Of a DNA stretch of 34,166 nucleotides, positions 1-34,166 are shown one piece after another; the first letter of the stretch is position 1; every line of letters begins with the position of its first letter. The position numbers and the translations under genes are program-made. Source of the stretch: a virus. The DNA lies in IMG/VR virus record IMGVR_UViG_3300027720_000312, positions 1 to 34,166 of that record, one strand, 5' to 3'. The notes beneath the pieces were generated by a model that was given only the letters and a program-made list of their open reading frames with translations, had not been told where the DNA came from and did no database searches.

Positions 1-1395
1 GAAGAAACTCTTAACATCTTAAAAAACATTAAGCCGTACTACGAGGAGTTTCATAAGATCAAGTTTCCTGATAAAACTCTCAGCGACATAATCGAACTAT
101 GCGCTAAGTACATTCCTAATAGAAGATTCCCAGATAAAGCTATTGATATTTTAGATCAAGTTGGAGCTAAAGTCAAAATCAAGACTTACGCTAGATCAGA
201 AGAGATCAAAAAGATTGAAGCTATGATTTATGAATTAGAGCAGTCTGAAGGTCTGTTTGAGTCTGAGGAGTCTAAAAGTATTCAGATAAATAGTATCGTT
301 AAAGAATACAAAGCAAAATTTGAATCTTGGATGAAGCTGCAAGAAAATAAAAAAGTAACAGCTACTCGCAAAGACGTTTACCAAGTCCTCTGTGAAAAAG
401 TTGGGTCTATAATTGACACCAACGCTCAAGATTCTAATTTCAGAAACATCCATAACGACTTAAAGAAATACGTCTTTGGACAAGACGCTGCCCTAAAGAA
501 GATTTCTGATTGTATCTTACGCTCTTCTTTTGGGTTGTCATCTATTAATAAGCCTCTCGGCAGTTTTATGCTCGTTGGCCCAACTGGTTCTGGTAAAACT
601 CATTTAGCTAAAGTATTATCTAGACAAGCCTTTGGCGGCGAAGAAAGTCTCGTAAGAATTGATATGTCGGAGTTTACGGAACCTCATTCTATCTCTAAGC
701 TTATCGGCTCACCGCCCGGTTATGTTGGATACGGCCAGTCAAACATTTTCTCCAAGCAGTTAGAGAAACGTCCATCTTCTATTTTCTTGTTTGATGAAAT
801 CGAAAAAGCTCATCCAGACGTTATTAATATACTTCTTCAAGTAATGGATAACGGAGAACTCAGTGACGCACACGGCAGAAAGCTTAATTTCAAAAACTGC
901 ATTTTGATCCTGACTGGTAATGTTGGCTTTCAATTCGGCGACAATAAACAAGTTGGCTTTTGCGCTCCAGCCGAAGATGTTATCTCTAAAGATAACGTCC
1001 AAGATAAATTAAAAAGATTTTTTAGACCAGAGTTCTTAGCTCGTTTAAACGACATAATCATTTTTGATCATTTGAAAGATGAGTCTTTGGCTAAGATCGC
1101 TGAAACAGAACTTGAATCAATCAAGGCTTCATTAAAGGCTAATGGTACAACAGCATCTTTTTCTAATGACGTTGTTAGCTTTATCCTGTCTAAAACTAAG
1201 GACTCAAAAAATGGAGCTAGAGGCGTTATCTTCTTTATCGAAAACGAACTTAAAACAAAGATAGTTGACAGTTTAGCGTGTAGCTCGTATAATGAGATTA
1301 AAGTAAAGATTAAAGATAACGAGATACAAGTACATGGAACAAAAGAGAAACTTCTTGCAGCACACAGTTCAAGACAACACTCTGTTGCCAATTGA
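1..1395 (+). CDS. ClpA/ClpC-like AAA+ unfoldase, 5' end missing
   Basis: The frame is open from base 1, so the gene begins outside the window; the first ATG at 223 is internal. Upstream of it the translation includes NRRFPDKAIDILDQ, the hallmark end of the first AAA+ domain of Clp/Hsp100 ATPases. A short helical linker (about bases 210-430) resembles a reduced ClpC middle domain. The second AAA+ domain has Walker A GPTGSGKT, Walker B IFLFDEIEKAHP, the GSPPGYVGYG substrate loop, the RPEFLARL segment and a sensor-2 GARG. A VGF tripeptide (952-960) sits where ClpA, ClpC and ClpX carry their ClpP-docking loop, so it probably feeds a ClpP peptidase rather than acting as a ClpB-type disaggregase. 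No clpP is visible here, so host ClpP is the likely partner (inference). The stop TGA at 1393-1395 lies inside the next gene. Confidence 0.93.
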   Translation, partial: EETLNILKNIKPYYEEFHKIKFPDKTLSDIIELCAKYIPNRRFPDKAIDILDQVGAKVKIKTYARSEEIKKIEAMIYELEQSEGLFESEESKSIQINSIVKEYKAKFESWMKLQENKKVTATRKDVYQVLCEKVGSIIDTNAQDSNFRNIHNDLKKYVFGQDAALKKISDCILRSSFGLSSINKPLGSFMLVGPTGSGKTHLAKVLSRQAFGGEESLVRIDMSEFTEPHSISKLIGSPPGYVGYGQSNIFSKQLEKRPSSIFLFDEIEKAHPDVINILLQVMDNGELSDAHGRKLNFKNCILILTGNVGFQFGDNKQVGFCAPAEDVISKDNVQDKLKRFFRPEFLARLNDIIIFDHLKDESLAKIAETELESIKASLKANGTTASFSNDVVSFILSKTKDSKNGARGVIFFIENELKTKIVDSLACSSYNEIKVKIKDNEIQVHGTKEKLLAAHSSRQHSVAN

Positions 1396-2320
1396 GCTTG
1401 AAATGCTTGCTTCTATAAAGCAGCAAGTTTCTTCTGATCTTGGGTTTGAGGTAACTAATTGCCAAAAGTATTCTACAAATGTTTTGTATGATCTTTATGT
1501 TGTCGCCGCTAATGGTAAGCCTTATTTTTTAAAAGTTAGCGTTTCTCCTTTCATTCCTAATTTTTGGGACAAACTCTGCGAAAATAACTTTTCGTTCCAT
1601 CCGAAAATAGTTTCTTTTAGTTTGGGGCAAGATTTTAATTATATTTGTTACGAAATGCCTTCTGGCATATTTTTGTCGGATATATCTAAATACCCATTAA
1701 ACTCTAAATTGAAACTTGAAAACGTTTTCTCAAATGTATTGAGAAGTATGCACTCAGTTTCTTGTGGGACTAAAGACCAAACGATAGAGGCTATCACTTC
1801 GTTTTTGCCAAGAGAGTCTATGATGATACATCATACTTTTCCAGTCGCTCAGGTATTTGGCGCTACAAAATTAGCGTTCAAATCTCTTTACGTCGAATCT
1901 CTTGATGATTGCTGTCTTTGCCATTTGGATTTAGATTCGTCTAACATCATTTTGTCTAATAAAGAATTTAAATTATTAAATTTTGAATACGCTTGTCACG
2001 CAAATAAATATCTTGAACTCTGGCTAACAAAAGAACTTTTGAATTGTTCTGATAGTGTTTTTAATAATTTTCTTTCTTACTATCAAGTCGATAACGATAA
2101 ACTAATAGCCACAAAAGAAGCGTCTGAATTGTTTATTTTTTCTTACTTAAATTCTAAAATTATTTCCGAATACATGACTTTCGGAGTTTCAAATCACGTT
2201 AAATTAAGAGGTTACATTAATAAGTCAGAGCAGTATTTTAACAAAATAAAAAGTAAACTTTTTCTCGAAGAAACACTTGACAAAACGATACAAGGCTTCT
2301 ATCTTCTCTGGCGTAGTTAA
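1334..2320 (+). CDS. Aminoglycoside phosphotransferase/choline kinase-like protein
   Basis: A 328-residue protein of the protein-kinase-like fold used by APH and choline kinases. The catalytic loop reads CHLDLDSSNI, with the expected base D199 and metal ligand N204. Twelve residues later the family's metal-binding motif (usually IDFEYA) reads LLNFEYA, so Asp is replaced by Asn at 216. This could lower or abolish phosphotransfer. The substrate is unknown; phage members may modify a small molecule or sugar. The start at 1334 overlaps the unfoldase by 62 bases. An in-frame ATG at 1403, just past the unfoldase stop, is an alternative and would remove 23 poorly conserved-looking residues. The gene is visibly more AT-rich than the next one. 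The stop is 5 bases before the following start. Confidence 0.72.
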   Translation: MEQKRNFLQHTVQDNTLLPIELEMLASIKQQVSSDLGFEVTNCQKYSTNVLYDLYVVAANGKPYFLKVSVSPFIPNFWDKLCENNFSFHPKIVSFSLGQDFNYICYEMPSGIFLSDISKYPLNSKLKLENVFSNVLRSMHSVSCGTKDQTIEAITSFLPRESMMIHHTFPVAQVFGATKLAFKSLYVESLDDCCLCHLDLDSSNIILSNKEFKLLNFEYACHANKYLELWLTKELLNCSDSVFNNFLSYYQVDNDKLIATKEASELFIFSYLNSKIISEYMTFGVSNHVKLRGYINKSEQYFNKIKSKLFLEETLDKTIQGFYLLWRS

Positions 2321-2325
2321 AATCT

Positions 2326-2544
2326 ATGAAAACCACAAACACAAATCGCGTTATCAACGCCATCACAAATACAGCAGGTCGTTTCTTCGGCCTTGTCACC
2401 ACCAACGAAGTTCTGAATGCTCGTTTCGTCAGCGAGACTCCACAAATGATCATCGTGCATGACCGCAATGCCGATGAAGTTCGTAAGTTCGCTAAGACAA
2501 GCGTTGTCGCAGTATCCTTCAGAGGTCAAACGATTACACGCTAA
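2326..2544 (+). CDS. Small basic conserved-type phage protein
   Basis: A 72-residue protein starting MKTTNTNRVINAITNT. I recognise this general type from tailed phages (a short basic protein with a TNTNRVINAITNTAGRFFG-like start) but know no function. Three frames are open across this stretch. This one was chosen because its start is 5 bases after the preceding stop, it has no upstream clash, it shows C-ending codons typical of a well-expressed gene, and it ends just before a rho-independent terminator. Its GC content is clearly higher than that of the preceding kinase-like gene. No signal peptide, membrane segment or cysteine motif is seen. The position at the end of the transcription unit and the codon choice suggest abundant expression (inference). 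Confidence 0.7.
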   Translation: MKTTNTNRVINAITNTAGRFFGLVTTNEVLNARFVSETPQMIIVHDRNADEVRKFAKTSVVAVSFRGQTITR

Positions 2545-2566
2545 TAATTAATTAGCGGAAATCCTC

Positions 2567-2600
2567 AAGCCTACGCCTAAAAACGTAGGCTTTTTTATTT
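2567..2600 (+). terminator. Rho-independent terminator
   Basis: A perfect 9-base stem, AAGCCTACG (2567-2575) pairing with CGTAGGCTT (2584-2592), encloses an 8-base loop and runs into a T tract (2591-2600). It lies 22 bases after the small-protein stop and would end the transcription unit that includes the unfoldase and kinase-like genes. It is the only convincing intrinsic terminator I see in the window. Confidence 0.9.
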
Positions 2601-2656
2601 TAAAATTAGTTTAAAAAGTCTATTAGCGCATTATTATCTTGAAACACAAATGATAT

Positions 2657-3106
2657 ATGCGCCTTAATTTTTACAAACCTAATAAGTCCTGCACAGGAAC
2701 AGCCGCTTCTTTTAATGTAAGTAAAGACGAAAAAGGCTTAACACTTTATACTAGCTTCGTAAAGCAAGCTGGATGGGACGAGGCTTCCAGAAAAGGCTCG
2801 TTCACCCAAAACGCCAAGAACCCCGAAAAGACAGCGGCTTTGAAGCTTAACCAAACAGAGGCGGCGTCGATGATCCGAGCTGTTCGTAAAGAAACCAAAT
2901 TTAGCACAGTTCACGTTTACCAAGGCTCCTCAACTTCGATTATGTTTGGACCTTACGAAAAGAAAATCGGCGGTTTGGCGTTTTCTTTCAGTATTAAACG
3001 CGGTGAGCAACAATTCTCTATTAGTTTTGAGTTGGGAGAGTCCGAATTACTCGCTCAATTTCTTGAAAGCTATCTAGCTGAATCTTTTCGCGTTGAGGCT
3101 CAATGA
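2657..3106 (+). CDS. Possible PC4/Whirly-like ssDNA-binding protein
   Basis: A 149-residue protein beginning MRLNFYKPNKSCTGTAASF. The LNFYKPN start, the alternating beta-strand pattern, the positively charged KLNQTEAASMIRAVRKETKF segment and a C-terminal helix rich in acidic and hydrophobic residues resemble phage proteins I associate with PC4/Whirly-type single-stranded-DNA binding. That assignment is from fold impression only, not from a diagnostic motif. It would suit replication, repair or late transcription. It is the first gene after the terminator at 2567-2600, so it needs its own promoter in 2601-2656. Its last codon overlaps the next start by 4 bases (ATGA), suggesting translational coupling with the glycosyltransferase. 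Confidence 0.6.
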   Translation: MRLNFYKPNKSCTGTAASFNVSKDEKGLTLYTSFVKQAGWDEASRKGSFTQNAKNPEKTAALKLNQTEAASMIRAVRKETKFSTVHVYQGSSTSIMFGPYEKKIGGLAFSFSIKRGEQQFSISFELGESELLAQFLESYLAESFRVEAQ

Positions 3107-5019
3107 AAAAAACAGTAGTATTTCATAGTAACAGCAGTCGTATCTTTACTGGTTTTGGCAAGAACATGAAGAATGTTCTTCGTTACTTGTATAAAACTGG
3201 TAAGTACAACCTTGTCGAATTTGCAAATACTAAGTATAAAGATTCCGATGAATTAAAAACTCTTCCTTGGAAGGGGTTTGGCACTATGCCTGAACCAGCA
3301 GTTGTTCAAGCTTTAGCTTCCGACCAAACAAAACTTCGCGCAGTTAGTTATGGTCATCATGAGATTGATAATCTTATGAAAGAAATTAAGCCCGACTTTT
3401 ATATCGGCATTGAAGATATTTGGGCGTTAGCCCCACTTACGGAAAAGAAATGGTGGAATAATAACTGTATGGTATGGACAACTCTTGATTCGCTTCCTCT
3501 TTATCAAGACGCTATCAAAATCATTCCAAAGGTTAAGCATTATTATGCTTGGGCTTCATTCGCAGGTAAAGAAGCTGAACGTCTCGGTCATCCTAAAGGC
3601 TCAATCAAAACTCTTAGAGGCTCTACCGAAACATCTTCGTTTTTTCGTTTGAAAGAAGAAGACAGAACTGCTTTGAGAAAAGAGTTTGGACTCACTGATG
3701 AATTTATTATTGGTTTTGTATTTAGAAATCAACTCCGTAAAAGCGTTCCTAACTTAATTCAAGGATTCAAGAAGTTCAAACAGGACAATCCTAAGTCAAA
3801 AGCCAAATTACTGCTTCACACTCACTGGGGCGAAGGCTGGGATATTGCTAAACTAATCAAAGATAATGAAATAAGCAATGATGACGTATTGACCACTTAC
3901 TTCTGTAAGAAATGTAAGCAGTACGAAATCAAAAAGTTCTCTGGTCAAAAGATCGCGTGCAAATATTGCGACGGTAAAGACACTGTTGAAACCACAAATA
4001 TCACAAACGGCGTAAGCGAAGAGCAGTTGAATGAGATTTACAACTTAATGGATGTTTACTGCCATCCTTTTACTAGCGGCGGTCAAGAAATTCCTGTTAC
4101 CGAAGCTAAGTTAACTGGTTTGATCACTTTGGTTACTAATTATTCGTGCGGCGAAGACTTCTCTACCGAAGAAAGTGGCGGTATGCCGCTTAGTTGGAAG
4201 CCGTACTACGAACCAGGTACTAATTTCATCAAAGCGACAACACTTCCTGAGTCTATTGCTGAGAAAATTGAACGAGTTTACAAGATGCCGCTCGAAAAGC
4301 GTCTTGTGATGGGCAAGAAAGCTAGAAAGTTTGTTATCGAGAACCTTTCTGCCGAAGTTATCGGTAAGCAGATAGAAGAAATCATAGACAACTCTTCAAC
4401 CGTCGAATGGAATTTTGAGAGCGACTTTATTCCGCGCAATCCAAATCATATTCCTCTCGACACAGAAGATAACGTAGCTTGGGTTACCGACTTGTACAAA
4501 AACATTCTTAGAATGACGGTTGACGAGAATGATGAAGGTCTTAAAACTTGGATTTCCCAATTGAACAAAGGAGTAACTAGAGATCAAATCTTATCTTATT
4601 TCAGAAATGTTGGAGCTAAAGAGAATCAACAAAACAATAAAATTGAATTGTCCGATTTACTTGATAAAGATGATCTTGGTCGCCGAATCCTATTCGTTAT
4701 GCCGCAAAGTGCTGGTGACGTTTTCATGAGTACTTCTCTGCTTCCTTCGATTAAAAAATTGTATCCTGAATACAACATTTACTTTGCCACAAAGCCAGAA
4801 TTTAACGAGCTGCTCAATGGCAATCCCCATATCCATAAAGTTTTACATTTTACTCCTGCAATGGAAAACCTCTTAACTATGGAAGGTCACGCTAAAGGCG
4901 AAGGTTATTTCGACATTACATTCCTGCCGCATTTGGGAACTCAAAAAAATTACGATTACCAACATAACGGTATAGACAAAATACAATTCAATCTTCTTTC
5001 TAGTCATGCACTTACTTAA
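3103..5019 (+). CDS. GT4 glycosyltransferase with zinc ribbon, fused to the GT9 N-terminal domain
   Basis: A 638-residue two-part protein. Residues 1 to about 430 form a GT-B glycosyltransferase of GT4 type: an N-terminal Rossmann half, FVFRNQLRKSVPNLIQGF at the start of the C-terminal half, and a nucleotide-sugar-binding stretch CHPFTSGGQEIPVTEAKLTG. A four-cysteine zinc ribbon (C268, C271, C286, C289) is inserted just before that stretch. From residue 527 a second domain begins (RRILFVMPQSAGDVFMSTS), matching the N-terminal half of GT9 heptosyltransferases, and stops at residue 638 without its C-terminal half. That half is encoded by the next gene in the +1 frame. GAGG lies 5 bases before the ATG. 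The acceptor is unknown: phage DNA, virion protein or host glycan are all possible. Confidence 0.88.
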   Translation: MKKTVVFHSNSSRIFTGFGKNMKNVLRYLYKTGKYNLVEFANTKYKDSDELKTLPWKGFGTMPEPAVVQALASDQTKLRAVSYGHHEIDNLMKEIKPDFYIGIEDIWALAPLTEKKWWNNNCMVWTTLDSLPLYQDAIKIIPKVKHYYAWASFAGKEAERLGHPKGSIKTLRGSTETSSFFRLKEEDRTALRKEFGLTDEFIIGFVFRNQLRKSVPNLIQGFKKFKQDNPKSKAKLLLHTHWGEGWDIAKLIKDNEISNDDVLTTYFCKKCKQYEIKKFSGQKIACKYCDGKDTVETTNITNGVSEEQLNEIYNLMDVYCHPFTSGGQEIPVTEAKLTGLITLVTNYSCGEDFSTEESGGMPLSWKPYYEPGTNFIKATTLPESIAEKIERVYKMPLEKRLVMGKKARKFVIENLSAEVIGKQIEEIIDNSSTVEWNFESDFIPRNPNHIPLDTEDNVAWVTDLYKNILRMTVDENDEGLKTWISQLNKGVTRDQILSYFRNVGAKENQQNNKIELSDLLDKDDLGRRILFVMPQSAGDVFMSTSLLPSIKKLYPEYNIYFATKPEFNELLNGNPHIHKVLHFTPAMENLLTMEGHAKGEGYFDITFLPHLGTQKNYDYQHNGIDKIQFNLLSSHALT

Positions 5020-6208
5020 TCGTTACGCATTATCTTGCGGCGTTTTAATTGACAAGCCTATTGTTAATGAATCTTATTATCCTTTAGCCATTGATAAATA
5101 TATCGTTTTTCAAACAAGCGGCAAAGGCAACTCTCGCCAGTACGATTACTGGACAAAGGTATTTTCTCACATTAAAGAATACACAACTGATTATAAAATC
5201 ATTCACGTTGGAATTGAATCAGATCAATCAGTAAGTGCCGTCGATATGGACTTGAGGGGTAAAACATCTTTGTCTCAACTAGCTTATCTGATTAAGAACG
5301 CTTCTCTTTACCTTGGTATTGATAGCTTGTCAGCTCATTTTGCGGGGCATTTCAATACAAAGATCGTAGCGATGTATCCTTATTGCTACGCGCAGAACTG
5401 CAAACCGTTTTGGGGCGACCCAGCAAACCAAACCTTGCTTGAAGTTGACTGGAAGACTCAAGGCAAGCCATCCTTTTCGCTTACAGAGGAAAAGAAGAAG
5501 ATTAACACGTTCATGCCAGAGGTGGTGGCTAGAGCCGCTTTAAACCAACTCGGCATTGAAAACGACTTGGACAAAGTAAAGACTTTGCACATTGGCGACT
5601 TGTATCATAAACCTACGATTGAGATCATTCCTGATTCTTTGATGGCTCCAGCGGTAATTAAAGATAAAATTTGCAACATCAGAATGGACTACCATTATTC
5701 TGAAGCTAATCTTGTTCGCTTGGCTTCAGTAAGCTTTCTTAACATCATTACCGATAAAGAAATTCCTATTAAAGTTATCGACGCTATCAAATCTAAGGTT
5801 CACGGCATCACAGTTATCGCTAACGAATCTATTACTCTTGAATATCTCAAGGACGTAAAATCTCTTGGAATTAAAATTGATTTAATTGCCAAGTACAACG
5901 ATAATTGGGGAGCTTTAGCTGAAAAGTTTTTTGATTTTGGTTTAGAAAAAGATGAAGTATTTGATAAAAATACAGTCAAAACACTTGACATGATAGATGA
6001 AACGTGTCTCTTTTCCTCTGAAAAGATAATCCTTTCAGAAGAAAAAGTATTCGCCAGTAAGTTAGCTTGGAAAAATAACCAACCAAAGCTTGACAGATTA
6101 GCGAAAGTCGTAAATGATCCTGTCTTCTGGGAGGAATTAGATCACTTCCATATTATAAAAGATGAACGACTCAAACACAAAACCATTCGACAAGCCGACC
6201 AATCGTGA
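5006..6208 (+). CDS. GT9 glycosyltransferase C-terminal half plus unknown domain
   Basis: A 400-residue protein that opens inside the GT9 fold: HLLNRYALSCGV is the interdomain segment, then comes a Rossmann C-domain with KYIVFQTSGKG and the GT9 nucleotide-sugar motif LGIDSLSAHFAGHF (about 103-116). No GT9 N-terminal domain is present; that lies at the end of the preceding gene in another frame. The two reading frames overlap by 14 bases (5006-5019). Either they are two chains that assemble, or a +1 ribosomal frameshift joins them, or one base has been gained or lost by mutation or sequencing error. Residues from about 190 to 400 form a further domain I do not recognise. The C-terminus overlaps the next gene by 47 bases. 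Confidence 0.8.
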   Translation: MHLLNRYALSCGVLIDKPIVNESYYPLAIDKYIVFQTSGKGNSRQYDYWTKVFSHIKEYTTDYKIIHVGIESDQSVSAVDMDLRGKTSLSQLAYLIKNASLYLGIDSLSAHFAGHFNTKIVAMYPYCYAQNCKPFWGDPANQTLLEVDWKTQGKPSFSLTEEKKKINTFMPEVVARAALNQLGIENDLDKVKTLHIGDLYHKPTIEIIPDSLMAPAVIKDKICNIRMDYHYSEANLVRLASVSFLNIITDKEIPIKVIDAIKSKVHGITVIANESITLEYLKDVKSLGIKIDLIAKYNDNWGALAEKFFDFGLEKDEVFDKNTVKTLDMIDETCLFSSEKIILSEEKVFASKLAWKNNQPKLDRLAKVVNDPVFWEELDHFHIIKDERLKHKTIRQADQS

Positions 6209-6941
6209 CGAACGAGGGTTGTTAAAAAACGTTAATTATATCTTCAATCAAGATGGCTCCGTCAACTGGCGAGCTATGGTGAAACCAGCGCACCTTTATC
6301 CAAATAAAAGCGCGTTTGAACGTTTTGGTAAACCAGTTCCAGATTCTATCGAAGGATTGGAAGATAACAAGCTTCTGATCAAGCTTTCGGGAATTAAAGA
6401 AGTCGCTAAACTTCGCGGTTATAGCCGCATTGACTTTTCTCTTCCTAAGCTTGAAAGAGATTATGTAGTTGCTACTTGCGCGGTCAGCTGGATTTCTAAT
6501 TTTGAGACTACAAATCAAATTGATGGCGGCGACAGTTGGGAATCAAACTGCACAATGGATGTCGCTAACGCTTCATTCGACAACACTGACAGTTTTGGTC
6601 AAAAGTTTTTAGAAACTATCGCAGCTAACCGAGCTTTTGTTCGCGCTGTCCGCAATTATCTTGGCATTCATATCGTCGGCGAAGATGAAATTGACAAGAA
6701 AGGTTCTGGCAAAGTAATCGCCGCAAGCGATCATTCAAGCGACATTACTCCTCAAGGAGTTTTAAAGAATAAATTCAGAGACTCTGAACACAATTCTGGT
6801 GGAGACGAGTTTGAGAACTTTAAAAATTTTCTACGCGGCCTTTGGAAATCTGAGACATATCGCAACGAAGAAACTTCTAAATGGAAGACTTGGACTGATA
6901 TTCCAGTTAAAGAAGCTCGCGCCTTAATTAAGTTTGTCTAA
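6162..6941 (+). CDS. Hypothetical phage protein, possibly Rad52-like annealase
   Basis: A 259-residue protein of unproven function. The N-terminus has DGSVNWRAMVKPAHLYPN, and the middle has AANRAFVRAVRNYLGI (about 150-165). The latter resembles the conserved A-x-x-RA helix of Rad52-type single-strand annealing proteins and other phage recombinases. The remaining C-terminus (about 190-259) is a small domain after a polar linker. A role in homologous recombination is therefore a guess from a short motif and overall length. It overlaps the preceding gene by 47 bases, and its stop is one base before the ATG of the next gene, so it belongs to the same operon. Confidence 0.55.
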   Translation: MNDSNTKPFDKPTNRDERGLLKNVNYIFNQDGSVNWRAMVKPAHLYPNKSAFERFGKPVPDSIEGLEDNKLLIKLSGIKEVAKLRGYSRIDFSLPKLERDYVVATCAVSWISNFETTNQIDGGDSWESNCTMDVANASFDNTDSFGQKFLETIAANRAFVRAVRNYLGIHIVGEDEIDKKGSGKVIAASDHSSDITPQGVLKNKFRDSEHNSGGDEFENFKNFLRGLWKSETYRNEETSKWKTWTDIPVKEARALIKFV

Positions 6942-6942
6942 T

Positions 6943-7413
6943 ATGGTCAAGAGAATCGTTAGAGCTTCTGAGCTTAAAGCTATTCTTGATGAAATGTCTT
7001 TGACCGAGCGGATACAAAACATCTGCAAAATTCAAAAACATTGGGGAGCAGAGTGGGATTTAAACTATCTAAAAGATAGGTTAGTCACCGCTCTACTCAC
7101 CCTCAAAGATGACGCTGTTTTCTTCGTTTATTTTAGAGACGGAAAACCTAACTCAATCTTCGCTGGATTTGTTTCTTCTGATTGGGTCAGCGGCAGAAGA
7201 GGTGTGCAAGAAATCATTTGGGTTACTTGCGGAAAGTCTTATCTTGACGGTATTAAGGTAATTTCTGCTGTCGAAGAATTTATTCAGCAAAGAAGCCTTG
7301 ACTTCTTAAACTGCTCCTACATTAGTCATGGCGGCGACCCTAGAGTCCAGATGTTTTACATGAACAATGGATTCAATGTGGATACACTCAATTTCGTTAA
7401 GAACTACAAATAG
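6943..7413 (+). CDS. GNAT-fold acetyltransferase-like protein
   Basis: A 156-residue protein with the strand-helix order of GNAT acetyltransferases: helical N-terminus, beta hairpin (FFVYFRDGKPNSIFAGFVSS), a central strand with EIIWVTCG, a long helix, and a C-terminal YMNNGFNVDTLNFVK matching the family's last strand pair. The acetyl-CoA loop (usually Q/RxxGxG/A) is not obvious, so catalytic activity is uncertain. ATG at 6943 was chosen over an in-frame TTG at 6934, because it follows the upstream stop by one base and gives a natural start. A second protein of similar size and fold is encoded at 22989-23474. The substrate is unknown. Confidence 0.6.
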   Translation: MVKRIVRASELKAILDEMSLTERIQNICKIQKHWGAEWDLNYLKDRLVTALLTLKDDAVFFVYFRDGKPNSIFAGFVSSDWVSGRRGVQEIIWVTCGKSYLDGIKVISAVEEFIQQRSLDFLNCSYISHGGDPRVQMFYMNNGFNVDTLNFVKNYK

Positions 7414-7430
7414 TTTCTTAAAGAAGTTTG

Positions 7431-7470
7431 TTTAAAATTAACGTCTGTTTAACCTGTAAATTATCTTACC
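7431..7470 (+). promoter_or_regulatory. Candidate promoter region for nrdAB
   Basis: The 72-base gap 7414-7485 is one of the few real intergenic spaces and precedes nrdA. It is AT-rich, with TTTAAAATTA at 7431-7440 and AATTATCTT ending at 7467, 18 bases before the ATG. The same two elements (TTTAAAATTA and ATTATCTT) occur before the gene at 2657, but at a different spacing. No good sigma-70 -35/-10 pair is present, and there is no Shine-Dalgarno sequence before nrdA. This is a weak assignment. Confidence 0.25.
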
Positions 7471-7485
7471 TATTTTAGTTTCAAT

Positions 7486-9774
7486 ATGAAAAAATTCATA
7501 AACGTAAAGAAAAGAAGCGGCGAAGTTGAAAAATTCGATGCTGACAAAATTAATAAAGTTTTAGCTTGGGCTTGTGAAGGTATTAGCGACACTTCTCTTG
7601 AAGAAGTAGGAATTAATGCTAACTTATCTTTCTTTGATGGAATATCTTCTAAAGATGTTCACAACACTTTGATTGAGTCTGCTGCTAATTTGATCTCTGA
7701 GGAAAAGCCTCAGTATCAATATGTTGCTTCTCGTTTGCAGAGCTATCAACTTCGCAAAGAAGTTTGGGGAGGCAGAAACGCTCCAAAACTTATTGATTTT
7801 GTTAAAGAAAACATTAATGCTGGCATTTATGATGCCGACATTCTTAAATGGTATGACGAGAGAGAGTTCCATAAGATTGACGAGTATTTAAAACATGATC
7901 GTGATTTTTCGTTCACTTATGCTGGTATTAAACAGTTGTGCGAGAAATATTTAGTTCAGAACCGTACTACAAAGAAAATCTACGAAACGCCGCAATTTGC
8001 TTATATGCTTATTGCTATGACTTTGTTCAAGAACTATACCTCAAACAGACTGCAATACGTTAAGCGAGCCTATAATTACTTTAGCCAGCACAAAATCAAT
8101 CTTCCTACGCCAATTATGGCAGGTGTTCGCACAACTTTGAAGTCTTATGCTTCATGCGCCCTGTTCACTGTTGACGACACTTTAGATTCGATTTTTGGCA
8201 ATAATACCGCTGTTGGCCTAGCAACTGCCAACCGATATGGTATCGGCATGAATATTAGCCGTATTCGGGCCGTAAACAGCCCAGTTAAAGGCGGCATGGT
8301 CAGTCATACTGGTCCAATTCCGTTCTTGAAGATGTTTGAATCTACTGTTAAGTCTTGCCATCAAAACGGTATTCGTGGCGGCTCTGCAACAGTTAACGTT
8401 GCTTGGTTCCATCACGACATTGAAGACATTATGGTTCTCAAGAACAATGCTGGCACTGATGACAATCGTGTTCGCAAACTTGATTACTGCATTGGCTTTG
8501 ATCGTTTGTTCTATGATCGCGCTATGTCTAACAAGACTGTAACTCTTTTCTCTTACCATGAAGTTCCTGAACTTTGGAACAACTTTGGCATGGAAGGTTT
8601 TAAGGAGCTTTACGAAGCTGCCGAAAAGAATAATAAAATTAAATTTAAAAAGGTACTTAATGCCAGAGATCTTCTTTTCTTGTTCTCTAAAGAGCGTGTA
8701 GAGACTGGTCGCATTTATTTGATGAATGTTGATCATGCTAATTCTCATGGTTCTTGGACTGAACAAGTTGATACTGCTAATCTTTGTTTAGAAGTTAATC
8801 ATCCTTTAATTGCAATCAAAGACGTTAATGACAAAGATGGTGAAATCGGCGTCTGCATTCTTTCTGCCGTTAACCTCTTAGAAATTTCAGAAGATGAAAT
8901 GGAATCAGTGTGCGATGTTATTGTTCGTATGCTTGAAGAATTGATTGACCATCAAAACTATTTCGTTCCAGCAGCAGAGAACTTCGCTAAGAAGCGCCGT
9001 AGTCTTGGTGTTGGCGTTACCAACTTAGCTGCTTGGCTTGCTAAACGAGAAATCAAATACTTCGATAAGCAAGCTCCTAATAAGGTTGCTGCGCTTATGG
9101 AATCTATCAGCTATAATCTTATTAAAGCTTCTGTTGAGGTTGCCAAGGAAAAAGGTAAGTGCGAAAAGTTCCATCTTACTAAATTTTCTCAAGGAATTCT
9201 TCCAATTGACACTTACTGCAAGAACGTTGACGAGTTCGTTACCGAGAAGCTCCATTTTGATTGGGAAGCTCTTCGTAAAGAAATCGCTCAACACGGTATG
9301 CGCCACAGCACTTTAACAGCTATCATGCCTGTTGAATCTAGCTCCGTAATTCAGTCTTCAACAAATGGTATTGAGCCTCCTCGCTCGCTTATCTCGTTTA
9401 AGCGTTCAAAAGCTGGAGTTATATCTGTTGTTGTTCCAAACATTAAAGAGCATAAGCAACACTATACTATCGCTTCCGAAATGTCGAACAACGACGGCTA
9501 TCTTAAAGTAGCCGCCGCTATTCAAAAATTCGTAGATATGAGTATGTCAACAAACTTGTATTACAATACGGCCAATTATCCAAATAAAGTTCCACCACAA
9601 ACTGATCTTGTTCGTGATATTCTCTTGGCTTATAAGTATGGTATTAAAAATCTTTACTATACAAACACATTTGACGGTGATACACAAACCGTACTTGGTT
9701 CAGCAACAGAAGTTAAAAAAGTAGAACCAGAAGCAGAAGCAGATAATTGCTCCAGTGGAGCTTGCACTTTGTAA
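7486..9774 (+). CDS. nrdA: Ribonucleoside-diphosphate reductase, class Ia alpha subunit
   Basis: Reduces ribonucleoside diphosphates to deoxyribonucleotides for phage DNA synthesis. At 762 residues it nearly matches E. coli NrdA (761). It has an N-terminal ATP-cone (VKKRSGEVEKFDADKI). All expected catalytic residues are visible: the redox pair C224 and C457, the radical site N432, C434, E436 (NLCLEV), the radical-transfer tyrosines Y724 and Y725 (NLYYTN) and the C-terminal shuttle cysteines C755 and C760 (CSSGAC). It should be active and needs the NrdB radical subunit, encoded 4 bases downstream. The ATP-cone suggests it keeps overall allosteric activity control. It is preceded by a 72-base gap that probably carries its promoter. 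Confidence 0.98.
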   Translation: MKKFINVKKRSGEVEKFDADKINKVLAWACEGISDTSLEEVGINANLSFFDGISSKDVHNTLIESAANLISEEKPQYQYVASRLQSYQLRKEVWGGRNAPKLIDFVKENINAGIYDADILKWYDEREFHKIDEYLKHDRDFSFTYAGIKQLCEKYLVQNRTTKKIYETPQFAYMLIAMTLFKNYTSNRLQYVKRAYNYFSQHKINLPTPIMAGVRTTLKSYASCALFTVDDTLDSIFGNNTAVGLATANRYGIGMNISRIRAVNSPVKGGMVSHTGPIPFLKMFESTVKSCHQNGIRGGSATVNVAWFHHDIEDIMVLKNNAGTDDNRVRKLDYCIGFDRLFYDRAMSNKTVTLFSYHEVPELWNNFGMEGFKELYEAAEKNNKIKFKKVLNARDLLFLFSKERVETGRIYLMNVDHANSHGSWTEQVDTANLCLEVNHPLIAIKDVNDKDGEIGVCILSAVNLLEISEDEMESVCDVIVRMLEELIDHQNYFVPAAENFAKKRRSLGVGVTNLAAWLAKREIKYFDKQAPNKVAALMESISYNLIKASVEVAKEKGKCEKFHLTKFSQGILPIDTYCKNVDEFVTEKLHFDWEALRKEIAQHGMRHSTLTAIMPVESSSVIQSSTNGIEPPRSLISFKRSKAGVISVVVPNIKEHKQHYTIASEMSNNDGYLKVAAAIQKFVDMSMSTNLYYNTANYPNKVPPQTDLVRDILLAYKYGIKNLYYTNTFDGDTQTVLGSATEVKKVEPEAEADNCSSGACTL

Positions 9775-9778
9775 CAAC

Positions 9779-10834
9779 ATGAAAACAGTATTAAATACCA
9801 TTAACACAGACTCTCTTAAACAACCCATCTTTCTTGGTGAAGACTTGGCTATTCAGCGTTATGACCGCTTGAAGTACCCAAAGTTCTATGATCTTTACGA
9901 TCAACAAATGAACTTCTTTTGGCGACCACAAGAAATTAATCTCACGAAAGATTCCGCCGATTACAAGAACTTATCTCCAGAAGAACGCTTCGTTTTCGAT
10001 AGTAATCTTCGCTTTCAAACGATGACTGATTCTATGCTTTCGCGTAGCATCAACTCTCTTGCTGATTACGTTAGCAATCCAGAGCTTGAAATCTGCATGA
10101 ATGTATGGTCTTTCTTTGAAACTATCCATAGTAATAGCTATACTTACATTCTTCAAAACGTGCATCCTGACGCGACTAAGTTCTTTGACTCTATCTTAGA
10201 GGATAAAGAGATTGTTAAACGCGCAGAAGCCATTTCTAGCCGATACGATGCGCTGTTGAATACTAAGAGCAGCGATCCTAAACAACAAATCTTTGACGCT
10301 CTGTTAGCGACTCAAATTACCGAAGGTCTTACCTTCTATGTTTCATTCGCTTGCTCGTTCTATTTTGGCTATCGTGGCAAGATGGAAGGGAACGCAAAGA
10401 TCATCAACTTGATTTCCAGAGACGAGAATCTTCACGTTGCTATCACGCAAAATATCTTTAAGATTCTGCGCGACAATCCAAAAGAAGGCTTTCAAGAAAT
10501 AATCAAGAACAATGAAGACCGTGTTTACGAAGCTTATCGTATGGCAGTGGACGCAGAAAAAGAATGGGCCGATTACCTTTTCTCTCGCGGTAGCTTGATT
10601 GGTTTGACCTCTGATTCTCTCAAGAACTACGTTGAATGGCTCGCTGATAACCGTTTAACTTCTATGGGTTACAAGAAAATCTATAATGTTAAAGCTAATC
10701 CTCTTTCTGGATGGTTGAACAGCTTCTATGATAGCAAAAAGATTCAAGTTGCGCCTCAAGAAACAGAAATCTCGTCCTACGTTAAAGGTGTAGATAACAA
10801 GATGGACGAATCTGTTTTTGATATTAAGCTTTAA
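9779..10834 (+). CDS. nrdB: Ribonucleoside-diphosphate reductase, class Ia beta subunit
   Basis: Diiron-tyrosyl radical subunit that partners the NrdA encoded just upstream. ATG at 9779 is 4 bases after the nrdA stop and gives MKTVLNTINTDSL, a natural start. An in-frame ATG at 9755 lies inside nrdA and is rejected. The product has 351 residues. The ferritin-like iron ligands and radical tyrosine are complete: D84, E114, H117, Y121 (ETIHSNSY), E182, E216 and H219 (RDENLH). A class Ia/Ib-type tyrosyl radical is therefore expected. The C-terminal tail ends DESVFDIKL, consistent with the NrdA-docking peptide. The stop overlaps the stop of the convergent tail gene by 4 bases, so there is no room for a terminator between them. 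Confidence 0.98.
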   Translation: MKTVLNTINTDSLKQPIFLGEDLAIQRYDRLKYPKFYDLYDQQMNFFWRPQEINLTKDSADYKNLSPEERFVFDSNLRFQTMTDSMLSRSINSLADYVSNPELEICMNVWSFFETIHSNSYTYILQNVHPDATKFFDSILEDKEIVKRAEAISSRYDALLNTKSSDPKQQIFDALLATQITEGLTFYVSFACSFYFGYRGKMEGNAKIINLISRDENLHVAITQNIFKILRDNPKEGFQEIIKNNEDRVYEAYRMAVDAEKEWADYLFSRGSLIGLTSDSLKNYVEWLADNRLTSMGYKKIYNVKANPLSGWLNSFYDSKKIQVAPQETEISSYVKGVDNKMDESVFDIKL

Positions 10835-13800
10835 TCTAAGTAAAGATTATCGCCTCTTGAGTCAATCCATTCTTCGCCTATTCTAATAATCTCGGTTCTT
10901 TCGCCAGGTTTGAGAATAGTTATCGTTTTGCCGCCAGCAGAACCAGCAGCAGAGGATGTTTTTATATAAATATCCTCTTTTCCGTTGTTCATCATGTTGT
11001 ATGATGAACCTTCCTCTATGTCTTCTGGTACTGTTACAGTAGATTTAGTTTGCGCTTTCATACTTAAAAGAGATTCTGTTTCTTTTTCTGTTAAAGCTAC
11101 AACTTCTTCCACTCTTTTTACAGTCCCACCTGTTCCGCTATAAGCTGCTCCAGAGTATTTAAATTCTGATCCAATAATTACGGTGGTAGCTCCTAACGCA
11201 GTCCAATTAACGTCAGTTCCAAAGCTAATAATTTTAAATTTTAAATTTTTATTGCTGGCTTGAGCCATTTGACTTGCTAAAATCTCATCGTTTTGATCAG
11301 CGCCTCCATTTAAACGGAAATCAACAGGTTTTGAAATTGGAGCTTTGTCAGACTTATCTTCTAAGTAACCGCTAACGACAGGAGACATCTGCCCTTTGCC
11401 AAAATCATCGTAAGGTTGGAATCTAAAATAGTACCATTTATTTCTTTCAATAGTTGAACTTGAAAGTCTGATAGTATTTACATAAGCCCTAGTTTCATTG
11501 AGACCTTGTTCTTTGTGAAGGTTTGCGAAATCAGTTGTATCTGGTGTGAAACCAGCAGAATCGCCACTGTATATATCTACTTTATATACATCTTTGTTTG
11601 ATGTTGGAGAATGACAGTTAAATACAAGTTCGTTATACGACACAGCTTCTGGAAACACCGTAATACTTAATCCAGAGAATCCTACCTTATTGGAAGGTAC
11701 TAGATTTAAGTCAGCATCGCCGAATGTTCCATCGTTTAGTTTAAATAATTCGCGGCCTTCGTTAAATCCGTATTGGCTGTAATGTTCTTGACCCCAAACT
11801 TCCTTTGAAGTTGATTTATTAACATTCTCTTCGTAATATTTAGCTAAATCTTCATAATAATTGACGTAAGCAGTATAATCAGGATCAGAACCTCTATAAT
11901 TGATCGTAATGCCATCTCCTGCTGGCCTTGCTAGGACAGTTCTGACAGAGCCTTCTCCTACTCCGTCAAATCCATCAGCAGATTTAAACGCTTCTACAAT
12001 ATTTTCGTATGTTATTTCTCCTGTTTCGCTTCTGATTAATAGTGAATCAGCGCCTCTAATTCCAGAACCAGTAACTACGTTATCCTGACCGCTATTCCAT
12101 ACAGCCAATTTAACTCCTTGGGTGTTTCCGAAGAATCCAGACAATACGTAATAAGGAGAGTCTTGGAAAGAATCAATCACTTGAATATTATCATATTCTG
12201 GCAAAACATTAAAAGAATTATATCTACCGTAACTGTCTAATTCATTTACTCCTTTAACCGTTACTCTTAAAGAAAGATTTCTAGTTGGAAGGACGTTTTT
12301 ATAATCAACCGTTTCTCTGCTCGTTAATCTTTTGTTAGCATCTTGGTCAATTCTATAAGATAATCCTTGATAATTTTCTACGCTTTCTAAAACGTTACCG
12401 CCTATATCTAATACTTCAATTTTTACGTTCGGCGGGAACGACATGAAAGGATTGTTCCGCATTTTCTCTACAGTGGAAATAACTCCTCCTGTTGGATCTA
12501 TATATCTCCATCTGAAAGTGACATCGGAAGAGGTAAAATTACCTTGTCCGTATCCGACCAATGTAGTTTGTCTAGTTGCTACGGGCTGATCTTCTCTTGG
12601 ATACCAAATCACATTATATCCTAAACTCTTTACGTCAGCCGTATCGACTCTCATTCCAGTCACTAGTACCCTATCCACTGAACGGTTAGCTCCATCAGAA
12701 TAAACTGTTAACGTCGATGCTGGAAGAACATGGAATGTTTTAGAAGCCGCAGAACGAGACAAGAATTTATACGGCGCTTTTCCTTGCGTGTAAACATCAA
12801 TGTCGTATTGACCATAAATGTCGTTGATTGGAATGCCAGTGCTCAACGCTGTTTTAGGAACGAAATAAAATTCAGTCAAAGCTGAATCATGAGTAGTAGA
12901 GTAATCTGGTCTGCTAACATATATTTTATACCCAGTAAAATCAGCAACATCAGTTGTTGAAGCAGTCCAAGATAAAGAAATTCCCGTTCCTCCATAGATA
13001 CCATTGTAAAGCAGGTTCGTCGGCTCCTCTGGTTTCAAAATAATATCGTAAGGTGATTTTACATAGATAGTAGATGAAGTATCATCAATTTCTCTTTCTA
13101 CATAGTCTTCTTTGTTTGGATGATATTCTAGTCCAACAATCCCATAAAGATTCGCCTCTTCTTCTTTGGTCGCTATTGTTTTGTAAAACTTAGGTTCAAC
13201 ACCAGATCCACTTAATACATAAAGACCACCGGGTTCTAATGAATTTAAGTTTTGCGGACTTGTGCTCAAGTCTAAATTATAGAATCCAATTGGATAACCA
13301 GTTCCGTAAATTAATCCACTGTAACCAATTCCATCTATTTCCGCTAGATTCCGAAGATCAGTTTGACCCAAAGGACCCGGTCCTTCGTACATTTCAATTC
13401 CGATAGAATTAAATGCGTCAACAACATGAGCTGTTGTTAAAGATCCCGAAACGAGAACTTTGTTTTTTCCAAAGAAGTCTTTAGGAAATCCTACGGTAGA
13501 ATAACCTAAATTACTTCCAAGCGACCATTTTGAAAAGGTGGGGCTAGCTGATAAATAATCATCAGTAAAATTAGTAGATGAAACATGATCTACTTTTGCA
13601 TAGTACGGTTTTGAATCTACCTGAACGTAAACACCTCTTTTATAATTGATGTTAGGCTTCCAAGCAGAAAAGCTAGACTGTTGTTGGTTACCAATATCTG
13701 CTTGAACTATTGTGTAGTATGGTTGCAGTTTACTCATTGCCAGCAAGTCTCTGTATATAAATTTAACACTACCAATATCGTTAAGAGTCTTTGATGCTCT

Positions 13801-16512
13801 TTCTAAGATTCTGCTTCCACCTTTGATAAAAGCGGCGCAATACCCGAAAGCAGAAGAAGATCCGTTATGTGATTTTCCAATTTTAAATACTTCTGTTGCT
13901 GCGTATGTATTCCAAGTTGAGCTTGGAGTAAACGAATTGCTTATTTGAGAACCGTTTGAAAGAACAATGATAACGTCTCCGTTAGAGGCTGCTGTAAATA
14001 CTGCGTGATTCCATAAGTCATTCAATGAAGATATTGCTGATCCCGTAATTAAAGCTCCAGCAGAACTTAATCTTACTGCTCTAATTTCTGAAGTGGCCGT
14101 AGCTACTGAAGAATTATTCACTGTAACTGCGCTCGCTGTACCAATTCCATAAGAAACAACTCCAGTCCAAGTTGCAGCTGAGTCAATAACTTGACCATAT
14201 GTTGCCGCTCCAACTGTGTCTATATCAATCTCTAAATCAGAAAAGACTCCAGAGATATTACTAAACGTCAAAGAATCCCATCTTGGATTTCCAGAAGCGA
14301 CCGTATTAGCTGGAAATTGATAAGGAGTTCCGCTTAAAACCGTTTCTCCAGTTGTCGTTGCTCCTGATATTCTTCCTTCAATTGCGCGAACATCAACAAT
14401 TGCAGACTTCAATAAGAATTCTCCTGTAACAGTAATTACAGAACCATATCCAGCATTATTATAGCCGGATATATTAAGCTTCTTCACTTGAGTTTGCCGT
14501 CTCGCTCTAATTTGTTCAAGCGTGCCTGTGAATCCTCCGTCTTCACCAGTTAAAACATTTAAGTCTGAAACTGCATAATTTCCAGATGGGATATGAACGA
14601 AAATCCCAGAATCTAAACCATCTTTAAATTCTCCGTCGATTTTAATCGTTGAAGCGTTAGCATCGACCTCTAATATGCGCCCGAATGTTCTTGCGACGTT
14701 TCTAATCTCGTCGCTTACGGTGAACAAGTCGCCGGGTTGAAGATAAGCCGCCTCTAAGCCTCCAACGAAGTTAACAGTATCAACTTCAAATATAGAGGTG
14801 CTAATAACGTATCTGCCAACTCTCTTTGCTTCTGATCTAGAAGTGCAACCAGCAGCGTTAATTTTAAATGGATTTAACCCATATTTTCTGATGCCATCAG
14901 TATCTTCAATGTATTCAATTTTTGTTTTATAAGAATCGTATCTATCGTTGTAAGTCACTTCAACAGAAGTGTAACGCATATTTCTTGCTGTTTCCGTATA
15001 GTTAAATACTCCGTCCTTAACAGAAGAGTTGCTGAAATTCATTAACTGCTCTTTTGGTCTATCAACAAAGAAAGAGAATCCTTCTGTGTTCCAAAACACA
15101 ATGCCTTTAAAGATTGCGGCAATATCTTTTAAAACATTATACGCTTGATCTTTGTTGTAGAAGATAATGTTACAAGTATATCTTGGCTCAAGTCCTCCTT
15201 GACCATCTGGCACGCCTTTAAATCTTCCATCATCATCAACGCCATCGCAGTAACGGCCAATATCATAAAGATTCCATTTATCAACAGAAGACGAATCAAT
15301 ATAATTACCTAAACCATAATTAGGATCAGTGATAATGTCGTATAAAATCCAAGCAGGATTATCTGTCCAGCCAATTTTAAATGTTCCGTCCCAATTACCA
15401 TAGTAAATTTTATTGCTATCGTAGAAATTAGAATCGCAAAACTGACTTAACTTAGAGTCAGCGTCGTTAATCATGCAGAATTTTCCGCCGCCAGTGTCTT
15501 CTGACAATTCTCTTAACGTTCTCGTTCCACTGAAATCTTGATCGCTATGTAAATAATAAAAGTTAATGCAGTTTTCTCTTGCGTGAGATAGTAAAGTATC
15601 GTATGTCTCAGGAGACATTACTTCTGGAACTGTTCCAGAGAAATAAACTACTTTTCTTACTGTGTTCGTCCAAAGACGTTTGGTTACATTAGATTCTGAA
15701 GTTTTTCCTACTTGGTCAGTAATGCTGAACTGACTCTTTCTCAAAAAGAAATTTGCAATAACTGTTTCTGCGATGTTTTCGCTAGCGACTGTAATTTTTT
15801 TGGAAAAATCCAAAGCATCGTAAAGCTTCTTATATAAATTAGTTTGATTAGCTCCTGTAGAATCTGGTGTTTCAAGTTCTGTAAATGTTTCGTCTCCAAG
15901 ATAAGCTCCAAAATATGATACTGAATCTCCTGTTGATTCGTTTATTACATAAGAACCACTTGCTTTTGTTTCCCAAATAGAAAATCTGACATACTTGTAT
16001 CCAGAAATGATTTTCGTAATCATGTCTTTCAAGTTTCTACTTAAAAGAGAACGTGTAGCAAAATCCATGTTTTGATCTACCATGAAGATAACATCCAAAT
16101 CATTTGGATTTCCATCATAATCTGGATTAGCGTAAACATAACGACGATCCAAACCGTTGCCGCCCAAAGGATAGTAATTAGAAGGAATCTTTACCTTCTT
16201 CATCTTTACGTCGTATTCTCTCTTAGGAGGACTAGAGAACGTTCTTGAATCAAATTTTAATCCAGCATGAGCCGTCATTGGATACGAGAAGCTTCTGTCA
16301 ACAATCTCAATAATTGACTCTACGCTAAGATCTCTTTTAACTAACGGAGAAATAGTTTCTGGCGTAAGTTTCTCAATAGTTAAATATCTATCTCTGCCGT
16401 TAAACGAATCTGGCAATATAATTTCTTCGTTATCGGTAGAAATAGATACTGATACTGGATTAACAGCTCCATTTCCTCCGTGATCAGTTTGATCGTCTGG
16501 TTCGTGTGACAT
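10831..16512 (-). CDS. Tail-tip host-specificity protein, lambda J-like main part (TipJ)
   Basis: An 1893-residue structural protein at the distal end of the tail, expected to contact the host receptor. The J signature is the segment GNWDGTFKIGWTDNPAWILYD with ITDPNYGLGNYID and DIGRYCDGVDDDGRF (about 372-440). The N-terminus (MSHEPDDQ...) starts in mid-fold: the usual J N-terminus is on a separate gene, 17084-17992. Between the DRRYVYANPDYDG and YYGNWDG parts of J, residues about 138-362 look like an inserted vWA domain (DVIFMVDQNMDF, VVYFSGTVPEV) with a degenerate metal site. Further on come a fibronectin III-like domain (about 1165-1260), a CBM5/12-like W...YxxGxYV motif (about 945-990), an AYVNYYEDL...HYSQYGFNEGR motif (about 1550-1592) and a KIISFGTDVNWTALGA module near the C-terminus (about 1760-1800). 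Last gene of the tail operon. Confidence 0.92.
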   Translation of the reverse strand: MSHEPDDQTDHGGNGAVNPVSVSISTDNEEIILPDSFNGRDRYLTIEKLTPETISPLVKRDLSVESIIEIVDRSFSYPMTAHAGLKFDSRTFSSPPKREYDVKMKKVKIPSNYYPLGGNGLDRRYVYANPDYDGNPNDLDVIFMVDQNMDFATRSLLSRNLKDMITKIISGYKYVRFSIWETKASGSYVINESTGDSVSYFGAYLGDETFTELETPDSTGANQTNLYKKLYDALDFSKKITVASENIAETVIANFFLRKSQFSITDQVGKTSESNVTKRLWTNTVRKVVYFSGTVPEVMSPETYDTLLSHARENCINFYYLHSDQDFSGTRTLRELSEDTGGGKFCMINDADSKLSQFCDSNFYDSNKIYYGNWDGTFKIGWTDNPAWILYDIITDPNYGLGNYIDSSSVDKWNLYDIGRYCDGVDDDGRFKGVPDGQGGLEPRYTCNIIFYNKDQAYNVLKDIAAIFKGIVFWNTEGFSFFVDRPKEQLMNFSNSSVKDGVFNYTETARNMRYTSVEVTYNDRYDSYKTKIEYIEDTDGIRKYGLNPFKINAAGCTSRSEAKRVGRYVISTSIFEVDTVNFVGGLEAAYLQPGDLFTVSDEIRNVARTFGRILEVDANASTIKIDGEFKDGLDSGIFVHIPSGNYAVSDLNVLTGEDGGFTGTLEQIRARRQTQVKKLNISGYNNAGYGSVITVTGEFLLKSAIVDVRAIEGRISGATTTGETVLSGTPYQFPANTVASGNPRWDSLTFSNISGVFSDLEIDIDTVGAATYGQVIDSAATWTGVVSYGIGTASAVTVNNSSVATATSEIRAVRLSSAGALITGSAISSLNDLWNHAVFTAASNGDVIIVLSNGSQISNSFTPSSTWNTYAATEVFKIGKSHNGSSSAFGYCAAFIKGGSRILERASKTLNDIGSVKFIYRDLLAMSKLQPYYTIVQADIGNQQQSSFSAWKPNINYKRGVYVQVDSKPYYAKVDHVSSTNFTDDYLSASPTFSKWSLGSNLGYSTVGFPKDFFGKNKVLVSGSLTTAHVVDAFNSIGIEMYEGPGPLGQTDLRNLAEIDGIGYSGLIYGTGYPIGFYNLDLSTSPQNLNSLEPGGLYVLSGSGVEPKFYKTIATKEEEANLYGIVGLEYHPNKEDYVEREIDDTSSTIYVKSPYDIILKPEEPTNLLYNGIYGGTGISLSWTASTTDVADFTGYKIYVSRPDYSTTHDSALTEFYFVPKTALSTGIPINDIYGQYDIDVYTQGKAPYKFLSRSAASKTFHVLPASTLTVYSDGANRSVDRVLVTGMRVDTADVKSLGYNVIWYPREDQPVATRQTTLVGYGQGNFTSSDVTFRWRYIDPTGGVISTVEKMRNNPFMSFPPNVKIEVLDIGGNVLESVENYQGLSYRIDQDANKRLTSRETVDYKNVLPTRNLSLRVTVKGVNELDSYGRYNSFNVLPEYDNIQVIDSFQDSPYYVLSGFFGNTQGVKLAVWNSGQDNVVTGSGIRGADSLLIRSETGEITYENIVEAFKSADGFDGVGEGSVRTVLARPAGDGITINYRGSDPDYTAYVNYYEDLAKYYEENVNKSTSKEVWGQEHYSQYGFNEGRELFKLNDGTFGDADLNLVPSNKVGFSGLSITVFPEAVSYNELVFNCHSPTSNKDVYKVDIYSGDSAGFTPDTTDFANLHKEQGLNETRAYVNTIRLSSSTIERNKWYYFRFQPYDDFGKGQMSPVVSGYLEDKSDKAPISKPVDFRLNGGADQNDEILASQMAQASNKNLKFKIISFGTDVNWTALGATTVIIGSEFKYSGAAYSGTGGTVKRVEEVVALTEKETESLLSMKAQTKSTVTVPEDIEEGSSYNMMNNGKEDIYIKTSSAAGSAGGKTITILKPGERTEIIRIGEEWIDSRGDNLYLD

Positions 16513-16525
16513 AAATTATTATAGT

Positions 16526-17080
16526 TTATTGCGCCGTTATTGCAAATGTTCTAATGTTATTAGTCGCATTTCCACCAGTGGCGGTTAAAACTATCATAGC
16601 ATTGTCTGGCGAAGCTGCATTTACATATACAGAATGACTTCCAACTGCCAGTTTAGATGTAATTTCTGCTGGAATTGTGAAACTGAAGTTACCGTTCGTC
16701 TCTATTTGAGTCGCTGCTGCTTCTACTTGGTAAGCTGGATAAGTAGAGGTTGTTCTAGATACATCTATTTGAGCTACTATTTTAGTAGCTGGCATTAGCG
16801 TGGTGTTAGCTCCTTGCGATAATAAATATGTCGCAGTGCCGCTAATCGTTATTGCCGTACCTTTTACATAGCTTGCGCTAGCTAAAGCGTTAAATATTTT
16901 AGATGTTCCAGCTCCAGTTCCAATTGAACTAGCGGTATAATTTAGTCTAACTACTGCTTTAGGAGTATAATCGACCATCTTGCGTTTAGTTAGAAAATTT
17001 ATTAACGACAATACACTAGAATAATTTCTAGGTTTAATTTTTAACGCTTTATCTTCTTGAGCTGTTCTTATAATAGGCAT
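16526..17080 (-). CDS. Ig-like structural protein inserted between the two J genes
   Basis: A 184-residue protein with no recognised family. After a basic N-terminus (about 1-40) it is almost entirely beta-strand and Thr/Ser/Ala-rich. A segment such as GTAITISGTATYLL and the NGNFSFTIPAEITSKLAVGSHSVYVNA stretch are typical of bacterial Ig-like domains. It is probably a virion decoration or a spacer at the tail tip. It lies 3 bases after the J N-terminal gene and 13 bases before the J main gene. Either it assembles with both parts of J, or it marks an insertion that split an ancestral J. No signal peptide is present, as expected of a virion protein. Confidence 0.7.
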   Translation of the reverse strand: MPIIRTAQEDKALKIKPRNYSSVLSLINFLTKRKMVDYTPKAVVRLNYTASSIGTGAGTSKIFNALASASYVKGTAITISGTATYLLSQGANTTLMPATKIVAQIDVSRTTSTYPAYQVEAAATQIETNGNFSFTIPAEITSKLAVGSHSVYVNAASPDNAMIVLTATGGNATNNIRTFAITAQ

Positions 17081-17083
17081 TGG

Positions 17084-17992
17084 TTAAGTTTGGAATTCAT
17101 TAGATATGATTACATCAGCTGCACTATGCGCTCTAATTTCTGGGAATGAATTAGATGAATAATTTACTGATATAGTCGCTCCGTTACCTCCGTTTGCAAA
17201 AGGATTAGAAGAGCTTGCTCCAGCACTGTAAGTTGAAGGCGCTTGCGTATAGCTTGTGCTTCCATTTCCAATCATATAAGCCCAAGGACTTTGAACTAAT
17301 CCTGAAATTGGAATTCGTTTTGAAGAATAAACGGAGCTTCCTTCTACTCCCCATTTAAAGATCAAATCTAAACTTGATGATTTACTCATGCCCATTTCTC
17401 CAGCTACTCCTGGTCCAGTTCCTTCCGATACGGTGTCCATCAAAGCTTCTACAATTAAACTCACTTTTAATTTTTTAACGTCTCTATTTTTAATTTTATG
17501 AATAAATAAATAAGGATCTTGCGCTTTATCTGGCCATCCTTCAGAATTAATAGCCCATTTTACAAAATTTCTCATACCTCCATTTGGATTAATTCTTAGT
17601 TCATCTGGTTGAGGATTTGGCGTAATTGGCCCAAGTAATTTAAAATTAACTGGTTTTGCGATATGAACGTTTTTAAAATTAACTAATGGCTTTTGGTTTT
17701 CGGTGCCAAAATTAATCTCCATCATGACGTTTCTATAATTATACTCGCCTTTATAGTTCATTACGGCATTTCCGTTAAGATATATACCTTTCAACATATC
17801 TAAACCATAAACCTTTTTACCATATTGATCTACTAGTCCATAGATTGGTCCTTCACAAATCAAATCTACACATTCGTATATAGATATTGATTTCTTTAAA
17901 TTTTGTTTATCAGGAGGCGGAACAAGAGCTGGCACAGGTGGTTTGCTTCCACCAGCTCCTTTTATAAATCTTAATGGATTTAATATTTTCAT
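17084..17992 (-). CDS. Tail-tip protein, lambda J-like N-terminal part
   Basis: A 302-residue protein carrying the start of the J family. ISIYECVDLICEGPIYGLVD corresponds to the J motif in which a hub domain begins (DLISEGPIxGLVD). It is followed by LKGIYLNGNAVMN and the G-E-Y-N-Y strand. The C-terminal third (about 215-302) is glycine- and serine-rich, with SSNPFANGGNGATISVNYS, then ends with AADVIISNEFQT. In lambda-type phages this domain and the protein encoded at 10831-16512 are one polypeptide, so J is encoded here in two pieces. It probably forms the ring-like hub of the tail tip. The stop of the I gene is one base upstream of its ATG. Confidence 0.82.
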   Translation of the reverse strand: MKILNPLRFIKGAGGSKPPVPALVPPPDKQNLKKSISIYECVDLICEGPIYGLVDQYGKKVYGLDMLKGIYLNGNAVMNYKGEYNYRNVMMEINFGTENQKPLVNFKNVHIAKPVNFKLLGPITPNPQPDELRINPNGGMRNFVKWAINSEGWPDKAQDPYLFIHKIKNRDVKKLKVSLIVEALMDTVSEGTGPGVAGEMGMSKSSSLDLIFKWGVEGSSVYSSKRIPISGLVQSPWAYMIGNGSTSYTQAPSTYSAGASSSNPFANGGNGATISVNYSSNSFPEIRAHSAADVIISNEFQT

Positions 17993-17993
17993 C

Positions 17994-20900
17994 TTATTTC
18001 TCTCGTTTTGTTGTTGGATCGTTATAAGATAACGCGGGATCTATTACTGCTCTTGCAGATGTATTAGCAAGTGTCGCATTAAATGTTATCGAAATTTTTA
18101 CTGGTGCAGATTTTAATTCCAAAGCGCCTATTTTTGCAGAGCATTGCCATTGAGCGTTATAAACAGAAAGTCCTGATTTTGAAGAAGCTGGTCTTTGCGA
18201 CACAAACCGAACCAACCGATTAGAAGTAGCGGAAGTTTGTTGCGCGTAACTTAACAAATCTTCAAAAACAAAACCATCGGATGGAGCTGGGGTTACAGGA
18301 GTCGCGTTTTTAAAAAATACTGTTCCAACAGAAGAAGATGATGCCCCAATAGCCGTCCAGTTTACTGTGCCAGAAGTAATAATCTTGTATTTTCTTCCGA
18401 CTTTCATAGCTGACGCTGCAATGGGCAGTACCTTACTTCTAAACTTTGCTGATTTAGAAACATTCAAATCATTTAAAACTGAATAAAATAAATATTCTTT
18501 AGGAATAACAGAATAAGAATATACTTCTCCCACCTTTTTCGAGTAGAATAAACTAATACCATCCGAACCTATTCCATCTTGAAATCTTGCGTACAAACGA
18601 TGATAGCCAAGAGTAAGTTTAATATCTGCTGTTGTAGAAGCAAAATTAGCTATAGTTGGCGGACTTATTTTTTGCATTTCGTAGCCATGATTTCCGTAGA
18701 AAGAGCTTGCAAGCTGACCATCAATATAAAGATCAGCCGCATCATCAGAATCTATTTTAAAAGAATACGTATCTACTGGATATATTTTCCCATTACCTAA
18801 AGAAGATGGAACAGTTGCATTTTTGGTGAATGTCATTCCTAATTCTGGCGTTATCGCCGCTCCTCCAACTCCAGTTAATCCTAATTCAGCCCATTGTCCA
18901 GTATCTCCTATCTTTACGATTTCGTAAGTAATTCCTTGTTGAGCGTCGTAAGAGTTGATAACTTTTGTTTTGTCTATCTCTACATACAAGTAGCCGTAAA
19001 ATTCCATTGCGTAATTATCTAAAGAATTTCTATCAAGAGTTGAACTTGTTATCGTTCTTAAATTAGTCATGTTTAATTCTTGATCATAAACGCCTTGAAC
19101 AGTATATGCTGGGAAATTATCAATTAGCGAATCAAGATCTGCTTTATTTGCTGGAGAAGTGGTTGGTCCTGCGACTTCTAACCAAGCAGAAGCCCAATCG
19201 CCCCCTAAAGCTGCTAAATTTGGTATAACTCCAGTATTAAGCTTTAGCGCTTTGAACGTTGACTGAAGAGTTGGCGGCGTTATTTCTGCCCAAAAAGAAG
19301 TGTTAACCGCATTGTTCACTATTGGAAACGGTTGAACTTCTATTAAAGCGTTTGCTGTTGTGGCTGCTGTATAAGTTTCTGTAGAAATTGCGCCAGTGAT
19401 AACAAACTTAAATGTATCTGTTGTCACTTCTGTAATCGTTCTTGTTCCATTTGGATAAACTGTTCCAGTTAATCCTTCAATAATAACAACATTACCAACA
19501 CTTAATCCGTGAGATGAACTTGTTACTGTTACAGTAGTTAAATTTCTTGATGCGGCGGTGATTTTTTTGGGAAAATATCCTGATACAGTCGCTACAAAAT
19601 AACGTGTTAAAATAGCTTTTGGATAATTTGTTACTGCATATGTTTCTGTTTCTGGAGAGTCTCCGCTAACTAAATCATAAGTAAATGTATTTGACGTTGC
19701 AGTTGTTTTTATTGTTTTTAATCCGTTAGCGTTTGTAAGTCCAGTTAACCCAGATATATCTACAACTTTTCCAACAGCAAAACCATGATCTGTTTTCGTT
19801 GTAATCGTGACGGTCAAAGTTGATCTTGTCGCTGCTGTTATATCGTTGGTTTGAAGATATTTTGTAATTTCTTTTCGTACAAATTTATAAGAAGAGTCGA
19901 ATGTTGGAACATTTAAATTAGCGAATTCTGTTGGACCCCATGTTACTAAAGTGTTCGTCGGATATTGTACAAAATAATTAGCAGCAGTGTTTACTGAGTT
20001 TGTCGATTTAGTTTTTAGTTCAAATTTATTTGGATTATATGACCTATAAGCTAAACCATTTTGAAATGAGAACGCAGTTTCTATTGCAACAGCTCCTTTC
20101 TTTGTTGCCGACAACTCTTTCCAATCGTAAACAATATCAGGATTGTATGTAGATAAATCAGGATTAGATACAGTTTCTCCGTTTGTTGTAACCACAACTT
20201 CAACTGGATCTGTCGCAACTTTTCCTGCTGAACTTGTAATGACATTAATATAAGAATTTAATATATTAATAGTTGAGAAAATTTGGCTTTCAGAATCATT
20301 TGCTGATTGATTGGTAGAGAATCCGTCCGCATTTAATCCGTAAGGAGATGGAGCTTCATCTTCTGAAACTAACTCAGTATAATCATTGATTGGCTTATCA
20401 GCAGGAGTCATCAACTGTTTAATATCTGTAGCTAATGGGTAATGGTTTGTGGCTGCACTAATTTGAGATGAGCCAATTAACAATCTTCCGTATCCAACAG
20501 GAACAGCTTGTCCTTGTGATACGTTGCTAGGCTTGTTGCCGAAAAGATAAGATTTGCCGCCAGCCGCTACTTCTTGGTTAAAGTCTGGTTTGGGTTGTGG
20601 GAACAGCAAGCTCATTACTCCTTGAATAGCTAATCCAGCTCCTATTGCCGCCACAGCACCGCTTATGCCCGCTAAAGAGCCAGCCGCCGCAGTTACAGTT
20701 GCTCCAGCAACTCCAGCAGTAGTTGCTCCAGCAAATGCTCCTAAACCAGCGAAACCAAGACCTCCAGTTACAGCAATCAAAGCTATGCCAGCAGCCATCA
20801 TTAATATACCACCAGAATTACCTCCAGCTCCCCAAACAACAGGAACGATGTGCATTTCCTTTGGAGCTTTTTGAATACTCAGCTCTTTAGGAGTGTTTAA

Positions 20901-21083
20901 CACTTCATCATCCACAACTATTCTGTACAAAACTCCTTTAATAGCTAATTTTTTAACAGTATGAGCAAAAGTTTTTTTATTCGCGTTAATAGCCGAAAAT
21001 ACTTCTTTTGGAGAACTAATGTTTAATTTAAAACATTCTCCAAATAAATTACGCAACTCTCCATGTAGATATACGTTAGTCAT
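17994..21083 (-). CDS. Tail assembly protein, lambda I-like, greatly extended
   Basis: A 1029-residue protein. Residues about 1-200 match lambda gpI: a ubiquitin-like start (MTNVYLHGELRNLFGE), then a Gly/Ala-rich hydrophobic segment (about 86-162), then FGNKPSNVSQGQAVPVGYGRLLIGS. Lambda I is only about 220 residues; the rest is an added surface region. It holds two copies of a beta-rich module (about 413-485 and 506-575, sharing ITAA-R, HG-VG-VV-I-GLTG and ETYT), a PA14-like domain (about 760-845; FKIDSDDAADLYIDGQL, LGYHRLYARFQDG) and a YKIITSGTVNWTAIGA module (about 895-925). The additions suggest carbohydrate binding at the tail tip. The start overlaps the end of the K gene by 8 bases. Confidence 0.85.
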   Translation of the reverse strand: MTNVYLHGELRNLFGECFKLNISSPKEVFSAINANKKTFAHTVKKLAIKGVLYRIVVDDEVLNTPKELSIQKAPKEMHIVPVVWGAGGNSGGILMMAAGIALIAVTGGLGFAGLGAFAGATTAGVAGATVTAAAGSLAGISGAVAAIGAGLAIQGVMSLLFPQPKPDFNQEVAAGGKSYLFGNKPSNVSQGQAVPVGYGRLLIGSSQISAATNHYPLATDIKQLMTPADKPINDYTELVSEDEAPSPYGLNADGFSTNQSANDSESQIFSTINILNSYINVITSSAGKVATDPVEVVVTTNGETVSNPDLSTYNPDIVYDWKELSATKKGAVAIETAFSFQNGLAYRSYNPNKFELKTKSTNSVNTAANYFVQYPTNTLVTWGPTEFANLNVPTFDSSYKFVRKEITKYLQTNDITAATRSTLTVTITTKTDHGFAVGKVVDISGLTGLTNANGLKTIKTTATSNTFTYDLVSGDSPETETYAVTNYPKAILTRYFVATVSGYFPKKITAASRNLTTVTVTSSSHGLSVGNVVIIEGLTGTVYPNGTRTITEVTTDTFKFVITGAISTETYTAATTANALIEVQPFPIVNNAVNTSFWAEITPPTLQSTFKALKLNTGVIPNLAALGGDWASAWLEVAGPTTSPANKADLDSLIDNFPAYTVQGVYDQELNMTNLRTITSSTLDRNSLDNYAMEFYGYLYVEIDKTKVINSYDAQQGITYEIVKIGDTGQWAELGLTGVGGAAITPELGMTFTKNATVPSSLGNGKIYPVDTYSFKIDSDDAADLYIDGQLASSFYGNHGYEMQKISPPTIANFASTTADIKLTLGYHRLYARFQDGIGSDGISLFYSKKVGEVYSYSVIPKEYLFYSVLNDLNVSKSAKFRSKVLPIAASAMKVGRKYKIITSGTVNWTAIGASSSSVGTVFFKNATPVTPAPSDGFVFEDLLSYAQQTSATSNRLVRFVSQRPASSKSGLSVYNAQWQCSAKIGALELKSAPVKISITFNATLANTSARAVIDPALSYNDPTTKREK
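19355..19850 (-). repeat. Two diverged copies of a beta-rich domain within the I-like gene
   Basis: Two protein-level repeats lie within the I-like gene: residues about 413-485 (near 19850-19630) and about 506-575 (near 19570-19355). Shared positions are I-T-A-A-x-R, a T-V-T run, HG-x2-VG-x-VV-x-I-x-GLTG, an NG six to nine residues later and a closing ETYT/A. The copies are diverged at nucleotide level, so they are old. Boundaries are approximate. Confidence 0.7.
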
Positions 21084-21438
21084 AGTATTTCTTGAGTATC
21101 TCTATATACTCTTTGTTTACATGAGGAACCTTTGGAATGATAAGATTAAATTTTTCTGTTTGTTTGCTATAAATTAAATAAGGAATACATGAATTTTCGC
21201 AATTAAATCGGTCAAACTTTGATTCTTCTTCTTCTGTTTTAGGATGAGTATGGTAAATAGCGGCAAGTTTTCCGCTTTTGATTTGCTTGATAACTTCTAA
21301 AGGATGAATCTCAAACACATCGTTTTCGTACACAGCAATGTTCTTTGCTGGTTCAGTTTTGATTTCTCCATCTTCAATACGAACAAACCCACAAACCTCA
21401 ACATTTGATGCGGCTGCGTGATCAATAATAGATTTCAT
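21076..21438 (-). CDS. Lambda K-like JAMM (Mov34/MPN) metallopeptidase, tail-tip
   Basis: A 120-residue protein with a complete JAMM zinc-peptidase motif: E14 (EVCG), H63 and H65 (HTHP), S73 and D76 (S-K-F-D). It sits between L and I, exactly where lambda has gpK. Lambda K also carries an NlpC/P60 cell-wall hydrolase domain after the JAMM domain. Here that second domain is absent and the protein ends with VNKEYIEILKKYYD. It may process tail proteins or cleave an isopeptide or peptidoglycan crosslink (inference). ATG at 21438 is 2 bases after the L stop. The gene's end overlaps the I gene start by 8 bases. Confidence 0.88.
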   Translation of the reverse strand: MKSIIDHAAASNVEVCGFVRIEDGEIKTEPAKNIAVYENDVFEIHPLEVIKQIKSGKLAAIYHTHPKTEEEESKFDRFNCENSCIPYLIYSKQTEKFNLIIPKVPHVNKEYIEILKKYYD

Positions 21439-21440
21439 GG

Positions 21441-22958
21441 TTATTGTTGAGACATACCGTACTCTTCTGTACCGGGGAAGCCGCCAAAAGGCAGTCCATC
21501 TTGATTTCCAAATCTTAATTTACATCCTTTAAGACTTTTTGAGCATTGATCAGGAATCCAATATTCCTTATTAAAATAAGGATCTTTTGTACTGGTTGAT
21601 GTATGATTTTTTGAGCAAACAAATACTTTATGAATCGGCTCCCAATTCGGAACAGCGTTAATATCAGATTTAGTTACTTTGATATTATGATTTTCACGAT
21701 ACACATAGTCGCCAACTTTATAATTGTAGTTACTAATCCATTTATCTTTATTCACTAATAGACCAAAACTTGATTCATTAATTCCAATATATTTAGAGAT
21801 TGCGGAATCTGTTCCAAATCTTTGAGAGCTTGTCAAAGTCGAAGCTTCATCTACATCGTAATAGTATCTAGAAACAGGAACAGCGGCCCATGATGTAACT
21901 GCTGGCGGTTTATAGTAAATAGTTAAAGCTCCACCACCTCCTTGATTGTACCATCTAATCAAAACTCTATGATAACCTTCTTTTAAGAAAATAGTTCCAT
22001 CTGCTTGTGGAGCGGTTGTGTTTTGTGGGCCTTCGCCATAATCCCCAGCGATTACATCTCCATCAATAAACAATTCAGCAGCATCGTCAGGATCAACTCC
22101 AAGAGAATAACTTCCAGCTTGTCCTTTATCTACTTTAAAGTATCCGAGAAATTCGGTGAATACATAAGTATTATTGGTGACTGTTACCGAATTAACAACA
22201 GATTCAGAAGAAAATGTGGCGGCTGCAATTTTAGAAGTAAACTCAGAAGAATTTGCTGGAGAAGCTGGATTTCCAGTAGTTGTATAAACTCTTTTTAAAA
22301 GACCAGCTCTAAAATCAGTTGCTACAGAAAGCTTTAAATCATTTTCATCAGCAACAGGCGCACCCATGTAACGACATCCATTTCCTCTGTAATGAAAAGA
22401 ACAATAACGAGACATTACAATTCTTTTTGGGAAATTGACGCCATCAAGTTCAAGTGGAGAAGCCAACTCAAATTCTACAACAGCTTTGCTTTCGCTAGAC
22501 CGTCTTAAAATAAAGAATACTTGATCTTCTAAGCCAGCTTTTGGATCTGCGCTACCATAAGGATTAGCTCCAAGAGGTTTAGCCGCTGTTGGCGAAAAGT
22601 TTTTATCGTCTAGAAATTTAACAAAAGTACGCTTTCTGACTACTTTTGCACCAACTAAGTTGCTATATCTTTTGATTAAGTTAGATACGAAAAAATCTTG
22701 GTTAGAAACTGCTAGCTTTGGTCTTGGAAGCGAACCATCACCTTTACTCTCAAATCCAGAGCTTTGAATCGGAAACGGCGCATACTCTTCGCCTTGCCAA
22801 TAAACAGAACCTTCTATTCCATTAGTGCCGCCATGAATGTAAAGCTTTTCGTCAGGAAAGTTAACGTAATCATAGTAAATGACAAAAAACTCTAACAGCG
22901 CGGATGGTTCCAGCGAGAATAGAGCAGTATTGACTTTATGATTAGAATCCCTTGACAT
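21441..22958 (-). CDS. Lambda L-like minor tail protein with PA14-type insertion
   Basis: A 505-residue protein, more than twice the length of lambda gpL (232). Residues about 1-200 are L-like: VEFELASPLELDGVNFPKR followed by SRYCSFHYRGNGC. The final segment has DQCSKSLKGCKLRFGNQDG and a FGGFPG end. The four cysteines C186, C195, C472 and C479 repeat the 9- and 7-residue spacings of the lambda L iron-sulfur ligands, as I recall them. The 277 residues between the two pairs hold a PA14-like domain (about 273-366; YSLGVDPDDAAELFIDGD, EGYHRVLIRW) and a CBM5/12-like YKVGDYVYR segment. First gene of the minus-strand tail operon, with an AAAGG-type ribosome site just upstream. Confidence 0.88.
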   Translation of the reverse strand: MSRDSNHKVNTALFSLEPSALLEFFVIYYDYVNFPDEKLYIHGGTNGIEGSVYWQGEEYAPFPIQSSGFESKGDGSLPRPKLAVSNQDFFVSNLIKRYSNLVGAKVVRKRTFVKFLDDKNFSPTAAKPLGANPYGSADPKAGLEDQVFFILRRSSESKAVVEFELASPLELDGVNFPKRIVMSRYCSFHYRGNGCRYMGAPVADENDLKLSVATDFRAGLLKRVYTTTGNPASPANSSEFTSKIAAATFSSESVVNSVTVTNNTYVFTEFLGYFKVDKGQAGSYSLGVDPDDAAELFIDGDVIAGDYGEGPQNTTAPQADGTIFLKEGYHRVLIRWYNQGGGGALTIYYKPPAVTSWAAVPVSRYYYDVDEASTLTSSQRFGTDSAISKYIGINESSFGLLVNKDKWISNYNYKVGDYVYRENHNIKVTKSDINAVPNWEPIHKVFVCSKNHTSTSTKDPYFNKEYWIPDQCSKSLKGCKLRFGNQDGLPFGGFPGTEEYGMSQQ

Positions 22959-22974
22959 TTCCTTTTACCTTTAG

Positions 22975-22980
22975 ATTATA
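22975..22980 (-). promoter_or_regulatory. Candidate -10 box for the tail operon
   Basis: The tail operon and the plus-strand GNAT-like gene diverge from only 30 bases (22959-22988). On the minus strand this gap has a perfect TATAAT at 22980-22975, placing a start site about 10 bases before the L ATG. No recognisable -35 hexamer lies 16-18 bases upstream, so it may need an activator or a phage factor. On the plus strand TATATT (22977-22982) is 6 bases before the other ATG, too close for a normal leader. Confidence 0.35.
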
Positions 22981-22988
22981 TTACACCC

Positions 22989-23474
22989 ATGAGTCAGAAA
23001 AACCATATAAAAATAGACTCTTTCAAAATAACTAGAATGTATTTAAACGACATTCCAGAAGTTCTAAAGCTCGCTATATCAGCGCAATCTAAATTTGGAG
23101 TTACTTCAACAGTAGCGCCTTCTTTGTTTTTCAGGGAAATCGGCGCTATTCTTCAGAAAAATACTATCAGCTCTTTTGTTTTCAGAGACATGAAAGATAG
23201 AGTTTTCGCCGCTTTCATAATCGCGCCAATAACAAGCGTGTCTGCCGAAATCGTTCACGTATTCGTGGATAGCAAAGTAATGCAAACCTCAGAAATGCAA
23301 CAAGCATTTAAAGACAAGATAGAAGAACTTAAATACAAAGAAATTGCGGCAAAAGTAATGAAGAGTCGTAAAAGATACGCCATCTACGTTAAATTTTTAA
23401 ATACTTACGGTTTCAACGAGATAGCGGACGATAATGACGCATATTTAAAACTTATTTATAGAAAAAGCTCTTGA
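22989..23474 (+). CDS. GNAT-fold acetyltransferase-like protein
   Basis: A 161-residue protein with GNAT-like secondary structure: a first strand and helix (FKITRMYLNDIPEVLKLA), the hairpin VFRDMKDRVFAAFIIA, a central strand EIVHVFVD, and a late YVKFLNTYGFNEIADD typical of the family's end. The acetyl-CoA-binding loop is not clear, so it may be a non-catalytic structural relative. Size and order of elements are like the protein at 6943-7413, so the two may be distant paralogues. It begins the plus-strand block divergent from the tail operon and ends 24 bases before the deaminase gene. Function within the phage is unknown. Confidence 0.6.
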   Translation: MSQKNHIKIDSFKITRMYLNDIPEVLKLAISAQSKFGVTSTVAPSLFFREIGAILQKNTISSFVFRDMKDRVFAAFIIAPITSVSAEIVHVFVDSKVMQTSEMQQAFKDKIEELKYKEIAAKVMKSRKRYAIYVKFLNTYGFNEIADDNDAYLKLIYRKSS

Positions 23475-23498
23475 CACAGGCTGCGAAGTTCGCATTAG

Positions 23499-23936
23499 AT
23501 GCAACTTCCAATGAAGTTTGATCGCCTCGTAAATTTAGCAAAAAGCCTAATTATCTATGACGATACTGGAATACGGTGTCGTCATTTTGCTTTTATACTG
23601 CACAAAAATCGTGTCGTTTCTATTGGGAGAAACTCAAAAAAGTCTCATCCGATCAATAGAAAGTACGGTTATTTTGAAGGCAGCGGCATTCACGCCGAAG
23701 CGTGCGCCGTCATTAAATCTGGCAAGGTAGATCATTCAAAAAATATTTTAGTTACATTTCGTATTGACAGAAACGAAAAAGTAGCTATGGGTAAACCTTG
23801 CAAGCACTGCCAAAAGCTTTTGGGCGATGTAGTTTTCAAAGAAATTTACTACTCAAACGAAGAAGGCGAATTCACAAAATTTAATGAAAATCTTAATCAT
23901 CGAAAGCACAAGCAAGAGAAAGCCGCTGTCAAATGA
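23499..23936 (+). CDS. Cytidine/deoxycytidylate deaminase-family protein
   Basis: A 145-residue zinc enzyme of the CDA fold. The two zinc motifs are intact: HAEACA (H65 as ligand, E67 as proton shuttle) and PCKHC (C101 and C104 as ligands). Phage members usually convert dCMP or cytidine to the uracil form, feeding thymidylate synthesis, which would fit the ribonucleotide reductase elsewhere in the window. The exact substrate cannot be told from these motifs, and nucleic-acid editing is not excluded. An in-frame ATG at 23511 is an alternative start. The 3' end overlaps the next gene by 53 bases. The last 17 residues, basic and Lys-rich, are therefore encoded within that overlap. Confidence 0.82.
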   Translation: MQLPMKFDRLVNLAKSLIIYDDTGIRCRHFAFILHKNRVVSIGRNSKKSHPINRKYGYFEGSGIHAEACAVIKSGKVDHSKNILVTFRIDRNEKVAMGKPCKHCQKLLGDVVFKEIYYSNEEGEFTKFNENLNHRKHKQEKAAVK

Positions 23937-24873
23937 GTTTGACGATACCTCAATCGTTCATTGCCGTAACAGCTTGATTCTGGCCGAGGCACTCGGCGCA
24001 GACTTATTGGATGGCGAATACAAACTGCCGCAAATCTTAGCCAACCAGTACGACGTAATCATTTGCGCGTATGCGTCACCGTATATGCCGCACGTTCCTT
24101 ACCGCGAGATTCTAACAAAGAATCCAAACGCAAGGTATGTTTGGCTCGTTAACGACCATGACATTGAAGACAATCAGCTTCTTCGCTATGGCGTAATCAA
24201 TCATGGATTAAAGTATGATATGATCTGCAATAATCCTCGTAGCGGTTATCGCCACTGGATTCTCAACAAGAACATTGCAAGTAAAAAGCTGAACGACTTT
24301 ATCGTTGAATGGCTAACCGTTAATCTCAATTCTTTGATTATGGATACGCGCAATCCTACAAATCCTGCTGATAAAGATGGTATTATTTACTACGGTACTT
24401 ACCGCAAGCATCGTCAAATTTCTTTCGAGAAGTTTTTGACGGAAGGCGTGCATCTTTCTTGCTCGCCAAAGAACGTTAAGAAGTTTCAAGCAATCAACTG
24501 CAACTGTACTTTTGTCGATAAACTTTCGTGGAAGAAAAACGAAGAAGATTTGCGCAAATATAAATACTCAATTTACATTGAAGATCTGCATACGCACAAC
24601 AACTATGCGTTCTTAGCTAATCGTTTTTACGAAGCTTTGATGAGTGATGTTGTGATGTTGTTTGACGCTGGATGCGAAAATACAATTAAGAATTGCGGAT
24701 ACACTTTATCCCCGAATGTTTTGATTGATGAAAAAAGATTGTCAAAAGGCTTGACAACTTATGTTTCTTCTCTCAATTACGAGGAAGAGCTAAAGTATCA
24801 AAAGCAATTCGTTCCTCAAGCTTTTGCCGAAAAATATCACGCTATCCAAAAAATTAAAAACTTTTTAAAATGA
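23884..24873 (+). CDS. Glycosyltransferase-like protein (GT-B type)
   Basis: A 329-residue protein with an MKILIIES start typical of a Rossmann first strand. The C-terminal half has YYGTYRKHRQISFEKFL (a strand and helix opening the second Rossmann domain), then YSIYIEDLHTHNNYAFLANRFYEALMSDVVMLF, which has the shape of the donor-binding region of GT-B glycosyltransferases, with an E in the NRFYEAL helix. Phage proteins of this kind are often annotated as glycosyltransferases with unknown acceptor. Together with the GT4/GT9 pair at 3103-6208 the window encodes at least three sugar-transfer domains. Its start lies within the deaminase gene, and its stop overlaps the next ATG by 4 bases (ATGA). 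Confidence 0.72.
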   Translation: MKILIIESTSKRKPLSNEFDDTSIVHCRNSLILAEALGADLLDGEYKLPQILANQYDVIICAYASPYMPHVPYREILTKNPNARYVWLVNDHDIEDNQLLRYGVINHGLKYDMICNNPRSGYRHWILNKNIASKKLNDFIVEWLTVNLNSLIMDTRNPTNPADKDGIIYYGTYRKHRQISFEKFLTEGVHLSCSPKNVKKFQAINCNCTFVDKLSWKKNEEDLRKYKYSIYIEDLHTHNNYAFLANRFYEALMSDVVMLFDAGCENTIKNCGYTLSPNVLIDEKRLSKGLTTYVSSLNYEEELKYQKQFVPQAFAEKYHAIQKIKNFLK

Positions 24874-25184
24874 AATACGAAATCACATTTGCTCTGACTG
24901 AAAAGTCACGCAAGCATCTTAACATTCAGGAGCTTACTCCTTACAAAGCCTCGATCATTTCTACAAATGATCTCAACGATACAAAGTTAATGCTTCTTAT
25001 CACTCTTAATGAAGAAGGTCTTCCAATTGAAACTCCAAGAAGATTTGAAATGGAAGTTAAGAACGTTGGATTTGGGCTAGAAAAACTACGCATTCTTGGC
25101 TGGCTTGTCTCGCAAGATTATATTTGCGACTGCATGATCACGCTGCACTCTTTTCAAGAACCTGACTCTGGATGGAAAAGCTAA
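24870..25184 (+). CDS. Hypothetical protein
   Basis: A 104-residue protein I do not recognise. It has a beta-rich N-terminal half (KYEITFALTEKS, KLMLLITLNEEG) and a mixed C-terminal half with a short C-D-C. No signal peptide or membrane segment is seen. Start and stop overlap both neighbours (ATGA at 24870, TAATG at 25182-25186), so it is firmly part of the operon and probably translated by coupling. Confidence 0.62.
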   Translation: MKYEITFALTEKSRKHLNIQELTPYKASIISTNDLNDTKLMLLITLNEEGLPIETPRRFEMEVKNVGFGLEKLRILGWLVSQDYICDCMITLHSFQEPDSGWKS

Positions 25185-25405
25185 TGACTAAATATCTTGT
25201 AACTAAAACTTACCCTCTTCTCTGTTTCAATTACAAAGAGAACTCTCAAACTATTCTTCCTCTTTTCTCTGGAGACGTTCTCAATGTTTTCTCCAAGTCA
25301 AAAGACTTGTTCGATGAGGAATTAGAGTATTGGGACTTCACAAAAAATTGGTCTGCCAAAATTGATCAAGACGCGCTATCAGCATTAAAGGAAATACAGC
25401 CATGA
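25184..25405 (+). CDS. Small hypothetical protein
   Basis: A 73-residue protein beginning MTKYLVTKTYPLLCFNY. ATG at 25184 was chosen over an in-frame ATG at 25172 because it forms a TAATG overlap with the preceding stop, the pattern seen at other junctions here. The composition is acidic and aromatic (ELEYWDFTKNW). No family is recognised. Its stop overlaps the next ATG (ATGA). Confidence 0.58.
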   Translation: MTKYLVTKTYPLLCFNYKENSQTILPLFSGDVLNVFSKSKDLFDEELEYWDFTKNWSAKIDQDALSALKEIQP

Positions 25406-26055
25406 TGACATACGAAGAGCAAAAAGATATTTTATATTCCGAATTATCTAAAGTAAAGAAAGACTTTGAATCAATTTTGAAGAAAAAGATTTCTCGAAAA
25501 AACTTTGTAGAAGCTATTGTCGAAATGACCAAGTATGCAGTTAAAACAGATTTCGAGCAAAACTTTGACCAAGAGGCAAGAAACCGAGTCGCTAACTTTT
25601 TTGCTGTTTGCCAACCTTATCTTGGCGAAGTTGTCTGGTCTAAACTCGACAATAAGAATTTAAAAGTCTCTATTAACTATGGCGACAGCTCAATGGTTAG
25701 TTGGAACATTCCTGTTGAAACTTTCTTTATAGATCAAAATCAGTTTGACACTTCTATTGGTATGTTAATCAATAGTTTCAGAGATTGTTTTCTTGGTTTA
25801 TTCTTGTGTCCAGATTTACGCAAAGCTGTGTTAAATGGCGACAAAGAAGCTATCAAAGCTCTTTATTCATCGTTATCCAGACCTTCAATGGACTCTACCG
25901 TAGTTAATCTAAAGTTGTTTAAAGAATGTTTTCCTGATTTCTATGAGCATATTACCACTAAGCTCGACGTTATGAATTTAGAGGAAATGACAGATTTTAT
26001 TAAAAATAAAAATAAACAAGTAAAAAAGCCAGTTAAAAAGCGTAAAACTAAGTAA
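25402..26055 (+). CDS. Hypothetical protein
   Basis: A 217-residue protein of unknown family. The N-terminus is a charged helix (EEQKDILYSELSKVKKDF), the middle alternates strands and helices, and the C-terminus is a very basic Lys-rich tail (KNKNKQVKKPVKKRKTK) that could bind nucleic acid or be a flexible anchor. No enzymatic motif is seen. It overlaps the upstream gene by 4 bases, and its last base is the first base of the next ATG. Confidence 0.65.
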   Translation: MMTYEEQKDILYSELSKVKKDFESILKKKISRKNFVEAIVEMTKYAVKTDFEQNFDQEARNRVANFFAVCQPYLGEVVWSKLDNKNLKVSINYGDSSMVSWNIPVETFFIDQNQFDTSIGMLINSFRDCFLGLFLCPDLRKAVLNGDKEAIKALYSSLSRPSMDSTVVNLKLFKECFPDFYEHITTKLDVMNLEEMTDFIKNKNKQVKKPVKKRKTK

Positions 26056-26717
26056 TGCCATACTTAAATGCGAACATTCCTCTTTTTCACGCTTATTTAA
26101 AAAGCGACTTTCTTTATAATCATACCGAACACAAGAAAGAGTACGTCTCTTGTGAAGTTTTCGGCGTAACTTCTTTAACTCGCCGCTGTCTTGCTTTTCA
26201 GATAATGACAGAGTATGGCTCTAGGCACGATAGAGTTCCAATTCATTATTTAACTTTATCTCCAGAGCATACTGACTATCCTTTAGATTGGTTGCAGCTT
26301 TGGGATTGTTATTCAAATTCTTTATCAGTAACAAGATACGAATATCATAAAAACGCCTCAGTAGAGATACAGTTGAAAAATCACCAATGGGTTAAAGGCA
26401 AATACTTATTCACGATAGACTGGCACGATAATCCTGATGCTGCGTTTGGCTATTCTGAAATGGCTGGAGGACACAAATGCGGCCATCTTATTTGGGGTCT
26501 TGAAGACTCAACAGGTAAAGAATGTAATCAATTATTCTTTCAGCCAAATAACAGAGTAGTTTGGAGAGATGGAGGCGCTTTTATCGCTAAAAAATTAGAG
26601 AAGCCAGATTGGAAAGTCTTTGATAAAGAGTTCACTTGCGAAGGTAAAGGCAAGTGGGTCGCTTTGGATAACGAAGATTACTTTTATCAATTCAAAGAAG
26701 CTGATAAAAAAGTGTAA
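26055..26717 (+). CDS. Hypothetical phage protein
   Basis: A 220-residue protein that I cannot assign. It is rich in aromatic residues, His and Trp, with beta-rich segments such as KYLFTIDWHDNPDAAFGYS and a KCGHLIWGLED stretch. The compact, mixed composition suggests a soluble globular protein. It is the last clearly phage-type gene before the curli-like module, whose first gene starts 11 bases after its stop. I see no terminator in the gap, so read-through into the module is likely. Confidence 0.65.
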   Translation: MPYLNANIPLFHAYLKSDFLYNHTEHKKEYVSCEVFGVTSLTRRCLAFQIMTEYGSRHDRVPIHYLTLSPEHTDYPLDWLQLWDCYSNSLSVTRYEYHKNASVEIQLKNHQWVKGKYLFTIDWHDNPDAAFGYSEMAGGHKCGHLIWGLEDSTGKECNQLFFQPNNRVVWRDGGAFIAKKLEKPDWKVFDKEFTCEGKGKWVALDNEDYFYQFKEADKKV

Positions 26718-26728
26718 TAGTATGATAA

Positions 26729-27184
26729 GTGAAGAAGGCATTTTTTCTAATTTTATTTATTTTTATTTCCAGCTCGCATGGAAGTGAGATGGTGCATGGC
26801 TTCAAGTCTCCGATTTTCAACGGAGCTAACTTTTCTGGACACGTTCTTACCGTAGAGAACTTAGCGAGAACTCGTAAGCAAGCTGTTAAGGATAACTTAA
26901 GAGCTGATCTTGAACAACAAAAGATTCAATCTACAAATACTCCGCTTAATACTTTCATAAACAACTTACAGGCAAGAATTTATTCTCAATTAGCCTCACA
27001 AGTTACAGATCAGATTTTCAATTCAAATGGCGAAACGTTTGGTATTATTAATTTACAAGGTGGCGCAACAGTCACTTGGCAGAAGAATGGCGATTTAGTA
27101 ACGCTGTATATTAACGACCCCGCAACAGGAACTTCTACACAAATTCAGCTTCCTGTTGGAGTCCTCAGACCAGGAGGTGGATAA
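26729..27184 (+). CDS. csgF: CsgF-like curli assembly factor
   Basis: A 151-residue exported protein. The start is GTG at 26729; it gives a clean signal peptide (KK, then AFFLILFIFISSS), while the ATG at 26722 leads to a stop after about 20 codons in another frame. The mature start FKSPIFNG matches the CsgF N-terminus (E. coli FRNPNFGG), the part that inserts into the CsgG channel. Later features also fit: LNTFINNLQARIYSQLASQ (as in CsgF FTQAIQSQIL) and the closing LVTLYINDPATGTSTQIQLP (as in LNVTDRKTGQTSTIQV). Known role: it caps the CsgG pore outside and couples secretion to fibre nucleation. Followed 2 bases later by csgG. Confidence 0.9.
   Translation: MKKAFFLILFIFISSSHGSEMVHGFKSPIFNGANFSGHVLTVENLARTRKQAVKDNLRADLEQQKIQSTNTPLNTFINNLQARIYSQLASQVTDQIFNSNGETFGIINLQGGATVTWQKNGDLVTLYINDPATGTSTQIQLPVGVLRPGGG
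27172..27179 (+). promoter_or_regulatory. Strong ribosome-binding site of csgG
   Basis: AGGAGGTG at 27172-27179, 7 bases before the csgG ATG (27187), is a near-perfect anti-16S match. Most genes in this window lack any clear Shine-Dalgarno sequence. It lies inside the end of csgF, so it also encodes part of that protein's Gly-rich tail. It suggests CsgG is made at a high rate. Confidence 0.8.
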
Positions 27185-27186
27185 GG

Positions 27187-27981
27187 ATGAGATGGTTCAC
27201 TCCATTCTTACTTCTTTTCCTAGTAGGTTGTTCATCTTTTCCGCAAAAACCTGCTATATTAGAGAAGCCTAAGCTGCAAGCTCCACCTTTGGAGCAGCAG
27301 TTGCGTAATTTACCGCCTCCAGAGAGTGCTAGAATCAGCATTGCCGTCTATTCCTTCGTTGATAAGACTGGTCAACGTAAAACTGTAGATTCCTACGCCT
27401 CTTTCTCGTCCGCAGTCACACAAGGCGCGGAAAGCTGGGTTATAGACGCTTTGCGGATTGCTGGCAACGGTCAATGGTTTCAGGTGCTAGAGCGCACCAG
27501 TTTGGACAATATCATTAGAGAACGGCAGCTAATTAACCAAACAAGAGAAACCTTTCAAGGCAGAGACGCTGAGAAACTCACTCCTATGCTGTTCGCTGGC
27601 ATTATTGCAGAAGGCGGCATCATTGGCTACGACACCAATATAATTACTGGTGGAGCTGGCGCAAGCGTTCTTGGCATATCGTCTAGCACTCAATACCGCA
27701 AAGACGTTGTTACAGTATCGCTTCGTTTTGTTAGCGTACAAACAGGTGAGATATTACTTAGCGTAGCTGTAACTAAAACAATTTCTAGTGTCGCGGTTTC
27801 AGGTAATCTATTCAAGTTCTACGAGCACGGAGTAACTCCTGTGGAAGCTGAACTTGGATTAACTGCCAACGAACCAAATACAATAGCTGTTAGAAGTGCT
27901 ATTGAACAAGCAGTGATAGAGATAGTAGATCAAGGGCAGAAATCGGGATTCTGGAAATATAAAACCCCTCAAAAACAATGA
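27187..27981 (+). CDS. csgG: CsgG-like curli secretion channel lipoprotein
   Basis: A 264-residue protein (E. coli CsgG is 277). It has a lipoprotein signal ending LVGC (acylated Cys 15, with Ser at +2, so outer-membrane sorting). Family matches run through the length: ISIAVYSFVDKTGQ, WFQVLERTSLDNIIRERQLI, FAGIIAEGGIIGYDTN, TQYRKDVVTVSLRFVSVQTGEIL and GLTANEPNTIAVRSAIE. CsgG forms a nonameric outer-membrane pore that exports unfolded curlin. The loop lining the E. coli constriction (Y51, N55, F56) is altered here: F73 matches F56, Ser 72 replaces Asn55, and a one-residue insertion displaces the Tyr. It overlaps the curlin gene by 4 bases (ATGA). Confidence 0.95.
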   Translation: MRWFTPFLLLFLVGCSSFPQKPAILEKPKLQAPPLEQQLRNLPPPESARISIAVYSFVDKTGQRKTVDSYASFSSAVTQGAESWVIDALRIAGNGQWFQVLERTSLDNIIRERQLINQTRETFQGRDAEKLTPMLFAGIIAEGGIIGYDTNIITGGAGASVLGISSSTQYRKDVVTVSLRFVSVQTGEILLSVAVTKTISSVAVSGNLFKFYEHGVTPVEAELGLTANEPNTIAVRSAIEQAVIEIVDQGQKSGFWKYKTPQKQ

Positions 27982-28694
27982 AAATCAAACTATTAGCATT
28001 ATATGTATTTTTATCAGCCCTTTGCTTTGGGCAAAATCAAATCTACATCAACCAAATCACCACTACTGGTACAACAACTCTTGTTCAAACTGGTAGCGTT
28101 AATAAAATTGGTTCGTCTGGAGTTCCCAGCGAAATAACATCCGACAATCTCTCTTTCGAGATGAGACAAGTTGGAGACAATAACGAAGCTAACTTCTCTA
28201 TGATCGGCAACAACTTAACGCTTAAATCTATTACTACTGGTAATAGCAACAACTTAAAGATGTTCACGAATGGAGCAAATAACGATATTGACTTAACCTT
28301 TACTGGCAATTCAAATACATTCCTGCTCAATAAAGAGGCTATCGTTAACAGCGCCGACAAAGCTACCACTGTTGATGGCGATGTTAAATTCGTCGTTACT
28401 GGCAACAGTAATGTAATGAAAGTTGGAATTGATGATGGCAAATATAATAAACTAGATTATACCATCACTGGCTCCAGCAACACATTGACCACAACTCAAA
28501 AAAGTAATCCGAGCGGTAACGCTGCTGGTAGCGGTCATAGTCAAGTTGTAACTGTTTTAGGAAGCTCCAACACAATGAACTTCCAACAAGCAGGTATAGA
28601 AAAACAAACCTTGACCTACAATTTGACTGGCAGCTTCAATACAGTTTCTATTCAACAAGGTACAACTGCTGCTAATTTAACTCCTTTTCCATAA
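27978..28694 (+). CDS. Secreted curlin-repeat (CsgA/CsgB-like) protein
   Basis: A 238-residue protein with a Sec signal peptide (MKIKLLALYVFLSALCFG) and a mature part rich in Asn, Thr, Ser and Gly. About ten units of hydrophobic-x-hydrophobic, turn G-x-x-N, hydrophobic-x-hydrophobic occur, with turn glycines at 39, 66, 77, 88, 99, 110, 142, 165, 195 and 218. Five of them (66 to 110) are exactly 11 residues apart. This is half the approximately 22-residue curlin repeat, which has two strands per repeat. The usual curlin glutamines are only partly present (Q37, Q64, Q204, Q226/Q227). Position directly after csgF and csgG makes it the likely secreted substrate. It could also be an adhesin of CsgB type, or a silent copy. 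Confidence 0.82.
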   Translation: MKIKLLALYVFLSALCFGQNQIYINQITTTGTTTLVQTGSVNKIGSSGVPSEITSDNLSFEMRQVGDNNEANFSMIGNNLTLKSITTGNSNNLKMFTNGANNDIDLTFTGNSNTFLLNKEAIVNSADKATTVDGDVKFVVTGNSNVMKVGIDDGKYNKLDYTITGSSNTLTTTQKSNPSGNAAGSGHSQVVTVLGSSNTMNFQQAGIEKQTLTYNLTGSFNTVSIQQGTTAANLTPFP

Positions 28695-28695
28695 C

Positions 28696-29883
28696 TTGAG
28701 AATTGCCGTTATATTTTTATTAACGGCTTTATCTCTTTTTGGTTCATCTGGTAAAATAACAGAGGCTACTGGGCCAACTCAAATTACCAGAGATAAGGAT
28801 AAGATTGAGGGCAAAGCTAACGTTGGGATTGAGATGTTCGACACAATCGAAACACTTCAATCTCGCGTTGACATTTCCTTTGTGGACGACACAAGAGTTC
28901 AGATTACAGAGTTCTCTAAACTTAAGATTGATGAATTCGTTTATGATCCATCAAGCGGCAAAGGCTCTTTATCTATCAAAGCCGCATCAGGAACCATTAG
29001 ATATACTTCTGGATTAATCTCCAAAAATAGTAGAGAAAACGTAAAGATCAAAACTCCAACCGCTGTTGTGTCAGTAAGAGGAACTGACTTTTCTATGAGC
29101 GTCGGAGAAGATGGCAAAAGTTTAATTGTTCTTTTGCCGTCTCTTCCAGCGTTAACTGGCTCGTCTCCAGTGGTAGGCTCCATCGAAGTTACAAATGCGA
29201 GCGGAACAGTAGTGTTAAATCAAGCGTATCAAGCAACGTTCGTCTCCTCTGCTTTCTCTAATCCAACATCACCAGTTATTCTTGATTTAATTGACGAATC
29301 AAAGATCAATAATAATCTTCTTGTAGAGAGTAGTAAATCTATTACGAAGAATAGCAAAGAAACAAAAAAAGTTTCATCTGAAAAAGATAAAGTCGAAGAC
29401 AAGAAAGAAGACAAATCAAATAAGAAAACTGGAGATACTAAAACTCAAGTCGCGCAACAAACTGCTGCTGAATCAGTAGTAGAAGCCGCAAGCACAACAA
29501 CAGATGCCCCGCCTCCAGCTAAACAAGAAATAGAAGTTGCCCAAATAAAACTGGATACTAAAGTAGAAGCTCCAACAGTTGAAGCTCCAAAAGTTGAAGC
29601 TCCTGCAACTGTGACAAATATCGCGGCAGTTCAAGAAGTTCCTAAAGTTATAGTTCCTTCGATCACGAATCCAATTCAGGCAAATAATATAACATCAGGA
29701 ACAACTACCGTTAACAACGGATTCACTACTGATGGAAAGTATGCTTCATTATCTCTATCTACTGACAAAGGTGTAATCAGATTTACTACCAAATACGACG
29801 CTAACTCTACCATTACCGTTAATGGTCAAGCTTACGTTTTAAACTACGGTGAAAAAAGTAAAGTTTACATTACTCAGAGATGA
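28696..29883 (+). CDS. Exported FecR-domain protein
   Basis: A 395-residue protein with a TTG start at 28696, one base after the curlin stop. This start restores a signal peptide (RIAVIFLLTALSLFGSSG); the first in-frame ATG, at 28834, would cut into the domain. The FecR domain covers about 35-150: TIETLQSRVDISFVDDT, LKIDEFVYDPSSGKGSLSIKAASGTIRY and KTPTAVVSVRGTDFSM are its hallmarks. Next comes a charged Lys/Glu/Ser linker (about 210-260) with a VEAP repeat (about 290-304). The last 60 residues form a second small beta domain (LSTDKGVIRFTTKYDANSTITVNG). FecR domains sit in the periplasm and often act as signal modules. Here no sigma factor is adjacent; a cyclase is. Confidence 0.88.
   Translation: MRIAVIFLLTALSLFGSSGKITEATGPTQITRDKDKIEGKANVGIEMFDTIETLQSRVDISFVDDTRVQITEFSKLKIDEFVYDPSSGKGSLSIKAASGTIRYTSGLISKNSRENVKIKTPTAVVSVRGTDFSMSVGEDGKSLIVLLPSLPALTGSSPVVGSIEVTNASGTVVLNQAYQATFVSSAFSNPTSPVILDLIDESKINNNLLVESSKSITKNSKETKKVSSEKDKVEDKKEDKSNKKTGDTKTQVAQQTAAESVVEAASTTTDAPPPAKQEIEVAQIKLDTKVEAPTVEAPKVEAPATVTNIAAVQEVPKVIVPSITNPIQANNITSGTTTVNNGFTTDGKYASLSLSTDKGVIRFTTKYDANSTITVNGQAYVLNYGEKSKVYITQR
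29563..29607 (+). repeat. Three 15-base tandem repeats (VEAP linker)
   Basis: Three tandem copies of GTTGAAGCTCCAAAA-type units (29563-29577, 29578-29592, 29593-29607), encoding VEAPT, VEAPK and VEAPA in the linker of the FecR-domain protein. They are similar enough that replication slippage could change the copy number. Confidence 0.8.
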
Positions 29884-31928
29884 AGAAATATAAAATCTAT
29901 ACTGCAATAGCTTCGCTGTTAGTTTTGATTTGTTTAGTAGCTTTAAGAGTTAAAGACCCATTTTTCGTTGAGACTGCAAGACTAAAAACACTAGACTACT
30001 ATCAAATCACTCAAGAGAAAGTGAAAAGCGAAAGTGTTGTAGTTGTTGAGATAGACGAGAAAACTCTTGAGAAGCATGGTCAATGGCCTTTCCCAAGACA
30101 AATCTTAGCTAACGCAATAACAAAAGCTTTTGATAACGGCGCAGAGATTGTTGTGTTGCCAATTATTTTTGCTGAGAGCGACAGATTCAATGGAGACGCC
30201 GCACTAAAAGAAACTTTCGGCAAATATCCTGTAATCATTAGTCAGTCTGCGGCAAATAAAGGAAAAGGCTCGCCTGTGCCTAGAGGAGTATCAGTAATCG
30301 GCGGCGGCATAGATGAGTGGCTATTTGATTATCCTGCGGCGATTGGGCCAACGAAAGAGCTTGGCGAAGCTGCGGCTGGCGTTGGTATGTTGCTAACGGC
30401 TCCAGAAGTTGACGGCGTAGTTAGAAGATTACCGCTTATCGTTCAAATAAACAAAGAACTTTATCCTACTTTGCCATTAGAAATCTTGCGCGTAGTTTCT
30501 AATGATCCAAGCTATCAGGCAAAAGTTAATCAAGCTGGCGTAACCGCAATTCGTATTCCCAAATTTAAAACAATTAAAACTGACGAGAATGGGCGCGTTT
30601 GGTTAAATTTCAAATACACTTTCGATTCTTTTTCGTTTACCAAAGAAGATTGGTCTGAGGTTAAAGGTAAGATCGTTATGATCGCGCCAACAGCAGAAGG
30701 TCTTTCAAACACTGTTGCAACATCAGTGAACATTAAGAATGGTTACGAAATTCCTTTGTTTGCCGCACAAATGCTTTTAGATGATTCAAGATTAGAAAGA
30801 CCATCAGAGTTTAACACTTACGAGATTCTTTATGGTTTAGTCGCGGCGTTAGTTGTTATCGTCGCTTTCATTTGGTTGAACTACTTAGTTTGCGCTGGAC
30901 TATCTATCGTTTTGATGATCGCGCCTGTGGTGTATGGTGTCAAAGCATTCAGTAATGGGCTGCTCTTTGATTACAGTTGGATAGTTGCCGCTCTTTTCAT
31001 CTGCTTTTCTGTGTCTGCGTTCATGCGTTTCATCAATGAATTTAAACAGAAACAACAAATCAGAAAGCAGTTTGAACATTATCTTGCTCCTGCAATGGTC
31101 AAGAAGCTGCAATCTAATCCAGAGCTTTTAAAACTTGGCGGCGAAACCAAAGACTTGACGATCTTATTCTCTGATGTTCGGGGATTTACAGCACTTAGCG
31201 AGCACTTTAAAACTGACCCACAAGGTTTAACTTCTTTAATAAACCGTTACATGACTCCTATGCTGAAATTAGTTATGAGCAAAGACGGAACTGTTGATAA
31301 ACTGATTGGCGACGCAGTAATGGCTTTCTGGAATGCTCCTGTTAACGTTGCTCGCCACAAAGAATTAGCTATCGAGTGTGCCGTTGAGATGTTCACGAAA
31401 CTTGATGAGCTAAATAAACAACTTGCATTGGAAAAATTACCGCAACTTTCGATTGGCGTAGGAGTCAATTCTGGTTCAGTTGTGGTTGGAAACATGGGTT
31501 CCGAAAATCGCTTTGACTATACTTGCCTTGGAGACGCTGTTAATCTTTCGTCGCGTTTAGAAGGCCAAAGCAAGCCTTATCACGTTGAAATTGTTATCGG
31601 CGAGCAAACCGTGAAAGGCATCGAGAACTCTTTTAATTTCTTAGAGCTAGACAACATCGCTGTCAAAGGCAAAAAAGAAGGCGTTAAGATTTATACCGTA
31701 ATCACGAACGACGAGAAGGCAAATAAAATTGTTTCTCATCACAAGAAGATGATGGATTTCTACTACGAGATGAACTGGCAAGAAGCGGAAATCTATTTGG
31801 CTAGACTAAAAGCGGAAAACTCAAAGATGATAAAGTATTACGAGATGATGGAAAGCCGAATTTTTGAACTCAAAACCGCAAACTTGCCTAAAGATTGGGA
31901 TGGCGTTTATCACGCAACTAGCAAGTAA
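29880..31928 (+). CDS. CHASE2-domain transmembrane adenylate cyclase
   Basis: A 682-residue sensor enzyme. Domain order: a first membrane helix (about 8-23), a periplasmic CHASE2 domain (about 24-305, including VVVVEIDEKTLEKHGQWPFPR), three membrane helices (about 314-390), a short linker and a class III cyclase domain (about 420-605). The catalytic set is complete: metal aspartates D432 (FSDVRGF) and D478 (IGDAVMAF), specificity residues K474 and T548 (Lys/Thr pairing suggests ATP, so cAMP), and transition-state residues N555 and R559 (VNLSSR). A roughly 75-residue C-terminal helical extension follows. ATGA overlap with the FecR gene implies co-translation. It probably senses an outer or periplasmic signal and raises cAMP. 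Its stop abuts the convergent gene. Confidence 0.95.
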   Translation: MKKYKIYTAIASLLVLICLVALRVKDPFFVETARLKTLDYYQITQEKVKSESVVVVEIDEKTLEKHGQWPFPRQILANAITKAFDNGAEIVVLPIIFAESDRFNGDAALKETFGKYPVIISQSAANKGKGSPVPRGVSVIGGGIDEWLFDYPAAIGPTKELGEAAAGVGMLLTAPEVDGVVRRLPLIVQINKELYPTLPLEILRVVSNDPSYQAKVNQAGVTAIRIPKFKTIKTDENGRVWLNFKYTFDSFSFTKEDWSEVKGKIVMIAPTAEGLSNTVATSVNIKNGYEIPLFAAQMLLDDSRLERPSEFNTYEILYGLVAALVVIVAFIWLNYLVCAGLSIVLMIAPVVYGVKAFSNGLLFDYSWIVAALFICFSVSAFMRFINEFKQKQQIRKQFEHYLAPAMVKKLQSNPELLKLGGETKDLTILFSDVRGFTALSEHFKTDPQGLTSLINRYMTPMLKLVMSKDGTVDKLIGDAVMAFWNAPVNVARHKELAIECAVEMFTKLDELNKQLALEKLPQLSIGVGVNSGSVVVGNMGSENRFDYTCLGDAVNLSSRLEGQSKPYHVEIVIGEQTVKGIENSFNFLELDNIAVKGKKEGVKIYTVITNDEKANKIVSHHKKMMDFYYEMNWQEAEIYLARLKAENSKMIKYYEMMESRIFELKTANLPKDWDGVYHATSK

Positions 31929-32180
31929 TCAAAAAATTGCGCCAGCATCTTTGTGCATCTTGATGATCTTGTCAAGCACCTGCAAAGCTAAAGCAAAATT
32001 CATGCTGTCAATAGCGCTAATTAAAAGCTTTTTTAAATCGTAAAGTTCGCTTTGATCTACTCCAACAGTTTCAGCTTTCTGCGGAGAAAATAAACCCACA
32101 GGCGAATTTCTAGCGTACATTGAAGCCGCATCTTTAATGTTTGGCCCAAAAGAGATAGAATTGACAGGAGAAATCTCCAT
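31929..32180 (-). CDS. Small hypothetical protein on the opposite strand
   Basis: An 83-residue protein, convergent with the cyclase gene and sharing a boundary with it (adjacent stop codons). The C-terminal half is two amphipathic helices (LYDLKKLLISAIDSMNFALALQVLDKII), while the N-terminal half is polar (MEISPVNSISFGPNIKD). No family is recognised. It is the only minus-strand gene outside the tail operon, and it lies between the curli-like module and the phage small-gene block. It might therefore be a remnant or a cargo boundary gene. The start ATG is preceded by an AT-rich leader without a clear ribosome site. Confidence 0.5.
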   Translation of the reverse strand: MEISPVNSISFGPNIKDAASMYARNSPVGLFSPQKAETVGVDQSELYDLKKLLISAIDSMNFALALQVLDKIIKMHKDAGAIF

Positions 32181-32224
32181 TCTAATTTATTTTACACTTT
32201 TTTCAAGAAAAATCCTAAAAACGC

Positions 32225-32253
32225 TTGACATACCTGCAAAAATCACTTTTATC
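32225..32253 (+). promoter_or_regulatory. Candidate sigma-70-like promoter
   Basis: In the 83-base divergent gap 32181-32263 the plus strand has TTGACA at 32225-32230 and, after 17 bases, TTTATC at 32248-32253 (3 of 6 matches to TATAAT; TATCAC two bases later matches 4). The -35 is perfect but the -10 is weak. The transcript would start only a few bases before the ATG at 32264, so it would be almost leaderless. It would drive the small conserved phage genes to the right. Confidence 0.35.
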
Positions 32254-32263
32254 ACTCTTGTAA

Positions 32264-32665
32264 ATGAAATTCACTCCCGAAAATATATCTTCTCTTGAGC
32301 CTCACCAAATCTTCGTATTTGGCAGCAATTTAGCTGGAATTCATGGTGCTGGAGCTGCTGCTCTTGCCCACAACAAATTTGGCGCAATTTGGAAAAAAGG
32401 CGTTGGTCTTTATGGTCAATCTTACGCTTTGCCAACCAAAGATCATCAAATTGTTACTTTGCCGCTTTCTGACATTGAATACCAAATTGACTTGTTTTTA
32501 GGCACAGCTTACCTCTTTCCTCAACTTGAGTTTTTGGTAACTAAAATTGGCTGCGGTCTTGCTGGATACAGCGTTGAAGATGTTGCTGCTTTATTTAAAG
32601 GAAAAGAAATTCCTTCTAACGTTATTTTGCCAGAATGCTTTCACAAAATTATATATGAAAATTAA
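32264..32665 (+). CDS. A1S_2505-family phage non-structural protein
   Basis: A 133-residue protein of a family widespread in tailed phages. Its diagnostic segments are IFVFGSNLAGIHGAGAAALA, then KKGVGLYGQSYALPTKD and FLVTKIGCGLAGYSVEDVA, ending with a conserved ILPECF. The glycine-rich loop and the IGCGLAGY strand suggest a nucleotide- or ADP-ribose-binding fold of macro-domain type (inference). Biochemical function is, as far as I know, undetermined. It is the first gene of the rightmost plus-strand block, after the candidate promoter, and overlaps the next gene by 11 bases. Confidence 0.85.
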   Translation: MKFTPENISSLEPHQIFVFGSNLAGIHGAGAAALAHNKFGAIWKKGVGLYGQSYALPTKDHQIVTLPLSDIEYQIDLFLGTAYLFPQLEFLVTKIGCGLAGYSVEDVAALFKGKEIPSNVILPECFHKIIYEN

Positions 32666-32876
32666 AATAACCAAAGAACAGCAAGCAAAGATCGCTGAGA
32701 TTAGAAAAGTTATCGCTGCCCATCAACTAGAGCAAGACGCACTCGTGGATAGCTTTATCGCGTCTATGAATGTAGGAGACGAAGTTATTGATACGGGCAC
32801 TTATGTTTCCAAGAAACAAGAAGTTGTTTGGGATTACATCTACAATAATTCGCACTGGATGATTGAACTAGAATAA
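32655..32876 (+). CDS. Small hypothetical protein
   Basis: A 73-residue protein starting MKIKITKEQQAKIAEIRKV. The longer frame reaches back to 32547, but that part lies wholly inside the previous gene and has a random-looking Leu-rich sequence, so the ATG at 32655 is chosen. The product has a charged N-terminal helix and a C-terminal VGDEVIDTGTYVSKKQEVVWDYI strand region that looks like a small SH3-like barrel. Function is unknown. Confidence 0.62.
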   Translation: MKIKITKEQQAKIAEIRKVIAAHQLEQDALVDSFIASMNVGDEVIDTGTYVSKKQEVVWDYIYNNSHWMIELE

Positions 32877-32880
32877 ATTT

Positions 32881-33093
32881 ATGAAAGCAACACTAGAATT
32901 TAACTTACCCGAAGATACTTACGAGTATATGCGCGCTGCTCAAGCTAACGATGCTTGGTCCGCATTATATGAAATTGACAATATGCTTCGCAATTTATTG
33001 AAGCATGGCAACAATGATCACAAAACTATAGAACAACTTGCTGAAGCTATTCGCATTGAAGTAAGATTCGCTCTTAATAAAGTTGAGGAATAA
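32881..33093 (+). CDS. Small conserved-type phage protein
   Basis: A 70-residue acidic helical protein beginning MKATLEFNLPEDTYEYMRAA. Short proteins with this LEFNLPED start and an ALYEIDNMLRNLLKH-like helix are common among tailed phages, but I know no function. It is 4 bases after the preceding stop and 2 bases before the next ATG, so it lies in a tight operon. Confidence 0.75.
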   Translation: MKATLEFNLPEDTYEYMRAAQANDAWSALYEIDNMLRNLLKHGNNDHKTIEQLAEAIRIEVRFALNKVEE

Positions 33094-33095
33094 TT

Positions 33096-33695
33096 ATGAA
33101 AAAAGAATTAGAACAAAAACTATTTGATAAGTATCCAAAGATTTTCGGCGACCGTACTAAACCTATAACCGAGACCTGTATGTGTTGGGGTCTTGAGGTA
33201 GGTGATGGTTGGTACGATCTTATTGATATTCTTTGTGAAGCTCTTACCTACACCTACACTACTGCTATGCAAGTAGATAAAGAAGATGGTGAGCGTCTTG
33301 GTATCAAACCGTTCATTAACAAGGATGAGGAAGCTTCCTATTACTTTACAGTGCGGCCACCTCAAGTCATTGCAGAGCAAGTTAAAGAGAAGTTTGGCAC
33401 GCTTCGTTTTTATTATCGTCTTGAGTTTGATGAGAAAAATGTTTCTCTTTTAAATACTAAAAAGTATCCTGAACTTCAAAAAATTAATGATCGGTTTAGT
33501 AATTATCTTGATGGCACCATTCACTTTGCGGAGACTGCTTCTGGCAAAACTTGTGAAGCGACAGGCCAACTTGGTGAACTGCATTCGTCTGGCGGATGGT
33601 TAAAGACATTGAACAAACAATTCGCAAAGACTAATGTGACAACTCAAAACTATCTTCCTCAATCGGAGATTCTTAAAAATGAAAATTGTAATTAA
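33096..33695 (+). CDS. Conserved hypothetical phage protein
   Basis: A 199-residue protein of a common phage type. It has the conserved block KYPKIFGDRTKPITETCMCW followed by GDGWYDLIDILCEAL, then VRPPQVIAEQVKEKFGTLRFYYRLE and, near the end, ETASGKTCEATGQLGELHSSGGWLKTL. The paired-cysteine regions (CMC and a later single Cys) hint at possible metal binding, but this is uncertain. Function is unknown to me. GAGG lies 8 bases before the ATG. Its last 17 bases overlap the next gene. Confidence 0.8.
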   Translation: MKKELEQKLFDKYPKIFGDRTKPITETCMCWGLEVGDGWYDLIDILCEALTYTYTTAMQVDKEDGERLGIKPFINKDEEASYYFTVRPPQVIAEQVKEKFGTLRFYYRLEFDEKNVSLLNTKKYPELQKINDRFSNYLDGTIHFAETASGKTCEATGQLGELHSSGGWLKTLNKQFAKTNVTTQNYLPQSEILKNENCN

Positions 33696-33954
33696 CACTT
33701 GTCACGGTGGCTTTGGGCTTTCTAAAGAAGCTCTTGCCTTTTATAATAAACGCGCTGGTACTGCGATTAAATATGACGATGACATTAAGCGTAACGATCC
33801 TATTCTAATAGAAATTGTGGGACAACTGGGCGAAGCTGCAAACGGAACCTTTGCTGAACTTAAAGTTGTGGAGATTCCTGACGACATTCAATGGCAAATT
33901 GCAGAGTACGATGGAGATGAATGGGTTGCAGAAAAACACAGAACTTGGAATTAA
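33679..33954 (+). CDS. Conserved hypothetical phage protein
   Basis: A 91-residue protein starting MKIVINTCHGGFGLSKEAL and ending VVEIPDDIQWQIAEYDGDEW with a further short tail. Both ends are recurrent in tailed-phage proteins of unknown function. It is acidic, with no membrane segment. It overlaps the preceding gene by 17 bases, and its stop is one base before the next ATG. Confidence 0.8.
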   Translation: MKIVINTCHGGFGLSKEALAFYNKRAGTAIKYDDDIKRNDPILIEIVGQLGEAANGTFAELKVVEIPDDIQWQIAEYDGDEWVAEKHRTWN

Positions 33955-33955
33955 T

Positions 33956-34166
33956 ATGAAAAATAGTAAAGACATGAAAGTAGAAATTGATCCAGATACA
34001 GCTGACGGTATTGTTCGCGCTTCCTTAAAACAGACTATTGAATACCTTCGTGAAGACATCGCAGAATACAAAAAGAAAAAGAAACTTCAAGATTACCAAA
34101 AACGCGGATTGGCCGAGCTTATTGTATCTTTGGGTGCTATTGAAAAGACTTTTGATTATTACGGAG
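33956..34166 (+). CDS. Hypothetical phage protein, 3' end missing
   Basis: Open from ATG at 33956 to the window edge, giving 70 codons without a stop (MKNSKDMKVEIDPDTADGIV...). The visible part is a charged helical region (SLKQTIEYLREDIAEYKKKKKL) followed by a second helix ending FDYYG. Short phage proteins of the form DPDTADxIxxxSLK are familiar but have no known function. An internal ATG at 33974 is a possible later start. The gene follows the previous stop by one base. Confidence 0.6.
   Translation, partial: MKNSKDMKVEIDPDTADGIVRASLKQTIEYLREDIAEYKKKKKLQDYQKRGLAELIVSLGAIEKTFDYYG

Follow-up and report, generated by a model that had tools for sequence, protein, structure and literature searches.

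The FecR-domain protein and the CHASE2 nucleotide cyclase encoded by the viral record IMGVR_UViG_3300027720_000312 (34,166 nucleotides, hereafter the window) are the final two genes of a five-gene cassette with the order csgF-csgG-curlin-FecR-cyclase, and we give about an even chance to the explanation that this is a phage curli cassette with its own signalling branch, which would read the state of the fibre or of its export and raise cAMP in the host. The curli-FecR-cyclase module has already been described in other aquatic phages and its presence in the window is not new; the window adds a member from a lineage whose tail differs (lambda-type, with no sheath found). The new results of the present analysis are as follows: conservation is highest in the catalytic domain of the cyclase; in other phages, a variant catalytic domain has been exchanged between CHASE2 sensors; and the FecR-CHASE2-cyclase unit also accompanies type I secretion and cadherin-adhesin genes in Alphaproteobacteria and in many marine phage contigs.

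The viral origin of the 34 kb fragment follows from its genes for a lambda-type tail, a ribonucleotide reductase (RNR) and a ClpA-type AAA (AAA/Clp) protein, in agreement with a preliminary description that had placed the pair in a phage, beside a curli pore. Neither the window nor related contigs of up to 69 kb yielded a tail sheath gene; such a gene is present in the T4-like relatives that bear the curli cassette. The tail and helicase genes of the window were uninformative for host inference, and at the gathering threshold the window contained no riboswitch or other known RNA of the sort that has been reported from the phage Melnitz.

All five cassette genes lie on the plus strand and are contiguous or overlapping. 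The first, csgF (26729-27184; PF10614, E 7.6e-17), encodes the curli extracellular assembly factor and is followed by csgG (27187-27981; PF03783, E 5.5e-50), encoding the outer-membrane curli pore, whose lipoprotein signal contains a Gly14-Cys15 pair that is invariant across 8 phage CsgG proteins. The third gene (27978-28694), which overlaps csgG, looks like a curlin by its repeats, predicted structure and position: the protein has a signal peptide and repeats with 10 GxxN motifs compared to 2.8 in shuffled sequences (0 of 2000 shuffles had as many), and its predicted structure is repetitive and all-beta (mean pLDDT 80). It has no Pfam match of its own, and a fold search of the model against the PDB gave no convincing match. 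The two genes before csgF (25402-26717) have no Pfam match either, so that no histidine kinase was recognised upstream. The gene directly 5' of csgF (26055-26717) belongs to PHROG 3704, labelled "ferredoxin" in PHROGs, and is conserved in window-type phages only. Near the cassette of a close relative of the window phage lie the lysis-inhibition genes RIIA and RIIB (L143:8322-11601).

The FecR gene (28696-29883, plus strand) has a TTG start, encodes 395 aa and shares its terminal ATGA with the start of the cyclase gene (29880-31928, plus strand, 682 aa), an overlap that the preliminary description had given correctly. Its product begins with a hydrophobic, signal-peptide-like segment and has no later transmembrane (TM) segment, from which it is probably exported, as had been proposed; the FecR domain (residues 49-143, at 28840-29124; PF04773, E 9e-11) is followed by a disordered linker and a C-terminal beta region. 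In the structural model, which is confident over approximately residues 21-200 and disordered in the linker (205-329), the FecR domain resembles PDB entries 4m0n, 6ovk (PupR) and 5ix9 (from a giant adhesin, its cell-surface anchoring domain), the modelled fold matching periplasmic sensor domains of anti-sigma proteins as well as that anchoring domain. Homology of the protein's tail to curlin had been suspected from its last residues, and profile comparison was negative. No sigma factor had been noticed nearby, and indeed ECF-type sigma-70 region 4 (PF08281) had no match in the window or in the related records G003 and G014, and none above the cut-off in five other cassette-bearing records (8 records in all, two of them complete genomes). 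The earlier reading of this absence as an oddity is not supported, since FecR beside CHASE2 is an arrangement already known in bacteria (PMC9239204, PMC5192318, PMC5498481); a missing sigma factor is thus expected and needs no explanation.

The cyclase matches the layout of its class, with an N-terminal TM segment (residues 6-24), a CHASE2 sensor domain that is predicted from hydropathy to be periplasmic (residues 16-326, at 29925-30857; PF05226, E 7e-39), more TM segments and a class III catalytic domain (residues 423-607, at 31146-31700; PF00211, E 4e-24); the Pfam matches for FecR, CHASE2 and the class III cyclase are all above curated cut-offs. The set of catalytic residues is complete (6/6), with both metal aspartates (D432, D478), the Lys/Thr pair (K474, T548) and N555/R559 retained as previously noted, and the closest solved sequences to the catalytic domain are class III cyclases, e.g., CyaB (3r5g). 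The ratio dN/dS is 0.056 for the whole cyclase, 0.048 for CHASE2, 0.062 for csgG and about 0.014 (mean, window group) for the catalytic domain; as this last value lies below those of CHASE2 and csgG, the cyclase is evidently maintained. The low dN/dS of the cyclase, together with the recurrence of the gene order in related contigs, also indicates that both open reading frames are real genes.

About 20 related viral contigs carry the five genes in this order, with identities of roughly 87-97% or 50-77%. Among csgG-bearing viral contigs, FecR was present in 55 of 55 and the CHASE2 cyclase, nearly always as the last gene, in 53 of 55, in a sample drawn from the 80 best csgG matches in IMG/VR, counted only if at least 4.5 kb was visible downstream, and biased towards relatives of the window. 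A module of CsgF, CsgG, CsgA/B, FecR and adenylate cyclase has been reported from podovirus and myovirus pelagiphages (PMC9599517, published in 2022), with a suggested origin in Alphaproteobacteria and, always in the podoviruses, a preceding histidine kinase; "sibling capture" has also been proposed (PMC7029224). Cultured examples with the cassette gene set annotated are the genomes of HTVC008M and Melnitz, and for the latter phage, with which no aggregation was seen, a role in lysis has been proposed (PMC9004378). The order of the pelagiphage type VIII secretion (T8SS) module is the same as that of the window, but the window combines it with a lambda-type tail for which no sheath was found, has no recognised histidine kinase before csgF, and has a single curlin gene and a direct overlap of FecR and cyclase. 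Canonical enterobacterial curli operons have csgG, csgF and curlin in common with the window, whereas Pfam matches to csgE and csgD are absent among the window's cassette genes and the scanned neighbours. In HTVC008M, the "hypothetical protein" gp018 (L044:7646-8971) encoded between FecR and the cyclase comprises a PA14 domain joined to curlin repeats, and is a possible fibre-tip adhesin.

In bacteria, FecR-domain proteins beside CHASE2 class III cyclases are found in Campylobacterota cyclase clusters (PMC9239204) and in the CyaD1 region of S. meliloti (PMC5498481), as in the window, although these clusters have no curli genes and the bacteria have phosphodiesterase, TPR or CRP partners. The Burkholderia BiofilmReg operon, which is needed for biofilm (PMC5192318), likewise has a periplasmic FecR-domain protein adjoining a CHASE2 receptor, but there CHASE2 sits on a histidine kinase and the FecR protein has LysM. 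FecR was encoded within the fetched flanks of 28 of 80 genome loci with cyclase relatives, two of which (L059, L085) look like phage contigs in metagenome-assembled genomes (MAGs), and no FecR-CHASE2 fusion protein was found among the 80. Across 30 bacterial genomes, FecR occurred within about 9 kb of 13 CHASE2-cyclase loci, compared to 0.39 expected; csgG was above the cut-off in 6 of these genomes and near the cyclase in none, so it is not what links FecR and CHASE2 there. The co-occurrence of FecR, cyclase and csgG that the preliminary description had suggested surveying is strongly borne out in phages, and in bacteria for FecR and the cyclase but not for csgG.

A second kind of exporter accompanies the pair elsewhere. 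In 14 of the 80 genome loci, including the phage-like L049, the cyclase gene is next to genes of a type I secretion system (T1SS). In alphaproteobacterial T1SS adhesin operons (L051, L054, L069 and L070; Rhizobiales), a FecR-bearing RTX/cadherin-type adhesin is followed by PrtD, HlyD and then the cyclase; a surface protein, an exporter, a FecR domain and a CHASE2 cyclase thus share one operon, as in the window, but with a type I exporter and an RTX/cadherin adhesin, to which FecR is fused, instead of curli. A second cassette, from marine phage contigs, is represented on a contig with myovirus baseplate-type genes that was binned in a MAG (L049:3-7718; L228:5210-14827); its genes encode, in order, a FecR-cadherin adhesin of 1000-1317 aa, a TolC-like protein, an ABC membrane protein (about 250 aa) that lacks an ATPase domain, a short HlyD of about 240 aa and the CHASE2 cyclase, with no csgG. 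Of 80 IMG/VR loci retrieved with the L049/L228 cyclase, about 35 encode TolC-like, ABC-membrane and/or HlyD proteins immediately before their own cyclase, and in those that show enough of the upstream region the operon begins with the FecR-cadherin adhesin; further loci with this cassette are L230, L235, L242, L247, L254, L257, L262, L269, L270, L275 and others of L229-L308. No paper describing it was found in the literature searched, which does not prove that it is unreported.

Other viral loci hold different combinations of these genes. In a third arrangement (L231, L294, L305, L306 and L308), a long CsgG of about 414-425 aa is encoded on the strand opposite to a shorter cyclase of about 550 aa, as is, where visible, a FecR protein; in L231 and L294 this arrangement adjoins another CHASE2 cyclase, in L231 together with T1SS-like genes. 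Sixteen viral contigs (L027-L042) encode another class III cyclase, mostly of 479-482 aa and without CHASE2, with neither csgG nor FecR in view; L029 shows a weak Cache-like match.

The evidence for domain exchange concerns cyclases with the substitutions T548D and N555S, which are carried by 19 of the 55 distinct cyclases from phage cassettes and by two MAG-binned cyclases, and by none of the 76 from bacteria; phage cyclases of this type include L043, L059, L085, L153, L173, L182, L188, L192 and others. The variant forms one clade (support 100) in the catalytic-domain tree, whereas four changes are required to explain it on the CHASE2 tree, where a forced single clade is rejected at p about 1e-7; both trees are quick and have long branches, so that exact swap counts are uncertain. 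The exchange is directly visible in L153, whose CHASE2 is at 62% to the window but whose catalytic domain is closer to that of Melnitz (56%), which is of the variant type, than to that of the window (43%). The variant is under purifying selection and by that measure is not a dead enzyme. The preliminary expectation that the cyclase should make cAMP is retained as a prediction for the window lineage, in which the active site is complete, but it does not extend to all siblings, as the T548D/N555S type may not produce cAMP.

Common to the curli and T1SS settings is the theme of surface protein, exporter, FecR and CHASE2. It is possible, though we would put it somewhat short of evens, that FecR and the CHASE2 cyclase make up a signalling unit for "surface-protein export" in general. 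Phages would have acquired this unit on two or more occasions, in one case together with curli (type VIII) and in another with a type I exporter and a cadherin adhesin fused to FecR, and its output domain would have been swapped between sensors, including the T548D/N555S type of perhaps different activity; the window would be one member.

In the explanation that we favour for the window, the five genes would constitute a curli (type VIII secretion) cassette carried by the phage, together with a signalling branch of its own. CsgG and CsgF would form the outer-membrane pore, and the fibre subunit that is exported would be the curlin-like protein. FecR, exported to the periplasm or cell surface, probably serves as an anchor or adaptor that links the fibre or its export site to CHASE2, a role suggested by the likenesses of its model and by the T1SS proteins in which FecR is the N-terminal part of an adhesin. 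An altered state of FecR or the fibre would then switch the cytoplasmic cyclase domain of the inner-membrane protein, and cAMP would rise, in line with the sensing of fibre or envelope state suggested in the preliminary description. As 19 phage records contained no gene for a cNMP-binding protein or CRP-type receptor, the cAMP would have to work through a receptor of the host. Signalling from the outer membrane to the cyclase fits with S. meliloti, where CHASE2 cyclases respond through the outer-membrane barrel NsrA (PMC13001267), but the FecR neighbour SMc02177 in that species is dispensable for plant-signal perception (PMC5498481), an observation that does not fit. Gene order, domains, the complete active site, purifying selection and the near-constant linkage in phages speak for this explanation, as do the excess of FecR near CHASE2 cyclases in bacteria, the T1SS operons and the Burkholderia biofilm operon; the lack of aggregation with Melnitz, the T548D/N555S type and the missing excess of CRP-like sites speak against it.

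Alternatively, the cyclase could raise host cAMP for general takeover, being co-transcribed with the fibre genes and not reading them, while CHASE2 senses another envelope or environmental cue. The strong constraint on the catalytic domain and its swapping behind different CHASE2 sensors suggest that the output matters by itself, but we consider this unlikely because the cyclase is almost always linked to FecR and to genes for surface export, of two unrelated secretion types, which points to an input tied to export. We judge it improbable that the CsgG/CsgF pore is a lysis-timing device, gated or timed by FecR and the cyclase: Melnitz, for which lysis was proposed (PMC9004378), has the same cassette, and RIIA/RIIB lie in the cassette's contig region in the relative G003, but the cassette retains a curlin-like subunit, and the FecR-cyclase pairs that accompany a type I adhesin exporter without csgG in other phages would be left unexplained. 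We place equally little weight on cAMP switching the fibre genes on via host CRP, like csgD in enterobacteria, as put forward in PMC9599517; overlaps and order suggest one transcription unit for the cyclase and fibre genes, yet CRP-like sites are not in excess in the window (11 found, 17 expected) and the 19 phage records contain no CRP. An anti-sigma role for FecR, as in classical regulators of the iron-citrate type, with its sigma factor elsewhere, is hardly credible, for although its periplasmic fold resembles that of PupR and other FecR-family proteins, PF04773 is its sole Pfam match, its start is signal-like with no cytoplasmic anti-sigma part before a TM segment, and no ECF-type sigma region 4 rose above the cut-off in the 8 records.

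What merits following is the exchange of cyclase domains and the broader pattern of FecR, CHASE2 and exporter. The association of FecR and CHASE2 with two export systems turns what CHASE2 senses into a testable question. If the cyclase is active, these abundant aquatic phages would be producing a surface fibre in the cell they infect and connecting it to second-messenger signalling, a form of host control of which little is known.
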